A stretch of 61,037 bases of DNA, taken from NCBI RefSeq assembly GCF_000374165.1, contig NZ_KB893732.1, forward strand, positions 1 to 61,037, written 5' to 3'. The DNA is from Parafrankia elaeagni (GTDB lineage: Bacteria; Actinomycetota; Actinomycetes; Frankiales; Frankiaceae). The notes under the pieces are model-generated. The model saw only the letters and a program-made list of their open reading frames with translations, was not told where the DNA came from and searched no databases. A program made the position numbers and the translations under genes. This document shows positions 1 through 61,037 of the stretch, piece by piece (positions within the stretch are counted from its first letter, which is position 1; each line of letters starts with the position of its first letter).

Positions 1-28
1 TGAACCTTTCCCGGTAACCTGTCGTCGC
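1..28. repeat. Left terminal inverted repeat of the IS
   Basis: The end begins TGAACCTTTCCCGGTAAC and pairs with 1028-1055. Just inside it a small hairpin is visible (GTCGCT at about 24-29 with AGCGAC after a six-base loop), a feature often found near IS ends. Confidence 0.85.
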
Positions 29-65
29 TTTCGGTAGCGACAACTCCGTGTGTGTGGGTTGACCT

Positions 66-902
66 TCAGGTGGTGCGTTGGTGCTCCATGTGGAGCAGCA
101 CGAGGCAGGCCTTCGCGACGGAGCCGATCTGCCAGGGGTCGATCGTGACGTTGTGCAGGACGCCGAAGGTGCCCTTGAGTAGGGCGTTTCCACGTTCGCC
201 GACGGCGCGCAGCGCGTTGTGGATCCTGTTGTGGCCTTTCTGTTCGTCGGTGAGGGTGCCACCCTTCGGCTTCTTGAACGGGATCGCGAGCGGGCCCTCC
301 TGGGTCGCGCACCCTTCGTAACCAAGGTCGAACAGGACCCGGTGGAGCTCGTCGCCTGTCCACTCCCGCAGGACCCCGATCGCGCCTGAGGCACGCAGCG
401 CGGTCAGGTCGTGCTCCCGGCCGGGCCGGACGTCGGAGACCCACAGCGGGAAGCCGTCGTCCGGGGCGGTGACGACCTGGATGTTGCCCGCGTGGTTGTG
501 GGCCTTCTTCGACCACCACAGGTCCACGCCCTTCGTCGGGCCGGGCATGGACAGGCGGTCGGTCTCGACGAGGGTGCCGTCGACGATCACATGGTCGTAG
601 CCGGCCATCTTCGCGGCGATCAGGGCATTGCGCAGGTCAGGCGCCTGCCAGGCCAGCAGCGCTCGACCCTCGTGGATCGCGCGGTAGCACACGCTCCTGC
701 TGATCCCGTGATCCTCGCAGAGTCTTCTGACCTTGGTGCCGTCGCAGAACCAGCGGATCACGACCGTGGCCTGGTCGGCGCAGCCGAGCTTCCGGGTCCC
801 GTTCCGCGTGCCGATGCGCTCGCGTTCCGCCGCCAGGATGCGGACCAGACCCCAGAACGTGTGATCGCTGACGGGCAGGTAGGAGACATATGGGATGCTC
901 AT
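66..902 (-). CDS. IS5-family DDE transposase
   Basis: This 278-residue transposase has the two-part layout of short IS5-type enzymes. An N-terminal helix-turn-helix region (about residues 40-95, including the CEDHGISRSVCYRAI stretch) is followed by a DDE_Tnp_4-like catalytic domain. Likely acidic residues are the Asp in VIVDGTLVE, the Asp in LFDLGYEG and the Glu in AVGERGNALLK. The length is normal for the family and no frameshift or internal stop is seen. It would act in the cytoplasm, binding the terminal repeats at 1-28 and 1028-1055 for cut-and-paste transposition. The start at 902 is the first ATG in frame, though no strong ribosome binding site precedes it. Confidence 0.88.
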   Translation of the reverse strand: MSIPYVSYLPVSDHTFWGLVRILAAERERIGTRNGTRKLGCADQATVVIRWFCDGTKVRRLCEDHGISRSVCYRAIHEGRALLAWQAPDLRNALIAAKMAGYDHVIVDGTLVETDRLSMPGPTKGVDLWWSKKAHNHAGNIQVVTAPDDGFPLWVSDVRPGREHDLTALRASGAIGVLREWTGDELHRVLFDLGYEGCATQEGPLAIPFKKPKGGTLTDEQKGHNRIHNALRAVGERGNALLKGTFGVLHNVTIDPWQIGSVAKACLVLLHMEHQRTT

Positions 903-1027
903 CGCGACGCGGGGCCTCTCGGAAGTTGATCTGTGGAAGGACTACTTCCTACCGAGGCCTCGCGTTTCGTCGCCTACCACCCCCGACGCACCGCCCGTCC
1001 GTCACTCACAGCAACCAAACGCGGAGC

Positions 1028-1055
1028 GTGACGACTCGTTACGGGGAAAGGTTCA
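1028..1055. repeat. Right terminal inverted repeat of the IS
   Basis: The sequence GTTACGGGGAAAGGTTCA at 1038-1055 is the reverse complement of the left end with one mismatch. Weaker matching (the GTCGTC block) extends inward to about 1028. Confidence 0.85.
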
Positions 1056-1230
1056 GTGGTCTGGCGATTCTCCCCAGCATTTCCAGCCCCCTCCTTGTGG
1101 ACGAGTTACAACAGGACACGAATGTTGACAGCAGAAATGCGCGCGGAAATCCACGCCGGCAGCACCGTCCCCACCCACGGAAACGTCCGGCGGGAACGGT
1201 GCCGGCGAGAAGGATGCCGGCGGCGGCCGT

Positions 1231-1983
1231 TCAGGAGAGATAGCGGGCGGCGAGACCGTCCAGATCGGCGAGCCAGCGGCTCGCGGTTCCTTCGTCGACG
1301 ATTTCGCCGCGCCGCATGACATAGGCGCGGTCGGCCCGGCTCAGCACCGCCCGTGCGTTCTGTTCGATGACGAGCACCGCGACCCCGCGGTCGGCGGTGG
1401 CCCGCACCGTATCGAGTAGGCGCTCACGTACCAACGGTGCCAGACCGAGGGAGAGCTCGTCGATCAGCAGGAGGCGCGGGGCCCGCGCGAGGGCCAGCGC
1501 GAGGGCCAGCATCTGCTGCTCGCCGCCGGAGAGCAGGGCGGCGCGGTACCGCGAGCGCCGCGCCAGCGCCGGGAACAGCTCGATCGACTCCGGGCCGCCG
1601 CGGACGAGGCGCAGTGACTGCCGGACCGTCAGCCCGGGGAAGATGTGCCGCTCCTCCCCCATGAAGGACACCCCCTGCCGGGCGCGCCGGTGGACGGGGA
1701 CCCGGTTGCACGGCTCGCCGAAGAGGCGGACCTGGCCGCTGGTGGGCCGGCGGTAACCGGCCAGAGTGCGCAGCAGAGTGGTCTTGCCCGCGCCGTTCGG
1801 GCCGAGCAGCGCGACCACCTCGCCCGGGCGCACCGCGAGATTGATGTCGCGCAGCACCGGCACCCGCCCGTAGCCGGCCGCCAGCCCCCGCGCCTCGATC
1901 GCGGGGGTGGATCCGGAGTGCACCGAATACTCGGGACGCCCGCCCGGAACCATCGCCGTGCCCTGTGGGCCTTCGTCACCCAT
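1231..1983 (-). CDS. livF: Branched-chain amino acid-type ABC transporter ATPase (LivF)
   Basis: This 250-residue ATP-binding subunit belongs to the LivF type of the hydrophobic amino acid uptake (HAAT) importers. Walker A (GPNGAGKTT), the signature LSGGEQQ and Walker B (LLLIDE) are all visible, followed by the switch-histidine region replaced by VLVIEQN, which is usual for LivF. The ATG at 1983 is chosen over an upstream TTG because GGAGGA lies at the right distance. It is divergent from the LivH-LivM-LivG fusion starting at 2219, with about 235 bp between them that should hold both promoters. The two proteins together would supply both permeases and both ATPases. The substrate is not shown by the sequence; members of this family also carry amides, urea and aromatic acids. 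Confidence 0.9.
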   Translation of the reverse strand: MGDEGPQGTAMVPGGRPEYSVHSGSTPAIEARGLAAGYGRVPVLRDINLAVRPGEVVALLGPNGAGKTTLLRTLAGYRRPTSGQVRLFGEPCNRVPVHRRARQGVSFMGEERHIFPGLTVRQSLRLVRGGPESIELFPALARRSRYRAALLSGGEQQMLALALALARAPRLLLIDELSLGLAPLVRERLLDTVRATADRGVAVLVIEQNARAVLSRADRAYVMRRGEIVDEGTASRWLADLDGLAARYLS

Positions 1984-2218
1984 ACGCGATCCTCCGCACT
2001 CTGAGAGCAATCATCCGGGCGGGCACTCGAAGCCCGCGAAAAGCCGCCCTGGGGACCGGGGGCGGCCGCCGCCCGCGACCCTCAGATGGGGCCTTGCGAG
2101 TGAGTGCTCACGAGCTTACGCTGCTGGTCGGGGGTCCGCAACGGCCTTCACAGCGACAGCCGAGGCGAGCAAAAAGGGACCATTCGGTCACTTCTCGCCC
2201 CTATGTACCGGGGGTGTC

Positions 2219-4873
2219 ATGGATCCGCGGACCATCCTGCAGTTCGCACTTTTAGGTCTTGGTGTCGGCGGCGTGTACGCGGTTAGCGCCGTCGGGATCG
2301 TGGCAATACACCGCGGTTCCCGGACCATCAACTTCGCGCACGGCGGGATTGCCCTGTGGGGCGCTCTGGTGTATTACTGGTTACGCGACGATCATGGGAT
2401 ACCGGACATCCCCGCCGCGTTGATCACCCTGCTCGGGGCGGCCCTGTTCGGCTGCCTCGTCTATCTGCTTGTCATCCGGTTCGTCCGGCACCGCACCCAG
2501 CTCTCGCGGATGGTCGCGACGCTCGGTCTGCTCGGCCTGCTGATCGGTCTGGCCCACACTGCCTTCGGAAACGCGGCGCGGGTGCCCGACAGCTCCTTCC
2601 CGTCCGGCGGGGTGGACGTCTTCGACCAGACGATCCCCTCCGAGCGGATCATCATCTTCGCGATCGCGGTCGTGGTCGTCCTGGCACTGTCGTTCTGGTC
2701 GGCGACCGCCCGGCTGCCGCTGATGACGCGGGCGATGGCGGAACACGAGTCCGCCGCCGCGGCGCTCGGTGCGTCACCACACCTGCTGGGTGCCTTCAAC
2801 TGGGCACTCGGCTCGGCGCTGGCAGCCGCCGGTGGCATCCTCGTCGCGCCGATCGTGGGGCAGTTCGACACCGCGATGCTCACCGTGATGGCCTTCGCCC
2901 TGGCGGCCGCCCTGCTCGGTCGGTTCGACAGCTACCTGTTGGCCCTGGCCGGCGGCATCGCCCTCGGCGTCGGCGAGAGCGTGGTCACCCATCTGGTCGC
3001 GGAACACGTCCCGGAGCGTTTCCAGATCGGCTGGCCGCAGACGGTGCCCTTCGTCGCCGTCATGGCGATCCTCGTGCTGCGCAGGGACGGTGCGAGCAAC
3101 CGGCTGCCCGCCGTCCCCGCCGCGCCGGTCGCCGCGGGTCTATTCCGCCCGCTTCCCGCGGCTGTCGCGCTCGCCGCCGCGGCCGGCGTGCTGCTCCTCG
3201 GTGACGCCCAGTGGCGGGACGCGGCGACGCTCTCGATCATCTTCGGCATCCTCGTGCTGTCCCTCGTCGTCCTGATCGGCTACGCCAACCAGGTCAGCCT
3301 CGCGCAGATGACCGTGGCCGGCCTCGGCGCCTACGCGGCCGTCCGCCTCGACCTGGACCTCCACCTGCCCTTCGTGCTCGCCCCGGTCGCCGGTGCCGTG
3401 GTCGGCGCGCTGGCCGGGCTGCTCGTCGGGCTGCCCGCGCTGCGGGTCCGCGGCATCAACCTCGCCATCCTCACGATGGGCATGGCCGTCGCGATCTCCG
3501 GGGTGCTGTTCGACAGCACCCACTACACCGGGGGCATCACCGGTTCGCAGCCGCACCCGCCGACGGTCTTCGGCCTGGAGGTGGACGCGGCGCGCCATCC
3601 CGGCCGGTACGGTTTCGTCGCCCTGTTCTGGCTGGTCGTCGCGGCCTGCGCGGTGGCCGCCGTCCGGCGGTCCGCGCTCGGGCGGCGACTGCTGGTCGTG
3701 CGGACGAACGAGCGGGCCGCCGCGTCCGTCGGCATCAGCGTCGCCCGCGCGAAGCTCTCCGCCTTCGTCATCTCCTCGGCGATGGCCGGTGCGGCGGGCG
3801 TGCTGCTGGGGTTCCGCAGCTCCTCGGTCACCTTCACCCAGTTCTCGTTCCTGGAATCGATCAATCTCGTCAGCCTGGCGGTGATCGCGGGGGTCACCTC
3901 GGTCACGGGGGGCCTGCTCGGTGGGGTGCTGGCCTTCGGTGGCCTGGTGTACCTGGTGATCGCCAACCTGCACATCGGCTTCGTCACGGAGAACTACGCG
4001 ACGATCTTCGGTGCGGCGCTGGTCGTGACCGTTCTCGTGCATGAGAACGGGGTGGCCTGGCATCGGCGTTTCCAGCACGACCCCGCTCCGGTCCCCGACG
4101 GGGAACAGCCGGCCCGGGCCGGTGCGGAGCTGGCCACGGTGGGGGTGTCGGTGCGCTTCGGCGGGGTCTCCGCCGTCCAGGACGTCACCCTGCGGGCCCT
4201 GCCCGGTTCGGTGACCGGGCTCGTCGGCCCGAACGGCGCCGGCAAGACGACCCTGCTCGACGCGATCGGCGGCTTCGCCGCCACCCAGGGCGGCCAGGTC
4301 CTCCTCGGCGACAGACCCCTGGGCGGCGAGGGCGCCGACACCCGTGCCCGGTCCGGGCTGGGCCGCGTCTTCCAGGCCGGCGAGCTGTTCGAGGATCTCA
4401 CCGTCGCGCAGAACCTGCGCGTCGCCGCCGAGAACGCGGGTGGCACCGACGGCCGGCTCCCCACACCGGCACGGGCCGCGCTGGAACGGTTCGGGCTGAC
4501 CGACGACCTCCCCCGGCTCCCCACCGAGCTCCCGATGGCGAAGCGCCGGCTCGTCGGCATCGTCCGCGCCCTGGCCAGCAACCCCGCGGTGGTACTGCTC
4601 GACGAGCCGGGCGCCGGCCTTTCCATCACCGAGATCCGCGAGCTGGCCGCGAACCTGCGCGAGCTCGCCCACGGCTGCGGCCTCACCGTGCTGGTCGTCG
4701 ATCACGACATGGCGCTGGTGATGTCGGCCTGCGACCGGATCGTCGTCCTGCACCAGGGGCAGGTCCTGGCGGCGGGCACGCCCGAGGAGGTGCAGGCCGA
4801 CGCGACGGTCCGGGAGGCCTACCTGGGCGAGGCCGTCGAACCGGTGGTCGCCGGCCAGGCGTCACCGCAGTGA
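2219..4873 (+). CDS. LivH-LivM-LivG fusion: two permease domains plus ATPase
   Basis: This 884-residue protein joins three subunits that are usually separate. Residues 1 to about 290 are a LivH-type permease (GSRTINFAHGGIALWGA near the start), about 300-590 a LivM-type permease (IGYANQVSLAQMTVAGLGAY), and about 610-884 a LivG-type ATPase with Walker A GPNGAGKTT and Walker B VVLLDEPGAG. In the ATPase the usual LSGG signature reads LPMAKRRLVGI, a weakened form also common in LivG. The start is the ATG at 2219, preceded by a GGGGGTG-like site; the frame is open about 310 bp further upstream, but that stretch is divergent-promoter DNA with no similarity to the family. With LivF it forms a full membrane importer lacking only a binding protein. 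Confidence 0.9.
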   Translation: MDPRTILQFALLGLGVGGVYAVSAVGIVAIHRGSRTINFAHGGIALWGALVYYWLRDDHGIPDIPAALITLLGAALFGCLVYLLVIRFVRHRTQLSRMVATLGLLGLLIGLAHTAFGNAARVPDSSFPSGGVDVFDQTIPSERIIIFAIAVVVVLALSFWSATARLPLMTRAMAEHESAAAALGASPHLLGAFNWALGSALAAAGGILVAPIVGQFDTAMLTVMAFALAAALLGRFDSYLLALAGGIALGVGESVVTHLVAEHVPERFQIGWPQTVPFVAVMAILVLRRDGASNRLPAVPAAPVAAGLFRPLPAAVALAAAAGVLLLGDAQWRDAATLSIIFGILVLSLVVLIGYANQVSLAQMTVAGLGAYAAVRLDLDLHLPFVLAPVAGAVVGALAGLLVGLPALRVRGINLAILTMGMAVAISGVLFDSTHYTGGITGSQPHPPTVFGLEVDAARHPGRYGFVALFWLVVAACAVAAVRRSALGRRLLVVRTNERAAASVGISVARAKLSAFVISSAMAGAAGVLLGFRSSSVTFTQFSFLESINLVSLAVIAGVTSVTGGLLGGVLAFGGLVYLVIANLHIGFVTENYATIFGAALVVTVLVHENGVAWHRRFQHDPAPVPDGEQPARAGAELATVGVSVRFGGVSAVQDVTLRALPGSVTGLVGPNGAGKTTLLDAIGGFAATQGGQVLLGDRPLGGEGADTRARSGLGRVFQAGELFEDLTVAQNLRVAAENAGGTDGRLPTPARAALERFGLTDDLPRLPTELPMAKRRLVGIVRALASNPAVVLLDEPGAGLSITEIRELAANLRELAHGCGLTVLVVDHDMALVMSACDRIVVLHQGQVLAAGTPEEVQADATVREAYLGEAVEPVVAGQASPQ

Positions 4874-4884
4874 CCTGCGGCGAC

Positions 4885-4921
4885 ACGTACTGCGGCGACG
4901 TACTGCGGTGACGTACTGCGG
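4885..4921. repeat. Three tandem copies of a 13-bp unit
   Basis: ACGTACTGCGG recurs at 4885-4895, 4898-4908 and 4911-4921, immediately after the stop codon of the Liv fusion and leading into the terminator hairpin. Confidence 0.85.
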
Positions 4922-4953
4922 CCCCGGGACGGGCGGGTGGCCGTCCCGGGGCC
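4920..4953. terminator. Bidirectional terminator hairpin
   Basis: A perfect 13-bp stem pairs 4920-4932 (GGCCCCGGGACGG) with 4941-4953, leaving an eight-base loop. It lies between the convergent Liv fusion and PhoX genes, so it can serve both. No T-run follows, as is usual in very GC-rich actinobacteria. Confidence 0.75.
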
Positions 4954-4961
4954 GGTCGGGC

Positions 4962-6125
4962 TCAGGTGCGGAACGGGCCGGTCACCTCGAAGGTGATGCC
5001 GCCGGAGGACGAGCCGGTGGTGCCGCGCTGGGAGGAGAAGTAGAGGCGGGAGCCGTCCGGGGAGAAGGCCGGGCCGGTGATCTCCGATGATCCGTGGCCG
5101 GACAGGCGCAGGATCGGCGCCACCACCTCGGTCGGCGTGATGATGCAGATCTCCAGGTTGCCGCCGTCCTCGGCCACGTAGAGATCGCCGTAGCTGGAGC
5201 CGGTGATGTTGTCGACACCGGTCAGCGGTGCGGTGCCACTGACCAGGGAGTCGTCGTAGGTCAGCTCGAACGCGTTGGTGGCGCAGTTCAGCTTCCAGAC
5301 CCGGTTGTCACCCTTGGTGGTCCACCAGACGGTGTTGTTCGCGTAGTAGACGCCCTCGCCGCCGTTGAAGTGCTTGGCGGCGGAGACCTGGTTGCGCGTC
5401 GCGGTCGGCGATCCGTCCGGATCCGGCACTGTCTGCCACGTCGCCGTGCCCGAGGTGGCGGACGCGGAGGCACACAGGACCTCCAGGGTGCCGCTCGACA
5501 GGTTCCCCCAGGTCGTGGGCCTGAAGCGGTAGAAACAGCCGCTGCTCTGGTCCTCCGTCAGGTAGATCACCTGGCGGACCGGGTCGCAGGCCGCGGCCTC
5601 GTGGGCGAAGCGGCCCATCGCGGGACGGGCCACCGCGGCCGCGCCGGTCGCCGGGTAGGTCTCCCACACCCGCCCGGTGGACGTCTCCTCGCAGGACAGC
5701 CAGCTCCCCCACGGCGTCGCTCCGCCGGCGCAGTTGCTGCTCGTGCCGGAGAGCAGCCGCTGGGCGGAGGTCACCGTCCCGGCCGAGTTGAAGCGCAGGA
5801 CGGACGCGCCGCCGGACCCGCTGCCCACCTCGGAGTTCGACACGTACATCCACCCGGTGCCGTTCGGGTAGCAGGCGCCGCCGTCCGGTGCGCTGTGCCA
5901 GGTGTAGCTCGTGCCGGAGACGGTCTGACCGGACCTCGCGACGATTCTGCTGGTAAATCCGGATGGCAGCCGAACACCGTTGGCATCGGCCGCGAGCAGT
6001 GCCCCGTATGGGCTCGTTCCCGGCTGCGCGGGAGCCGCCATGGCCACCTCCAGCGCGGTTGCCGAGAAAGCCATCGCACCCGCTCCGACGAACGCGGAAC
6101 GTAGGAATGACCGCCGGTCCACCAT
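4962..6125 (-). CDS. Secreted PhoX-family (DUF839) phosphatase
   Basis: This 387-residue protein begins with a twin-arginine signal (DRRSFLRSAF, then a hydrophobic stretch ending AMA-APAQ), so it is exported folded. The remainder resembles PhoX-type phosphatases and DUF839 proteins, six-bladed propellers that bind calcium and iron; recognisable pieces are GRFAHEAAACDP, YLTEDQSSGCFYRFRP, GGEGVYYANNTVWWTTK and the closing FSPDGSRLYFSSQRG. It is shorter than classical PhoX alkaline phosphatases (about 600-700 residues), so the phosphatase role is inferred from the family. The start has a clear GGAGG site. It is convergent with the Liv fusion and followed by a shared terminator. A 688-bp gap upstream should contain its promoter. 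Confidence 0.82.
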   Translation of the reverse strand: MVDRRSFLRSAFVGAGAMAFSATALEVAMAAPAQPGTSPYGALLAADANGVRLPSGFTSRIVARSGQTVSGTSYTWHSAPDGGACYPNGTGWMYVSNSEVGSGSGGASVLRFNSAGTVTSAQRLLSGTSSNCAGGATPWGSWLSCEETSTGRVWETYPATGAAAVARPAMGRFAHEAAACDPVRQVIYLTEDQSSGCFYRFRPTTWGNLSSGTLEVLCASASATSGTATWQTVPDPDGSPTATRNQVSAAKHFNGGEGVYYANNTVWWTTKGDNRVWKLNCATNAFELTYDDSLVSGTAPLTGVDNITGSSYGDLYVAEDGGNLEICIITPTEVVAPILRLSGHGSSEITGPAFSPDGSRLYFSSQRGTTGSSSGGITFEVTGPFRT

Positions 6126-6813
6126 CTATCCTCCAGAAACTCGGAAGCTTTGTCGGCAAAAGCGCCGAACGCCTCGGGGAACGATAGTGATCCCGACCGC
6201 GAGCGCACCACCCACGAATCGATGAACGTTGGGCCCGGCCGGCTACGATCACCGAAACATCGCGCTAATACGGCGCGCGGAGGGCATTCGGCCGCCCCTG
6301 GAACGGGCCGGGCGGGCAGGGCCCTCCCCCTGGGGGCGACTCCACTCCCGGGTAGGTGCGGTACGCACCCCGAGCCCTCCGAGGTGCCATCGGCCGGTGC
6401 CCCGAACGCGACCGCGGCGATCATCGTGACCTGGGCCGCGGCCGGGGCCGTACCCCGGCCGTACGGCCGGTCGGCCCGGCGGCCGGGGCCGTGGTGGCCC
6501 GGCGGCCGGGGGATGATTGTCCGGAGAAGACGGCACGGTGCCGAGAAGCCGCCGGAGATGTGTCGCCATCACGACACGACGGCACAAAGAAGCATCCCGG
6601 AGAGACGTGCGTTCTTCGGCCCTGGCGGCACCCGGGGGCGTACCTGGCGACCACACATGGCTTCTACCTGCACAGGATGCGGGTGGGCGGGCGCGAATAC
6701 GCCTGCGCTCGGCGGCCGGCCCGCCACCGGAACCATATTTCCGGTCGCCCCTCGGACAACATCGGTGCGGAAAGTCACGCGACCTCGGTGCGCGCCCTGG
6801 ATAAAATGCCCGC
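6126..6813. other. 688-bp gene-free stretch between phoX-like and idi
   Basis: No open frame here has convincing codon use. It must hold the divergent promoters of the phosphatase and idi genes. A perfect 9-bp hairpin (CGGCCGGGG at 6439-6447 with 6453-6461, five-base loop) and a 13-bp direct repeat CCCGGCGGCCGGG (about 6476 and 6499) are the only structures noticed. The part near 6570-6830 is less GC-rich than the genes around it. Confidence 0.5.
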
Positions 6814-7497
6814 ATGGCTACCGCGAATCATCCTGGGCCTCAGGATATGATTTCTCGTCCACATGACTCACACAGGTCGGGCGGGGCGGCAGTAAAGACG
6901 CCGGAACTCGTCATCCTACTCAGTCCGTCCGGCGAGGTCGTGGGCACCACTCCGAAGGCCACGGTGCACGGCCCGCAGACTCCCCTGCACCTGGCCTTCT
7001 CGTCCTACGTTTTCGACAACCTCGATCGCCTCCTTGTCACGCGGCGGGCCCTGGAGAAGCGGACCTGGCCGGGGGTTCTGACCAACACCTGCTGCGGCCA
7101 CCCGGCCCCTGGCGAGGATTTCCGGGAGGCCATCACCCGGCGCCTACAGGAAGAGCTCGGGCTGCAGGCCGGGCCCATCGAGCTGGCTCTTCCGACGTTC
7201 CGCTACCGGTGCGTCATGGACGACGGAACGGTGGAGAACGAGATCTGCCCGGTCTTCTTCACCCGAACCTCCGGCCCTTTCCAGATCAATCCGGAAGAAG
7301 TGGCCGAGGCGTTCTGGCTGCCGTGGTCGACGTTCGTCGACGACGTGATGAGCGGTGCGCTCACCATCTCGCCGTGGGCCCGGCTCCAGGTGGAGCAGCT
7401 CCGGACCCTCGGGCCGTCGCCGCGGAACTGGCCGAGTGCGTCAGACGACGAGCTTCCGGCGGCGGCCCGGCAGATCCGGACCATCACCGCGGAGTGA
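6814..7497 (+). CDS. idi: Isopentenyl-diphosphate delta-isomerase, type 1
   Basis: This enzyme interconverts IPP and DMAPP for isoprenoid synthesis. It is a Nudix-fold protein of 227 residues from this start. Key parts seen are the catalytic cysteine in TNTCCGHP (about residue 93), the Nudix-like helix REAITRRLQEELGL and the catalytic glutamate in VENEICPVF (about residue 140). The conserved region begins only at about residue 28 (ELVILLSPSGEVVGT), and no clear ribosome binding site precedes the ATG at 6814, so the true start could be the ATG at 6847. It stands alone, with no terpene or carotenoid genes nearby, and is closed by a strong terminator. Confidence 0.9.
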   Translation: MATANHPGPQDMISRPHDSHRSGGAAVKTPELVILLSPSGEVVGTTPKATVHGPQTPLHLAFSSYVFDNLDRLLVTRRALEKRTWPGVLTNTCCGHPAPGEDFREAITRRLQEELGLQAGPIELALPTFRYRCVMDDGTVENEICPVFFTRTSGPFQINPEEVAEAFWLPWSTFVDDVMSGALTISPWARLQVEQLRTLGPSPRNWPSASDDELPAAARQIRTITAE

Positions 7498-7519
7498 CCG
7501 GCCACCGGCCCTTCGCCCG

Positions 7520-7553
7520 CTCGACCGGGCGCGCCTTCGCGCGCCCGGTCGAG
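7520..7553 (+). terminator. Strong rho-independent-like hairpin after idi
   Basis: A perfect 15-bp stem pairs CTCGACCGGGCGCGC (7520-7534) with 7539-7553 around a CTTC loop, 23 bp after the idi stop codon. There is no T-run. Confidence 0.8.
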
Positions 7554-7560
7554 AGCCCGG

Positions 7561-8262
7561 TCAAGGACCCGGTCGAAGGGCCCGGCGGCACACCGCGATC
7601 AGCCCGTCACGGACACCGGGTCGCTGCCCAGCGGGCTCGTTCCCGCCGGCGGAAGCCCTCCGGCACCACCCACACCACCGGCGACACCCCCGCCAGCTCA
7701 TCGCGCACGGCGATAGCACGTGCCGGGACGGCTCGTTGCCCTGCCAGCTGACGTTCGGCACGTCCCAGACGTAGTCGCCGGTGACGGCGACGTTGATGAC
7801 CAGTGTCGTGGCGTCGGACGGCTGGACGCCGCCCGGCGCGGGGTTGATCACATCAAGGCTGGCCAGCTGGTCACCCGTCAGGTTGAGAATGTTCTGGCCC
7901 GGCTGCAGCGGGATTGTCGCGATCGGGTCGGTGCTGTTCCACGGCGCCAGCCCGTTCTGGTCCAGCAGGGTGATCGTGGCGGCGCAGCCGGCGATTTCCG
8001 TGTTCAGGTCCCGGTAGGTCGAGAACAGGCTCGGGAGATCTAAGCCGCTCGACCCCGCGACGGACTCGGCGGGCTGCGGCGAATTGACGATCAGTGCTGG
8101 GGTGGTTCCCGCGTCGCCACCCGTCGGCACCACTCTGATCACGCCGCCGAGCGGCAGGACGGTCGCGTTCGCCAGGTTCCCCACCTTGGCGTACGAGTTG
8201 TTGAGGACGGTGAGGCCCCCGCCGGGCAGGCTGCCCGCGAAGTCGAGCTGCCCCTGCACCAC
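7561..8262 (-). pseudogene. Remnant of an anchor-A (collagen-binding-like) surface protein
   Basis: Reading leftwards from about 8283, the frame encodes a stretch resembling the core of the choice-of-anchor A adhesin family: [20 protein letters not shown], a pre-stalk segment with [15 protein letters not shown], and [20 protein letters not shown] through [18 protein letters not shown]. The usual signal peptide and N-terminal part are missing; a stop codon lies just upstream and the first possible start is a GTG in mid-domain. After about 7740 the frame degenerates into Cys/Trp/Arg-rich sequence without family character. Both ends are therefore lost, and the piece looks like a decayed fragment of a secreted surface protein. 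Expression is unlikely. Confidence 0.6.
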
Positions 8263-8340
8263 GAGGGACGTCGGCGCGGCCCACCGGGATGCCGCCCACC
8301 GGGATCATGACCGAACACCTCGTCGCGGCGGACCACACCA

Positions 8341-8713
8341 CCTACGCCAGCTAAATGATCACACAGAGTAATAATCGTCAGGCGAATGCTGGACGGGTGT
8401 GTCCACAGCCGGCAGTCCGGTAACCAGGACACCTCGTCAGACCACCGTCCGGAAGCGACTGATTGCCGCTCCCGGAGGGACGGACTAGGTTCCGGGCTGA
8501 CGGCATCCACGTCGACAGGAACGTGCCGCGGCGGGACATCCTCCACCGGGGCCGACCGCCCGCCACCCGCCCGCCAACCGTGCGCGACCGAGCGCGCCGG
8601 CCAGGCCAACCAAACGAACGAGCAACGCGTCTAATCCCAACAACAGCACGAAGCCAACGCACCATGACACACCGACTCGTCCACTGGACCGACCGACCAC
8701 CCGGGGGGACCTC
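8341..8713. other. 373-bp gene-free stretch before an acyl-CoA dehydrogenase
   Basis: No credible gene is seen. It follows a possible 3' gene remnant on the plus strand (ending with a TAA near 8353) and should hold the promoter of the dehydrogenase at 8714. Part of it near 8590-8690 is richer in A than its surroundings. Confidence 0.4.
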
Positions 8714-9904
8714 TTGAGCCTCGTGTTCTCCGACGAGCAGGAAGAACTGCGCCGCGCCGTCCGGTCCTTCCTCGAGCACACCTCGCCGGAGACGGAGGTG
8801 CGCCGGCTGATGGAGACGACCGAGGGCTACGACCCGGCGGTCTGGCGCCAGATGGCGGAACAGCTGGGCCTGCAGGGGCTGCACGTCCCCGAGGAGTACG
8901 GCGGCGCCGGCTTCGGCTACGTCGAGCTGGGGATCGTCCTGGAGGAGATGGGTGCGCGGCTGCTGTGCGCGCCGTTCCTCGCCTCGGCGGTGCTCGCCAC
9001 CGGCGCCCTGCTGGCGGCGGACGACCCGACCGCCCGCGCGGAGCTGCTGCCCGGCCTGGCCGGTGGCACGACCATCGGCACGCTGGCGTTCGCCGGCCCC
9101 TCCGGCCGCGCTGACACCGGTGCGCCCACCGGGCTCGCCCCAGCTTCGGTGACGGCTCCGGCTCCGGCTCCGGCCTCCGCTCCCACGGACCGCCTGATCA
9201 CCGCCACCTCGTCCGGCCCGGCGGGTGCCTACAGGCTGCGCGGCACCCGGCACTTCGTGCTGGACGGTGCCGTCGCCGGTCTGATCCTGGTGACGGCGTG
9301 GGCCGACGGTGGTCTCTCCCTGTTCGCTGTCAGCGGCGACGCGCCGGGCCTCACCCGCTCCCCGCTGCCGGTGATGGACCTGACCCGCAAACAGGCGGAC
9401 CTGACCTTCACCGACACCCCCGCCCGCCTGATCGGCGCCGAGGGCGCGGCCGGCCCGGTGCTCGCCCAGGTGGTCCTGCTCGCCTGCGTCGCGCTGGCGA
9501 ACGAGGGCGCCGGCGGGGCACGCGCCGTCCTCGAGCAGGCGGTCCACCACACCCGCGAGCGCCTCCGGTTCGGCCGGCCGATCGGGTCGTTCCAGGCCGT
9601 CAGGCACCAGTGCGCCGACATGCTGGTCGCGGTCGAGGGGTCGAAGTCCGCCGCCTACCACGCGGCCCGCGTCGCCGACTCGGGGAAGGCCGAGCGGCTG
9701 GCCCAGGCCGCGTCCCTGGCCAAGGCGTACGTCGGCGAGGCCTACTTCTCGGCCGCGGCGGAGAACATCCAGATCCACGGCGGTATCGGCTTCACCTGGG
9801 AGCATCCCGCCCACCTGTACTTCAGGCGGGCGAAGACATCCGAGCTGATGTTCGGCGACCCGGCCCACCACCGGGGCCTGCTGGCCGGCCAGCTCGCGAT
9901 CTAG
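8714..9904 (+). CDS. Acyl-CoA dehydrogenase
   Basis: This 396-residue flavoenzyme would catalyse alpha,beta-dehydrogenation of an acyl-CoA, passing electrons to an ETF. The N-terminal helical domain starts FSDEQEELRRAVRSFLEHT; the C-terminal domain has the conserved RLRFGRPIGSFQAVRHQCAD and IQIHGGIGFTWEHPAHLYFRRA motifs that bind FAD and close the active site. A Pro/Ala-rich insert (about residues 135-160, APAPAPASAPT) interrupts the central beta domain. The start is a TTG at 8714 with a GGGGGGA site just before it. It is monocistronic, and tandem repeats follow its stop codon. The substrate cannot be read from the sequence. Confidence 0.87.
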   Translation: MSLVFSDEQEELRRAVRSFLEHTSPETEVRRLMETTEGYDPAVWRQMAEQLGLQGLHVPEEYGGAGFGYVELGIVLEEMGARLLCAPFLASAVLATGALLAADDPTARAELLPGLAGGTTIGTLAFAGPSGRADTGAPTGLAPASVTAPAPAPASAPTDRLITATSSGPAGAYRLRGTRHFVLDGAVAGLILVTAWADGGLSLFAVSGDAPGLTRSPLPVMDLTRKQADLTFTDTPARLIGAEGAAGPVLAQVVLLACVALANEGAGGARAVLEQAVHHTRERLRFGRPIGSFQAVRHQCADMLVAVEGSKSAAYHAARVADSGKAERLAQAASLAKAYVGEAYFSAAAENIQIHGGIGFTWEHPAHLYFRRAKTSELMFGDPAHHRGLLAGQLAI

Positions 9905-9914
9905 CCTCGGTCAC

Positions 9915-9980
9915 GGCACCGGCAGGGCCGGCGGCACCAGCAGGGCCGGCGGCGCCGGCGGTACCAGCGGCGGTACCAGC
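9915..9980. repeat. Two consecutive tandem duplications (18 bp x2, then 12 bp x2)
   Basis: Copies of GGCACC(A/G)GCAGGGCCGGC lie at 9915-9932 and 9933-9950, and of GGCGGTACCAGC at 9957-9968 and 9969-9980. They fill the gap between the convergent dehydrogenase and amidase genes. An imperfect GC hairpin follows at about 10000-10027 and may be a terminator. Confidence 0.8.
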
Positions 9981-10027
9981 GACACCGCGGTACGGCAGCG
10001 CGGCCCCGGACCCAGGGCCCGGGCCGC

Positions 10028-11107
10028 CTACCAGGCCGGGAAGTCGCGTTTGCGGATCAGGCAGTGCACGCCCTTGACGTCGTCGACCACCTGGCTGACC
10101 ACGAAGTCCGCGGCGGCGGACAGGTAGCTGTAGGCGACCATCAGCGGGACGTCCCGTACCTCGCCCAGCACTCGCAGCGCCTCGCGGACGGCGAGGCGCA
10201 TCGCCTCGTCGAGGTCGTTGTGCAGGCCGACGGCGATCCAGTGCTCCGGCGTCTCGCCGAACGGGCCGCCGGTGCCGGCGCCGAGGGGTGCCGCCACGTC
10301 CGCGCTGAGAACGGTCAGCCGCACCGTCGTCCGCAGCGACGCCTCCAGCGCGGTCAGGGACACCTCCCCGTGCCCCTGGGCGAAGTGCGGGTCGCCCGTG
10401 TAGAAGCCGGCACCGGGGATCTGCACCGGCAGGTAGAGAGCGGTCCCGGCCACCAGGTCGCGAACGTCGAGGTTCCCGCCGAACGCCCCGGGCGGGACGG
10501 TGTTGAGCGCCTTGTCCCCCACCGGGGTGATCCCGGTGAGGCCCATGAACGGCGCGATCGGGAAGGTGATCTCCCGTCCGGCGCCGTACCGCATCACGGC
10601 CCGGCCGGCCGCCACGTCGACCGCGCAGAACTGGCTGTAGCGGTCGGTGAGCGACCCGTCCTGGTCGACCGGCAGCTCGCCGGGCAGCGCGCCCCGGCCG
10701 TGCCGGCTGGAGACGAGGCCGTAGGGCACCCGCGGGCGCAGCTCCAGGTACTCGACCCTGAGGATGTCGCCGGGCCGGGCCCCGTCGACCTGGATCGGGC
10801 CGGTGACGACGTGCGGGCCGTCCAGGCCCCGGTAGTGCTGCGATTCCCGGGCGATGTCGATCGCGTCGAGGAGCACCGCGTCGGTGTCGACGTCGAGGCC
10901 GGCCCAGAAGGCGGCCGGGTCACGGCCCTGGTCCTCCATCAGCCCCTCGTGCGAGACCGTGTCGATGGTGACCGTCGACCCGGACGCCACCTCGAGCACC
11001 GGCTCGGTCGCCGCGGTCGGCAGGCGGCCCCACGTGACCGTCTTCGGCGACGACGCCACGTAGTGCTCGCCCGGTACTTCCCCGTACCCACACTGCAGGA
11101 CGGACAT
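10028..11107 (-). CDS. Acetamidase/formamidase family hydrolase
   Basis: This 359-residue protein belongs to the FmdA/AmdA family, which releases ammonia from formamide, acetamide or related short amides. Family landmarks are TVTIDTVSHEGLM near residue 50, the GPHVVTGPIQVDGARPGDIL block, the PFMGLTGITP segment, GAFGGNLDVRDL and GAGFYTGDPHFAQGHGEVS, which carry the metal-binding acidic and histidine residues. The length is slightly short of typical (about 400) but all core blocks are present. It is followed on the same strand, after a 93-bp gap in gene order, by no obvious partner. The nitrogen-scavenging role and the nearby Liv-type transporter (a class that also imports amides) fit each other, but the link is only suggestive. 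Confidence 0.87.
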   Translation of the reverse strand: MSVLQCGYGEVPGEHYVASSPKTVTWGRLPTAATEPVLEVASGSTVTIDTVSHEGLMEDQGRDPAAFWAGLDVDTDAVLLDAIDIARESQHYRGLDGPHVVTGPIQVDGARPGDILRVEYLELRPRVPYGLVSSRHGRGALPGELPVDQDGSLTDRYSQFCAVDVAAGRAVMRYGAGREITFPIAPFMGLTGITPVGDKALNTVPPGAFGGNLDVRDLVAGTALYLPVQIPGAGFYTGDPHFAQGHGEVSLTALEASLRTTVRLTVLSADVAAPLGAGTGGPFGETPEHWIAVGLHNDLDEAMRLAVREALRVLGEVRDVPLMVAYSYLSAAADFVVSQVVDDVKGVHCLIRKRDFPAW

Positions 11108-11200
11108 GACGCGCTCCCTCGGTACTCGTCCGCGCCCCGGCCCCGGACCACCGGTGCCTACAGCGGTCGATTCACGGCCATCCCACCAGGAAACCGCACG

Positions 11201-12007
11201 TCACGTCCCCTCTGAGCGCGCGGTCTCACACCTTGGGGGCGGGGCGGCCGCACCTGGACCACCAGATCGGGCCACCGGACCCGCCACCGGACCGACCGCT
11301 GGACCGACCGCTGGACCGACCGCTGGACCGACCGCCGGTCCGGTGGGGTCATGGCCGGCGAGGGCACGGGCGGCGTGGCCCGCCAGCACGGTGAGCACTC
11401 CGAGCTGGCCGGCGAACGCCCGGCGCTGCCCCGCACTCACCAACGTGATCACGTCGCCGGCCGCGGCCAGCGCGACGAGGCGGACGAGGTCCGGATCGGC
11501 GTCCGCGGGGGCGACCTCACCGCGCAGGACCGGGCCCGCGGCCCGGTTCACCGCCCGCACCTCGGCCCGCGGCAGCAGGACCACGGCGGACGTCGGGAAC
11601 ACCCCGAGCGCCCGGCCCCGGGCGACCCGGAGCCAGCCGGCGGCCTCCAGATCGTCCCGGGTCTCGACGACCGCCGCCCGGTGCTCGTGCCCGATCCAGT
11701 CGGCCCAGCTCCGCGCGACCGGCGCGTCCTTGACCTGGCGGTACACGGCCGCGACGAGCGGATCGGCCCGGCCGCTGCCGCCGCGGGGGGTCGGCCCGGA
11801 GCCGGCCGCCCGGCCACCCGGTGGCGCGGCGGCCACCTGGACCCGGCCCTCGTCGTCGACCAGCCAGCCGTCCGTCTCCAGCTCGACGAGGGCGGCGGCG
11901 CGCAGTGCCCGGCCGAGGCGCCGGTTCGGATACAGCTGGTCCTTCTCCAGGTTGTAGGCAAGCAGGTAGAGCCGGGCGGGCAGCGAGGTCAGCGGATCAG
12001 GTGTCAC
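11201..12007 (-). CDS. GPP34 family protein (Golgi phosphoprotein 3-like)
   Basis: This 268-residue protein opens with the family signature LPARLYLLAYNLEKDQLYPN and continues with the alternating helical pattern of bacterial GPP34 proteins (LGRALRAAALVELETDGWLVDDEGRV split by loops). In eukaryotes the family binds phosphoinositides at Golgi membranes; bacterial members are common in actinomycetes and their role is poorly known, probably at the membrane periphery. The GTG start is used, preceded closely by AGGTGGG. The last 45 residues are low-complexity and contain a (GPAV)n run created by a 12-bp tandem repeat, so the functional domain likely ends near residue 215. Confidence 0.8.
   Translation of the reverse strand: MTPDPLTSLPARLYLLAYNLEKDQLYPNRRLGRALRAAALVELETDGWLVDDEGRVQVAAAPPGGRAAGSGPTPRGGSGRADPLVAAVYRQVKDAPVARSWADWIGHEHRAAVVETRDDLEAAGWLRVARGRALGVFPTSAVVLLPRAEVRAVNRAAGPVLRGEVAPADADPDLVRLVALAAAGDVITLVSAGQRRAFAGQLGVLTVLAGHAARALAGHDPTGPAVGPAVGPAVGPAVGPVAGPVARSGGPGAAAPPPRCETARSEGT
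11291..11338. repeat. Four tandem copies of a 12-bp unit inside the GPP34 gene
   Basis: ACCGACCGCTGG occurs at 11291, 11303 and 11315, and with one change at 11327. It is in frame and encodes a Gly-Pro-Ala-Val run in the C-terminal tail, where length variation would be harmless. Confidence 0.9.
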
Positions 12008-12070
12008 CCCACCTGCCTACCGGACCCGGCCCCGAACGCCTGTCCGGCGCCCGACGACCGACGCCTGACG

Positions 12071-12129
12071 CCTGATGTCCGACATCCGACACCTGATGTC
12101 CGACATCCGACGCCTGACGTCCGACGCCG
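12071..12129. repeat. 21-bp tandem repeat with internal palindrome
   Basis: Two near-identical units at 12071-12091 and 12092-12112 are followed by a partial third. Each contains GATGTCCGACATC, itself an inverted repeat. They lie between the GPP34 start codon and the end of the upstream reductase gene, so they could be a protein-binding site for the GPP34 promoter or simply a variable repeat. Confidence 0.75.
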
Positions 12130-12156
12130 TTTCGGGAGACGGGCACCGCGCGTGCC

Positions 12157-12933
12157 CTACCCGCGAGCGCTGGAACCGCTCGGGCCGAAGCGTTCGGTGC
12201 GGATGCGCGCGGGATCGTGGCCGATCTCCACCAGCGCGCCCGCGACCTCCTCGACGAAACCGGTGGGCCCGCACACGTAGCAGGTCGGCCCGAAGTCGGG
12301 CGGCCAGCCGGCGGCGGCGAGATCCTCGGCGCGCAGCCGGCGCGGCGGCGACGTCCAGTGGTCGGGCACGGCACGGGTGTAGAAGCGGGTGACGTCCAGC
12401 CCCGGATCGCGGCCGGCGGCGTCCCGCAGCTCGGCGGCGTAGTACAGGTCGTCCGGGGCGCGCACGGAGCAGATCAGGCGGAACGGCACCCGGCTCCCGG
12501 CGGCGCGGCGCGCGCGCACCATCGCCATCAGAGGCACCAGGCCGGACCCGCCGGCGACCAGGAGCACCGGCGCGGTGTCAGCTGGGCGCCAGACGAACCA
12601 GCCACCGACGGGGCCGCGCAGCTCCAGGGGGTCGCCGACCGAGAAGACCTCGGTCAGATACGGGGAGACCTCACCGCCGGGCACCTTCTGGACGGTGAGC
12701 TCCAGCCGGTCACCGTCGGCCGGTGCGGCCAGCGAGTAGCTGCGGCGGGTGCTGTAGCCGTCGGCGGCGGTGAGGCGCAGATCGACCCGCTGACCGGCGA
12801 GGTGCCCGGGCCAGCCGGGGACCTCCAGCACCAGCGTGCGGGCCGTGGACGTCTCGTCGCGCACCGCCACCAGCCGGGCGACGCGCCAGGCGAGCCGCTC
12901 CTTCAGTCGCCCTGGTAGCGCTGTTCCAGCCAC
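12157..12933 (-). CDS. Ferredoxin/flavodoxin reductase-like FAD/NAD(P)H oxidoreductase
   Basis: This 258-residue electron-transfer protein has an FAD-binding domain with the RRSYSLAAP motif (RxYS) near residue 65 and GGEVSPYL, then an NAD(P)-binding domain with LLVAGGSGLVPLMAMV and the closing CYVCGPTGFVEEVAGAL. No 2Fe-2S domain is present, so it is the bare reductase core. Its start overlaps the end of the upstream molybdopterin oxidoreductase by 31 bp in another frame, showing tight translational coupling. The obvious reading is that it delivers electrons from NAD(P)H to that molybdenum enzyme, as in reductive sulfoxide- or N-oxide-reducing systems. The GTG start is assumed because no ATG fits. 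Confidence 0.85.
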   Translation of the reverse strand: MAGTALPGRLKERLAWRVARLVAVRDETSTARTLVLEVPGWPGHLAGQRVDLRLTAADGYSTRRSYSLAAPADGDRLELTVQKVPGGEVSPYLTEVFSVGDPLELRGPVGGWFVWRPADTAPVLLVAGGSGLVPLMAMVRARRAAGSRVPFRLICSVRAPDDLYYAAELRDAAGRDPGLDVTRFYTRAVPDHWTSPPRRLRAEDLAAAGWPPDFGPTCYVCGPTGFVEEVAGALVEIGHDPARIRTERFGPSGSSARG

Positions 12934-13511
12934 GGATCACCCCGGTCGTGGTAGCCCGCGAGCTCCCAGAAACCCCGCTCGTCGCGTTCGAGGAGCCGGA
13001 TGCCCCGCACCCACTTGGCCGACTTCCAGAAGTACAGGTGCGGGACGAGGAGCCGCGCCGGGCCACCGTGCTCCGGTTCCAGCGGCGCGCCCTCGTAGCG
13101 GTGCACCACCCAGGCCTGGCCATCCAGCAGGTCGGTGAGCGCCATGTTGGTGGTGTATCCGCCGTAGGAGTGCACCAGGGCGAACTCGGCGGACGTCTCC
13201 ACCTCGCCGAGCAGCGTGTCCAGGCTGACGCCCTCCCAGGACGTCCCCAGTTTGGACCACTGCGTCACGCAGTGGATGTCGACCGTGGGCGACTCGCTGG
13301 GCAGCGAGAGGAAGGCGGACCAGTCCCAGCGGTGCTCGGCACCGGTCTCGGTCGTGATCGTGAACTCCCAGCCGGCCTGCGGCACCCGCGGGGTGGGCCC
13401 GGCCGACAGCACGGGGAAGTCGTCGGTGGCGTACTGACCCGGTGGAACGGACTCCCCGGCGGAACGGGGCCGGCCCTGGAACCCCGGCGAGACGATGCCC
13501 ACGTACGACAC
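12903..13511 (-). CDS. Sulfite oxidase-family molybdopterin oxidoreductase
   Basis: This 202-residue protein covers the molybdopterin-binding domain of the sulfite oxidase/MsrP (YedY) family. The molybdenum-ligating cysteine is in VDIHCVTQW (about residue 88), and the flanking WEGVSLDTLL, FALVHSYGGYTTNMAL and LEPEHGGPARLLVPHLYFWKSAKWV blocks match the fold. It has no signal peptide, no heme domain and no dimerisation domain, so it is a compact cytoplasmic form. It overlaps the reductase gene that follows and the pair is expected to work together. The substrate is unknown; sulfoxide or sulfite chemistry is the family precedent. The start is a GTG without a strong ribosome binding site. Confidence 0.85.
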   Translation of the reverse strand: MSYVGIVSPGFQGRPRSAGESVPPGQYATDDFPVLSAGPTPRVPQAGWEFTITTETGAEHRWDWSAFLSLPSESPTVDIHCVTQWSKLGTSWEGVSLDTLLGEVETSAEFALVHSYGGYTTNMALTDLLDGQAWVVHRYEGAPLEPEHGGPARLLVPHLYFWKSAKWVRGIRLLERDERGFWELAGYHDRGDPWLEQRYQGD

Positions 13512-13858
13512 CTATCACGGAACCGGCTGCCCGCGCGGCGCAGACGGTCATCCCGCGGCAGACGATCATCCGCCACTGGTCCGGCCGTGGCCTGTGGTCT
13601 GTGGTCGGCGGTCGGTGGGGCGTCGCCCGGGGTCGGGGGGTCCCCGGGCGACAGTCGGATCTTTCCATCACTCACGGCGCATCGACAATGACGGACAGCT
13701 GTGGCCTCGCCACCTCAGGACGTAGGTCCCAGGGCGAAGGTCCTTTCCGTAGTCCATAGACCTGCCGAAGGACGCCCTTTGATCCTTGACATCGAGCCTC
13801 GCGACCGCCCGACCGCCCGCCGCGCGCGGCGCTTCGTGGATCATGGGGTCGTCCGGGG
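13512..13858. other. 347-bp gene-free stretch
   Basis: Nothing gene-like is seen. It should carry the promoter of the molybdopterin oxidoreductase operon and the 3' end of the binding-protein transcript. The only pattern noticed is a run of related CTGTGGTC/GGTCGGTGG words near 13590-13620. Confidence 0.4.
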
Positions 13859-15226
13859 TCAGGTTCCCAGGATCCCACAGCGGGGTGCCGGCCGAAGCAC
13901 CTCGAAACGCTGCCCGTCCGGCGCCACCCGCAGGAAGGTGTAGCACCGTCCCAGCTGACCGAAGGACGTCGTGAAGTCGATGGGCGCGGGCAGCAGACCG
14001 CCCGCGGAGTAGTCGCGCACGGCCCGCAGGCCGTCGAGGAAGCGCTGGCGGGTCGGGCAGGGCCCGGCCTCGGCGAGGCCGCGCACGAACATGTCGGCCG
14101 CGATCCAGCCGGACAGGGATGCCTGGCGGTTCGGCGGCTGCATCTGCGGCGCGTAGCGGCCCATCGCCGCGAGGAAGGCACGGTGGCCGGGCAGGTCCAG
14201 CTCGAACGGCTGGTAGTCGACGAAGAGGTTGACGTTGAGGTCCCCCAGGAGCGAGCCGAACGCCTGCAGCAGGCTCTGGTCGTAGCCCGACGGCGACAGG
14301 ACGACCCGCAGGTCCGCCCCGGCCGCCTTCGCGCCCAGCACGACCTGGCCGAAGGCTCCGCCGGTGACGGTACCGACCAGGGTGTCCGCCCCGCTGTCGC
14401 GCACCTGGTTCCCGACCACGCGCAGGTCGATGGGGCCGGTCGCCTCCACGGTGCCGACGACCCGCACGCCGGCGCCCTCCAGGCTGGCCCTCAGCTCCTC
14501 GGCGAGCTCACCGGACGCGGCCGAGAGAGTCGAGACCGCGATCAGCGCGGAGGTCCCGCCCTGGTCGGCCACGAACTCCCCCCAGGTCGAGACGGAGACC
14601 CCGTCCGCGATCATGTTCGAGTAGCTGAACATGTTGTCGAACCTGGTCCAGGCGGCGTCGAGCGAGGTTCCCGTGACCGGGACCCCCAGGTCGTGCAGGT
14701 ACTCCGCCGAGCCGTCCGACGCCACGGTCGACTCCATGATCCCGAAGACGTCCTGCTCCTCGACGAGGCGCTGGGCCGCCGTCCGGTTCACGCCGGGCTG
14801 CGAACCGTCGTCCTGCCAGCGGTAGGCGAGACTGCGTCCATGCACGCCACCGTCGGCGTTCACGACACCCAGCCGAGCGTCCACGCCGGCCCGGAACGGG
14901 CCGAACAGCGAGGCGGCGTTGCCGGAGTCCGGGTACAGCAGGCCGAGCCGGACCTCGTCGCCGACGATCCCCGGTGACGGCGGGCAGGACGGATCCGAGC
15001 GACTGGGCGCCGGCGGCGGCGCGCCATCTCGGGACACACATGAGACACACGCCAACCCGACGAGCAGTGCGGCCACTCCGGCCCGCGCCGCCCGCCAGCT
15101 CCCCACCAGCCAGGATGCGCGCCGGCCTCGGCGCGCCGGCCGGGCGGCTACGGGATCACCGGCACCACCACGGCCCGTCCCAGGTCTGATACGCACAGCA
15201 CCAGAGTGACCCACGAAGGTCACCAT
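13859..15226 (-). CDS. ABC transporter substrate-binding lipoprotein (LivK-like)
   Basis: This 455-residue protein is a type I periplasmic-binding protein as used by Liv-type importers. It has a long basic N-terminus, a hydrophobic segment (GVAALLVGLACVSC, probable lipoprotein site) and a Pro/Ser linker, so it should be tethered outside the membrane. The mature domain starts VRLGLLYPDSGNAASLFGPF and includes ALIAVSTLSAASGELAEELR and RQASLSGWIAADMFVRGL. The ATG at 15226 is preferred over the adjacent TTG. No permease or ATPase is next to it; the nearest candidates are the Liv components at 1.2-4.9 kb, which lack a binding protein. Ligand identity is not predictable from sequence alone. Confidence 0.83.
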   Translation of the reverse strand: MVTFVGHSGAVRIRPGTGRGGAGDPVAARPARRGRRASWLVGSWRAARAGVAALLVGLACVSCVSRDGAPPPAPSRSDPSCPPSPGIVGDEVRLGLLYPDSGNAASLFGPFRAGVDARLGVVNADGGVHGRSLAYRWQDDGSQPGVNRTAAQRLVEEQDVFGIMESTVASDGSAEYLHDLGVPVTGTSLDAAWTRFDNMFSYSNMIADGVSVSTWGEFVADQGGTSALIAVSTLSAASGELAEELRASLEGAGVRVVGTVEATGPIDLRVVGNQVRDSGADTLVGTVTGGAFGQVVLGAKAAGADLRVVLSPSGYDQSLLQAFGSLLGDLNVNLFVDYQPFELDLPGHRAFLAAMGRYAPQMQPPNRQASLSGWIAADMFVRGLAEAGPCPTRQRFLDGLRAVRDYSAGGLLPAPIDFTTSFGQLGRCYTFLRVAPDGQRFEVLRPAPRCGILGT

Positions 15227-15244
15227 CAACGCCTAACCGTTGAT
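15225..15244. promoter_or_regulatory. Inverted repeat at the start codon of the binding-protein gene
   Basis: ATCAACG (15225-15231) and CGTTGAT (15238-15244) are perfect 7-bp arms six bases apart. They cover the start codon and the position of the ribosome binding site on the minus strand, so this could be a repressor operator or an mRNA hairpin that limits translation. Confidence 0.4.
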
Positions 15245-15367
15245 TCTGTGAACTTCCACCTTCAGGCCAATTCCCGCGCAACCCTTCCGCGGGTCGCTCG
15301 ACGACGCTCCCGCCCCGACGACCGCGCCCACGCTGACCTGGTAAGGACCCGCACGTCCCCGGATACC

Positions 15368-15391
15368 CGCCCAGGCCGGCCGGCCTGGGCG
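15368..15391 (-). terminator. Palindromic terminator after helR
   Basis: A perfect 24-bp palindrome whose half-site is CGCCCAGGCCGG lies about 25 bp beyond the helR stop codon on the minus strand. As RNA it forms a 10-bp stem with a GGCC loop. Confidence 0.65.
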
Positions 15392-15394
15392 GTC

Positions 15395-15427
15395 GCGCTC
15401 ACCAGAGCAGTGCGCTCACCAGAGCAG
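15395..15427. repeat. 17-bp-period tandem duplication across the helR stop codon
   Basis: GCGCTCACCAGAGCAG occurs at 15395-15410 and 15412-15427. The helR stop codon (15416-15418) is inside one copy, and a second in-line copy of it follows downstream. Confidence 0.85.
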
Positions 15428-18067
15428 ATGGAGCTGGCGCCCGCCGGCACCCGCACCCGCATCCGCGGACAGGTCGGCGTCGGCAGCCACGCCGGCGTCC
15501 CCGGCGCCGGTGCTCCCGGCGCTGGCGGCCTCGGCGCCGGTGCTCCCGGCGCTGGCGGCCTCGGCGCCGGTGCTCCCGGCGCCGGTGGTGTCCGGTGGCG
15601 CATCACCGCCGTGGGGCCTCTCCGGCCCGGTGGCGGGCGGAGGCACGTCGCCCTCCTGTTCCAGGCCGTGCAGCACCGCGGGGAGATCACCGGCGTACAC
15701 GACCGTGAGCAGGCGGGTGGCCCGGGTCAGCGCCACGTACAGGTCCGCCAGGCCCCGGGTCGGCCCGGCCAGGATCTCGGCCGGCTCGACGATGATGACG
15801 GCGTCGAACTCGAGGCCTTTCGAGTCGGCGACAGTGAGGACGGCGACGGGGGCGTCCAGCAGCCGGTCGGCCGCCGTCCGTCCCCGGTCGGTGCGGGTGG
15901 AGGCGCCGGAGGTCTCGGGCTCCCGCGGTGCCAGCAGAGCAGGGTCCGCCGCGTGCAGCGCCCCGCGCACCGCCGCGACCCGCCCGGGCGGGGTGATCAC
16001 CGCGGTCCTTCCGCCCCCGACCTCGTCCGCCGCCGCCCTGGTCTCGGCGACCACGCCACGCACCAGTGCGGCCTCGTGGCCGGCGCGGGTCGTGATGGCG
16101 GCGCCGGAGACGGTCCGGACGGCACGGGGACGCCGGCCGACGGAGCGCACCGAGAGCGGCGCGGCGGCGGCGGGGTCGGCGGCGGCCAGCACACCCGCGG
16201 CGACGTCCATGATCTCGCTGGGGGTCCGGTAGTTCACGGTGAGGCGCTCGACGGCGTAGTGGGTGACGTCCCGGCCGAGCAGCTCACCCCAGTTGCGCGG
16301 CGCCTGCGGGCGGGCGGCCTGCGCCAGGTCGCCGACGAGGGTCGCCGTGCGTCCCGGGCAGCGTCGCCACAGCAGCCGCCACAGCATCGCCGAGACCTCC
16401 TGGGCCTCGTCCACGATCAGGTGCCCGTACGTCCAGCTCCGGTCGGTGCTGGCGTACTCGGCGGCGCTGCGGCGCTGGCGGGGGGCCGTCCAGCGCTCGG
16501 CGACGGCGTCGGCGTCCAGCCGGTCGTCCAGGCCGAGCATCTCCAGCACTCCACGGGCGTACTCGCGTTCCGCCGCCCGCTCGGCGTTCGCGCGACGGGC
16601 CTCGTCGCGACGGGCCTTCTCCTCCGGGTCGCCGAGCAGTTCGGCCGCCTCGTCGAGCAACGGGACATCCGCCGGCGTCCACGCCGGAGCGGGCGAGGCG
16701 GCGGGGGTGGCGGGAGTGGCAGCGCTCGCGCCACGGCGCAGCAGGCCGCGCTCCTGCGCGGTGAGCCGGGTGCCGGCGGCGCGGGCGAGCCGGTCGGGCG
16801 AGGCGTAGAGATCGGCGAGCAGCCGGGCGGGGGTGAGCACCGGCCACAGGTCGTTGAGGGCACGACGGATGCTCTGGTCCGCCCAGAGGTCCGCTCTGAT
16901 CTCCGTGCGCTCGTCCGGGTCGAGTAGCCCGTTGGGCAGCTGCGCGATCACCTGGCTGGTCAGGGCGCTCAGCAGTTCCCGCAGGAAGATCTGGCGGGCC
17001 GAGTTGTGCGGGCGGCGGCTGCGCCGCGCCCGGGTGCGGGCCCGGACGACCGTGTCCCGGTCCAGGTGCAGGTCGTGCTCGTCATGTCGGAGACGCAGCA
17101 CGCGGGAGGGGACCCGCTGACGGTCCCGGACGGCGCCGGCGATCACGTCGGCCATCCGCGCGTCGCCCTTGAGCACGGCGGTGGCGACGGGCTCGTCCCC
17201 GGTCGCGTCCACGCCGGGGAACAGCCGTCCCGGCGTCGCGAAGACCACGCCGGTCTCCCCGAGGGAGGGCAGCACCTGCTCGATGTAGCGGAGGAAGACC
17301 GGGCTGGGCCCGACCACCAGCACGCCGGAGCGCAGCAGCCGGTCGCGGTGGGTGTAGAGCAGGTAGGCGGCGCGGTGCAGTGCGACCGCGGTCTTGCCCG
17401 TTCCCGGGCCGCCGTCGACGACCAGGACGGCGTTCGCCGCGGCCCGGATGATCCGGTCCTGCTCGGCCTGCAGGGTCGACACGATGTCGTGCATCCGCCC
17501 GGTACGCGGGGCCGACAGCGCCTCCAGCAGCATCGTGTCGCCCGAGGCGGGCGCCTGGGCCTCAGCGGCACCGGCGGCACCGGCAGCCCCGGCGGCGCCC
17601 TCGGCCGCGGCGACGGTGGCCGCACGCGGGTCCAGCGGGTCGTCGGCGATGCCGGTGACCCGGCGGCCGCGGGTGCGCAGGTGGCGCCGACGCACCAGTC
17701 CGCGCGGGTCGGCGAGGGTGGCCTGGTAGAACGCGGTGGCGACCGGTGCGCGCCAGTCCACCAGGATGGGCTCCTGCTCCCGGTCGGTCAGCCCGATCCG
17801 CCCGATGTAGGTGCGGCGTCCCTCCGTGTGGTCCATCGCGCCGAAGCACAGCCGGCCCTCGGCTGCGTCCAGGCGGGCCAGGCGGTCGGCGTGGGTCGCG
17901 GCGAAGACGTCCCGTTCCACGATCGACTGCGGCGTCCCCGTCCCGGCCTCCATCAGGACCTGCCGGAGCTGGTCGCGGGTGGTCTCGCGGATCTCGTCGA
18001 GGCGCGTGTAGAGGGTGTCGACGTAAGCCTGCTCGTACGCAAGCTCGGAGTCACGAGTCGTCGGCAC
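15416..18067 (-). CDS. helR: HelD/HelR-type RNA polymerase-recycling helicase-like ATPase
   Basis: This 883-residue UvrD-like superfamily 1 ATPase matches actinobacterial HelD/HelR proteins, which pull stalled RNA polymerase off DNA and, for HelR, can displace rifamycins. An N-terminal coiled-coil arm (ELAYEQAYVDTLYTRLDEIRE is its first part) precedes the MDHTEGRRTYIGRIGL and EPILVDWRAPVATAFYQA blocks. Walker A is DGGPGTGKTAVALHR, Walker B is LIVDEAQEVS, and NYRTPSEIM and DSKGLEFDAVIIVEP follow. The start is a GTG at 18067 behind AAAGGAC; the frame stays open 28 codons further without support. The C-terminal tail carries three 10-residue repeats (STGAEAASAG type). Two 19-bp repeats lie just upstream. 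Confidence 0.88.
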   Translation of the reverse strand: MPTTRDSELAYEQAYVDTLYTRLDEIRETTRDQLRQVLMEAGTGTPQSIVERDVFAATHADRLARLDAAEGRLCFGAMDHTEGRRTYIGRIGLTDREQEPILVDWRAPVATAFYQATLADPRGLVRRRHLRTRGRRVTGIADDPLDPRAATVAAAEGAAGAAGAAGAAEAQAPASGDTMLLEALSAPRTGRMHDIVSTLQAEQDRIIRAAANAVLVVDGGPGTGKTAVALHRAAYLLYTHRDRLLRSGVLVVGPSPVFLRYIEQVLPSLGETGVVFATPGRLFPGVDATGDEPVATAVLKGDARMADVIAGAVRDRQRVPSRVLRLRHDEHDLHLDRDTVVRARTRARRSRRPHNSARQIFLRELLSALTSQVIAQLPNGLLDPDERTEIRADLWADQSIRRALNDLWPVLTPARLLADLYASPDRLARAAGTRLTAQERGLLRRGASAATPATPAASPAPAWTPADVPLLDEAAELLGDPEEKARRDEARRANAERAAEREYARGVLEMLGLDDRLDADAVAERWTAPRQRRSAAEYASTDRSWTYGHLIVDEAQEVSAMLWRLLWRRCPGRTATLVGDLAQAARPQAPRNWGELLGRDVTHYAVERLTVNYRTPSEIMDVAAGVLAAADPAAAAPLSVRSVGRRPRAVRTVSGAAITTRAGHEAALVRGVVAETRAAADEVGGGRTAVITPPGRVAAVRGALHAADPALLAPREPETSGASTRTDRGRTAADRLLDAPVAVLTVADSKGLEFDAVIIVEPAEILAGPTRGLADLYVALTRATRLLTVVYAGDLPAVLHGLEQEGDVPPPATGPERPHGGDAPPDTTGAGSTGAEAASAGSTGAEAASAGSTGAGDAGVAADADLSADAGAGAGGRQLHLLW
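15501..15590. repeat. Three tandem 30-bp units in the helR tail
   Basis: Units begin at 15501, 15531 and 15561, the third diverging near its end. They are in frame and encode the STGAEAASAG repeats at the protein's C-terminus, in a linker before the last 20 residues. Confidence 0.88.
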
Positions 18068-18131
18068 CGGATGTCCTTTCCACTCGGCGGTGGGATGCGT
18101 GTCGGGGGCGGCTGCGAGCGACCAGCGCTGC

Positions 18132-18169
18132 CCGCTGACAGCCCACCACACCGCTGACAGCCCACCACA
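18132..18169. promoter_or_regulatory. Two exact 19-bp tandem repeats upstream of helR
   Basis: CCGCTGACAGCCCACCACA is repeated at 18132-18150 and 18151-18169, starting 65 bp upstream of the helR start codon. The position suits an activator or repressor site or a leader element. The two copies are close to two helical turns apart. No function is known. Confidence 0.45.
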
Positions 18170-18264
18170 CCAGGATCATCCCGCCTGCCAACGCCCCGGC
18201 CACGACGTGTCCCGTTCGCCGCCCCGCCGCGCCGGGCGGACCCGGCACCCACCCCGGCCCGCGG

Positions 18265-18927
18265 TCACCCTCCGCGTGCCGCCGCCTGCCGCACGTCGTC
18301 GGCGTCGTGCTCCAGCCGGGTGCGCACGAGCGCCGCGACGAGCCGCGGGACATCCTCGCGCTCGACGAGTTCGGCCAGGTCCCGCGGGTCGGTCGGCAGG
18401 CCCAGGTCGCCGGCGGCAGCCCGCGCCCGCTCGTCGACGTAGGGCACCAGCTCGTCCCAGGCCGCCTGCGCCTCGCGGAGGAAGATGTCCGCGCCGACCG
18501 GCCCGATGCCCTTGATCTGCTGGAGCAGCTCCCGTTCGCGGTCCGGCGTGTGGTCCGCCGCGTCCCGCAGCCGCCGGATGTCGCCGTCGTAGGTGTCGAG
18601 CAGGTAGCCACAGGCATCCGCCAGTGTCCGCGAGGTGCTCTCGTCGTAACGGGCGTAGCCGGACCGGTTGAGCACCCGGACCCGCTCGGCCCAGCTCGCC
18701 TCGCCGAGGGCCGCCGCCGACGTCCAGCCCTGTTCGCGCAGGGCCCGGAACGCGTCGACCGCCGTCGACGTGCGGATCGGCGCGCTCGCCAGCAGCGCGA
18801 AGAGCAGGAGACCGAACATGCCCTCGGCCGTGTCGGCGGGGACGTCCACGTCGATGTCCTCGGCGTAGGTGCGGCCGTGCCGGGCGAGCAGCTCGCGCAG
18901 GATCGCCTCGCTGTCAGTTCCAGCCAT
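18265..18927 (-). CDS. HhH-GPD-like endonuclease III/DNA glycosylase relative
   Basis: This 220-residue all-helical protein resembles the endonuclease III superfamily. The helix-hairpin-helix is LLQQIKGIGPVGADIFL (about residues 137-153), and PYVDERARAAAGDLGLP lies where base-excision glycosylases keep their catalytic aspartate. The lysine that gives bifunctional enzymes their AP-lyase activity (in the HhH loop) is absent, and there is no C-terminal iron-sulfur cysteine cluster. It may be a monofunctional glycosylase or a non-catalytic DNA-binding member. It lies upstream of helR on the same strand with a gap of about 200 bp, so co-transcription is uncertain. Confidence 0.65.
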   Translation of the reverse strand: MAGTDSEAILRELLARHGRTYAEDIDVDVPADTAEGMFGLLLFALLASAPIRTSTAVDAFRALREQGWTSAAALGEASWAERVRVLNRSGYARYDESTSRTLADACGYLLDTYDGDIRRLRDAADHTPDRERELLQQIKGIGPVGADIFLREAQAAWDELVPYVDERARAAAGDLGLPTDPRDLAELVEREDVPRLVAALVRTRLEHDADDVRQAAARGG

Positions 18928-19042
18928 GACCCTGGGCTACCCGCGGCCGAGGCCCCCGACTCCCGGCTGTCAACCCCGCGCCGGCCATACCAGCCCGCAG
19001 TGGGCGACGGACGGGTCCCGGTGGACACCCGGGAGCCTCCGC

Positions 19043-19984
19043 TCAGCCGGCGAGGAACTCCTCGATCAGTCGGACGAGTTCCAGCGGCCGGTCACTCTGC
19101 ACCGAGTGGCCCGCCCCGTCCACCACGGCGGTGCGCAGCGCCGGCAGCCGGCGGCGGAACTGCTCGACGTCGTCGTCGTGGACGAACGGTGACGCGCCGC
19201 CCCGCACGAGCAGCAGCGGCACTGTGATCGCATCGACCTCGTCCCACAGCCGCGTCATGGCGGTCATCTGGTCGGCGCCGCCGGGGCTGGCCAGGTCGTA
19301 ACGCCACGCCCAGCGGCCGTCGGGCTGCCGGTAGGCGTTGTGGCGAACCCCGCGGCGCACCCCCGAGGCCGGGCGGCGCGGGCTCAGCGCGATCGCGGCC
19401 TGTGCCATCTGTTCGAACGACTCGTACGTCGGCGGCCCGCCGACCAGCGCCACCGCGCCGCGCTGCGCCGTGTCCATCGCGCGGACCCGGTCCGCGGACT
19501 GTGGCGTCACGTCGACGAGGATCGCGCTGCGACACAGGTCCGGCCGGGTCGCGGCGAGGTGGATGGTGGTGGCGCCGCCGAGCGACATGCCGACGACGAC
19601 CCGTGCCGCGGGCGCCGCCACCCGCAACGCCTCGGCGATGGCATCCGCGTTCGCCCACGGACCGTAGTCGTGGTCGTCACGCCGGTAGGAGCGGCCGTGC
19701 CCGGGCAGGTCGAAGGCGATCGCGGGACGCCCCAACGCGAGCACCACCGAATCCCAGGTATGCGCGTTCTGGCCGCCGCCGTGCAGGAACACGAGTTCGG
19801 GCTCGGCCGTGCCCCAGCGGAGGTGGCTCAGCCACCGGCCGGGCTCGACCTCGACCTGGCCGCGGGCCGCCTCGGGGCGCCCCGTGTAGGGAATCCCCAG
19901 CTCCTCGGCGTTCTCGTGCAACAGCCCGAACTCGTCGTACTCGTCGGTCTCGGGGTTGCTGTCGACGCCCGGCTGATCGGCCAT
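19043..19984 (-). CDS. Alpha/beta hydrolase
   Basis: This 313-residue hydrolase shows ELVFLHGGGQNAHTWD (oxyanion region), the nucleophile elbow VVGMSLGGAT, an acid in the VPLLLVRGGASPFVHDDD segment and the catalytic histidine in DGAGHSVQSD. It has no signal peptide and should be cytoplasmic. The start is the ATG at 19984 with GAGGCGGGA upstream; the open frame continues to 20491 but that part lies on the divergent dehydrogenase gene. It is divergent from the acyl-CoA dehydrogenase at 20184 across about 200 bp, so the two may share regulation, for example in ester or acyl-CoA breakdown. The substrate is unknown. Confidence 0.82.
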   Translation of the reverse strand: MADQPGVDSNPETDEYDEFGLLHENAEELGIPYTGRPEAARGQVEVEPGRWLSHLRWGTAEPELVFLHGGGQNAHTWDSVVLALGRPAIAFDLPGHGRSYRRDDHDYGPWANADAIAEALRVAAPAARVVVGMSLGGATTIHLAATRPDLCRSAILVDVTPQSADRVRAMDTAQRGAVALVGGPPTYESFEQMAQAAIALSPRRPASGVRRGVRHNAYRQPDGRWAWRYDLASPGGADQMTAMTRLWDEVDAITVPLLLVRGGASPFVHDDDVEQFRRRLPALRTAVVDGAGHSVQSDRPLELVRLIEEFLAG

Positions 19985-20183
19985 GGTCCCGCCTCGCTCT
20001 CGTCCGCATCTGTTCGGCCGCCAGGTCCGATCCGGCCCGGCGGCCGACGGGCCGCGTAGGGAGAATGTAGGACCGATCGGGCGCGACACGCGCCGATCCG
20101 GCCGGTCGGACGCAGTTCCGGTTCTTCCGCCACGCGGGACGGGGCCGAAACAGGCCGGCACAGGCCGACGGAAGGAACCCCTC

Positions 20184-21395
20184 ATGGGCTTCAGTCTTGA
20201 TCTCACGGACGAACAGACCGAGCTGCGATCGTGGGTGCACGGCTTCGCCGAGGACGTCGTGCGCCCCGCCGCCGCGGAGTGGGACGAGCGGGAGGAGACC
20301 CCCTGGCCGATCATCCAGGAGGCGGCGAAGATCGGCCTGTACACCTTCGACACCCTCTCCACCCTGTGGTTCGAGCCGACCGGGCTGTCGCTCCCGATCC
20401 TGTCGGAGGAGCTGTTCTGGGGCGACGCCGGCATCGGCATGTCGATCATGGGGACGTCGCTGGCGATCGCCGGCCTGGCCTCGTCGGGCACGGTGGAGCA
20501 GATCGGCGAGTGGGTGCCCGCCTGCTTCGGGGACGCCGCCGACCCGAAGGTCGCCGCCTACTGCGTCTCCGAACCCGAGGCCGGGTCGGACGTCTCCTCG
20601 ATGCGGGTCCGGGCCCGCTACGACGAGGCGCGGGACGAGTGGGTCCTGGGCGGCCAGAAGGCGTGGATCACCAACGGCGGCATCGCGAATGTGCACATCG
20701 TCGTCGCGTCGGTGGACCCCGAGCTGCGGGCGCGCGGCCAGGCCTCGTTCGTCATCCCGCCCGGCACGCCCGGGCTCACCGCGACCCGCAAGATCAGGAA
20801 ACTGGGCCTGCGTGCCTCGCACACCGCCGACGTGTTCCTCGACGACGTCCGGATCCCGGGCCGGTGCCTGCTCGGCGGCAAGGACAAGCTGGACGAACGA
20901 CTGGCGCGGGCCCGTGAGGGCACCCGCTCCGCCGAGCAGACCGCGCTGCGCACCTTCGAGATGAGCCGCCCGACCGTCGGCGCGCAGGCGGTGGGCATCG
21001 CCCGGGCCGCCTACGAGTACGCGCTCGACTACGCACGTACCCGTGAGCAGTTCGGACGTCCCATCATCACCAACCAGGCCATCGCGTTCGCTCTCGCCGA
21101 CATGCGCATGGAGATCGACGCGGCCCGGCTGCTGATCTGGCGGGCGGCGTGGATGGGCCGCAACGAACGCCGCTTCGAGGCCGGCGAGGGCTCGATGTCG
21201 AAGCTCAAGGCAGGTGAGGTCGCGGTGTGGGCGACGGAGAAGGCGGTGCAGATCCTCGGCGGCGCCGGCTACAGCCGGGAGCACCCTGTCGAGCGGATGT
21301 ACCGCGACGCGAAGATCTACACGATCTTCGAGGGCACGTCGGAGATCCAGCGGCTCGTGGTCGCCCGGGCGATCTCCGGGATGCGTCTGACCTGA
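20184..21395 (+). CDS. Acyl-CoA dehydrogenase
   Basis: This 403-residue dehydrogenase begins SLDLTDEQTELRSWVHGFAE. It contains the FAD-contacting AYCVSEPEAGSDVSSM motif, KAWITNGGIANVHIVVAS, EQFGRPIITNQAIAFALADM and the closing QILGGAGYSREHPVERMYRD, with the catalytic base expected in the following KIYTIFEGTSEIQRL segment, where the glutamate of EGTSE is the standard residue. It therefore looks like a catalytically competent medium-chain-type enzyme. The ATG at 20184 follows a GGAAGGAA site; upstream in-frame sequence is the divergent promoter. It is divergent from the hydrolase at 19043-19984 and its transcript probably ends in the repeat-rich gap after 21395. Confidence 0.88.
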   Translation: MGFSLDLTDEQTELRSWVHGFAEDVVRPAAAEWDEREETPWPIIQEAAKIGLYTFDTLSTLWFEPTGLSLPILSEELFWGDAGIGMSIMGTSLAIAGLASSGTVEQIGEWVPACFGDAADPKVAAYCVSEPEAGSDVSSMRVRARYDEARDEWVLGGQKAWITNGGIANVHIVVASVDPELRARGQASFVIPPGTPGLTATRKIRKLGLRASHTADVFLDDVRIPGRCLLGGKDKLDERLARAREGTRSAEQTALRTFEMSRPTVGAQAVGIARAAYEYALDYARTREQFGRPIITNQAIAFALADMRMEIDAARLLIWRAAWMGRNERRFEAGEGSMSKLKAGEVAVWATEKAVQILGGAGYSREHPVERMYRDAKIYTIFEGTSEIQRLVVARAISGMRLT

Positions 21396-21609
21396 CCGGC
21401 TCCCATGCCCGCCCGCAAGGGCGAGCATGGGACAACTTCTCGCACCAGTTACACAAAAACCAGCAAGCTACGGGGTTCGCGGGCCGCTGGCCGGCTTGGA
21501 TCAGGCACAGGCCGGATCGCCGACGCGGAATCGGGGGCGATGTTCGGGGGCATCAGCCACGTCTGGCGGTCCGGCCGAGCCGATCAGGGCCGCGGGCCCG
21601 GTCGGCGCC
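21396..21609. other. Gene-free gap between convergent genes
   Basis: Together with the repeat array at 21610-21704 this makes a 301-bp gap. No gene is seen. A short imperfect hairpin (CCCATGCCCGC.. with GCGAGCATGGG at about 21402-21431) just after the dehydrogenase stop could terminate its transcript. Confidence 0.5.
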
Positions 21610-21704
21610 CGGCCGTCCGGCGTCGGCACACGGTCGTCCGGCGTCGGCACACGGTCGTCCGGCGTCGGCACACGGTCGTCCGGCGTCGGCACACGGTCAT
21701 CCGG
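21610..21704. repeat. 21-bp tandem repeat array, 4.5 copies
   Basis: Units of CGGTCGTCCGGCGTCGGCAC plus A begin at 21610 (one base different), 21631, 21652 and 21673, and an 11-bp partial copy runs to 21704. The partial copy contains the stop codon of the gene at 21697-23127. There are no spacers, so it is not a CRISPR. Copy number is likely to vary between strains. Confidence 0.92.
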
Positions 21705-23127
21705 CAGGGCCCGTGGGCAGCGCGGACACGTAGGCCACACTGGCGTGGCTGTCCACCGGGCGGCCTGCCGCGTCCACGCAGCGGATGGTCGCGGTCAGGT
21801 CGGTGGGCTCCGCCCCCGTCTCGTCGGCCTCTCGCGCCCAGTCGTCGGCCGAGCACCGTGAGGTCGCGTCGCCGTACGCCGTCACTCCCAGGAAGTCCGG
21901 GCCGCGCCCCACCCCGGGGAAGACCACCTCGTAGACACCGACCTCGACCCGCCGGACGGTGTTGACCGCCCCGGCGCTGTTGGCCGAGTAGCGACCCCAC
22001 GCCTCGACCGGATCACCGAGCGGCGCCGGCTCCACCGGCCCGTCGCCAGTCGTCACGCCCGTGAAGACGTGGGCGAAACCGCCCGCCCCAGCCGGCAGCA
22101 ACGCGTCCCGGTCGGTGTAGAGCAGTGCGAACGGGGTGTCAGCCCAGGTCGCACCGTCGGTGCAGCCGACCAGCACGGTCTGCCGGTCGCCGAGGACCTC
22201 CCGGTCGAGGGGGTTACACCCGGCCGCGCCACCGCCGATCGCGTTCAGCTGGAGGTTGTTGCCAGGGCGCACGAACTGGGCGCCGACGAGGTCGACGGCG
22301 TAGCGGCCGGTGGCCACCCGGCGGACATCGACCCGACCCGGCCCGGCGACGCTGTACTGGTCGGGATCCAGCGGCCCGGCAGCGGCGGAGCCGTCGTGGC
22401 GCAGATAGGCGTACGGCCCGCCGTCGCCCGTCCCCACACGGCCGGGCGGCGCGTGGGTGAACAGGACCGCGAACCGCGAGTCCGCATACGCACCGGACGG
22501 GTCGCGGCAGACCAGCGCGACCCGTTCGTCGAGCCGTTCGTCGAGCCGCTCACCAGCCCGCGCGGGCGCCGCCCGGCCGCTGCCCGCCGCGGTGGCCGCC
22601 ACGGCCTCGTCTGCCTCGTCTGCGGACTCCCGCACCGCCTGCCAGTCGGTGACATGGCAGTACGCCCCGCCGTCGGGCGGCGTGCCGATCGACGTGGCCA
22701 GGGCCACCCCCCGCCCGCCCGCGACCCCGATACCGGGGAAGGTGACCTGGTAGCGACCGACCTCCGTTCGGGAGATCACCGGCCTCGCCGCGGCCAGCGC
22801 GTCGACGACCTGCCAGCTCCCCGCCGCGGCGCTGTCGGGCGCCTCCAGCGGCGCGGCCGGCGCGGTGACCTCCGAGCGCAGGTAGCCCCAGACCGGCCCG
22901 CGAGGATCCGCCGGGCCGGCAGTGCCCTGGATGACCGGTGCGTCCCGGGCGGCCGCGGTGACGATCAGCGTGATGCCGCCGGCGAACGCGAGGACCGCGA
23001 GAACCGCGCTGGCCACCGTCGCCCGATTCCAGTGCGGCACGCATCCAGCCCTTCGCTTCCCGGGCGCGCGGGGGAGAACGGCACCCACCCCGCCCCGGAG
23101 GCGAGGTATGTCGGAAAAGAGTCCCAC
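21697..23127 (-). CDS. Membrane-anchored protein with three internal repeats, function unknown
   Basis: I do not recognise a named family. The 476-residue protein has a basic N-terminus and one membrane segment (ASAVLAVLAFAGGITLIVTAA, about residues 40-60), with the remainder predicted outside. That part consists of three related units of about 110-120 residues. Each has a GRYxVxFPGxG strand (EVGRYQVTFPGIG, ATGRYAVDLVGAQF, EVGVYEVVFPGVG), then a cysteine 30-50 residues later, then CxDxxGxxxDSxFxVLYT (CRDPSGAYADSRFAVLFT, CTDGATWADTPFALLYT, CVDAAGRPVDSHASVAYV). Each unit thus has two cysteines that could form a disulfide. It is divergent from the Ser/Thr kinase gene across about 230 bp. Confidence 0.75.
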   Translation of the reverse strand: MGLFSDIPRLRGGVGAVLPRAPGKRRAGCVPHWNRATVASAVLAVLAFAGGITLIVTAAARDAPVIQGTAGPADPRGPVWGYLRSEVTAPAAPLEAPDSAAAGSWQVVDALAAARPVISRTEVGRYQVTFPGIGVAGGRGVALATSIGTPPDGGAYCHVTDWQAVRESADEADEAVAATAAGSGRAAPARAGERLDERLDERVALVCRDPSGAYADSRFAVLFTHAPPGRVGTGDGGPYAYLRHDGSAAAGPLDPDQYSVAGPGRVDVRRVATGRYAVDLVGAQFVRPGNNLQLNAIGGGAAGCNPLDREVLGDRQTVLVGCTDGATWADTPFALLYTDRDALLPAGAGGFAHVFTGVTTGDGPVEPAPLGDPVEAWGRYSANSAGAVNTVRRVEVGVYEVVFPGVGRGPDFLGVTAYGDATSRCSADDWAREADETGAEPTDLTATIRCVDAAGRPVDSHASVAYVSALPTGPAG

Positions 23128-23252
23128 ATCCAGTCCCTATCCGGACACCGGTGCGTACCCGGCCGGCATTACAGTGTTGCGTTGCCTGCTCCGGAGGTTC
23201 CTTTCTGATTCCGCCGGAACGGTGCCGGGATCCGCTCCCGCGGAACTGGTCA

Positions 23253-23269
23253 GGTGCCGTCACGGCACC
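23253..23269 (+). promoter_or_regulatory. Small hairpin followed by a T-run upstream of the kinase gene
   Basis: GGTGCCG (23253-23259) and CGGCACC (23263-23269) form a 7-bp stem, and CTTTTTT follows about 18 bp later, an unusual word in this DNA. It could be an attenuator or just leader structure; the spacing is longer than in a classical terminator. Confidence 0.3.
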
Positions 23270-23358
23270 GGCGACAAAACGATGATCTTTTTTGATGCGC
23301 GGCAGAGGTGCTCCCGGGTGAGGCACCTGGCCCGCTACAGCATGTGAGGGTGGGCTCG

Positions 23359-25503
23359 ATGTCATCGGAGGCCGGGATTCCGGCGGGGACCGTTCCGCTC
23401 GGTGCGGACGATCCTCGCGAGCTGGGTTCCTACCAGCTGCTCGGCAAGCTCGGCCAGGGCGGTATGGGCACCGTCTACCTGGGCCGATCGCAGCAGGGCC
23501 GGCTGGTCGCCATCAAGGTGATCCGGGCTGAGGTGGCGGACAATCCCGAGTTCCGGGCCCGTTTCTGGTCGGAGGCGGAGACCGCGCGCCGGGTCGCCCG
23601 GGTCTGCACCGCCGAGGTGCTCGAGGCCGCCCCGCACGCCCCCCAGCCCTACCTGGTGACCGAGTTCATCGAGGGCGAGACCCTGGCTCGGTTCGTCGCC
23701 CGCAACGGCCCGCTCGCGGACGCGAACCTGGAGCAGCTCGCGGTCGGTGTCGCGGCGGCGCTGACCGCGATCCACCGCGCCGGCATCGTCCACCGGGACC
23801 TCAAGCCGGCGAACGTGGTGCTCTCCCCGTTCGGCCCCCGGGTCATCGACTTCGGCATCGCCCGGGCGCTGGACTCTGCCTCCGGGCTGACCGGCGACCT
23901 GCAGCAGCTCGGCACACCCGCCTTCATGTCGCCGGAGCAGATCGAGGGCGGGGCGGTGACCCCGGCGGTCGACATCTGGGCCTGGGGCGGCCTGGTCACC
24001 TACGCGGCCACCGGGCACTACCCGTTCGGCGAGGGCAACGCGCAGGTGCTGCTGTACCGGGCGCTGAACGAGGAGCCGCGCCTCGACGGCGTCGACCCCG
24101 CGCTGCGCCCCATCGTCTGGCACGCCATGCGCAAGAACCCGACAGGCCGGCCCACCGCACAGCAGCTCATGCTGCGCCTGCTGGGCGACCCCACGGACGA
24201 CGTCGACGCGACGATCGACCCGAGCGAGGTCACCAACGTTCTCCAGGGCTGGAACCTGCCGATCTCCCCCGCCGTTGGGGCGGGGCCCGCCGCGGCGGGC
24301 ACAGGCGGCGGGTGGCAGGGCGGCGACGACCGGACGGTGGCCACCATGGCCGCGACCCGCGGCCCCGGCGCCACGGCCCACGGCCCCGGCTACGGCGCCG
24401 CGACGGGCGGGGGCCCCGGCCGGCCGGGCGAGGCCGCGGCGCCGGGGCCGCGGGTCGGCGAGGGCACCGGCCGGAACCGCCGGACCCCGGCCATCGTCGG
24501 TGCGACCGCCGCGGTCGCCGCCGTGGTGATCGCGGCCACGCTGATCGCCCTGGGCGGAGGTGGTGACGATGACAACGCGGCCAGCGGCTCGGAAGCGCCC
24601 GCGTCGCTGGCGCCCGGTGAGCTGCCGCGGTCCGCGGCTCCCCTCGACGAGGCCACGATGGTCTTCGCCAGCGACCAGAGCGGGAACTACGACCTGTACA
24701 CCGGCCGGCTGCCCGACCAGGGCAAGCTGACCGACGTCCGCCCGATCACCACCACCGCCGAGGACGACCTCCTGCCCTCGGTCAGCAAGGACCGCAGGAC
24801 GATTGTCTTCACCCGTCGGGAGGGCGCCGAGAACGCCCTGTACGCGGTGGCGGCGGACGGCTCGAGTGCCCCGGTCAGGCTCTTCACCAGCGGACTGGCC
24901 TCGAAGCTGACCATCGCCGACGACGCGCGGCCGTCGCTCTCGCCGGACGGCCAGTTCCTGGTCGTCCGCTCGACCACCGACCAGGACGGTCTGCCGAACC
25001 CGGGGCTGTACATCGTGTCGCTCGATGGCGCAGTCGTCTCTCGGCTCAACGCGGCGCCCCAGGCCACCGACCCCGCCTGGTCGCCCAGCGGCGAGCTCAT
25101 CGCCTACTGGTCGTCGGAGACGGAGAGTGACCGAGGCTTCATCGTCACCATCCCCGCGCAGCCGAACTCGGTGCCCACTCCCATCACCAAGGGCGACGGC
25201 AACCGGGACGCCGACCCGACCTTCTCCCCCGACGGCCAGCGCATCGCCTTCAGCCGGGAGATCGACGGTGACCTGGAGATCTACCAGATGAACACGGACG
25301 GCACGGGCAGGGTCCGGGTCACCGCCGAGCCGGGGCGGGATCAGGACCCGGCCTACTCGCCGGACGGCAGCCGCCTGGTGTTCACCGGTGAGCGGGGCAC
25401 GCCGGTCCGCCGGCTCTACCTCACCGACCCGGCGAACACGACCGATGCCGACATCCTTCTCACGGACATCCCGAGCTTTCACGTCCGCTGGGCGAACGGC
25501 TGA
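23359..25503 (+). CDS. Transmembrane Ser/Thr protein kinase with extracellular TolB-like propeller
   Basis: This 714-residue protein has a cytoplasmic Hanks-type kinase domain (about residues 20-285). Its landmarks are the glycine loop GKLGQGGMGTVYLG, the lysine in LVAIKVI, the catalytic loop HRDLKPANV, DFGIA, and SPEQ in place of APE. A Pro/Gly linker leads to one membrane span (IVGATAAVAAVVIAATLIAL, about 385-405). The outer part has repeated WSPSGELIAY, FSPDGQRIAF and YSPDGSRLVF blades of a TolB/WD40-like propeller, probably the sensor. The ATG at 23359 follows GAGGG. A long terminator stem follows. The nearby double-FHA exporter is a plausible phosphorylation target by analogy with mycobacterial PknF and Rv1747. 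Confidence 0.9.
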   Translation: MSSEAGIPAGTVPLGADDPRELGSYQLLGKLGQGGMGTVYLGRSQQGRLVAIKVIRAEVADNPEFRARFWSEAETARRVARVCTAEVLEAAPHAPQPYLVTEFIEGETLARFVARNGPLADANLEQLAVGVAAALTAIHRAGIVHRDLKPANVVLSPFGPRVIDFGIARALDSASGLTGDLQQLGTPAFMSPEQIEGGAVTPAVDIWAWGGLVTYAATGHYPFGEGNAQVLLYRALNEEPRLDGVDPALRPIVWHAMRKNPTGRPTAQQLMLRLLGDPTDDVDATIDPSEVTNVLQGWNLPISPAVGAGPAAAGTGGGWQGGDDRTVATMAATRGPGATAHGPGYGAATGGGPGRPGEAAAPGPRVGEGTGRNRRTPAIVGATAAVAAVVIAATLIALGGGGDDDNAASGSEAPASLAPGELPRSAAPLDEATMVFASDQSGNYDLYTGRLPDQGKLTDVRPITTTAEDDLLPSVSKDRRTIVFTRREGAENALYAVAADGSSAPVRLFTSGLASKLTIADDARPSLSPDGQFLVVRSTTDQDGLPNPGLYIVSLDGAVVSRLNAAPQATDPAWSPSGELIAYWSSETESDRGFIVTIPAQPNSVPTPITKGDGNRDADPTFSPDGQRIAFSREIDGDLEIYQMNTDGTGRVRVTAEPGRDQDPAYSPDGSRLVFTGERGTPVRRLYLTDPANTTDADILLTDIPSFHVRWANG

Positions 25504-26314
25504 CGGCCGCCGAGGGGGCGACCTGTCCCCTCCCCGACGATGCCCGCCGCATCGCGCCCGTGGGCGCGGTGACGGCGGGCATCGTCGTAGCTGGGCCTGG
25601 GCCGGCGGGAGCTCTGTCATCACGGGCCACGTCGGCACGGGCCACGTCGTCCGACGCCGTGACGGCGTCCAGCAGTCGCCAGTAGTCCGGGCCGCCGCCG
25701 GGCCCCGCGCCCTCGTCGTTGCGCCGCAGGACAGCGTCCTTGAAGGCCAGGAAGGCGGGCGAGGAGCGGGCCGGGCCGTCGCGGGAGCCGGCCGGCGGCG
25801 ATGACGGGCCGCCCAGCCAGCCGAGGCGCAGCACGGCCCGCAGCATCGGCACCGACAGGCGCTGGTCCAGCCGCAGGACGATGTCCTGCAGGGTGCGGTG
25901 CGCCGCCGTGGCGGCGATGCCGCCCAGGTCGGTGAGATCCCGCGGCTCGACCGCCATCGCGTGGCGCCGGCAGCCGGCCCGGCGCCGGCCGGCCGCCACC
26001 GGATCGGCGAACGCGACGTCCACCGGCTCCTGTGGCGCCCACCGGGGCAGACCGGGGATGCCGTGCAGGCGTGCCGCGGTCAGCAGGCAGACCACGCCAC
26101 CGGCGACCGCCAACGCGGCGCGGGCGTAGGCGCGCACCCGGTCGCGCACCGGGGGCACGACGAGCGCTCCGCGGACCGGTGCCCGCCAGCCACCGGAGCG
26201 CCGGCGCACCGTGATCGCCGCGTCGGACATGCCGAGCCGACGCGCCTCACACCGGGTGATCATGTCGTCCTGGCTGCGGGCCAGGGCGACGACTCGTTGA
26301 TAGCTCTCGGGCAT
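25460..26314 (-). CDS. AbiEi-like putative antitoxin/transcriptional regulator
   Basis: This 284-residue protein resembles actinobacterial proteins labelled type IV antitoxin AbiEi-like. It has an N-terminal winged-helix segment (VVALARSQDDMITRCEARRLGMSDAAITVRR split over two helices) followed by the GWRAPVRGALVVPP strand and an AARLHGIPGLP region. No AbiEii-type nucleotidyltransferase toxin gene is adjacent, so it is an orphan. The ATG at 26314 begins the conserved part; open frame continues upstream without support. The last 60 or so residues are low-complexity, and the gene's 3' end overlaps the kinase gene by 44 bp and contains that gene's terminator, so the true C-terminus may be shorter or non-functional. 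A related protein is at 46507-47664. Confidence 0.6.
   Translation of the reverse strand: MPESYQRVVALARSQDDMITRCEARRLGMSDAAITVRRRSGGWRAPVRGALVVPPVRDRVRAYARAALAVAGGVVCLLTAARLHGIPGLPRWAPQEPVDVAFADPVAAGRRRAGCRRHAMAVEPRDLTDLGGIAATAAHRTLQDIVLRLDQRLSVPMLRAVLRLGWLGGPSSPPAGSRDGPARSSPAFLAFKDAVLRRNDEGAGPGGGPDYWRLLDAVTASDDVARADVARDDRAPAGPGPATTMPAVTAPTGAMRRASSGRGQVAPSAAVSRSPSGRESSGCP
25536..25586 (+). terminator. Long terminator hairpin of the kinase gene
   Basis: GACGATGCCCGCCG (25536-25549) pairs perfectly with 25573-25586, and the loop itself holds a second stem (GCGCCC with GGGCGC). It starts 33 bp after the kinase stop codon and lies inside the convergent AbiEi-like reading frame. Confidence 0.75.
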
Positions 26315-26420
26315 GTGCCGAGTCTGCGGTCCGCGCCGGCCGCCGGCAGAGGCGCGGCGCCTCCTGTGGACAACGCGATCCGGATCGGACCCCTGTCCAC
26401 CGGGTCGGGTCCGCACGCGA

Positions 26421-26467
26421 AAGGGGGGCGGCGCCCGCCCGTGTCCGAGTTGGGCGCCGCCCCCCTT
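26421..26467 (-). terminator. Terminator hairpin of the FHA-ABC gene
   Basis: A perfect 16-bp stem pairs 26421-26436 (AAGGGGGGCGGCGCCC) with 26452-26467, with a 15-base loop. On the minus strand it lies just beyond the stop codon of the exporter gene and ahead of the AbiEi-like gene. Confidence 0.8.
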
Positions 26468-26509
26468 GTGCGGGAGACCGCGTGAGGTTGTGCGGGAGAC
26501 CGCGTGAGG
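26466..26509. repeat. 22-bp tandem duplication abutting the FHA-ABC stop codon
   Basis: TTGTGCGGGAGACCGCGTGA plus GG is repeated exactly at 26466-26487 and 26488-26509. The stop codon of the exporter gene begins at the next base. Confidence 0.9.
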
Positions 26510-29023
26510 TCAGCGAGCGGTGGGAGCCGTCGGGCGGCGCTTCGAGGTCTTCGGGTCCATCCGGCGCACCAGGAAGGAGACGGCGATGACGCACACGACC
26601 CCGACGGCGAAGGCTCCGCCGATGTCGATCAGGAACTGCGTCGACGTGAACTGGTAGAGGGGGTCGGCCGGGAAGTCCGGGTTGATCTCCGTGCCGAAGC
26701 CGGAGATCGTGTTCAGGTCGATCACCGAGGCGAGCGCGGCGAAGCCCCAGCGGGCGGGCGCGATCCAGCTCACCTGCTCGAGGCCGGGCGTACCGTCCGC
26801 CGCGACCAGACCACCGGAGAACACGAGCTGGGCCATGGTGATGAGCACCAGCAGCGGCATCGTCTTGTCCGCGTTGTCGACCAGTGAGGAGATGACCAGG
26901 CCGAGCATCGCCGACGCGAGTGACAGCGCGATCACGGCGATCGCGGCTTCCAGGAAGGGGAACCCGAACAGGCCGTCACCCATCGGGCGACCGGCGATGC
27001 CGATGGTGGTGAACACCAGCGCCTGCAGCGTCGTGATGAGCGTGAGCACCACGATCTTCGAACCGATGTAGGCCGTTCGGGACAGACCGATCGCCCGTTC
27101 TCGGCGATAGATCGGTCTCTCCTTCACGATTTCTCGCACCGAGTTCGACATGCCCATGAAGCAGGCACACAGTGTCATCACCAGCAGTACCGTCGGCGCG
27201 TCTCTGTTCGGTCCGCCGTCAGACGCCGCTATCAGGTCTCCCGGAATTGCCCGTGGAATGGCCCCGAGCAGGAACGGGAAGGCGATGATCAGCCGTAGGT
27301 AGGACTTGTCCGACGCGACCACGGCCATCATGCGTCGGCTCAGCGTGATGAGCTGGGAGGCGACGGACTGCTGCCGGATGGACGGCAGGTCCTCCGGCGC
27401 GGGCCGGGCCGACGGAGCGGTGATCGAGGCGGGCACGAACCAGCGGGAGTTCCGGAACCGGGCCGCCGACTCCGCGCCCGGAGTCGCCTCCAGCGTCAGG
27501 AACACGTCGGGGTAGTCCTTGGCCTGGAAGAACTGCAGCGCGTCACCGGGCGGCCCGAAGTAGGCCACGTAGCCACCGGGCGCGAGGACGAGCACGTAGT
27601 CGCACAGGTCGAGCTGGGCGACGCTGTGCGTGACCACGACGACCGTCCGGCCGTCGTCCGCCAGCTTGCGCAGCGACTCCATGACGTTCTTGTCCATGCC
27701 CGGGTCGAGGCCGGAGGTCGGCTCGTCCAGGTACAGCAGGGTGGGCTTGGTGAGCAGCTCCAGGGCGACCGAGGTCCGCTTGCGCTGGCCACCGGAGAGC
27801 CGGGAGACCTGCGTGTTCGCGTGCTGGGTCAGGCCGAGCTCGGCGAGCACCTCGTCGACCCGCTGGCGGCGCTCCGCCTTCGTGGTGTCGGGCGGGAACC
27901 GCAGCTCGGCACCGAACTCGAGCGCCCGGCGGACGGTCAGCGAGGTGTGCAGGAGGTCCTCCTGCGGCACGTAGCCGATCCGGCGGCGCAGCTCGTCGTA
28001 CTCGGAGTACATGTCCCGACCGGCGTAGCGGACGTTGCCCTTGTCCGCCGGGCGGAAGCCGGTCAGCGCGTTGAGCAGTGTCGACTTGCCGGCACCGGAC
28101 GGCCCGACCACACCGAGCAGGGCGCGGCCGGGAAGCTTGAAGGTCATGTCGTGCATGAGCTGCTTCTCGCCGGCCCACACGTTCAGGGCGTCGGCCTCGA
28201 AGCTGACGTCGCCGGAGTCGAGGTACTCGACGAGCAGCTCGCCCTCGAGCTGGAACACGTGGTGACCGATGGCGATCACGTCGCCCTGGTTCACGTTGGT
28301 CCGGCTGATGCGGCGGCCGTTGACGAACACGCCGTTCGCCGACTCGAGGTCGGCGATCTGCAGCCCGGAACGGCCGATGTAGAGCTCGGCGTGCCGGCGG
28401 GAGGCCAGCAGGTCGGTGATGACGATGTCGTTGTCGCGGGCGCGGCCCAGCGTCATCGTGCCCGGCCGCAGCCGGTAGGTGGTCCGCCGCTCGTGCTCCT
28501 GGTCGAGGCTGGTCGAGCCGGAGGGCGTCTGCGCCGGGTCGTAGGCGGGACCGCCACCACGCCCACCGGGCGCGGTCTGCCCACCGGGCGCCCGGCCGCC
28601 GCCCTGGCCCCGGGTCGGCGCGGTCGGCTTCGGCGGCTGGTAGCCGCTGGAGCCCGGCAGCATGGTCTGCATGTCGTAGGAGCCCGGGTCGTAGTCGGAC
28701 TCGTCGTACCCGCCGCGCTCGGCCGGGAACTCGGGCATGACCACGACCTCGGGGCCGCTCGGCGTGCCGAGGCGGAACCGGACCTCGCCGTGGACGGGCA
28801 GTGCCTCCGGCATCCGCTGGCCGTCGACCCACGTCCCGTTCGAGCTGATGTCGCGCACGGACCAGCCCCCGCCGGTCTGCTCGACGAGGAGGTGCCGCCG
28901 GGAGACACGGCTGTCGGCGATGACGTAGTCCGCGGTCCGGGCGCGGCCGATGATGAACTGCTCACCTGCCGGCACGGTGGCGGCACCGGCCTCGGTGACG
29001 ACTCTCAGATACGTCGTCTGCAC
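26510..29023 (-). CDS. Double-FHA ABC exporter (Rv1747-like)
   Basis: This 837-residue half-exporter carries two phosphothreonine-binding FHA domains: the first at about residues 20-90 (FIIGRARTADYVIADSRVSRRH), the second at about 190-255 (MTLGRARDNDIVITD, ASRRHAELYIG). A Gly/Pro-rich linker between them holds several threonines. The ATPase domain (about 275-490) has VGPSGAGKSTLLNAL, VSRLSGGQRKRTSVAL and LLYLDEPTSGLDPG. Six membrane helices of the ABC2/ABCG type fill 570-830. It is the layout of M. tuberculosis Rv1747, an exporter regulated by the kinase PknF, with the substrate thought to be an envelope glycolipid. The start is a GTG with AGGGGGAG upstream. Homodimerisation is expected. Confidence 0.92.
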   Translation of the reverse strand: MQTTYLRVVTEAGAATVPAGEQFIIGRARTADYVIADSRVSRRHLLVEQTGGGWSVRDISSNGTWVDGQRMPEALPVHGEVRFRLGTPSGPEVVVMPEFPAERGGYDESDYDPGSYDMQTMLPGSSGYQPPKPTAPTRGQGGGRAPGGQTAPGGRGGGPAYDPAQTPSGSTSLDQEHERRTTYRLRPGTMTLGRARDNDIVITDLLASRRHAELYIGRSGLQIADLESANGVFVNGRRISRTNVNQGDVIAIGHHVFQLEGELLVEYLDSGDVSFEADALNVWAGEKQLMHDMTFKLPGRALLGVVGPSGAGKSTLLNALTGFRPADKGNVRYAGRDMYSEYDELRRRIGYVPQEDLLHTSLTVRRALEFGAELRFPPDTTKAERRQRVDEVLAELGLTQHANTQVSRLSGGQRKRTSVALELLTKPTLLYLDEPTSGLDPGMDKNVMESLRKLADDGRTVVVVTHSVAQLDLCDYVLVLAPGGYVAYFGPPGDALQFFQAKDYPDVFLTLEATPGAESAARFRNSRWFVPASITAPSARPAPEDLPSIRQQSVASQLITLSRRMMAVVASDKSYLRLIIAFPFLLGAIPRAIPGDLIAASDGGPNRDAPTVLLVMTLCACFMGMSNSVREIVKERPIYRRERAIGLSRTAYIGSKIVVLTLITTLQALVFTTIGIAGRPMGDGLFGFPFLEAAIAVIALSLASAMLGLVISSLVDNADKTMPLLVLITMAQLVFSGGLVAADGTPGLEQVSWIAPARWGFAALASVIDLNTISGFGTEINPDFPADPLYQFTSTQFLIDIGGAFAVGVVCVIAVSFLVRRMDPKTSKRRPTAPTAR

Positions 29024-29643
29024 GTCTCTCCCCCTTCGCGACGGGACGCAGGCCGGGATGCCCCGCCGAAACCCTCATCAGCACGCCGTCCGGATCGGTC
29101 TCCGAACAGGACGGGCAACGGTGCCACCACCGATGGATCCTCACTACCTTGACCGATCTTGCGGGATGTCGCAGATCGTAGCGTCGTATGCCGACCTTGA
29201 TCCAGCCCGGGTGACGCGAGCGCCGTCGAACGGACCGCTTCAGCCGATTCCGGAGCCGACACCTCTAACCTTCCTCACGTCGTTCGTTCACGTCCCGACG
29301 CCTTTCATATCGCGTCGGCAGCGGGTTCGTGACCGAGTGTGGTAAGTCCGGCACGGGGACCGGCGACGTGAGCGGGTCGGTGCACCACCGACAATGCCCG
29401 TCGGGAACACCTGGCACCTGCTTCTGTCGCCGATCCGACCCGCTACCGTACGCGCCCCCACGAGGGCCTGGGCGGCCGACCGCGGGGTTCGCCGGCGGGC
29501 CCGCGGCGACCACTGCGGGCATCGCCCCGCCGGGCCACGCCACCCTGACACCTCGACCACGAAAAGCGACATTCCCGAAACAGAGTGTAGCAAGCCGGGC
29601 GATCCGTCCAGATTGCCCCGATCCAGCGATCCGGTCCAGGACG
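29024..29643. other. 620-bp gene-free stretch
   Basis: No frame in this gap has convincing codon use on either strand. It should hold the promoter of the FHA-ABC exporter and the 3' end of the LmeA-like transcript. No strong hairpin or repeat was noticed; several A/T-richer patches (for example 29140-29180 and 29260-29330) fit promoter DNA. Confidence 0.4.
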
Positions 29644-31113
29644 TCACCTGTCGCCGGCCGGCTTGGGCGCGGCCGGCAGCACCACGTCCTTGGCTGTCGC
29701 GGTCAGCGACAGGCCGGTCGCGTCCGTCGACGCCTGGACGATGTTCAGATCGAACGGGAGCCCGGCGATCGGAATGGGAATCGACGGAAGACGCAGACCA
29801 CCCGGAAGCGGGATGGTGGCGTTGATACCGCCGGCGAGCCCGATCTCCGACGGGACGAGGGTGAGCTCGTTGTTCTCGACCTCGAAGGTGGTCACGCCAC
29901 TGATCTGCTGGCCGAGGAGAGAGCCCGCGATCTCGACCTTCTCGCCGCCGTCGACCGGCGTCACCTGGACAACGGGATCCACCGTCTCCAGGTAGGCGTT
30001 CAGGTCGTCATAGGTGATCCGCACCGTCGCCCGGACGTCGTCGACGGGCACCTCGCCGATGCTGTCGGAGAGCGCGTCACCCAGCGGCACGTGCACGCCT
30101 TTGAGATTCGCGTCGACCTCGGAGATCCGCGGCCCGGGCGTGGGAATTCCCTCGATGGTGACGCTGATGTCCTTGAACTTGCCGAACAGCACCTGGGTGA
30201 GAAACGGGAAACCGCCGATCGCGACGTTGCGCACCGTCGGCGGCGTGGCACCGGGTTCCAGGCTCTCCGCGACGCTGACCTCGACCTGCTTCTCCATCTG
30301 GTCCCTGGCGATCGCGACCGCGACCCGGTCGCCGACCACGAAGAGAACCAGCAGCAGCACGACGACGAACGCGAGGATCCGGCCCCGGCGACGCCTGCGT
30401 TTCGCGGGCGCCGGGCCGCCCGGAGCCGGCCGGGCACCACCTGGGCCGCCGGGCGGCTGCTGGGCACCGCCGGCGGGCAGCGGCCCGCTCTCCGCCCCGT
30501 AGGGACCGGACTCGCCGCCGTACGGGCCCGCAGCGCCGTTCCCGGCGAACACCGGGCGGACGTGGCCTCCGCTGTCGAGGTAGGTGCCGCCGGTGTGGGG
30601 AGCGCCCTCGCGCGGCCCGGACGCCGCGGGGTCGTAGCCCGGCCGACCACCGGCCCCGGGAGGTGGCTGGGCGTACCCGGCCGGCGGCGCGTACCCGGCG
30701 CCGGCCCCCGCGGGCGGCCCGTAGGCGGCGGAAGCGCCGGAAGCATCGGGGGCACCCGCGGCGCCGGGCTGGCCACCGGCCGCCTTCGGAGCCCGGCCCC
30801 GGCGGACCACCTGGGTCGCCTCACCGAGCAGCTGCGTGGCGCCCTCGCCCTCCGGCTCGTCCTCCGGATCACCGTCGGCGGGGCGAACCCGGCGGCCGGG
30901 GCGGAACGCGTCCGCCGGCGGCGGCGGGCCGGCGGGCCGGAAGGCCTCCGGCGGGGGCGGTGGAGCGTCCGGGGCGCCGGGGCGCGCCCGGCGCTGCACG
31001 TTCTCGGTCGGCCGGGTACCGCGTTCACCCGACTGCGCGGCGGATCCCCTGGGGGGCATCACATTGGTGGCGTCCGCGGGCTCCTGCCCGTCACCGCCGT
31101 GCCCGTGGTTCAC
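29644..31113 (-). CDS. LmeA-like (DUF2993) membrane lipid-binding protein
   Basis: This 489-residue protein has a long disordered cytoplasmic N-terminus rich in Pro, Gly and Ala (about residues 1-240), a basic KRRRRRGR patch, one membrane span (ILAFVVVLLLVLFVVGD) and an outer DUF2993 domain of about 220 residues. That domain shows VRNVAIGGFPFLTQVLFGKF, VTIEGIPTPG and LPSIPIPIAGLPFDLNIVQA. Mycobacterial LmeA binds phosphatidylinositol-type lipids and is needed for lipomannan elongation, so an envelope-lipid role is plausible. The start is set at the GTG at 31113 because GGGAGA precedes it; the frame is open to 31167. The disordered region's many threonines and prolines are unusual for LmeA itself, which is shorter. 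Confidence 0.82.
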   Translation of the reverse strand: MNHGHGGDGQEPADATNVMPPRGSAAQSGERGTRPTENVQRRARPGAPDAPPPPPEAFRPAGPPPPADAFRPGRRVRPADGDPEDEPEGEGATQLLGEATQVVRRGRAPKAAGGQPGAAGAPDASGASAAYGPPAGAGAGYAPPAGYAQPPPGAGGRPGYDPAASGPREGAPHTGGTYLDSGGHVRPVFAGNGAAGPYGGESGPYGAESGPLPAGGAQQPPGGPGGARPAPGGPAPAKRRRRRGRILAFVVVLLLVLFVVGDRVAVAIARDQMEKQVEVSVAESLEPGATPPTVRNVAIGGFPFLTQVLFGKFKDISVTIEGIPTPGPRISEVDANLKGVHVPLGDALSDSIGEVPVDDVRATVRITYDDLNAYLETVDPVVQVTPVDGGEKVEIAGSLLGQQISGVTTFEVENNELTLVPSEIGLAGGINATIPLPGGLRLPSIPIPIAGLPFDLNIVQASTDATGLSLTATAKDVVLPAAPKPAGDR

Positions 31114-31517
31114 CGGAACATCTCCCGCTCCGCGCCGCCGGGCGTCCGGCGTGGCGCCGCCTGTCACAGTCGGTCATCTCGAGTCCGACCTGCCGGCCGC
31201 CGTCCGAACCGCCGGCCCATCAGAGGATGGTCGCACGCGGAAGGGTCAGGCGACCCTGTCGGGTCCGATCACCTGTGTCTCGCACGTGTCGGATTTCCGA
31301 CCCGGACGATTGTCGGTTACGCACCGTTCAGGAGCACCAGGAAGACCGCTCCGCTCCGATCACTTTCAGCAACTATGCCCTACGCTCCGCATACCCCGCG
31401 AACCCGGCCCGCCCTCTCGCCTCGCCGGCTCTCGCCCCGAGCGCCTCTGCTCGGATGTCACCGTCCGGAGGCCCCCGCCGGCCGCCCCGCCACATCCCGC
31501 CACGCCTCTCCTCTGTG
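31114..31517. other. Gene-free stretch between LmeA-like and SDR genes
   Basis: About 400 bp without a credible gene. It should contain the LmeA-like promoter and the terminator of the SDR transcript. It is less GC-rich than the genes (for example 31355-31390) and ends in the tandem repeat at 31518. Confidence 0.4.
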
Positions 31518-31554
31518 CCTTCTCGCGACGTCACGGCCTTCTCGCGACGTCACG
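31518..31554. repeat. 19-bp-period tandem duplication across the SDR stop codon
   Basis: CCTTCTCGCGACGTCACG occurs at 31518-31535 and 31537-31554; the stop codon of the SDR gene (31550-31552) is inside the second copy. Confidence 0.88.
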
Positions 31555-32359
31555 CCTCGAGCGGTAGCTGCGCGGCGCCGCGCGCACCCGCCCGCCGCGG
31601 CCCGGGGGCCAGCCGGAAGGCCGTCCCGCCCGGGGCGGCGAACGCCTGCCAGAAGTGGTCGGCCACCTCCTCGGGCCGCAGCGGCCCGACGGTACCGACC
31701 CGGCCATCCAGCACCACGGTGCGCAGTCGGACGCCCTGCGCCGCCAGCAGTGGCGCCATCGCCTCCCCCATCGCTGCCGCGCCCGCCTTCCCGACGGCCA
31801 GCGCGAACCGCCCGGCCGCCGGCTCACTGCGCGGGCCGGCGACCGTCAGCAGGATGGTCGCGCCCGGCCGCTCGGCCAGCAGCGGCGCCGCGATCTGCAC
31901 CGCTGTCAGCGCCCCGGTCACGTTCACCGCCAGCGTCTGGTTCATCGACTCGGCGCGCACCGAGAAGGCCGTGCCCCGGATGCTCAGTTTGGCGTTGTAG
32001 ACGAGCACGGTCAGCCCGCCGATCTCGGCAGCCACCCGCCCGGCGGCGGCGGTGAACGCCGCCTGGTCGGTGACGTCGGCGACGGCCCCGGCGACCGGAT
32101 GATCGGCAGCCGCGAACTCGCCGGTCACTCGGGACACGGTCTCGGCCGACCGCGAGATCACTCCCAGCCGGAACCCCTCGGCAGCGAACCGGTGCAGCAG
32201 CGCCGTCCCGAAGGCGGCGCCGGGACCGACCACCATCAGGCCACGGCTGGAAGGCCCCACGGCCCCACCCGCCGGAACCGCGGGGGCCCCGGCACCTGCG
32301 GCGGAGGTCCTGGCGCCCGCGGCAGGTTTCGTGGCCGCGCCGTTGTCCATGCGCCCCAT
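31550..32359 (-). CDS. Atypical short-chain dehydrogenase/reductase-like protein
   Basis: This 269-residue Rossmann protein has the nucleotide loop VVGPGAAFGTALLHRF in place of the usual TGxxxGIG. It also has ADVTDQAAF and VLVYNAKLSI (for the NNAG motif) and the VNVTGALTAVQIAAP helix. At the usual YxxxK site the sequence reads LAVGK, so the catalytic tyrosine is missing while the lysine is kept, and the preceding serine position is in LLTVAGPRS. It may bind a dinucleotide without classical reductase activity. A 30-residue Ala/Gly-rich stretch precedes the domain. The ATG at 32359 is used, with a second possible ATG at 32350. It probably forms an operon with the small membrane protein and AGPS-like genes upstream. 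Confidence 0.72.
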   Translation of the reverse strand: MGRMDNGAATKPAAGARTSAAGAGAPAVPAGGAVGPSSRGLMVVGPGAAFGTALLHRFAAEGFRLGVISRSAETVSRVTGEFAAADHPVAGAVADVTDQAAFTAAAGRVAAEIGGLTVLVYNAKLSIRGTAFSVRAESMNQTLAVNVTGALTAVQIAAPLLAERPGATILLTVAGPRSEPAAGRFALAVGKAGAAAMGEAMAPLLAAQGVRLRTVVLDGRVGTVGPLRPEEVADHFWQAFAAPGGTAFRLAPGPRRAGARGAAQLPLEA

Positions 32360-32486
32360 CCTGACGCGCGGGCGCTGCCGCCGCGCCGATATGGCCCGGA
32401 TACGCGCGATCGCGCCTGGATGCCCGCGCTCAGTTCCCGTCCGGGCGCGCCCCGTCCCCGGCGGCCCGGACGGTGGATCGATCGCC

Positions 32487-32882
32487 CTACCAACGGCCGG
32501 CCGCCGGCGAGTCAGACGTCCGACGGTGCGCGCCGGCCTTCTGGCCACGGCCGCGGCCACGGCCGCGCAGGACGCGGCTGGAGGCCCGGCCGGTGCGCAG
32601 GCTGCGGGTCAGCAACGAGCGACGGCCCGGGTGGCGGCGGGCCCGGCGGTCGACCGGGCGGCCACCGACGACCGCCCGCCCGGCTCCCGGCCCGCCGACG
32701 GCACCAGCCGGGACCGCGGCGCCGGCAGCCGCGGCACCTCCGGCGGCCAGCCGCACCGCCGCCGCGTTCGCGGCCCGGGTCGGCGCGGCCGAGCGGTAGG
32801 CCACCGCGAGTGCCACCAGCACGACGGAGATCACCGCTGAGATCAGCAACAGCGCGACGATGACGGCAGCGAAAGTTCTCAC
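32487..32882 (-). CDS. Small membrane protein, unknown function
   Basis: This 131-residue frame begins with a clear membrane segment (FAAVIVALLLISAVISVVLV, residues 3-22), then an Ala/Gly-rich stretch and a strongly basic, Arg-rich C-terminal half predicted to be cytoplasmic. No family is recognised. The GTG at 32882 is the best start, although no strong ribosome binding site is seen. It fits between the AGPS-like gene (54 bp upstream) and the SDR gene (127 bp downstream) on the same strand. It could be spurious in its C-terminal half, where base composition is extreme. Confidence 0.45.
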   Translation of the reverse strand: MRTFAAVIVALLLISAVISVVLVALAVAYRSAAPTRAANAAAVRLAAGGAAAAGAAVPAGAVGGPGAGRAVVGGRPVDRRARRHPGRRSLLTRSLRTGRASSRVLRGRGRGRGQKAGAHRRTSDSPAAGRW

Positions 32883-32935
32883 CCACAATGGATACCCACC
32901 GCATCCATATGGTCACACCTCAGGCGGGCATCCCG

Positions 32936-34654
32936 TCACCCGCCCGGTGGCGGAACCGGGCCCGGCGGCAGCGAGACCAGGCCTGTCGGCGAGACCGGGC
33001 CTGTCGGCGGCACCAGGCCTGTCGGCGGCACCAGGACGCCCGGGTTGAGCACACCCGCCGGGTCCAGCACGGCCTTCACCGCCTGGAGGACCGCTACGCC
33101 GACCTCCCCGATCTCGGCGGCGAGCCAGGGGCGGTGATCCGTCCCGACCGCGTGGTGATGGGTGATCGTGCCGCCGCACTTCATGATCGCGTCTCCGGCG
33201 GCCTGCTTCGCGCGGCCCCAGCGGGCCATCGGGTCGGGGCCCTGCGCGCAGACGACAGTGAAGTACAGCGAGGCTCCCGCCGGGTAGACGTGCGAGATGT
33301 GGCACAGCACGACCGCGGGTGACCCGTCCGCCTCGAGGGCGCCGGCGACCGCGGCACGCACCCCCGCGTACAGGGCGGGGAGATCCGCCCAGTAGGCCGC
33401 CGTCTCCAGGGTCTCCGCGAGGATCCCCTCGTCGAGGAGGGCGTCGCGCAGGTAGGGCGCGTGGAAGCGGCCCGCGAGCCAGTCCTGGCCGGCCTGCTCC
33501 CCGAGGGGCTGGCCGCCGCCGGCGGCGATGGCTGCCTCGACAGCCACCGCGCCCCGGGCCACCGCCTCGTCATCCCCCTCGAAGCCGGTCAGCAGGTAGC
33601 ACCCGCCGGCCGTGACGCCGGTGCCCGCGGTGACCGCGTTGGCGAGGCCGGCCGCCGTCTCCATCTCGTCGGAGAGCCGGCACACCGTGGGCAGCAGGTC
33701 CCGCTGGGCCAGTGCGCGGATCAGCTCGAGGCCGGTCGTCAGGTCCGCCACCCGCCAGCCGGTGTAGGTCCGCCGCGGCGGCGCCGGCCGTACCCGCACC
33801 GTCACCTCGGTGATCACCCCGAAGGCGCCTTCGGAGCCCAGTGCCAGCTGGCGCAGATCCGGGCCGGCGGCCGAGGCCGGGACCCGCCCCGGCGCCCAGG
33901 TGCCCACCGGCGTGGCCAGCCGCAGGCCGGTGACGAGCTGGTCGAACCGGCCGTATCCAGCCGAGGCCTGGCCACTGGAGCGGGTCGCGGCGAACCCGCC
34001 GACGGTCGCGTACTCCCATGACTGCGGCAGGTGGCCGAGGGTGAGCCCGTGCCCGGCGAGCAGGGCCTCGACGGCGGGCCCGCGCAGCCCCGCACCCAGC
34101 ACCGCCGTCCCGGAGACGGTGTCGACGGCCACCAGCCGGTCCAGACGGCGCAGGTCGAGCGCGATGACGCCGGCCCAGGTCGACGAGGGCAGGCCGGGCG
34201 GCGCCAGGCCGCCGACCACCGACGTCCCGCCGCCGAACGGGACCACGACGACGCGATGCCGGGAACAGATCCGCAGCACCGCCAGGACCTCGTCGTGGTC
34301 CGCGGGGACGACGACGGCGTCCGGGGCGGCGGTGGCATCCCCTGCGCGCAGGCGCAGCAGGTCGACGGTGGACCGGCCTCGGCAGTGCCGCACCCGCGTC
34401 TCGCGGTCGGCCAGGACGTGCTCGGCGCCCACGGCGGCGCACAGCTCGCCGCGTATGTCCGCCGGCAGGCGCACCGGTGGCAGGGAGACGTCCGCGAGGG
34501 CGACCGGCGGGCTCGGGCGGGACGGGATGCCGAGCTGGCCGAGCAGGTCCCGGACGGCGCCCGGCAACGGCCGGTGCCGCTCCGCGGCCCCCCAGCCCCA
34601 CCAGACCGGGTCAGCGGCCGGCTGCGGAGCGAGATGACCCGACTCGGACGCCAT
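32936..34654 (-). CDS. Alkyldihydroxyacetonephosphate synthase-like FAD oxidase
   Basis: This 572-residue flavoprotein is of the vanillyl-alcohol oxidase type and closest to AGPS, the enzyme that swaps an acyl for an alkyl group on dihydroxyacetone phosphate in ether-lipid synthesis. Seen are the N-terminal WWGWG motif, the FAD-binding VVPFGGGTSVVGGL, LPQSWEYATVGGFAATRSSG, GSEGAFGVITEVTVR and the C-terminal THHHAVGTDH motif characteristic of AGPS and its relatives. Bacterial homologues are also annotated simply as FAD-linked oxidases, so the exact reaction is open. The ATG at 34654 follows GGGGAG. The last 30 residues are Pro-rich repeats. It is divergent from the TetR-GlpD operon across a strong operator candidate. 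Confidence 0.82.
   Translation of the reverse strand: MASESGHLAPQPAADPVWWGWGAAERHRPLPGAVRDLLGQLGIPSRPSPPVALADVSLPPVRLPADIRGELCAAVGAEHVLADRETRVRHCRGRSTVDLLRLRAGDATAAPDAVVVPADHDEVLAVLRICSRHRVVVVPFGGGTSVVGGLAPPGLPSSTWAGVIALDLRRLDRLVAVDTVSGTAVLGAGLRGPAVEALLAGHGLTLGHLPQSWEYATVGGFAATRSSGQASAGYGRFDQLVTGLRLATPVGTWAPGRVPASAAGPDLRQLALGSEGAFGVITEVTVRVRPAPPRRTYTGWRVADLTTGLELIRALAQRDLLPTVCRLSDEMETAAGLANAVTAGTGVTAGGCYLLTGFEGDDEAVARGAVAVEAAIAAGGGQPLGEQAGQDWLAGRFHAPYLRDALLDEGILAETLETAAYWADLPALYAGVRAAVAGALEADGSPAVVLCHISHVYPAGASLYFTVVCAQGPDPMARWGRAKQAAGDAIMKCGGTITHHHAVGTDHRPWLAAEIGEVGVAVLQAVKAVLDPAGVLNPGVLVPPTGLVPPTGPVSPTGLVSLPPGPVPPPGG
32971..33024. repeat. Three 18-bp units in the tail of the AGPS-like gene
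   Basis: Related units GCG(A/G)(G/C)ACC(A/G)GGCCTGTCG begin at 32971, 32989 and 33007, with a partial fourth. They are in frame and produce the Pro/Thr/Gly-rich C-terminal tail. Confidence 0.85.
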
Positions 34655-34685
34655 GGCAGCTCCCCGGCTTGACGGACCGATCGAT

Positions 34686-34717
34686 ACAGTGTGACAACTC
34701 AAGTCACAGTGTCACAC
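34686..34717. promoter_or_regulatory. Candidate TetR operator between AGPS-like and tetR-glpD
   Basis: TGTGAC (34690-34695) and GTCACA (34703-34708) form a 6-bp inverted repeat with a 7-base spacer, and GTGTGAC (34689-34695) also pairs with GTCACAC (34711-34717). The word ACAGTGT repeats at 34686 and 34706, 20 bp apart, so two overlapping sites could be bound on the same DNA face. It is about 32 bp upstream of the AGPS-like start and 75 bp upstream of the TetR start, a standard place for autoregulation of a divergent pair. Confidence 0.65.
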
Positions 34718-34791
34718 GACCACGCGCCGGGCACTCCCCCACTGGCCGCCACCGGCCGGCACGGCGTGGCGGAACCGGGAGGAACAGGGCG

Positions 34792-35628
34792 ATGACCGGA
34801 CAGACCCGCTCCCGTCCCGCGCCGGTCGCCGTCGCGGACGAGGTGGTCCTCGACGCCGCCGCCGCGCTGCTGATGAGCGTCGGCGTCCGCCGGACGACCT
34901 TCACCGATGTCGCCCGCCGCGCCGGTGTCAGCCGGATGACCCTCTACCGCCGCTGGCCCGACCTGCGTTCCCTCGTCCGGGACGTGATGACACGCGAGTG
35001 GGGGCGGATCATCACGGCGACCGCCCCGCCCGGCACCCCCGGCACCTGGCTGCCCGCCGAGGCGGCGGCGAGGGCCTACCCGGACGCGCCCGACCCGGAC
35101 CCGCCCGGCGCGGAGCGGGCCGGCGCGGAGCGGGCCGAGCTCGTGGGTTCCCTGGTCGCGGCCGCGCGGGCGTTCCGGGCGCACCCGCTCTTCGCGCGCA
35201 TCACCGAGACGGACGGGGAACTGCTGGTCCCCTACGTCCTGGAACGGCTCGGCACGACCCAGCTGCTGGTCCTGGACCTCCTGCGCGACAGGCTCGCCGC
35301 GGCCCAGGCCACCGGCGCCGTCCGCACCGGTGATCCGGACGCGCAGGCACGGATGGTGCTGCTGGCGGCGCAGTCGTACGTTCTCTCCGCGGGCGCGATG
35401 GGTGACGAGGTCACCCGGGACGCGCTGGCACGCGAGCTGTACCTGATGGTGGACGGCTACCTGGCCCCGCCCCACGATCCCCTGTCCGGATCTCCGCCGC
35501 CCGAGGCTCCGCCGCCGACGCGGGGGGCACCGTCATCCCGGACCCGGCCGGCATCCCGGATCCAGCCGACGTTCCGGACCCGGCCGACCGAGCACCGGCC
35601 GCCCGAGCACCCTGGAGGTCCGTCATGA
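34792..35628 (+). CDS. TetR-family transcriptional regulator
   Basis: This 278-residue regulator has a standard N-terminal helix-turn-helix (TTFTDVARRAGVSRMTLYRRW, about residues 40-60) and a helical ligand-binding domain through about residue 225. The final 50 residues are a Pro/Arg/Thr-rich disordered tail, an unusual extension. The ATG at 34792 has a good GGGAGGAA site. Its stop overlaps the GlpD start by 4 bp (ATGA), so the two are co-translated. The divergent AGPS-like gene and the palindromes between them make it the likely repressor of both transcripts, responding perhaps to an acyl-CoA or lipid intermediate. Confidence 0.88.
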   Translation: MTGQTRSRPAPVAVADEVVLDAAAALLMSVGVRRTTFTDVARRAGVSRMTLYRRWPDLRSLVRDVMTREWGRIITATAPPGTPGTWLPAEAAARAYPDAPDPDPPGAERAGAERAELVGSLVAAARAFRAHPLFARITETDGELLVPYVLERLGTTQLLVLDLLRDRLAAAQATGAVRTGDPDAQARMVLLAAQSYVLSAGAMGDEVTRDALARELYLMVDGYLAPPHDPLSGSPPPEAPPPTRGAPSSRTRPASRIQPTFRTRPTEHRPPEHPGGPS

Positions 35629-37259
35629 CCGACCTGGCCAGCCCGCTCGCACGCTCGTCGCTCACCGCGGACCGCCGCGCCCGCGAACTCGCCGAGCTCG
35701 CCGGCGGAACGGTGGTGGATCTGCTGGTCGTCGGCGGCGGTGTCACCGGCGCCGGGGTCGCGCTCGACGCCGCCTCCCGCGGGCTGTCAGTCGCGCTGGT
35801 CGAAGCACGCGATCTCGCGTTCGGCACGAGCAGGTGGAGCTCGAAGCTCGTCCACGGCGGGCTGCGCTACCTCGCCTCCGGGGATGTCCGCCTCGCTCGG
35901 GAGAGCGCGGCCGAACGCGAGATCCTGATCCGCCGCACCGCCAGCCACCTGGTGCACCCGCTGCCGATGGTGCTGCCGCTCACCCGGGACGTTCCCGTCG
36001 GCGCGGCGCTGCTCGCCCGCGTCGGCCTGGGGTTCGCGGATCTGCTGAGGCGCGGGGTCCGGACCCCGAGCTCGGTGCTGCCCCCGCCGCGCCGGCTGTC
36101 GGTGGTCGAGACGTTGGGGATGGTCCCCGGCCTGCGCGAGGAGGGGCTGCGGGGCGGCCTGCTGTACTGGGACGGCCAGCTCGTCGACGACGCCCGCCTC
36201 GTCGTGGCGATCGCACGCACCGCGGCCGCGTTCGGCGCCCGGATCCTCACCCGTGTGCAGGTCCTCGCGGTCCAGAATCCCGTGTCGGGAACGGCGATCG
36301 GGGTCGGGGTCGGGGTCGGGCCCGCGGCCACCGCGGGGGCCGGGGCCGGGCCTGTCGAGGTCGAGGCGCTCGACACGCTCACCGGTCAGCCGTGCCGGCT
36401 GCGGGCCCGTACCGTGATCAACGCGACCGGCGTCTGGGCGCCGGTACTCGCCCCGGAGATCCGCCTGCGGCCCAGCCGGGGAACCCACCTGGTGCTGCCC
36501 GCGGCGGCCTTCGGCGGCACGCCGACAGCCCTGTCGGTGCCGATCCCCGGCGAGCGCAACCGGTACGCGCTCGTCCTGCCACAGGGTGACGGCCGGGTGT
36601 ACGTCGGCCTGACCGACGTGTCGACGGACGAGGTCGTCGACCTGCCCGTGCCGGATCACGGCGAGATCACCCACCTGCTCAACGTCGTGTCCGGGGTGTT
36701 GGCCACCCCGCTCGACCGGGCTGACGTGCTGGGGTCGTTCGCGGGCCTGCGGCCGCTGCTGGACGGACCGGGTGGGCGCACCGCGGACCTGTCCCGACGG
36801 CACACCGTCCACATCGGCGCCAACCGGGTGATCACCGTGGTCGGCGGCAAGCTGACGACCTACCGGCGGATGGCCGAGGACGCGGTCGACGCCGCCGTCA
36901 CGCAGGCCAACCTGGACGCCGGCCCCTGCCGGACCAGTCGGCTGCCGCTGGTCGGTGCCGCCCCGCGCCGCGCTCTCGCCAGCATTCCGGCGCCGCGCCG
37001 GCTGGTGGCGCGCTACGGCACCGAGGCCCCCGCGGTGCTGGACCTGGCCCGGGACGATCCGCGGCTGCTCGCCCCGGTCGCCGCCGGCGTCGACGTCACC
37101 GGAGCCGAGCTGGTGTTCGGCGTGCTCCACGAGGGCGCGCTCGACGTGGACGATCTGCTCGACCGACGGACCCGGGTCGGGCTCGTGCCCGCCGATCGCG
37201 CGGCCGCCCTGGACGCGGCCCGCAGCGCCCTGACACACCACACCGTGCGCACGGGCTGA
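35625..37259 (+). CDS. glpD: Glycerol-3-phosphate dehydrogenase, FAD-dependent (first paralogue)
   Basis: This 544-residue membrane-peripheral flavoenzyme would oxidise sn-glycerol 3-phosphate to dihydroxyacetone phosphate and feed the quinone pool. It has the dinucleotide fold LLVVGGGVTGAGVALDAASR, FGTSRWSSKLVHGGLRYL, INATGVWAP, the substrate-region GLRPLLDG and the FAD-closing VVGGKLTTYRRMAEDAVD. A Gly/Val run (IGVGVGVGPAATAGAGAG, about residues 225-245) marks a flexible insert. Production of dihydroxyacetone phosphate fits the divergent AGPS-like enzyme, whose substrate is an acylated form of it. It overlaps the TetR gene by 4 bp. A second, more typical GlpD is at 40299-42080. Confidence 0.87.
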   Translation: MTDLASPLARSSLTADRRARELAELAGGTVVDLLVVGGGVTGAGVALDAASRGLSVALVEARDLAFGTSRWSSKLVHGGLRYLASGDVRLARESAAEREILIRRTASHLVHPLPMVLPLTRDVPVGAALLARVGLGFADLLRRGVRTPSSVLPPPRRLSVVETLGMVPGLREEGLRGGLLYWDGQLVDDARLVVAIARTAAAFGARILTRVQVLAVQNPVSGTAIGVGVGVGPAATAGAGAGPVEVEALDTLTGQPCRLRARTVINATGVWAPVLAPEIRLRPSRGTHLVLPAAAFGGTPTALSVPIPGERNRYALVLPQGDGRVYVGLTDVSTDEVVDLPVPDHGEITHLLNVVSGVLATPLDRADVLGSFAGLRPLLDGPGGRTADLSRRHTVHIGANRVITVVGGKLTTYRRMAEDAVDAAVTQANLDAGPCRTSRLPLVGAAPRRALASIPAPRRLVARYGTEAPAVLDLARDDPRLLAPVAAGVDVTGAELVFGVLHEGALDVDDLLDRRTRVGLVPADRAAALDAARSALTHHTVRTG

Positions 37260-37300
37260 GCCGGGGCCCGCCCGCTTCAGCCCGTGCGCGCACCACGGCT

Positions 37301-37334
37301 GCCGTCAGACCGTGGCAGCCGTCAGACCGTGGCA
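37301..37334. repeat. 17-bp tandem duplication across a dehydrogenase stop codon
   Basis: GCCGTCAGACCGTGGCA is repeated exactly at 37301-37317 and 37318-37334. The stop codon at 37322-37324 is in one copy and its duplicate follows at 37305-37307. Confidence 0.9.
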
Positions 37335-38548
37335 GCCGACGAGTCGGCGGCAGCCACCGTGTCGATGGTGAGGGCCGCGACACGCTCCAGGTGCGACGGC
37401 GGGTCACCGAAGGCCCCGTAGAGCCTGCGTGCCCGCTTGTAGAAGAAGTGTGTCTCGTGCTCCCACGTGTAGCCGATCCCACCGTGGTACTGGATCATCG
37501 CGGCGGTCGCGTCCCGGGCGGCCTGGCTCGCCTTGGCCTTCGCCACGGCGACCGCCAGCAGCAGGTCGTCGAGCTCGGCGTCGACCGCGTACGCGGCGTA
37601 CATCGCGGCGTGCTCGGCCATCGTCACCGCGACGTGCAGGTCCGCGAGGTGGTGCTTGAGTGCCTGGAAGGAGCCCACCGGGCGCCCGAACTGGATCCGT
37701 TCCTGGTCGTAGCGCACGGTCCGGGTGAGGGCCTCCCGGGCGATGCCGGCCAGGTCGGCCGCGGTGAGCACCGCGCCGCGGCGGACAAGGTCCTCGAGGA
37801 CGGCAGCCGACGAGCCGGGCAGCCGGCGGGCGTGCGCGCCCTCCAGCTTCAGCGCGGCGAGCCTGGTCGTCCCGTCGTAGCTGGTGAGCGGCTCGACGGT
37901 CACCCCCGCTGCCTGCGGGTCGACCAGGTACAGGCCGATGCCACCCGAGCCACCCGAACCGGCCGCCCCCTCGGCCCCGGCAGCCCCCGCCGCCGTGCCG
38001 GACTCGGTGGCGGCGACGACGACCAGGCCCGCGACAGCGAGGTACTCGACGGGCGAGGCGGCGCCGGTGAGCGCGCCCAGCGCACCGCCCGCCTCCCCCC
38101 CGGGCTCCCCCGCGACCGGGACGGCGCTCACCGTGACGCCGTCGGCGCCCCACCCACGGCCGGCGCCGCGCAGCGCCACCGTCGCGGCCAGGTCGCCGGC
38201 GGCGATGCGGGGCAGCAGCTCGGCGCGCTGCGCCTCCGATCCGGCGATCCGGACCGCTTCGCCTGCCAGCACGGTCGACAGCCACGGGCCGGGAACCACC
38301 CCGGCGCCGAGCGCCCTGGCCACCACCTGCGCGTCGAGGATGCCGAGCCCCAGCCCGTCGTACTCCTCGGGGACGCAGACGGCCAGCCAGCCCTGCTCGC
38401 CCACCGCCTTCCACAGCTCTGTCGGGTGGCCGTCGCCAGCAGCGTCCTCGAACACCGCACGCACCGCGGTGAGGTCGAATCGGTCGGTCAGAAAGTCCCG
38501 GACGGTGTCGCCCAGGGCCCGCTGTTCGTCAGTCAGCGCGAAGAACAC
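37322..38548 (-). CDS. Acyl-CoA dehydrogenase, second subunit of a pair
   Basis: This 408-residue protein begins FFALTDEQRALGDTVRDFL and carries the C-terminal ERIQFGRPVGSFQALKHHLADL and IQYHGGIGYTWEHETHFFYKRA motifs. The central domain has a Gly/Ala/Ser-rich insert (about residues 200-235). The start is the GTG at 38548 behind AAGGGAC. It begins 20 bp after the other dehydrogenase gene ends, and such adjacent FadE pairs in actinobacteria often form alpha2beta2 heterotetramers acting on bulky CoA esters such as steroid side chains. It is convergent with the first glpD gene, with a duplicated stop-codon region between them. Confidence 0.86.
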   Translation of the reverse strand: MFFALTDEQRALGDTVRDFLTDRFDLTAVRAVFEDAAGDGHPTELWKAVGEQGWLAVCVPEEYDGLGLGILDAQVVARALGAGVVPGPWLSTVLAGEAVRIAGSEAQRAELLPRIAAGDLAATVALRGAGRGWGADGVTVSAVPVAGEPGGEAGGALGALTGAASPVEYLAVAGLVVVAATESGTAAGAAGAEGAAGSGGSGGIGLYLVDPQAAGVTVEPLTSYDGTTRLAALKLEGAHARRLPGSSAAVLEDLVRRGAVLTAADLAGIAREALTRTVRYDQERIQFGRPVGSFQALKHHLADLHVAVTMAEHAAMYAAYAVDAELDDLLLAVAVAKAKASQAARDATAAMIQYHGGIGYTWEHETHFFYKRARRLYGAFGDPPSHLERVAALTIDTVAAADSSAATV

Positions 38549-38568
38549 GTCAGTCGTCCCTTCAGGGC

Positions 38569-39741
38569 TCAGCGAGGCAGGCCGAGCACACGCTCGGCGA
38601 CGATGTTGCGCTGCACCTGGGACGACCCGCCCCAGATCGTGACGGACCTGCTCCAGAACCCCTCGGCCTGCAGGGCGGTCAGGTCGAGGCCGGCGACCGG
38701 CGACCCGATGGCGATGTCGGAGCCGAGCAGGTCGTCGAAGGTCTCGAAGAGATCCTGGTACGTCTCGGACCACTGCAGCTTGGTCATCGACGACTCGGAG
38801 CCGAGATCGGCGCCCTGCTCCACCCGGGTCAGGACGTGCATCGCGTGGTAGCGCAGGCACTCCAGCTCCACCAGGCGCTGAGCGAGCTCCTGGCGCAGCA
38901 CCGGCTCCTGGTCACGCCCCAGCACCCGGGCCGCGCGGACGATCTCGTCGTAGGCACGGCGGAACGACGTGTACTGAAGGATGCCGGAGGCGCCGCGCTC
39001 GAAGGAGAGCAGCAGCATCGCGGTGGCCCACCCGTTACCCAGGCCGCCCAGGCACTCGGTGGCGGGGACCCGTGCGTTGGTGAAGAACACCTCGCCGAAC
39101 TCGGTAGCCCCGCTCATCTGCCGCAGCGGCCGGGCCTCGACCCCGTCCTGGTGCATGTCGATGAGGAGCATCGAGATGCCACGGTGGCGCTGGCTGCCCG
39201 GCTCGGTGCGCACCAGGGCGAAGATCCGGTCGGCGTGGATGGCGTTCGTCGTCCACACCTTCTGCCCGTTGACGACGATGTCCTCGCCGTCGGCGACACC
39301 CGATGCCCGCAGGGCCGCGAGGTCGGAGCCGGCGTCCGGCTCGGAGAAGCCCTGGCACCAGATGACGTCGCAGCGCAGCAGCGGACGGATGATCTCGCGT
39401 TTCTGTTCCTCGGAGCCGATCGCCATGATGGTCGGCGCCAGAAACGCCAGCCCCAGCGAGTTCACGGTCGACGGCGCCCGGGCGTGCGCCATCTCCTCGT
39501 CGTAGATCGCCTTCATGCCGGGGGTGCCGCCGCGGCCGCCGAACTCGGTCGGCCAGTCGATACCGGCGAACCCGGCGTCGAACTTCCGTCGCTCCCACTC
39601 ACGGCGCAGCTCGAAGGCCTCCGCGTCGGGCACGGTGGCCCAGAAGCCGGGCTCGCGCCAGGTGCTGGGGAGGTTGTCGGCCAGCCAGCCCCGGAGATCC
39701 GCGCGGAAGGCTTCCTCCGCGGCAGAGAACGTCAGGTCCAT
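38569..39741 (-). CDS. Acyl-CoA dehydrogenase, first subunit of a pair
   Basis: This 390-residue protein is of the subfamily beginning MDLTFSAAEEAFRADLRGWL, with FAGIDWPTEFGGRGGTPG, the FAD-contacting CQGFSEPDAGSDLAAL, GQKVWTTNAIHADRIFALVR and a C-terminal TIWGGSSQVQRNIVAERVLG. The start ATG follows a strong GGAGGAAG site. It is the first gene of a two-gene transcript with the dehydrogenase at 37322-38548. This kind of subunit often contains the catalytic base in heterotetrameric FadE complexes, but which subunit is active here is not decided. The 557-bp upstream gap should hold the promoter. Confidence 0.88.
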   Translation of the reverse strand: MDLTFSAAEEAFRADLRGWLADNLPSTWREPGFWATVPDAEAFELRREWERRKFDAGFAGIDWPTEFGGRGGTPGMKAIYDEEMAHARAPSTVNSLGLAFLAPTIMAIGSEEQKREIIRPLLRCDVIWCQGFSEPDAGSDLAALRASGVADGEDIVVNGQKVWTTNAIHADRIFALVRTEPGSQRHRGISMLLIDMHQDGVEARPLRQMSGATEFGEVFFTNARVPATECLGGLGNGWATAMLLLSFERGASGILQYTSFRRAYDEIVRAARVLGRDQEPVLRQELAQRLVELECLRYHAMHVLTRVEQGADLGSESSMTKLQWSETYQDLFETFDDLLGSDIAIGSPVAGLDLTALQAEGFWSRSVTIWGGSSQVQRNIVAERVLGLPR

Positions 39742-40298
39742 GTCGTTTCTTCCTCCGGGTCAGGTCGTACCGGGCCGCGCCGACAGGGTGCGACGGAGCA
39801 CGTCGAGATCGGATCGATTCGCGCACAAGCATGCCCTATCCGTGTTCCTCATGCGGCCTGCCGTGATGCCGTCCGCGGGCCGAGACAATGAGTGGCACGA
39901 ATTCCACCGGTTCCGGCGCAGCCCGTAGCCAGCCCGTATTCCGGCGACCGTTCCTGCCCGGCCACCGAAAGACATGCCTGGCGGATGACATGAGGGACAC
40001 CCACGGAACGTGCGGCGAACCGCGGCTCGGGGCAGGCCGCGGCCGACACGCGCGTCGCATCCGACGTGTCGGACATGTCGGATGTGGGTGCGCTGGGCAT
40101 CATGGACCCTGACGCACCCGCGGCGCCAGCGGACCCCACCCGGTCGGCGCCCGATATCCACCCGCCGTTCATCTCACCGTGAGCGGCGGGAACCAACTGC
40201 CGGCACGATGGGTGGCGGGTCCGGCAGCACGGGCCCGGCACCGACCGCAGAACAGCGGACCGCAGGACCGCCCACGGTCGAAGGGGGATGCACACGCG
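39742..40298. other. 557-bp gene-free stretch between divergent dehydrogenase and glpD genes
   Basis: No gene is seen. It should hold the promoters for the acyl-CoA dehydrogenase pair and the second glpD. The clearest structure is the inverted repeat at 40058-40084. The middle part (39830-39990) is less GC-rich than the flanks. Confidence 0.45.
40058..40084. promoter_or_regulatory. Inverted repeat upstream of the second glpD
   Basis: CATCCGAC (40058-40065) pairs with GTCGGATG (40077-40084) across 11 bases; the spacer reads GTGTCGGACAT, so the half-site word TGTCGGA appears twice in a row. A related palindrome occurs in the repeats at 12071-12129. It is about 215 bp upstream of the glpD start codon and may be a regulator site. 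Confidence 0.4.
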
Positions 40299-42080
40299 AT
40301 GACCGGTACCGCACGCCTCGATCCCGCCAGCCGGGCTGCCGCGCTGCGGCGCATGCGCGCCGAGCCCGTGGACGTCGTCGTGATCGGCGGCGGAGTCACC
40401 GGCGCCGGCGTGGCGCTGGACGCGGCGACCCGGGGCCTGTCGGTCGCCCTACTGGAGGCGCGTGACCTCGCCGCCGGCACGTCCAGCCGGTCGAGCAAGC
40501 TGATCCACGGCGGCCTGCGCTATCTGGAGCAGCTCAACGGCACACTGGTCCGCGAGGCGCTGCGCGAGCGCTCGCTGCTCCTGGAGACCCTCGCGCCACA
40601 CCTGGTCAGTGCCATTCCGTTCCTGCTTCCGCTGACCCATCACGGCTGGGAGCGCGCCTACATCGGCAGCGGCGTCCTGCTGTACGACACGCTGGGACAG
40701 GGCCTCGGGCGCATCGCGCCCAGGCCGGGTGGGGACGGTGGCGCCCCCCGGAACGGGGGTGTTCCGCTTCACCGCCATCTCACCCGCAAGGCGGCGCTGC
40801 GCGAGTTCCCGTCGCTGCGGCCGGATGCGCTCGTCGGCGCCATCCAGTACTGGGACGGGCAGGTCGACGACGCGCGGCACACCATGTTCGTGGCCCGCAC
40901 CGCCGCCCGGTACGGCGCCCTGATCGCCACCAGCGCCCAGGTGACGGGGCTCGTCCGGGAGGGCGACCGGGTCGCCGGTGTCCGGGTCCGCGACCTGGAG
41001 AACGGTGTCGACCTCGAGGTTCGCGCCGCCCAGACGATCAATGCGGCCGGGGTGTGGACGGACGACATCCAGGCCATGGTCGGGGGGCGTGGACGGCTGT
41101 CGGTGCGAGCGTCCAAGGGCGTGCACATCGTGGTGCCGCGCGACCGGGTGCACGGCTCCACCGGGCTCATCCTGCGGACCGAGAAGAGTGTCCTGTTCGT
41201 GATCCCGTGGGGCAGCCACTGGATCATCGGCACCACCGACACCGAGTGGAACCTCGACCTTGCCCACCCCGCCGCCACCAGCACGGACATCGACTATCTG
41301 CTCGACACCGTCAACAAGGTGCTGCGCACGCCGCTGACGGCCGAGGACATCGTCGGCGTCTACGCGGGCCTGCGGCCGCTGCTCGCCGGCGAGTCGGACG
41401 AGACCTCCCAGCTGTCCCGCGAGCACGCGGTGATCCGGCCCGTCCCGGGCCTGACGATGGTCGCCGGGGGCAAGTACACGACCTACCGGGTGATGGCGGC
41501 CGACGCCGTCGATGCCGCGGCGGAGGGCATGAGCGGGGCGGTCGCGCCGTCCTGCACCGAACGGGTGCCGCTCCTCGGCGCGGACGGCTACCCGGCGCTG
41601 TGGAACGCCCGCGAGCGCCTCGCGCGGACGTCCGGGCTGCACGTGGCTCGGGTCGAACACCTGCTGCGCCGGTACGGCACGCTGGTGGAGGAGGTGCTGG
41701 ATCTCGTCGCGGCCCGCCCCGAACTCGGGCGGCCGCTGCCGGGAGCGGCCGCCTACCTGGCCGTCGAGGCGGTGTACGCGGTCTCGCACGAAGGGGCGCT
41801 GCACCTGGAGGACGTCCTCACCCGGCGGACCCGCATCTCGATGGAGACCGCCGACCGTGGGCTCACGGCGGCACCCCACGTCGCCGAGCTGATCGCCCCT
41901 GTCCTCGGCTGGAACTCCGAGGCGGTGGCCCGGGAGACCGACCACTACCGGGCGCGGGTGGCCGCGGAGATCGAGTCCCAGCGGCAGCCCGACGACCGGG
42001 CCGCGGATGCCGCGCGGCTGGATGTTCCCGACGTGCGGCCGCTGGTGCAGGAGAACCGCGGAGCCGCCACACCTGCCTGA
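40299..42080 (+). CDS. glpD: Glycerol-3-phosphate dehydrogenase, FAD-dependent (second paralogue)
   Basis: This 593-residue enzyme is the more canonical GlpD of the two. It shows VVIGGGVTGAGVALDAATRG, AAGTSSRSSKLIHGGLRYLE, INAAGVWTDDIQAM, FVIPWGSHWIIGTTDTEW, YAGLRPLLAGESDETS and VAGGKYTTYRVMAADAVDAA, plus the C-terminal DUF-type helical domain (AVEAVYAVSHEGALHLEDVL). It would sit at the inner membrane face, passing electrons to menaquinone. The ATG at 40299 has AAGGGGG eleven bases upstream. It is followed by a small membrane protein gene and is convergent with a LpdA-like flavoprotein gene; glpD2 and lpdA are also neighbours in M. tuberculosis. Confidence 0.92.
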   Translation: MTGTARLDPASRAAALRRMRAEPVDVVVIGGGVTGAGVALDAATRGLSVALLEARDLAAGTSSRSSKLIHGGLRYLEQLNGTLVREALRERSLLLETLAPHLVSAIPFLLPLTHHGWERAYIGSGVLLYDTLGQGLGRIAPRPGGDGGAPRNGGVPLHRHLTRKAALREFPSLRPDALVGAIQYWDGQVDDARHTMFVARTAARYGALIATSAQVTGLVREGDRVAGVRVRDLENGVDLEVRAAQTINAAGVWTDDIQAMVGGRGRLSVRASKGVHIVVPRDRVHGSTGLILRTEKSVLFVIPWGSHWIIGTTDTEWNLDLAHPAATSTDIDYLLDTVNKVLRTPLTAEDIVGVYAGLRPLLAGESDETSQLSREHAVIRPVPGLTMVAGGKYTTYRVMAADAVDAAAEGMSGAVAPSCTERVPLLGADGYPALWNARERLARTSGLHVARVEHLLRRYGTLVEEVLDLVAARPELGRPLPGAAAYLAVEAVYAVSHEGALHLEDVLTRRTRISMETADRGLTAAPHVAELIAPVLGWNSEAVARETDHYRARVAAEIESQRQPDDRAADAARLDVPDVRPLVQENRGAATPA

Positions 42081-42155
42081 TCCTGCCTGACCGATCCGGG
42101 CCGCGCGGAATCCCACAGCGCCGCGAGGTTTTGTCGACCGGCCAGGAGGAACGAG

Positions 42156-42305
42156 ATGACCATGGAACTCATCCTGTGGCTGATCGCCGTCGTACTCGTG
42201 GTCGGGGGCATTGTCTCGCTGGTCCGGGGCGCAATTCTGTATGGCATCGCGCTCATTGTCATCGGTTTGCTCGTCGGCCCCGGTGGTGTCTCGGTCTTCA
42301 CCTGA
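42156..42305 (+). CDS. GPGG-motif small membrane protein
   Basis: This 49-residue protein is almost wholly hydrophobic: two adjoining membrane segments (ILWLIAVVLVVGGIVSLV and AILYGIALIVIGLLV) followed by the family's C-terminal GPGG motif (VGPGGVSVF). A near-perfect ribosome binding site, AGGAGGA at 42144-42150, confirms the ATG at 42156. The family is widespread in actinobacteria and its role is unknown. It lies 75 bp after the second glpD, probably on the same transcript, and ends 31 bp before the convergent flavoprotein gene. Confidence 0.85.
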   Translation: MTMELILWLIAVVLVVGGIVSLVRGAILYGIALIVIGLLVGPGGVSVFT

Positions 42306-42336
42306 TGGCCGACGATTTCAGGGCCGGAGAATCGAC

Positions 42337-43923
42337 TCAGAGCCCGTAGGCCTCGAGAAGACGCAGCCACACCTCGCTCACCGTGGGAAAGGACGGCACC
42401 GCGTGCCACAGGTCCTCCAGTGGGACGGCACCGGTGATGGCGATGGCCGCGGCGTGCACCATCTCCTGGGTGTCGTGGCCGACGAAGGTCGCGCCGACCA
42501 GCACCCGCCGGGCGACGTCGACCACGATCTGGGATGTGCCCACGGCGTCGGTGCCGCGCACGGAGGACCCGGCGACCGATGCGGTCGGCACGGCCACGGC
42601 CCGGACGTCGAGGCCCGCCTCGCGGGCAGCCCGTTCGGTCCGGCCGACCGCGCTGACCTGCGGGTCGGTGAAGGTCACCCGGGGGACGACGTCGGGATCG
42701 GCACGATCAGCGGCCGGCCTGCCCGCCGGGTCGGCCCGGCCGCTGATCACGTCGGCGGCCACCCGGGCCTGGTACTTGGCCACGTGTGTCAGCAGGGCCC
42801 GGCCGTTGAGGTCTCCCACCGCGTAGAGCCAGTCGCCGGCCACTCCGGTCACCCTCATCCGGGTGTCGACCTCGACGAAACCGTGGTCGGGCAGCCCGAC
42901 CGCGGACAGGCCCAGATCGGCCGAGGCCGCCGTCCGGCCGACGGCGACGAGCAGCTCGTCGGCGACGATCCGGTCGGGGCTGCCGGCGTCGTCGAGGCCC
43001 AGCACGACGGGACCACGGGATGGACCACCAGCCGCCCGCGCGGGTCGGCCGCCGGGCTCGGCCCAGGGCGTACTCCCGGGCCCGGGCGCGCCACCGCCGT
43101 GGGGTGCGCCCTCCCGCCGGACGGACACCGCACGGCGGCCGGTGAGGACGGTGATGCCCTCCGACTCGAAGGCGGCGCGCACCTCGCCCCCGGCGAACGG
43201 CTCCTCCCTCGCCAGCAGCCGCGGCCCGCCCTCGACGACGGTCACCTCCTCGCTGCCGAGCCGCCGGAACGCCTGGGCGAGCTCGGCGCCGACGGCGCCG
43301 CCGCCCAGCACCGCGAGCCGGCGGGGCACCGCCCGCGCACCGGTCGCGGCCCGGTTGTCCCAGGCCTCGGCCTCGGCCAGGCCGGGAATCGGCGGCAGTG
43401 TCGCCCGGGTGCCCGTGGCGAGCACGACCGCGCGGGCAGCGGCGAGCACGTGCTCCGCGCCACCCGGCCCGCGCACCGCGACCCGGCGCTCACCCACGAG
43501 CCGGCCCACCCCGCGCACGAGCTGGATGCCCTTCTCACGCAGCCAGGGGACCTGGCCCTCGTCGGAGTAGTCGCCCACCATCTCGTCGCGGCGGGCGAAC
43601 GCACCGGCCGCGTCGGCACCACCGGTCACGGCCGCGGCCGCCCCGGGCGTGGCCCGGGCCGCCGCGAGGAGCTCACCCGGCCGGATCAGGGTCTTGCTGG
43701 GGATACACCCCCAGAAGGAGCACTCGCCGCCGACCCGCTCACGTTCGACGACGGCGACCGTCAGGCCGGCGTCCGCGCAGCGGCCCGCGACCACCTCGCC
43801 CGCGGGACCGGCACCGATCACGACGACGTCGACCTGGCCCGGCGTGCCAGCCTCGCCCGACGTGCCAGCCCCGCTCCGGGTGCCCGGCGACCCGGCGGCG
43901 CCGGGCCCGTCCAACCTGCTCAT
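42337..43923 (-). CDS. LpdA-like pyridine nucleotide-disulfide oxidoreductase
   Basis: This 528-residue class I flavoprotein disulfide reductase has an FAD fold ([18 protein letters not shown]) and the redox cysteine pair in [14 protein letters not shown]. It also has an NAD(P) fold ([18 protein letters not shown]), the FAD-phosphate loop [19 protein letters not shown] and a dimerisation domain ending [13 protein letters not shown]. In the last motif the usual HPT-E pair is spread out, as in the mycobacterial quinone reductase LpdA rather than true dihydrolipoamide dehydrogenase. A Pro/Gly-rich insert (about residues 295-330) interrupts the NAD domain. The ATG at 43923 follows GGAGGGAC. It is convergent with the second glpD, echoing the lpdA-glpD2 neighbourhood of mycobacteria. 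Confidence 0.86.
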
Positions 43924-44132
43924 GGGTACGTCCCTCCGCACTGGCACCGACACCGCGAGCCACCCTCTCACGCCGGGCCGTCAGGTCCGGCGCCGCGCAC
44001 CCGGGCACCCAGGCCCTCGGTGTGTGCCCGGTCCGTGACCCAGGCCGCGCTGTCGAGTCCCGGTACGGACGGCAGGATGGACCACGAGGACCTCACCTTC
44101 GACCGGTCCGTGCAGGACCACCGGGAGTTCAG

Positions 44133-45155
44133 ATGCAACTCGGAATGATCGGACTCGGCCGGATGGGCGCGAACCTCGTTCGCCGGCTTATGCGCGACGG
44201 GCACGAATGTGTGGTCTATGACGTGAATTCCGAGGCGGTGAAGGCCCTCGCCGGCGAGGGCGCGGTGGGCACCCACACCCTGGCCGAGTTCGCCGCGGCT
44301 CTGCGCACCCCGCGCGCGGCCTGGGTAATGGTCCCCGCGGGCATCACCGGGCAGACCGTCTTCGAGCTCGCGGAACACTTCGAGGCCGGCGACATCATCA
44401 TCGACGGCGGCAACTCCTACTACCGTGACGACGTCGACCGGGCCGCGAAGCTCGCCGAGCGCGGCGTCCACTACGTCGACGTCGGCACCTCCGGCGGAGT
44501 GTTCGGCCTGGACCGCGGGTACTGCCTGATGATCGGCGGCGAGCCCGAGACCGTCGCCCGCCTGGAGCCGCTGTTCGAGACCATCGCCCCCGGGGTGGGC
44601 ACCGCCCCGCGCACGCCCGGGCGCACCGGCGAGGTCACCCAGGCCGAGAAGGGCTACCTGTACTGCGGGCCCAACGGCGCCGGCCACTTCGTCAAGATGG
44701 TCCACAACGGCATCGAGTACGGCATGATGGCGGCGTTCGCCGAGGGCCTGGCCATTCTCGACAAGGCCGACATCGGCCGGGCGCAGGCGGCCGGCCACGA
44801 CGCCGAGACCACCCCGCTGGCCCATCCGGAGTACTACCAGTACGACTTCGACATCCCGGCCATCGCCGAGGTCTGGCGGCGCGGGAGCGTGGTCAGCTCC
44901 TGGCTGCTCGAGCTGACCGCGACCGCGCTGGTCGAGGACCCGGAGCTGGCCTCGTTCGGCGGCCGGGTCTCCGACTCCGGCGAGGGCCGCTGGACGGTGC
45001 TGGCCGCCGTCGAGGAGGGTGTTCCCGCGCATGTGCTGACCGCGTCGCTCTACGAGCGGTTCAGCTCCCGCGGCGAGTCGCTGTTCGCGGACAAGCTGCT
45101 CTCGGCCATGCGCAAGCAGTTCGGCGGCCACGCGGAGAAGAAGGCGGAAGGCTAG
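44133..45155 (+). CDS. gnd: 6-phosphogluconate dehydrogenase, short decarboxylating type
   Basis: This 340-residue enzyme converts 6-phosphogluconate to ribulose 5-phosphate in the oxidative pentose phosphate pathway. The N-terminal Rossmann fold ([17 protein letters not shown]), substrate-binding [20 protein letters not shown] and the active-site helix [16 protein letters not shown] with its catalytic lysine are intact. At about 340 residues it is of the short, single-helical-domain class that is often NAD-preferring, rather than the 470-residue class. The ATG at 44133 has GGGAG upstream. It is divergent from the LpdA-like gene and is followed by two hairpins shared with the convergent L,D-transpeptidase gene. 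Confidence 0.93.
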
Positions 45156-45190
45156 GGCAGGCCGGCTGGAGCCGGGCTGCCGCCGGCGGG

Positions 45191-45234
45191 CCAGGCCAGC
45201 TCCGGCCTGGCCTCGGCCGGCCGGCCGGCCGAGG
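45191..45234. terminator. Two adjacent hairpins between convergent genes
   Basis: CCAGGCC (45191-45197) pairs with GGCCTGG (45204-45210), and 45211-45234 is a perfect 24-bp palindrome with half-site CCTCGGCCGGCC. Placed between gnd and the L,D-transpeptidase gene, they can terminate both. Confidence 0.7.
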
Positions 45235-45261
45235 ATGCCCGCCGGTCCGGCAGCGCCCGGC

Positions 45262-46206
45262 TCAGCCGGCGGTGGCCTCGATGCTCGCCCGGTCCCCCAT
45301 GATGATCATGGGCTGGCTGCTCGGCGTCAGCCAGTGCAGCACTGCCTCCATCGAGGCCTGGGGAAGGCTGATGCAGCCCCTGGTGGGCGTGTTGTGATCG
45401 ACGTGCAGCCAGATGTCGCCGCCGGCACCTGCCCCGAGCGGGCGGGTCGGGTCCGACGGCGGATGGCCGGGCAGGCGGTTGTAGTCGATCGCCACCACGT
45501 AGTTGAAGGCCTCGGCCATCGGATCTCCGGCATGGCTGCCGGCCTGGTAGAAGGACGGGCGGAACTCGTACGGCAGGGCGGTGCCCGGGTCCGGGTGGCG
45601 GCCCCCGGCGGCGGTGAGACTGAACACCCCGACGGGGCTGCTCCGGTCGCCCTCGACGTGGGCGTGCGTCCACCCGTTGGCGCCGTTGCGGCCCGCGATC
45701 TCCGCTCCGACCGCCGTCCACGGGGCATCCGCGGCCGCCCGCTGCCAGCGGACCACACGGTTCACCGTCGCGGACGCGTCCGCTCCGGTGACCACGATGA
45801 CCTGACGGGTCGCCGCGGGGATCCGCGACATCATCAGATCACCCACGCCCGGAATCGCGCCGACTGCCATCTCCCCGACCGCGCCTTCTTCCTTGGGGTC
45901 CGGGACGCCGCGCGCCGCCCGTGCCGCCGACCCGGCGGCGGACGGGTCCGTCGGCGGCGACGTGGCGGGAGGCGACTGGCTGCGGGCGGCCGTCGCGGAC
46001 ATCTCCGGGTCCTGGCCGGACCCGGTCACGTGCAGTGCGCCGGCGACGCCCACAGCCAGGGTCGCGCCCACCGCGGCCAGACCGATCGCGATGGACTGCA
46101 CGGGAACCCGGCCGTCACGACCGCCCCTCGTGCGGCGGCTCTCGGACCGCCCGGACCTTCGGTGTGTCGCCATTCCTCCGACTTCCAGGCCGACGCCGCG
46201 CCTCAC
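45262..46206 (-). CDS. L,D-transpeptidase (YkuD-like), membrane-anchored
   Basis: This 314-residue protein would make 3-3 cross-links in peptidoglycan or a related acyl transfer. The catalytic motif is DIWLHVDHNTPTRGCISLP, with the nucleophilic cysteine in RGCIS and the conserved histidine upstream. A basic N-terminus and one hydrophobic segment (SIAIGLAAVGATLAVGVAGA) act as an uncleaved anchor or signal, followed by a disordered Ser/Pro/Ala linker. Two starts are possible: the GTG at 46206 and the ATG at 46173, the latter directly behind GGAGGA and thus with a very short spacing. It is convergent with gnd. Confidence 0.8.
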   Translation of the reverse strand: MRRGVGLEVGGMATHRRSGRSESRRTRGGRDGRVPVQSIAIGLAAVGATLAVGVAGALHVTGSGQDPEMSATAARSQSPPATSPPTDPSAAGSAARAARGVPDPKEEGAVGEMAVGAIPGVGDLMMSRIPAATRQVIVVTGADASATVNRVVRWQRAAADAPWTAVGAEIAGRNGANGWTHAHVEGDRSSPVGVFSLTAAGGRHPDPGTALPYEFRPSFYQAGSHAGDPMAEAFNYVVAIDYNRLPGHPPSDPTRPLGAGAGGDIWLHVDHNTPTRGCISLPQASMEAVLHWLTPSSQPMIIMGDRASIEATAG

Positions 46207-46506
46207 CGGCCACCTGACGAACCCCTGCGGCTACCACCATCACATGCACAACCGCGATGGTGTGTGGCACCACGCCCGCACCATCGCCGAACCTGTCGGT
46301 CGCACACGATACGGGCCTGGCGCGCGCCGACCATCACCAGCGTCCGGGCGACCAGGGCCCGCCGACGCGGGGTCGATACCGGATGACGTGGGAACCAGCG
46401 GCGGAATCACCTGGACCAGGCTCCCGCGGCACCACCCGGAGACCGGTTATCCACAGACCGCAAACCACCGTAGACACAATGGACGAACAACGGTCATCGT
46501 CTGACC
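46207..46506. other. 300-bp divergent promoter gap
   Basis: No gene is seen. It separates the divergent L,D-transpeptidase and AbiEi-like genes and should hold both promoters. The right half (46440-46500) is A-richer; no clear operator or hairpin was noticed. Confidence 0.4.
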
Positions 46507-47593
46507 ATGGCCCCCAGCCCCGGCCGACTCTCCTGGCGGGAGATCGCCGACCTTCAGTCAGGTGTCATCAGCGAGCACGACGCGATCGTCGCGGGCCTCA
46601 CCCGGGCGGACATCCGGGCCCGGGTCCTCGCTGGCGCCTGGCGGCAGCCCGCCCGCGGTGTCCTCATCACGGCAGTCGGCGGGCCACCCCGGCTGCAGCA
46701 GGCCTGGGCGGCCCTGCTCGCCGGCGGCCGGGGCGCGGTTCTCGGCGGCGCCACGGCCGCCGCCCTTGACGGCCTGACCGGTCACGACCACGACGTCGTG
46801 ACCGTGCTGATCCCGCCGGAGCGCCGGTGCGCGCCGATGCCCGGGGTCGTCTTCCGCCGTTCCTCCCGGCTGTCCGGGGCGGACATCCACCGCACGCGGC
46901 TGCCGCCGCGCACCGTCCCGGCGCGCTCCGTGGTCGACATGGCCGAGTGGTCCGGGGAGCGCGAGCATGCCCGCACCCTGATCGTCGACGCGCTGCGGCA
47001 GGGCTTCGTCACCGTCGACACGATGCGGCGGGCGATGGCCGGGCGGGGCCCGATCACCCGCCGCACTCTGATCGGCGACACGCTCGACGACGCGGCCCGG
47101 CGGACCCCGCGGATGCTCGCCCAGCTGTACCGGCAGATCGAGCTCGCCTTCGCCCTGCCCGCCGGCCGCGCGCTGGCGGCGGACTCCGCCGACGCGCCGA
47201 CCGGTCGGCTGGACGTCTGGTACGGGCCCTGGCGGCTGCTCGTGCGCATCGGCCAGTCGGGCCCGCGCCAGGCCCGCCCAGCCGGCCGGCTGGTGCTGGC
47301 CATCCCCACCGAGCGGCTGTGGCAGGCACCGGAGGAGGTCGCGGCGCTCGTCACGGCAGGGCTCGGCAGCCAGGTCCCGGCCGGGTCCGCGGTGTCTGGG
47401 GCTTCCGACCCGGGCCTGCCGGAGCCGACACCCGGCCCGGGAACGCCGGGAACGCCGGGCACGCCGCGTGAGACGGACGAAACGAACGAACGTGATGAGA
47501 CACGCCGGGAATGGCACGAACCGGTGCGTGACGAACCAGGCGAAGGTGACCAAGGGGGTGGCGGAGGGCAGCTGCCTGCCGTAGCGTCGAGGC

Positions 47594-49541
<1,948 letters not shown>

Positions 49542-49568
49542 CGGCACGCACAGGTCAGGCAGCTGACC

Positions 49569-49605
49569 GGGCCCGGGGCCGGTGGTAGCAGCCGGCGCCG
49601 GGCCC
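49569..49605. terminator. Hairpin between convergent thiC and methyltransferase genes
   Basis: GGGCCCGGGGCCGG (49569-49582) pairs with 49592-49605 with one mismatch in 14 bp and a nine-base loop. It lies 28 bp after the thiC stop and ends 11 bp before the end of the lipid operon on the other strand. Confidence 0.65.
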
Positions 49606-49615
49606 GGCACAGGGG

Positions 49616-51466
49616 CTAGCCCTCCTTGCGGGCGAGCACCCGGTAGGTGTTGGAGCGGCTCCCCCGCGCCAGCCACGCCCGGCTCAGGCCGTCGACGACC
49701 GCGGCCAGGACGAGCGGGGCGACACAGGCGAGCAGCAGCGGCACCCGCAGCAGGCGTCGACCCGGCCCGGCGCGGTGGGTGTCGAGCCACGGCTCGGGTT
49801 TCGGCGCCAGCTGCTGGACGAGCAGGCCAAGCGCCCCGGTGAGGTCGCCGGGGCGCTGCGCCGCGCCGAGCTCGACGACAATGGGCCGCAGGCCACGGTC
49901 CTCCAGCGCCGCGAGCAGGTTGTCGACGGGGATGAAGTGCAGCCGGCGCGGCACATCCCAGCCCGGCCAGTACCTGCCCAGCCGCCGGGCGGCCGGGCAG
50001 GACGGGTTCGGCAGCTCGATCAGCAGATGGCCGCCGGGGGCGAGCGCCTTCACCGCGCCGTCGAGCTCCTCGGACGGGTACCGGGCACGCTCCAGGTAGC
50101 CGAACATGCTGATCACGTCGTAGCGCCCGGCGAGCCGGTCGGCGACCTGCACGAGTTCGCCCTGGTAGGCGGCGTCCACCCAGCCCCGCGCGCGGGCCTC
50201 GTCGACCGAGTCGGTGATGTCGAGCCCGCCGAAGGCGGTCGCCGGCCAGTGGTGACGGGCGACGTTGCAGAAGTGCCCGAACCCGGTGCCGACGTCCAGC
50301 CAGGCTCGTGGGGTGGCGTAGGGACGCAGCAGCTCGGCGCGGGCCCGGTCGGCCGCCGCCTCCCGCGCGCGGGCATGCTCCGCGGCCTCGGCGGCGAACC
50401 CGTCCCGCCAGTCCCGCTCGTAGTAGTCCTGCCCGTCCGGGGTGATCGCCGGGTTGAGGAAGGTGTGCCCACACCGCCCGCAGGTGTCGAGCTGGAAGCT
50501 GCCGGGTTTGCCCATCGCCAGGTCCGGCGAACGCAGGCGGCTTGTCAGTTCCCCGAAGCCGCACCACGGGCATTCGCTGCTGGGCACCTCACGCAGGCGC
50601 CCGACGTGCCGGGCCCGGGCCCGGTACCAGGCGGCGGTCTCGTCGCGGCGCTGCCGCCGGGCCGCCTTGTGCGGGTCGGCGGGTATGCCGGCGGCCTTGG
50701 CCTCACGACCCGCGCGCACCGAGTGGATGACGAGCAGGAAGATGCCGAGGATCCGGACGATCGGACTACGGATCAGGTCACGAGGAGCCAACGGCACCCG
50801 GCCGGCGCAGACGAAGAACGGCTGGAACCAGAACAGCGCCATCGCCACGTAGGCCAGCTGCTGGCTGACCTGCGACCCGATCGCCGTCGCGATGTGCGGC
50901 GAGAACGGCATGTAGAGGCTGGCCGGGGTGCAGGCGTAGGCGCGCTGCTGCACCCGCACCCGCATCGCGGCGTCGTCCCGGGCGGCCCGCAGCCCCGGCA
51001 CCACCGCGAGGTCGGTGGCGGTCGGGGCGTAGCGCTTCAGCTGGGTGGCGATGTCGACCAGCTCGACCGGGCTGAAGCCGTCCAGGTGGGTGATCCCGGC
51101 CCGTTCCAGCAGGTCGCGGTGCACCAGGATGGCCTGGAAGGCGCCGCGGCCGGGCGCGGACCGGTCCGCCCGGTACGTGCGGGTGTCCACCATGCGGGCC
51201 ACGTCGAGGGCGCGTTCGACGGTGAGGTCGGCCGGTACCAGGTCCAGCACCAGCAGGCGCTCGCGGCGCGCGTGGTTGCTCGCCGCGCGCCGCGCCGCCT
51301 CGGGCAGCCGGACGCCCTCGGCGACCAGGAAGAGGTGCGCCGGGTCGACCGGCCGGCCGGAGGCGACGACCGTGTCGAGCCGGCGCAGCCGCCCCCGCAG
51401 CCGGATGCCGTTCGCGACGAGGCCCAGGCAGACGAGAACAGGAACCAGGAGCCACACGTCCCTCAT
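49616..51466 (-). CDS. Membrane-tethered methyltransferase with zinc ribbon
   Basis: This 616-residue protein is the last gene of the polyketide operon. Residues 1-290 begin with a membrane segment (WLLVPVLVCLGLVANGI), continue with a soluble domain I do not recognise, and contain two more hydrophobic stretches (AYVAMALFWFQPFFVCA; IVRILGIFLLVIHSV). Then comes a zinc ribbon (CPWCGFG ... CGRCGHTF, about 315-350), a class I SAM methyltransferase domain (WLDVGTGFGHFCNVARHHW; VISMFGYLERARYP; GGHLLIELPNP), and a C-terminal membrane hairpin (LLLACVAPLVLAAVVDGL). The ATG at 51466 follows GGGGGG; upstream in-frame sequence belongs to the glycosyltransferase gene. It likely methylates a membrane-bound product of the operon. 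Confidence 0.75.
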   Translation of the reverse strand: MRDVWLLVPVLVCLGLVANGIRLRGRLRRLDTVVASGRPVDPAHLFLVAEGVRLPEAARRAASNHARRERLLVLDLVPADLTVERALDVARMVDTRTYRADRSAPGRGAFQAILVHRDLLERAGITHLDGFSPVELVDIATQLKRYAPTATDLAVVPGLRAARDDAAMRVRVQQRAYACTPASLYMPFSPHIATAIGSQVSQQLAYVAMALFWFQPFFVCAGRVPLAPRDLIRSPIVRILGIFLLVIHSVRAGREAKAAGIPADPHKAARRQRRDETAAWYRARARHVGRLREVPSSECPWCGFGELTSRLRSPDLAMGKPGSFQLDTCGRCGHTFLNPAITPDGQDYYERDWRDGFAAEAAEHARAREAAADRARAELLRPYATPRAWLDVGTGFGHFCNVARHHWPATAFGGLDITDSVDEARARGWVDAAYQGELVQVADRLAGRYDVISMFGYLERARYPSEELDGAVKALAPGGHLLIELPNPSCPAARRLGRYWPGWDVPRRLHFIPVDNLLAALEDRGLRPIVVELGAAQRPGDLTGALGLLVQQLAPKPEPWLDTHRAGPGRRLLRVPLLLACVAPLVLAAVVDGLSRAWLARGSRSNTYRVLARKEG

Positions 51467-51477
51467 GCCCCCCGGCC

Positions 51478-52668
51478 CTACGGCAGCAGCTTCTCGATGT
51501 GGTGGGCGGCCGTGACGACTCCTCCCGCCGCGGTGAACTCGGCACGCAGCCGGCCGGCCGCGGCCGCGTACGACGGCTCGCCGAGCACGGTGCCGATCGC
51601 GGTGGCGAGCGTCGACGGCGTCGACCGCCCGAACCGCACCCGCAGGCCCGCCCCGGCCCGCACCACCTGCTCGCCGATGACCGGCTGATCGTCGCGGACG
51701 GGGGCGACCACAAGGGGAACACCCCGTGACAATGCCTCGCACACGGTGTTGTTGCCCGCATGGCAGACTACCGCGTCGAGCTGGTCCATCAGATCGACCT
51801 GCGGCACGAACGAGCGGACGAGCAGGTCGTCGGGCGCCTGCTCGGCAAGGTCGTCGAGCGGGCCCGGCGGCGCGACGACCACCGCCTGCACCTGGCCGGC
51901 CATCCCGGCCAGGGCCTCGGCCGCGGCGCGCACGAAGCGCCCGCCGGCGTCCCGCGTCACCGTTCCGAGGGAGACCAGAACGGTGCGCCGGCCGCTGTCG
52001 AGCCACTCCCAGGGGAAGGCCGGGGCCGGCCGGCGGATTCCCGCGGCGCAGCCGACGAACACCTGGTGGGAGGGATGGAACGAGCTGCGCAGCAGCGAGG
52101 GCACCGAGCAGACCACCGTCAGGTCCTCGGAGAAACGCAGGTCCAGCCGCTCCGCCCCGTCGTCGGGCACGCCGTGGGCGAGCTGGAACTCGCGCAGCCG
52201 GTCCGAGACCCAGTGTCCGATCCCGGCCAGCACCGCGTACGGATCATCGAACTCCGCCGAGGTGGTGGCCAGGGTCGCCCACCGGACCCCCGCCCGCCGC
52301 GCGGCCAGCGCGGCACCGATCGCCTGCTGGTCGGCGACGACGAGATCCGGGCGCCAGCGCTCGAGCACCTCGCCGACGTCCCGGGCCATCGAGGTGCCGA
52401 GCGGGAGGATGAACTCCTCCCACAGGAACTTCAGCGACGCGGGTCCCCGCAGCGGGCGGGACCGTGCCTCCAGGTCCGCCCGCTGCTCGGCGGTGATCTC
52501 GTCCGGCAGCGCGATGAGCGGCACGCCGGGCGGAACGAGCGGCCCGACCGCGCTCGCGTGACCGGCCAGCGCGACGTCGTGGCCGCGGGCGGCCAGCTCG
52601 CCCGCGATACCGACGGCCGGGTTCACGTGGCCGGTCAGCGGCGGCACCGCGAAGAGAATGCGCCCCAT
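51478..52668 (-). CDS. GT1-family glycosyltransferase (UGT/MGT type)
   Basis: This 396-residue GT-B enzyme has the acceptor-domain start MGRILFAVPPLTGHVNPAVG and the donor-domain block VRSFVPQVDLMDQLDAVVCH. The latter is followed by AGNNTVCEALSRGVPLVVAP, the nucleotide-sugar signature of macrolide- and lipid-modifying glycosyltransferases. The catalytic histidine near residue 15 is in LTGHVNP. It would add a sugar to the polyketide or lipid product of the operon. Spacing is tight: 24 bp after the hydrolase gene and 11 bp before the methyltransferase gene. TGGAGG lies upstream of the ATG. Confidence 0.9.
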   Translation of the reverse strand: MGRILFAVPPLTGHVNPAVGIAGELAARGHDVALAGHASAVGPLVPPGVPLIALPDEITAEQRADLEARSRPLRGPASLKFLWEEFILPLGTSMARDVGEVLERWRPDLVVADQQAIGAALAARRAGVRWATLATTSAEFDDPYAVLAGIGHWVSDRLREFQLAHGVPDDGAERLDLRFSEDLTVVCSVPSLLRSSFHPSHQVFVGCAAGIRRPAPAFPWEWLDSGRRTVLVSLGTVTRDAGGRFVRAAAEALAGMAGQVQAVVVAPPGPLDDLAEQAPDDLLVRSFVPQVDLMDQLDAVVCHAGNNTVCEALSRGVPLVVAPVRDDQPVIGEQVVRAGAGLRVRFGRSTPSTLATAIGTVLGEPSYAAAAGRLRAEFTAAGGVVTAAHHIEKLLP

Positions 52669-52692
52669 CGACTCAACTGCCTCCAGGCCGGG

Positions 52693-53625
52693 TCAGGCGT
52701 CCGACGGCGAGCCGGCCGCGGCCGTCGACAGCGAGGTGGTGCGGTGCTCGCCGTTCAGGTCGGGCGGCGGGATCATCTGCCGGACCCAGTCAGGCGTGTC
52801 GTAGCCGGCGCCGCGCACCTGGTGCCGGGGCATCGGCTGGTCACGACGCAGCAGCCACCACCGGAGCAGGTCCCGCAGGTAGTCGGCGGCCTCGCGCAGC
52901 ACCATGTGGGTGTGCTGCTCCAGAACCACCAGGGTGCAGTCGGGAACGAGCTCGGCGAGCCCCTCCGCCTGGTCGATGATGTCCGAGTTCGCCCCGTAGA
53001 CGGCGAGGACCGGCATCGGCAGCGCGGTGAGCGCCTCCCGCGAGAACGGCGGCGTCGCCAGCATGTCCTGCGCGATCGACGTCTCCTTCAGCAGCGCCTG
53101 CGCGGAGCGCGCGATCCGGGTGACGGCGCGGCCGGCGGTGTTCGCGAGCCACTCCTCGACCTCCTCGTCACTGACGGCGGCGAGGACCTGGGTCAGCGAC
53201 CGGGCCATCTCCTCCCCCAGTCCCTCGATCAGGAAGGGCGGCTCGACGAGGGTCAGGCTGGCGACCCGCTCCGGGTTCGCCAGGCCGAACGCGAGGGTCA
53301 GCGTGGCGCCGTAGCTGTTGCCGACGATGTGGACGGGCCGGTCGACACCTAGCGCGTCCAGCAGCCCGGCCAGGTCGGCCATCGAGTCGGCCATCGTGTA
53401 GCCGGACGGGGTCCGCTCGCTGCGGCCGTGCCCGCGCAGGTCGTAGCAGATGACCTCGCAGCCGGCGCCGGCCAGGCAGTTGCCCAGCGCGAAGTAGAAG
53501 CTGGAGATGTTGTCCATCACCATGCCGTGCACCATCACGACGACCGGCGAGTCCGGAGCGGCCCCGCCCTTCGGCTCCAGCCGCTGCACATGTAGACGAA
53601 CGCTGTTCGCGACGATCTCAGCCAC
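52693..53625 (-). CDS. Alpha/beta hydrolase in the polyketide operon
   Basis: This 310-residue hydrolase has VVVMVHGMVMDN, CYDLRGHGRSERT, the nucleophile elbow HIVGNSYGATLTLAFG, the acid region MPVLAVYGANSDI and the histidine in LEQHTHMVLREA. With no signal peptide it should be cytoplasmic. Coming directly after the ACP gene, it is a natural candidate for a discrete thioesterase that releases the finished chain from the carrier protein, as the synthase has no thioesterase domain of its own; hydrolase or acyltransferase roles on the product are alternatives. The GTG start has GGGAGAAGG upstream. Confidence 0.85.
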   Translation of the reverse strand: MAEIVANSVRLHVQRLEPKGGAAPDSPVVVMVHGMVMDNISSFYFALGNCLAGAGCEVICYDLRGHGRSERTPSGYTMADSMADLAGLLDALGVDRPVHIVGNSYGATLTLAFGLANPERVASLTLVEPPFLIEGLGEEMARSLTQVLAAVSDEEVEEWLANTAGRAVTRIARSAQALLKETSIAQDMLATPPFSREALTALPMPVLAVYGANSDIIDQAEGLAELVPDCTLVVLEQHTHMVLREAADYLRDLLRWWLLRRDQPMPRHQVRGAGYDTPDWVRQMIPPPDLNGEHRTTSLSTAAAGSPSDA

Positions 53626-53728
53626 GCGCCTTCTCCCTAGCTTCGTTCGGAGGTTTGCCCGCGCGGTCCGCTGGCGTCCCGCGCGCTCGACGTTCTCGTC
53701 GCCCCCCTGGTTGGTCCGTGGCGGCGCG

Positions 53729-54073
53729 CTACCGCGCGGCCACCTGGGGGGCGCTGTCCAGGCTGTCGACGATGAACGCGACGACCTGGCCGACCTTCAT
53801 GTTGATCACCTGATCGACGTCCATGTCGGCGAGGAAGCCGACGAAGTCGACGTGCTCGCCATAGGTCTCCCGGAGCCGGTCGGCGAAGGTGACGAACTCG
53901 ATGCTCTCCAGCTCGAGGTCCTCGTTGAACGAGGTGTCCATCTCGATCGACATGTCGACGATGTACTCCTCGCCGATCACGTCACGCAGGATCGCCGCCA
54001 CCTCGGAAAGCACTCTGGCCGCGCGGTCGGTCGGGTCCACGCTCACGGTGGCGGTCGACTGGTCGGTGGTCAT
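53729..54073 (-). CDS. Discrete acyl carrier protein
   Basis: This 114-residue acyl carrier protein contains the phosphopantetheine attachment motif as FNEDLELESIEFVTFADRL, where the serine of LES replaces the usual LDS, followed by the recognition helix II. The start codon overlaps the synthase stop codon (ATGA), so the two are translationally coupled. Because the KS-AT-DH synthase shows no carrier domain of its own, this protein and the carrier domain of the upstream ACP-KR protein are the likely chain carriers. Confidence 0.88.
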   Translation of the reverse strand: MTTDQSTATVSVDPTDRAARVLSEVAAILRDVIGEEYIVDMSIEMDTSFNEDLELESIEFVTFADRLRETYGEHVDFVGFLADMDVDQVINMKVGQVVAFIVDSLDSAPQVAAR

Positions 54074-57000
54074 CGCAGCGTCTGCTCCTTGGTCTGATGG
54101 GTTGCGCTGACAGGTCCGGTCCGTGGCGAGGTCCAGGCCACGACATAGTTTCCGAGATAGCCGCCGGCGGCCGCGGCCAGCCGGTCGGCAGGCTCCGGCT
54201 CGGGCCGGGGCCGGCCGGTCGTGTCCATCGTGCGCAGGGCCACCCAGCATTCCCGGACAGGCTCGGACGGACGTTCCGCGGGGGTGCCCGGCCGACCGGT
54301 CTGCGGGAGACCGGTCTCCCGCAGACCGGTCTCCCGCGCAGGGTCCGGCCCGTCGCCTGCCACGGCTGCCACGGCTGCCACGGCTGCCACGGCGACGGGA
54401 ACCAGCAGCGGAGCCGGCAGGCCGGGGCTCGCGCCCGGGTCGCCGACGGGCTGGACCACGGCGCCGCCCGGCCCACGGGTCACCGCGGCGGGCACAGGCT
54501 CGCCGCCCTGCACCGGCCGGCCGACCACGAATCGCCGGGGATCGCCGACTGGTCCGGACCCGTCCGCCTGCGACGCCGCCTGCTTCGCCGCGACGAAGCG
54601 AGCGAACCACACAGCGCGGCTGTCCGGATCGCCGTCGGCCAGCTCGTCGAGCAGCCGCAGCTCGGGCACGGTGAGGACAGCCGCCTCCGCGTCCCGCTCC
54701 CGCCGCTGGACCCGGTCCAGGCCGATCCCGACACCGCCGGGGGTGTCCTCGACGAGAGCCACGGCGATCTCCGGGCGGTGCGCGACACTCACCACGGGCG
54801 GGCGCAGCGCCGGCAGGCCGGACCGGTCCGGCACCCGGTCGACGACCGGGCTCCCCGACGCCGCGTCCGCCAGGCCGACCTCGATCGGCCACAGCTCGCC
54901 GGCGCCACCCGCCCACCAGTGCCGCCGCACGGCGTCCTTGCCGGCGATCCGCCCGAGCAGCCACGAGCGGGCGGCCAGCGGGTTGAGGCGGGCCAGGCGC
55001 CCGCGCTCGGCGGCGTCCAGGTAGTGGCGCAGTGACAGCTCGCGTGACGCCGGGTCCCGCCAGTGCTCGGTCACGACGACCCAGCCGTCCGCCGTGGACC
55101 GGCCCTGCGTGTTGACCTGCGGTGCCAGCGCCATCGACCACAGGACGTCGTCCTCGGTGAAACGCCGGTCGGTCCAGCCGCTCAGGTGCGACCACAGCCG
55201 GCCGGCCTCGTCGCGCAGCTCCATGTCCGCCGTCGCGGTGCGCTCGGTGACGTCACGGATGCGGCCCAGGTACGACAGCCGTGCTCCCGTCCGCGGTGGC
55301 GGGCCGAAGAAGCGGATCGAGGCGACCGACGCGGGGAAGAGCAGCCAGTCCGACGGAAGGTACTGCATGCCCCAGTAGCCGAAGAGCTGACCGGCGTTGT
55401 CCAGCAGCGCCCCGCTGGCCTCGGTGACCCGCAGCCAGCCGCGCAGCCCGGTCGGCGCCATTCCGTCGACCGACTCGACGCCCTGGTAGCCGGGCCCGTG
55501 GAACAGGAGCCGGTCGTCGTAGATCGCCCGGCCGGTGTGCGGCGCCGTGGACTCCCCGGGGATCACCACCTCCCCGGCGGTTCCCGGGCAGGGGACGAGA
55601 CCGGTGGACACGTCCGTGGTCTCCGGCGGCGCAGGGTGGGCCGCGGCGAAGACGACGGTCGCCCGGGTGTAGCCGACGACGTCCACCCGGATCTCGTCCG
55701 GGCCGAGCGGCATGCAGGTGATGTCCACCTGTACCGGCGGCTCGATCGCCAGCCAGCGGGTGGCGCGGACGTCCCGGACCTCGGTGATCACCAGGCCGGG
55801 CCGCAGCGCCGACGCCTCGGCCATCATCATCTCGAGGACGCCGGTCAGGGGCACGACGGGGAAGAGGTCGGACGCGTCGGACCAGCCCGGCGGCTGCCGG
55901 TAGAAGCAGTGGTCGATGACCTCGGGCATGGTCGCCAGGGAGAGCTCGCGGCGCACCGTGATGCGACCGTCCGGCCCGGTCCGCCGCGCTCCCGCCGGCA
56001 CCGGCGCGGACGCCGGCACCGCGGACACCGGAACCGCCGCGGGCACCTGAGCCGAGCCCACGTCCACATCGGGACGGGGCCGCAGCGCGGCGGACAGGTC
56101 GGGGGCGTCGGGGCCGAGCCGGACCAGCGGGGTGCCGAGGCGCAGGCGCACCGCCCGATCGGGCCGCCCGGCACGGCCGGGCCGGGCCGCCGGAGCGGCG
56201 AGGCCGGGGCGGGTGCGGCACGGCAGGAGGTCCATCCGCGGCGCGGCGCCCTCGGCCCACAGCGCGACCGCGACCCGGCGCAGCTGGTCCAGCCCCGACC
56301 GTTTCGTGGTGTTGGTGACCAGCGAGGCGTGCTCGTCGCCCGCCCCGCTCAGGGTGTCGTCGACGAAACCGGCGACGCTGCCCATCCCGATCTGGACGAA
56401 CACCCGGACGCCCGTGTCGTGCAGGGCTCGTGCCAGCTCCCGGAAGCGCACCGGCTCCAGCAGGTGCCGGACGGCCAGCTCCCGGATCTCGGCGTGCCCG
56501 GACGGATAGGGAGCCACCGTGGTAGCGGACCACACCGGGACCCGGGCACTGCCGAGCGGGGTGTTGTAGAGCCCCTCCCGCAGCCGGTCCAGATGCGGGC
56601 GCAGGAACGGAGAGTGGAAGCCGGAGCGGAACGGCAGAACCTGCCCGATCACCCCACGCGCCCGCAGCCGCGCCAGGGCGGTCTCGATGCTCTCCACCCG
56701 CCCGCAGATGATCGACTGGTGCGGGCAGTTGTCGTGCGAGATCACGATGTCCGCCAGGTCGGCGATGGCCTCGGCGGCGACATCCGCGCCGCAGCCGAGC
56801 GCGCCGAACACGACGCCCGGCACCTCGATCGAGGACGGATCGAAGGCCTGGATGAACCCGTCCGCGTACTCCTCGTCGATCAGGCCGGCGGCGAGCATCG
56901 CGTTCCACTCACCCACGCTGTGCCCGGCGACCACGTCGGGGGCCACACCGAGTCGGTGCAGGGCGACGTCGAGGACCCGACCGACCTGCACGCTCGCCAC

Positions 57001-58899
57001 GCCGTGATGGCCCAGGTCGGTGGTGTCGCCCAGCTCCGGCCGGGGCAGCCCGAAGTGGTCGCAGATGTCGTCGATCCGCGGGGAGAACTTGTCCTCCAGC
57101 CCGCAGAACAGGAAGGCCAGCCGGGGAACGGTGTTCTCGTCCCGGCGGTCGAGCAGGGGCGCCGGGACGAACCAGAGGTCGTTCCGGCCCCGCCACGGTG
57201 TGCCACGGGCCGCCACCGTGCGGGCCAGCGCGAGCCGGCGCGCGGTGGGGGCCACCAGCGCCAGCCGGACCGGTCCGCCGCCGGGCGCCGTCGCCGCGTC
57301 GTCGCGCTCGAGCAGCTCGGCGTCCGGCACCGCGAGCTGGGCGACGATGTCCGCCGCGGACGCGCCGGCGAACAGCAGCACCCGCTCGGCCGTGGGGTCC
57401 GCCGCGCGTGCGACCACGCGGGCGACGTCCCGAGCGGCACCGGGGCCCAGGGGCTCGACAGCGCCGACCCGATCGGCGTCGGCGCACTCCTCCAGGACGA
57501 CGTGGGCGTTCACCCCGCCGAAGCCGAAGGCGTTCACCCCGGCCCGCCGCGGCGCGGGGCCCGTCCGCTCCCAGGGCGTCGCCTCCCGGACGGGGGCGAA
57601 CCGGCTGCCTTCGAACAGCGGGTGCGGCTCGTCGCAGTGCAGCGTCGGCGGCAGGGTCCGGTGGTGCAGTGCCAGCGCGGCCTTGATCAGACCGGCCATG
57701 CCGGCGGCGGGCATCGCGTGCCCGATCATCGACTTCACCGAGCCGAGGCCGACCCGGCCGTTGTCGACGTCGTCGCCGAAGACCTTCGTCAGGGTGGCGA
57801 GCTCCGCGCCGTCACCGGCCGGGGTCGCGGTGCCGTGCGCCTCGATCAGCCCCACCGCACCGGGTGCGGCCGGGTCGAGGCCGGCGTCCGCCCAGGCCCG
57901 CTCGACGGCGAGGATCTGCCCGGACGAGGCCGGTGCCATCAGGCTCGCGGTACGCCCGTCGCTGGACGAGCTGGCGCCGCGCAGCACCGCGTAGATCCGG
58001 TCGCCGTTCGCACGGGCGTCCGCGAGCCGGCGCAGCACGATCATGCCGATGCCCTCGCCCATCAGGATGCCGTCGGCCCGGCGGTCGAACGGCCGGATCC
58101 GCTGGCTCGGCGAGAGGGCGCGCAGCAGCGTGAACAGACTCCAGAAGGAGACCTCGTGCACGATGTGCACACCGCCGACGATCATCGCGCCGGCCCGGCC
58201 GCTCGCCAGCTCCCGCATCGCCGTCTCCACGGCGATCAGGGACGAGGCGCAGGCCGCGTCGATCGTGTAGGCCGGCCCGTGCAGGTCGAGGCGGTTCGCG
58301 ATCCGCGACGCGGCCAGGTTGGGCACCAGGCCGATGGACGCCTCGGGCCGCTGCGGGCCGAGCTTCGCCAGGAAGGCGTCGACGACCTCGTCCACGGCGG
58401 TGTCCGCGACTCCGGGCAGGACCTCGCGCAGCGTGGTCGCCAGCTGATGGGACGTCCGGACCCGCTGTTCCAGCCGGGCCACTCCGGGGCCGACGTAGCC
58501 ACCGCGGCCGACGACGACGCCGACCCGGCCGCGGTCACCGAGGGCCTCCGGCCCGCCGGCGTCGTCCATCGCCTCGGCGGCGAGCCGCAGCGCGAGGAGC
58601 TGGTCCGGCTCGGCCCAGTCGACCGAGACCGGGACGATGCCGAACCGGGCCGGGTCGAAGGTGGCGAGGTCGTCGACGAACCCGCCGCGGCGGCAGTAGA
58701 AGCCCGCCCCGTCGGGGCGCCGCTCGGCGGTGGGATCGGCGGCGAAGTACTCGTCGAGATCCCAGCGCCCCGCCGGGACGTCCCGGATCGCGTCGACGCC
58801 GCCGGCGATGTTGCGCCAGTAGGTGTCCAGGTCGCCGGCGCCCGGGAACAGCGCCGACATCCCGACTACAGCGATCTCCTGAGCGATCTCCTGGGCCAT
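54070..58899 (-). CDS. PUFA-synthase-like polyketide synthase, KS-AT-DH-PPTase
   Basis: This 1609-residue synthase has a ketosynthase domain (1-470) with active-site Cys217 in DAACASS and His355 (EAHGTATPAGD) and His394 (KSMIGHAMPAAG). The SSSDGRTASLMAP stretch is typical of PUFA-synthase (Pfa) and enediyne-type synthases. The acyltransferase (about 590-900) has Ser661 in GHSVGEW and FHSPFL. A hot-dog dehydratase double domain (about 1010-1310) has the likely histidine in VIDHCFYRQPPG and the HGPGYQGVES and DNAGQLFGYW pieces. A C-terminal phosphopantetheinyl transferase-like domain (about 1360-1480) follows, then a Pro/Thr-rich tail. No ACP or KR is inside. The ATG at 58899 lies 4 bp after the upstream gene. 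Confidence 0.88.
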   Translation of the reverse strand: MAQEIAQEIAVVGMSALFPGAGDLDTYWRNIAGGVDAIRDVPAGRWDLDEYFAADPTAERRPDGAGFYCRRGGFVDDLATFDPARFGIVPVSVDWAEPDQLLALRLAAEAMDDAGGPEALGDRGRVGVVVGRGGYVGPGVARLEQRVRTSHQLATTLREVLPGVADTAVDEVVDAFLAKLGPQRPEASIGLVPNLAASRIANRLDLHGPAYTIDAACASSLIAVETAMRELASGRAGAMIVGGVHIVHEVSFWSLFTLLRALSPSQRIRPFDRRADGILMGEGIGMIVLRRLADARANGDRIYAVLRGASSSSDGRTASLMAPASSGQILAVERAWADAGLDPAAPGAVGLIEAHGTATPAGDGAELATLTKVFGDDVDNGRVGLGSVKSMIGHAMPAAGMAGLIKAALALHHRTLPPTLHCDEPHPLFEGSRFAPVREATPWERTGPAPRRAGVNAFGFGGVNAHVVLEECADADRVGAVEPLGPGAARDVARVVARAADPTAERVLLFAGASAADIVAQLAVPDAELLERDDAATAPGGGPVRLALVAPTARRLALARTVAARGTPWRGRNDLWFVPAPLLDRRDENTVPRLAFLFCGLEDKFSPRIDDICDHFGLPRPELGDTTDLGHHGVASVQVGRVLDVALHRLGVAPDVVAGHSVGEWNAMLAAGLIDEEYADGFIQAFDPSSIEVPGVVFGALGCGADVAAEAIADLADIVISHDNCPHQSIICGRVESIETALARLRARGVIGQVLPFRSGFHSPFLRPHLDRLREGLYNTPLGSARVPVWSATTVAPYPSGHAEIRELAVRHLLEPVRFRELARALHDTGVRVFVQIGMGSVAGFVDDTLSGAGDEHASLVTNTTKRSGLDQLRRVAVALWAEGAAPRMDLLPCRTRPGLAAPAARPGRAGRPDRAVRLRLGTPLVRLGPDAPDLSAALRPRPDVDVGSAQVPAAVPVSAVPASAPVPAGARRTGPDGRITVRRELSLATMPEVIDHCFYRQPPGWSDASDLFPVVPLTGVLEMMMAEASALRPGLVITEVRDVRATRWLAIEPPVQVDITCMPLGPDEIRVDVVGYTRATVVFAAAHPAPPETTDVSTGLVPCPGTAGEVVIPGESTAPHTGRAIYDDRLLFHGPGYQGVESVDGMAPTGLRGWLRVTEASGALLDNAGQLFGYWGMQYLPSDWLLFPASVASIRFFGPPPRTGARLSYLGRIRDVTERTATADMELRDEAGRLWSHLSGWTDRRFTEDDVLWSMALAPQVNTQGRSTADGWVVVTEHWRDPASRELSLRHYLDAAERGRLARLNPLAARSWLLGRIAGKDAVRRHWWAGGAGELWPIEVGLADAASGSPVVDRVPDRSGLPALRPPVVSVAHRPEIAVALVEDTPGGVGIGLDRVQRRERDAEAAVLTVPELRLLDELADGDPDSRAVWFARFVAAKQAASQADGSGPVGDPRRFVVGRPVQGGEPVPAAVTRGPGGAVVQPVGDPGASPGLPAPLLVPVAVAAVAAVAAVAGDGPDPARETGLRETGLPQTGRPGTPAERPSEPVRECWVALRTMDTTGRPRPEPEPADRLAAAAGGYLGNYVVAWTSPRTGPVSATHQTKEQTLR
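54301..54324. repeat. 24-bp palindrome and repeats in the synthase tail
   Basis: Half-site CTGCGGGAGACC is followed directly by its reverse complement, and AGACCGGTCTCCCGC then repeats 15 bp on. With four 9-bp CACGGCTGC-type units at 54361-54396 it encodes the low-complexity RETGLRETGLPQTGRPG and VAAVAAVAAVA tail of the synthase. Confidence 0.8.
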
Positions 58900-58903
58900 C
58901 GGT

Positions 58904-61037
58904 TCAGCCTTCGAACGACTCGGCGTCGGCGCACATGTAGACCACCTGGGCGGGCGCGCCCGGGACCGGCTCACGCAGCTCGCGCAGCAGCGCGGCGACC
59001 CCCTCGTCCGGGTCGATCAGACCGATGCCGCGCCGGGCGTACTCCCGCGCCAGTTCCTCGGAGACCATGCCCCGGCCCGCGTCGGCGCCGGAGTCACCCC
59101 AGGGCCCCCAGTCGACGCTGACCACACGGCCGGTGCGCCGGGTCGCCAGACTGTGGGCGAAGACGTCGAGCGCGTCGTTGGCCGCCGCGTAGTCGACCTG
59201 GCCGCGGTTGCCGAAGACCCCGGCGACGCTGCCGAAGAGGACTACGAAGCCCACATCGGGCCGCAGCGCGCCAAGCAACGCGCGCGCTCCGTCCACCTTC
59301 GTGCGGAACACCCGGTCGAACGACTCCGTCGTCTTGTTCTTCAGCAGACGGTCCTCGAGAATGCCGGCGCCGTGCACGACACCGTCCAGCCGGCCGTGGC
59401 GCTCGTACACCTCGGCGACCACCGCGGCGAGGGCGGCACCGTCCCGCACGTCGACAGCGTGGTAGCGCACCGAGGCCGCCGCCTCGCCCAGCGCGGCCAG
59501 GTTCGCGCGGATCTCCCGCTCGGCCAGAATCCGCGTGACGCGCTTCTCGATCTCCGCCGGGCGGCGCACACCGGAGGCGATCAGAGCCCGGCGCAACGCC
59601 GGCGGGTCAGCCGCACCGGCGGTCTCTGCGCCCTCCGGCCCGTCCGGGACGGGGGTGCGCCCGATCAGCTCCACCGCGCAGCCAGTGGCCCGCGCCAGCG
59701 CCAGCGCCGTCCGTGCGGTGATTCCGCGCGCGCCGCCGGTGAGCAGCACGACACCCGAGGTGTCCAGCCCCGTCGGGCCCGCGGTCGGCGCGCCCGACGG
59801 CGCGAGGTCCGCCGGGCGCGGCGTCGGCGTGATCCGACTGCCGTCCCGGTGGCCGACGACGACCGGCGCCGCCGCGTCGAACATCTCCGCCAGCAGCCGC
59901 TCGGCGATCCGCCGCGGCGCGGCCTTGGGATGGACGTCGACCAGCCGCACCCGGGTGGCGGGGAGTTCCTGGGCCAGCGTCCGCACCAGCCCGGCCATCC
60001 CGACGGCCGCCGACCCGCCGGCCGGTGTCGTGTCCACCGCCTCGGCACCGCGGCCGAGGTCACCACCCAGCCCGGTCACGACGACCAGCCGCCGGGCGCC
60101 GGCGAGCGCGGCGGTGCGCAGGGGCGCGAAGGCGGCCGGCAGGCCGGCACCCGGGCCCGCCACCCCTTCCGCCGAGGCGACCCAGAACAGCCCGTCGGCG
60201 CCGGCGTCCGACCCGAGAACGGGATCGAGCTCCGCGCTGTCGGCCGACACGATCCGGACGTGGGCTCCGGCCTGCTCCAACAGCGTCGACAGCGCCAGGC
60301 CGATACCGAGCCCGCCCTCGACCACGGTGAACCGCGCGCCGGCCAGCGGCACCGCCGTGCCAGCCGCGACCAGCTCGTCCCAGGACGGCAGCGCGGGCAG
60401 CTCGACGTGGTCCACCACGAACCGGCGCAGCGGGACCCGGGACTGCGGGCCCACCGCGCCCACGGCTGCGACGGCTGCGACGGCCGGCACGGCGTCAGCA
60501 GCCGGAACGATGCCGGCAGCCGGCACCGCACCGGCACCGGCACCGGCACGGGCCGCGAAGGTCGGGTCCGTCGCGCCGCGCGGGGTGGACAGCACTCCCC
60601 AGCTCTCCGGCGCCGACGGCGCCTGGAGCGCGGTGGCCGCATTCCGGGTCCGGGGGCTGTCCAGCACAGCGGTGCCGGCCCGTCCGATGCTCGGCGCCGG
60701 CCCCACGGAGGGCTCGGGAAGGTGCGCAGTCGGCAGCACCGCCGTGGCGGACGCGGACGCCCGCGCCGGCACCAGGACGCGGGACCCGGCATCCGCGGGC
60801 ACCCGGCCACCGCCGGTGCCCTGCTCCGGCAGGTCGTACGACCCGGGTCGAGGAGCTGGGCCGGACCCGCCCCCGGCTGCCCCGCCACGGCCACCGGCGG
60901 AACCGTCGCCGGAACCGTCGCCGGGCGCGGGCTGGGAGCTGTGCTCGACGATCCAGGTCGCGATCCCCCGCACCGTCTTCACCGCCGCCAACTCCTCGAC
61001 CACCGACTCGTCCAGCTCGGACGCCCCGCCGCCCGCA
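58904..61037 (-). CDS. PUFA-synthase-like ACP-KR protein (5' end outside window)
   Basis: The frame is open to the window edge and the visible part is about 711 residues. Its first 30 residues (ELDESVVEELAAVKTVRGIA and on) match the last helices of a Pfa-type carrier domain, so at least one ACP lies outside the window and the GTG at 61003 is not the true start. A long Pro/Gly/Ala linker follows. A degenerate Rossmann half comes next, then the ketoreductase (TGGARGITARTALALARATG; FGSVAGVFGNRGQVDYAAAN with Ser, Tyr and Asn). The long insert IEKRVTRILAEREIRANLAA is typical of Pfa-type ketoreductases. It precedes the KS-AT-DH synthase by 4 bp and supplies its missing ACP and KR steps. Confidence 0.87.
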   Translation of the reverse strand, partial: AGGGASELDESVVEELAAVKTVRGIATWIVEHSSQPAPGDGSGDGSAGGRGGAAGGGSGPAPRPGSYDLPEQGTGGGRVPADAGSRVLVPARASASATAVLPTAHLPEPSVGPAPSIGRAGTAVLDSPRTRNAATALQAPSAPESWGVLSTPRGATDPTFAARAGAGAGAVPAAGIVPAADAVPAVAAVAAVGAVGPQSRVPLRRFVVDHVELPALPSWDELVAAGTAVPLAGARFTVVEGGLGIGLALSTLLEQAGAHVRIVSADSAELDPVLGSDAGADGLFWVASAEGVAGPGAGLPAAFAPLRTAALAGARRLVVVTGLGGDLGRGAEAVDTTPAGGSAAVGMAGLVRTLAQELPATRVRLVDVHPKAAPRRIAERLLAEMFDAAAPVVVGHRDGSRITPTPRPADLAPSGAPTAGPTGLDTSGVVLLTGGARGITARTALALARATGCAVELIGRTPVPDGPEGAETAGAADPPALRRALIASGVRRPAEIEKRVTRILAEREIRANLAALGEAAASVRYHAVDVRDGAALAAVVAEVYERHGRLDGVVHGAGILEDRLLKNKTTESFDRVFRTKVDGARALLGALRPDVGFVVLFGSVAGVFGNRGQVDYAAANDALDVFAHSLATRRTGRVVSVDWGPWGDSGADAGRGMVSEELAREYARRGIGLIDPDEGVAALLRELREPVPGAPAQVVYMCADAESFEG

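Follow-up and report, generated by a model that had tools for sequence, protein, structure and literature searches.

A two-subunit synthase operon of Frankiaceae with a predicted methylated glycolipid product

Gene content of the operon

The window, meaning the whole stretch of 61,037 nucleotides that was analyzed, is an entire contig (C63) of Parafrankia elaeagni. A tightly packed run of minus-strand genes extends from position 61036 to position 49616 and yields matches to the KR, KS, AT, DH, ACP, alpha/beta hydrolase, GT1 glycosyltransferase, and methyltransferase families, which agrees with the tight minus-strand operon proposed in the initial annotation. The following features were assigned.

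58904..61036, minus strand: C-terminal part of megasynthase subunit 1 (ACP end, linker, KR); the rest is on contig C92
54070..58899, minus strand: megasynthase subunit 2, KS-AT-DH (PS-DH)-degraded PPTase, from family matches and active-site residues
54073..54912, minus strand: PPTase-derived C-terminal region with degraded motifs, without a Pfam ACPS match
53729..54073, minus strand: discrete acyl carrier protein (ACP), carrier Ser in LELESIEF; ATGA overlap with the preceding gene
52693..53625, minus strand: alpha/beta hydrolase, Ser, Asp, and His in the expected order
51478..52668, minus strand: GT1 (macrolide-type) glycosyltransferase, from family matches
49616..51466, minus strand: methyltransferase with a Methyltransf_23 domain, a CxxC/CxxC segment, and hydrophobic stretches
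47703..49541, plus strand: thiC, from a family match; convergent neighbor outside the operon, marking its end

The KS gene of subunit 2 begins 4 bases past the stop of the KR gene, and the KS-AT-DH and ACP genes do share, in the sequence, the ATGA overlap that had been noted before. Two LuxR-type regulators are located upstream of the locus in the genome of P. elaeagni.

What had been read as an ACP-KR protein is in fact the C-terminal part of a megasynthase of about 2,900 aa, cut by the contig end within its tandem ACPs. The N-terminal half was found at the end of contig C92 of the same genome (L031:6098-12287), and the ends of C63 and C92 overlap by exactly 95 identical bases. The intact gene of P. 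colletiae encodes 2,930 aa. Intact relatives have the layout ER(NMO-type)-KS-AT-ACPn-KR, and the ER of subunit 1 was assigned through three of them (L009, L115, and L117), in which the N-terminal region matches NMO-type enoyl reductases. Locus L010 has two ACP motifs, and relatives whose translation is free of stops have one to three; the count in the window itself is curtailed by the contig break. The synthase is split only insofar as it has two megasynthase subunits, the separate ACP-KR piece being created by the contig end. Extension beyond position 61037, where additional ACPs, an enoyl reductase, and a CLF had been considered, delivered the ER-KS-AT-ACPn part; neither a CLF (second KS-like) stretch nor a FabA-type DH was found in the two subunits. 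The gene set is [ER-KS-AT-ACPn-KR]-[KS-AT-DH-PPTase]-ACP-hydrolase-GT1-methyltransferase.

Subunit 2 contains a single KS stretch with the active-site Cys and two His residues, an AT with the motifs GHSVGE and SGFHSP, the latter taken to be malonyl type, and a DH of the PS-DH type. The KS, AT, and DH of the predicted KS-AT-DH-PPTase protein were matched; the PPTase is degraded in the window, with GIDxE changed to GIGLD and KEA to KQA. The metal-site Asp of this domain is missing in the Parafrankia copies read. Against Pfam ACPS (E 0.1), the region went unmatched in the window, L009, and L010, scored below the cutoff in L011 and L012, and was clearly matched in other relatives. The ACPs in Parafrankia are probably activated by another PPTase.

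In the hydrolase, the Ser (GNSYG 102), Asp (GANSD 211), and His (HTHM 238) follow in the expected order. The glycosyltransferase matches macrolide-type glycosyltransferases of NCBIfam (TIGR01426) below the cutoff of this model, and OleI is among its NCBIfam matches, far under the cutoff. The methyltransferase is composed of an N-terminal domain of about 250 aa, a zinc-ribbon-like CxxC/CxxC segment, the Methyltransf_23 domain with a DVGTGFG motif, and a C-terminal hydrophobic stretch. The CPWC 299 and CGRC 329 pairs are in line with the zinc ribbon that had been described. For the N-terminal domain, neither Pfam nor PDB gave a match above chance level, also with a profile as the query (best E, 0.13). 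Each end and the middle of the protein have hydrophobic stretches, so that the proposed anchoring in the membrane is plausible, although megasynthase subunit 2 passes the same hydropathy threshold, which the glycosyltransferase and the hydrolase do not. The short Streptomyces methyltransferase, which lacks the N-terminal domain, is above this threshold as well.

Class of the synthase

The two subunits combine KS, ACP, and KR with AT, DH, ER, and PPTase, as do secondary-lipid (Pfa-like) synthases, and possess the tandem ACPs that are usual, although not obligatory, in them. The position of both KSs was evaluated in a tree of 69 KS rows picked from the fetched loci, which was built by a "quick" method with SH-aLRT values only, with long branches flagged and few named Pfa references. 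In AU tests, a grouping with nine modular-type rows, a set that omits three A. vitis rows of the same clade, was rejected for KS1 (p-AU, 1.7e-37) and for KS2 (6.2e-5), and a modular polyketide synthase was rejected on this basis. Among NCBIfam models, TIGR02813 (PfaA) matched both synthase proteins best, although far below its cutoff of 1010.1 bits: the two window proteins reached 204.5 and 481 bits, the C92 part 630.6 bits, and the counterpart in genome G007 638.8 bits. Tree, AU tests, and this best match are in line with the iterative Pfa/secondary-lipid type proposed initially, and they support the prediction that the locus encodes an iterative type I synthase of fatty acids or polyketides, built from two subunits and belonging to the secondary-lipid class.

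An enediyne PKSE is a single KS-AT-ACP-KR-DH-PPTase chain accompanied by an enediyne cassette. An enediyne or PUFA synthase cluster, to which the PfaA match would point, is very improbable here and was rejected, since the PfaA cutoff was not attained, the synthase has two chains with two KSs and an ER fused at the N terminus, the two subunits contain no CLF or FabA-type DH, subunit 2 does not have the KS-CLF-DH2 layout of a PfaC companion, and the neighbors found were thiC and the two LuxR-type regulators.

Relation to characterized systems

The closest characterized machine is the Ars (Type P) synthase of Azotobacter and Beijerinckia for C22-C26 chains, a comparison that is based on the Beijerinckia sequences. 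In Azotobacter, the acyl portion (C22-26) of phenolic lipids is the product of Type P, as reported in PMC3098273. In the Type P system of Beijerinckia indica, one protein is NMO (two stretches)-KS-AT-ACP2-KR and another is DH-PPTase, and a glycosyltransferase gene lies downstream. Pfam and tblastn comparisons revealed the same ER-KS-AT-ACP2-KR and DH-PPTase components in our locus (52% identity for the KS, 40% for the ER), and a grouping of KS1 with Type P KSs was not rejected in the AU test (p, 0.68). In contrast to Type P, the six-gene unit contains no type III polyketide synthase gene, its DH-PPTase portion follows a second KS (active-site residues intact) and an AT in the same chain, and it additionally encodes a discrete ACP, a hydrolase, and a methyltransferase.

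Type M synthases, as defined by Shulse and Allen, have been reported from Frankia alni ACN14a, CcI3, and EAN1pec, that is, from all three finished Frankia genomes, where the six-gene locus would also be found, and from Actinosynnema, Renibacterium, and S. avermitilis; the main text of this report mentions neither a glycosyltransferase nor a methyltransferase (PMC3098273). A PfaA scan of genomes G000, G005, and G007 uncovered a second, stronger PfaA-like cluster in G005 and G007, each of which holds at least two candidate clusters for Type M. These two genomes, G007 and G005, are taken to be those of CcI3 and ACN14a, respectively. Because they also carry the stronger cluster, Type M may be that cluster rather than the six-gene locus. 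In the family around G126, which is presumably unlike the family of Renibacterium, the DH was present in 8 of 341 genomes, all of one genus. Type F (hgl) resembles our locus in that an iterative Pfa-type synthase feeds a glycolipid; hglC, however, is given as KS-CLF-AT without DH/I in PMC3098273, whereas here a DH is present and a CLF is absent. This separation follows from the published description, the KS tree being built without an HglE sequence.

Distribution and conservation of the locus

The synthase marker was found in 33 of 36 Frankiaceae genomes and, in a class-wide sample of 197 genomes, in 27, 13 of them outside the Frankiaceae. Regions were fetched from 17 of the 33 Frankiaceae carriers and from 12 of the 13 outside carriers (G105 was left out). 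All 17 Frankiaceae regions contained KS2, DH, ACP, hydrolase, and glycosyltransferase, and 14 contained the methyltransferase. Among the 12 outside loci, ACP and hydrolase were present in 12, the glycosyltransferase in 11 (no match in L110), KS2 in 11 (no match in L100), and the methyltransferase in 9, with no match in the other 3. In all 29 marker-bearing loci together, this amounts to 29 with an ACP, 29 with a hydrolase, 28 with a glycosyltransferase, and 23 with a methyltransferase. The discrete ACP was detected with an in-frame query in 17/17 Frankiaceae regions, 12/12 outside regions, and another 4/4, and the full-length query, also in frame, retrieved it in 29/29 short loci.

Because genes for ACP, hydrolase, glycosyltransferase, and methyltransferase follow one another in this order both inside and outside the Frankiaceae, their earlier assignment to one pathway is supported. 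The earlier view of the gene set as unusual finds no support: it is widespread in the Frankiaceae and patchy in other actinobacteria, although no described product was found. Plasmids of Streptomyces sp. NBC_00984 and NBC_01243 carry all six genes as annotated genes in the same order (65% identity for KS1, 62% for KS2), and both loci adjoin IS elements. In NBC_00984, the methyltransferase has 355 aa and the PPTase retains a Pfam match above the cutoff, unlike that of the window; the N-terminal methyltransferase domain was unmatched in both strains. The presence of the locus in 33 of 36 Frankiaceae genomes and the agreement between KS1 and KS2 in how the Frankiaceae rows of the tree branch suggest a vertically kept trait in this family.

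Four loci outside the Frankiaceae contain 3, 4, 4, and 5 copies of the methyltransferase, one copy being cut by the locus end, and two carriers, G028 and G031, lack it at the locus and have no relative of it in the genome (both drafts, <90% complete). This indicates that methylation is not essential.

Predicted pathway and product

With somewhat better than even confidence, the locus is proposed to make an O-methylated glycolipid by a two-subunit iterative synthase, release by the hydrolase, glycosylation, and methylation; the methylated product itself is inferred from the gene set. Both subunits would jointly extend a chain from malonyl units, and KR, DH, and ER should leave a long, mostly reduced acyl chain, which would be passed to the discrete ACP and freed by the hydrolase. 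The glycosyltransferase may then attach a sugar to the chain, either at the carboxyl group or at a hydroxyl that has been retained. The methyltransferase would cap the product, most likely at sugar hydroxyls because some related loci have 3 to 5 methyltransferase copies, and the O-methylated glycolipid that would result is probably a component of the cell envelope. These sequence data do not allow the chain length, the extent of reduction, or the sugar to be predicted, and no described product of the locus was found in the literature searched, which omits most subscription papers. Alternatively, the hydrolase could be an editing instead of a release enzyme. The glycosyltransferase could act on a substrate other than the lipid, considering that GT1 enzymes of the macrolide-type subfamily also function in macrolide self-immunity and that OleI is among its distant matches.

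A broader reading is possible but tentative: a near-universal envelope glycolipid of the Frankiaceae, with an Ars-like two-subunit acyl chain and a methylated sugar finished at the membrane, made by nitrogen fixers and nonfixers, traded among other actinobacteria, and tuned in its cap by up to five methyltransferases. If this is true, a locus kept by 33 of 36 genomes would specify a lipid not found described, with a glycosylated, variably methylated head group that should be detectable by mass spectrometry. Besides synthases of phenolic and polyunsaturated lipids, the Ars/Pfa family would then include a dedicated operon for a glycolipid, which itself encodes the steps of release, glycosylation, and methylation.

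Instead of an envelope glycolipid, the product may be a soluble, antibiotic-like polyketide glycoside, with glycosyltransferase and methyltransferase serving in tailoring or self-protection. The match to macrolide-type glycosyltransferases, the plasmid location next to IS elements in Streptomyces, and the LuxR-type regulators in P. elaeagni would agree with such a compound, which is nevertheless rather unlikely: the distribution and KS branching in the Frankiaceae suggest vertical retention, and in both plasmids the annotation places no transporter or resistance gene among the six genes.

A Frankia counterpart of the heterocyst glycolipids, forming an oxygen barrier in the vesicle envelope, would be conceivable by analogy, since heterocyst glycolipids (Type F) and the cyst lipids of Azotobacter (Type P) are both products of Pfa-type synthases, as reported in PMC3098273. 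The locus occurs in 25 of the 26 Frankiaceae genomes with nifH above the cutoff. However, 8 of the 33 carriers (G019 and G032 to G038) have no nifH above the cutoff, and genome G030 has nifH without the locus. Presence of the locus does not parallel that of nitrogenase, which is evidence against a role restricted to the vesicle. The oxygen barrier was set aside as the main reading because presence does not follow nifH, and it is considered improbable. For the envelope glycolipid, carriers with and without nifH and with none to several methyltransferases would provide a clean comparison to address the role of the lipid. By our estimate, the locus would fall into the FRAAL15xx range of gene numbers, and FRAAL4072 would lie elsewhere by the same estimate. 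The vesicle envelope has been reported as hopanoid (PMC5745019), which also argues against a vesicle lipid, as does a nodule proteome whose main text names no FRAAL15xx protein (PMC8951365). The polyketide synthase listed there as more abundant in nodules is FRAAL4072.

Structure of the operon and of its interrupted first gene

The operon between positions 61036 and 49616 is real and conserved, and it pairs a synthase of a known type with an additional module for glycosylation and methylation. It merits interest as a locus that is very widely kept and for which no product was found in the literature searched. The window corresponds to an entire contig, C63, of a genome whose 135 contigs total 7.59 Mb, at 98.1% completeness and 5.5% contamination; the nearest named relative in the scan was Parafrankia colletiae, with 92% over the best-matching stretch of the synthase.

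61036 to 49616, minus strand, starting at the contig end: C-terminal part of a synthase (KR), KS-AT-DH, ACP, alpha/beta hydrolase, GT1 glycosyltransferase, and methyltransferase
54073 to 54912, within the operon: PPTase region of the synthase

The tight minus-strand operon described in the initial annotation was seen in the gene order, in the ATGA overlap of the ACP start with the preceding stop codon, and in the 4 bases separating the KR gene from the KS gene. The gene thiC is located downstream on the opposite strand. The first gene had been read as an "ACP-KR" gene; it is instead the C-terminal part of a larger synthase, cut at the contig end. Its intact counterparts possess 2,930 amino acids in P. 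colletiae (locus L010) and 2,860 in Frankia sp. EI5c (L009), in the order N-terminal region, KS, AT, ACP, and KR, with two ACPs in L010 and one in L009. The N-terminal region resembled nitronate monooxygenase/PfaD-type enoyl reductases, in two stretches each, in L009 and in the relatives L115, a Streptomyces plasmid locus, and L117. That of L010 matched no Pfam family at E 0.01 and aligned to its L009 equivalent with 72% identity in one stretch.

Extension beyond position 61037, as had been proposed, led to the front half of subunit 1 at the end of contig C92 of the same genome, 91.5% identical to L010. Since the ACP region of L010 holds two identical 300-base stretches and the ends of C92 and of the window's contig C63 share an exact overlap of 95 bases, the simplest explanation of the break is that the assembly collapsed at the repeated ACPs. 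Upstream of the operon, C92 encodes two LuxR-type regulators. Between a LuxR-type regulator gene and the operon, about 2.1 kb (L031:3979-6098) contain no called gene, and from position 4888 onward this stretch showed an alignment of about 95% with P. colletiae; the region might serve as an extended leader or in regulation.

Class of the synthase

The KS in the window had been considered Pfa-type, and a placement with modular synthases would have contradicted this; in a tree of 69 KS domains, built by a quick method, with some long branches and only a small number of named references of the Pfa type, KS1 (18 rows) and KS2 (17 rows) of subunits 1 and 2 formed separate clades away from the modular rows (SH-aLRT 100 each). 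Grouping with the modular rows was rejected for KS1 (p-AU 1.7e-37) and for KS2 (p-AU 6.2e-5), a single group of KS1 and KS2 was weakly rejected (p-AU 0.033), and a grouping of KS1 with Type P KSs from Beijerinckia and Methylosinus was not rejected (p-AU 0.68). Among PDB structures, trans-AT and modular KSs gave KS1 better scores than did the KS-CLF chain 6riw; the alignment of KS2 with 6riw was unbroken, and its other leading matches were broken or partial.

In Beijerinckia, the Type P synthase shares the architecture of subunit 1, and a DH-PPTase protein is present as well. The excerpted text of Shulse and Allen (PMC3098273) lists Beijerinckia and Azotobacter as Type P, gives the Azotobacter product as phenolic-lipid acyl chains of C22-26, and states that phenolic lipid production had not been found so far in Beijerinckia. 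According to the excerpted text of PMC4824345, ArsA is a fatty acid synthase that makes C23-C25 acids, and ArsD is a PPTase. A second subunit near the Type P arrangement, with AT and DH matches and no KS2 match, occurs at L100:8918-11830.

Active sites and decay of the PPTase

In the window, KS2 retains the Cys and two His residues, AT2 retains GHSxGE, and the hydrolase contains Ser, Asp, and His in order. Most other relatives have the PPTase motifs GID and KEA. In all six Parafrankia copies read (the window, L009, L010, L011, L012, and L076), the Asp of the first motif was gone, and KEA was changed to KQA in four of them, being intact in L011 and L076. A Pfam PPTase match at E 0.01 was obtained for 12 of 15 members of a mixed alignment, none for the window, L009, or L010, and only matches below the cut-off for L011 and L012. 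Because of the lost Asp and these absent or subthreshold matches, the PPTase domain is probably dead in these Parafrankia, which would then require a trans-acting PPTase.

Distribution of the locus

With the DH and PPTase part of the synthase as query, the locus was found in 33 of 36 Frankiaceae genomes, and a search by gene order in the same genomes gave the same tally. It was absent from two small genomes (G018 and G020, the latter 63% complete) and from the nifH-bearing G030. nifH was above the cut-off in 26 of the 36 genomes: synthase and nifH were both present in 25, synthase only in 8 (G019 and G032-G038), nifH only in 1, and neither in 2. KS2, DH, the discrete ACP, hydrolase, and glycosyltransferase were each present in all 17 fetched Frankiaceae regions, the methyltransferase in 14, with two copies in L071; ACP and hydrolase also occurred in 29 of 29 short loci. 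Of the regions lacking the methyltransferase, L077 stops at a contig end, and L069 and L074 run from the glycosyltransferase gene directly to thiC, with no methyltransferase relatives found elsewhere in their draft host genomes, G028 and G031. Four fetched Frankiaceae genomes (L111-L114) possess a diverged second copy of the synthase-ACP-hydrolase-glycosyltransferase set, with no methyltransferase match and an apparently short or degraded PPTase region.

Outside the Frankiaceae, 13 more genomes of a 197-genome class sample carried the locus. The 12 fetched loci contained ACP (12), hydrolase (12), glycosyltransferase (11), KS2 (11), and methyltransferase (9); in four, the methyltransferase occurred in 3 to 5 copies, of which one is truncated by the locus end, and the methyltransferase N-terminal domain was seen in just 2 of the 12. 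All six genes reside on two named Streptomyces plasmids (L115 and L116), which are large and linear and carry IS-element genes nearby, and this genomic setting suggests that the set may move horizontally.

Relation to Type M synthases and to the nodule

Frankia is included in Type M in the excerpted text of PMC3098273. The genome of the window also contains a second Pfa-type cluster with a stronger PfaA score, on contig C50.

L030:601-18248: AMP-ligase, FAD enzyme, acyl-CoA dehydrogenase, hydrolase, KS-AT-ACP2-KR-DH, FabA-type protein, and PfaD-like protein

G007 and G005, which we take to be strains CcI3 and ACN14a, respectively, each carry another cluster with a stronger PfaA-like score, the counterpart by score of that on C50, and G005 has two more Pfa-type KS places above 500 bits. 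Because the presumed CcI3 and ACN14a also carry this stronger cluster, Type M may refer either to it or to the operon.

The operon in F. alni is presumably located at FRAAL15xx, by our estimate. No FRAAL15xx protein is named in the excerpted main text of the F. alni nodule proteome (PMC8951365). Given an estimated locus number, this argues slightly against a nodule-specific role.

Proposed pathway and the methyltransferase family

From the observed gene content, order, conservation, and domain classes, we infer a pathway in which the synthase would extend iteratively to a long, mostly reduced chain, which may be handed to the discrete ACP, released hydrolytically, glycosylated, and methylated on the sugar. 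The multiple methyltransferases of some relatives are easier to reconcile with several sugar hydroxyls as targets than with one carboxyl. The methyltransferase had been assigned to the membrane, and it does have hydrophobic stretches, but subunit 2 and a short Streptomyces methyltransferase passed the same hydropathy threshold, so that a membrane location is only faintly indicated.

A paralogue that shares the N-terminal domain and is 42-48% identical represents a second member of this methyltransferase family and occurs in four fetched loci (L025:9640-11475, L026:9922-11775, L027:8578-10467, and L028:9875-11824). In L025, it adjoins genes for YkuD and an M48-like peptidase, and the genes for trigger factor and clp lie a few kilobases away.
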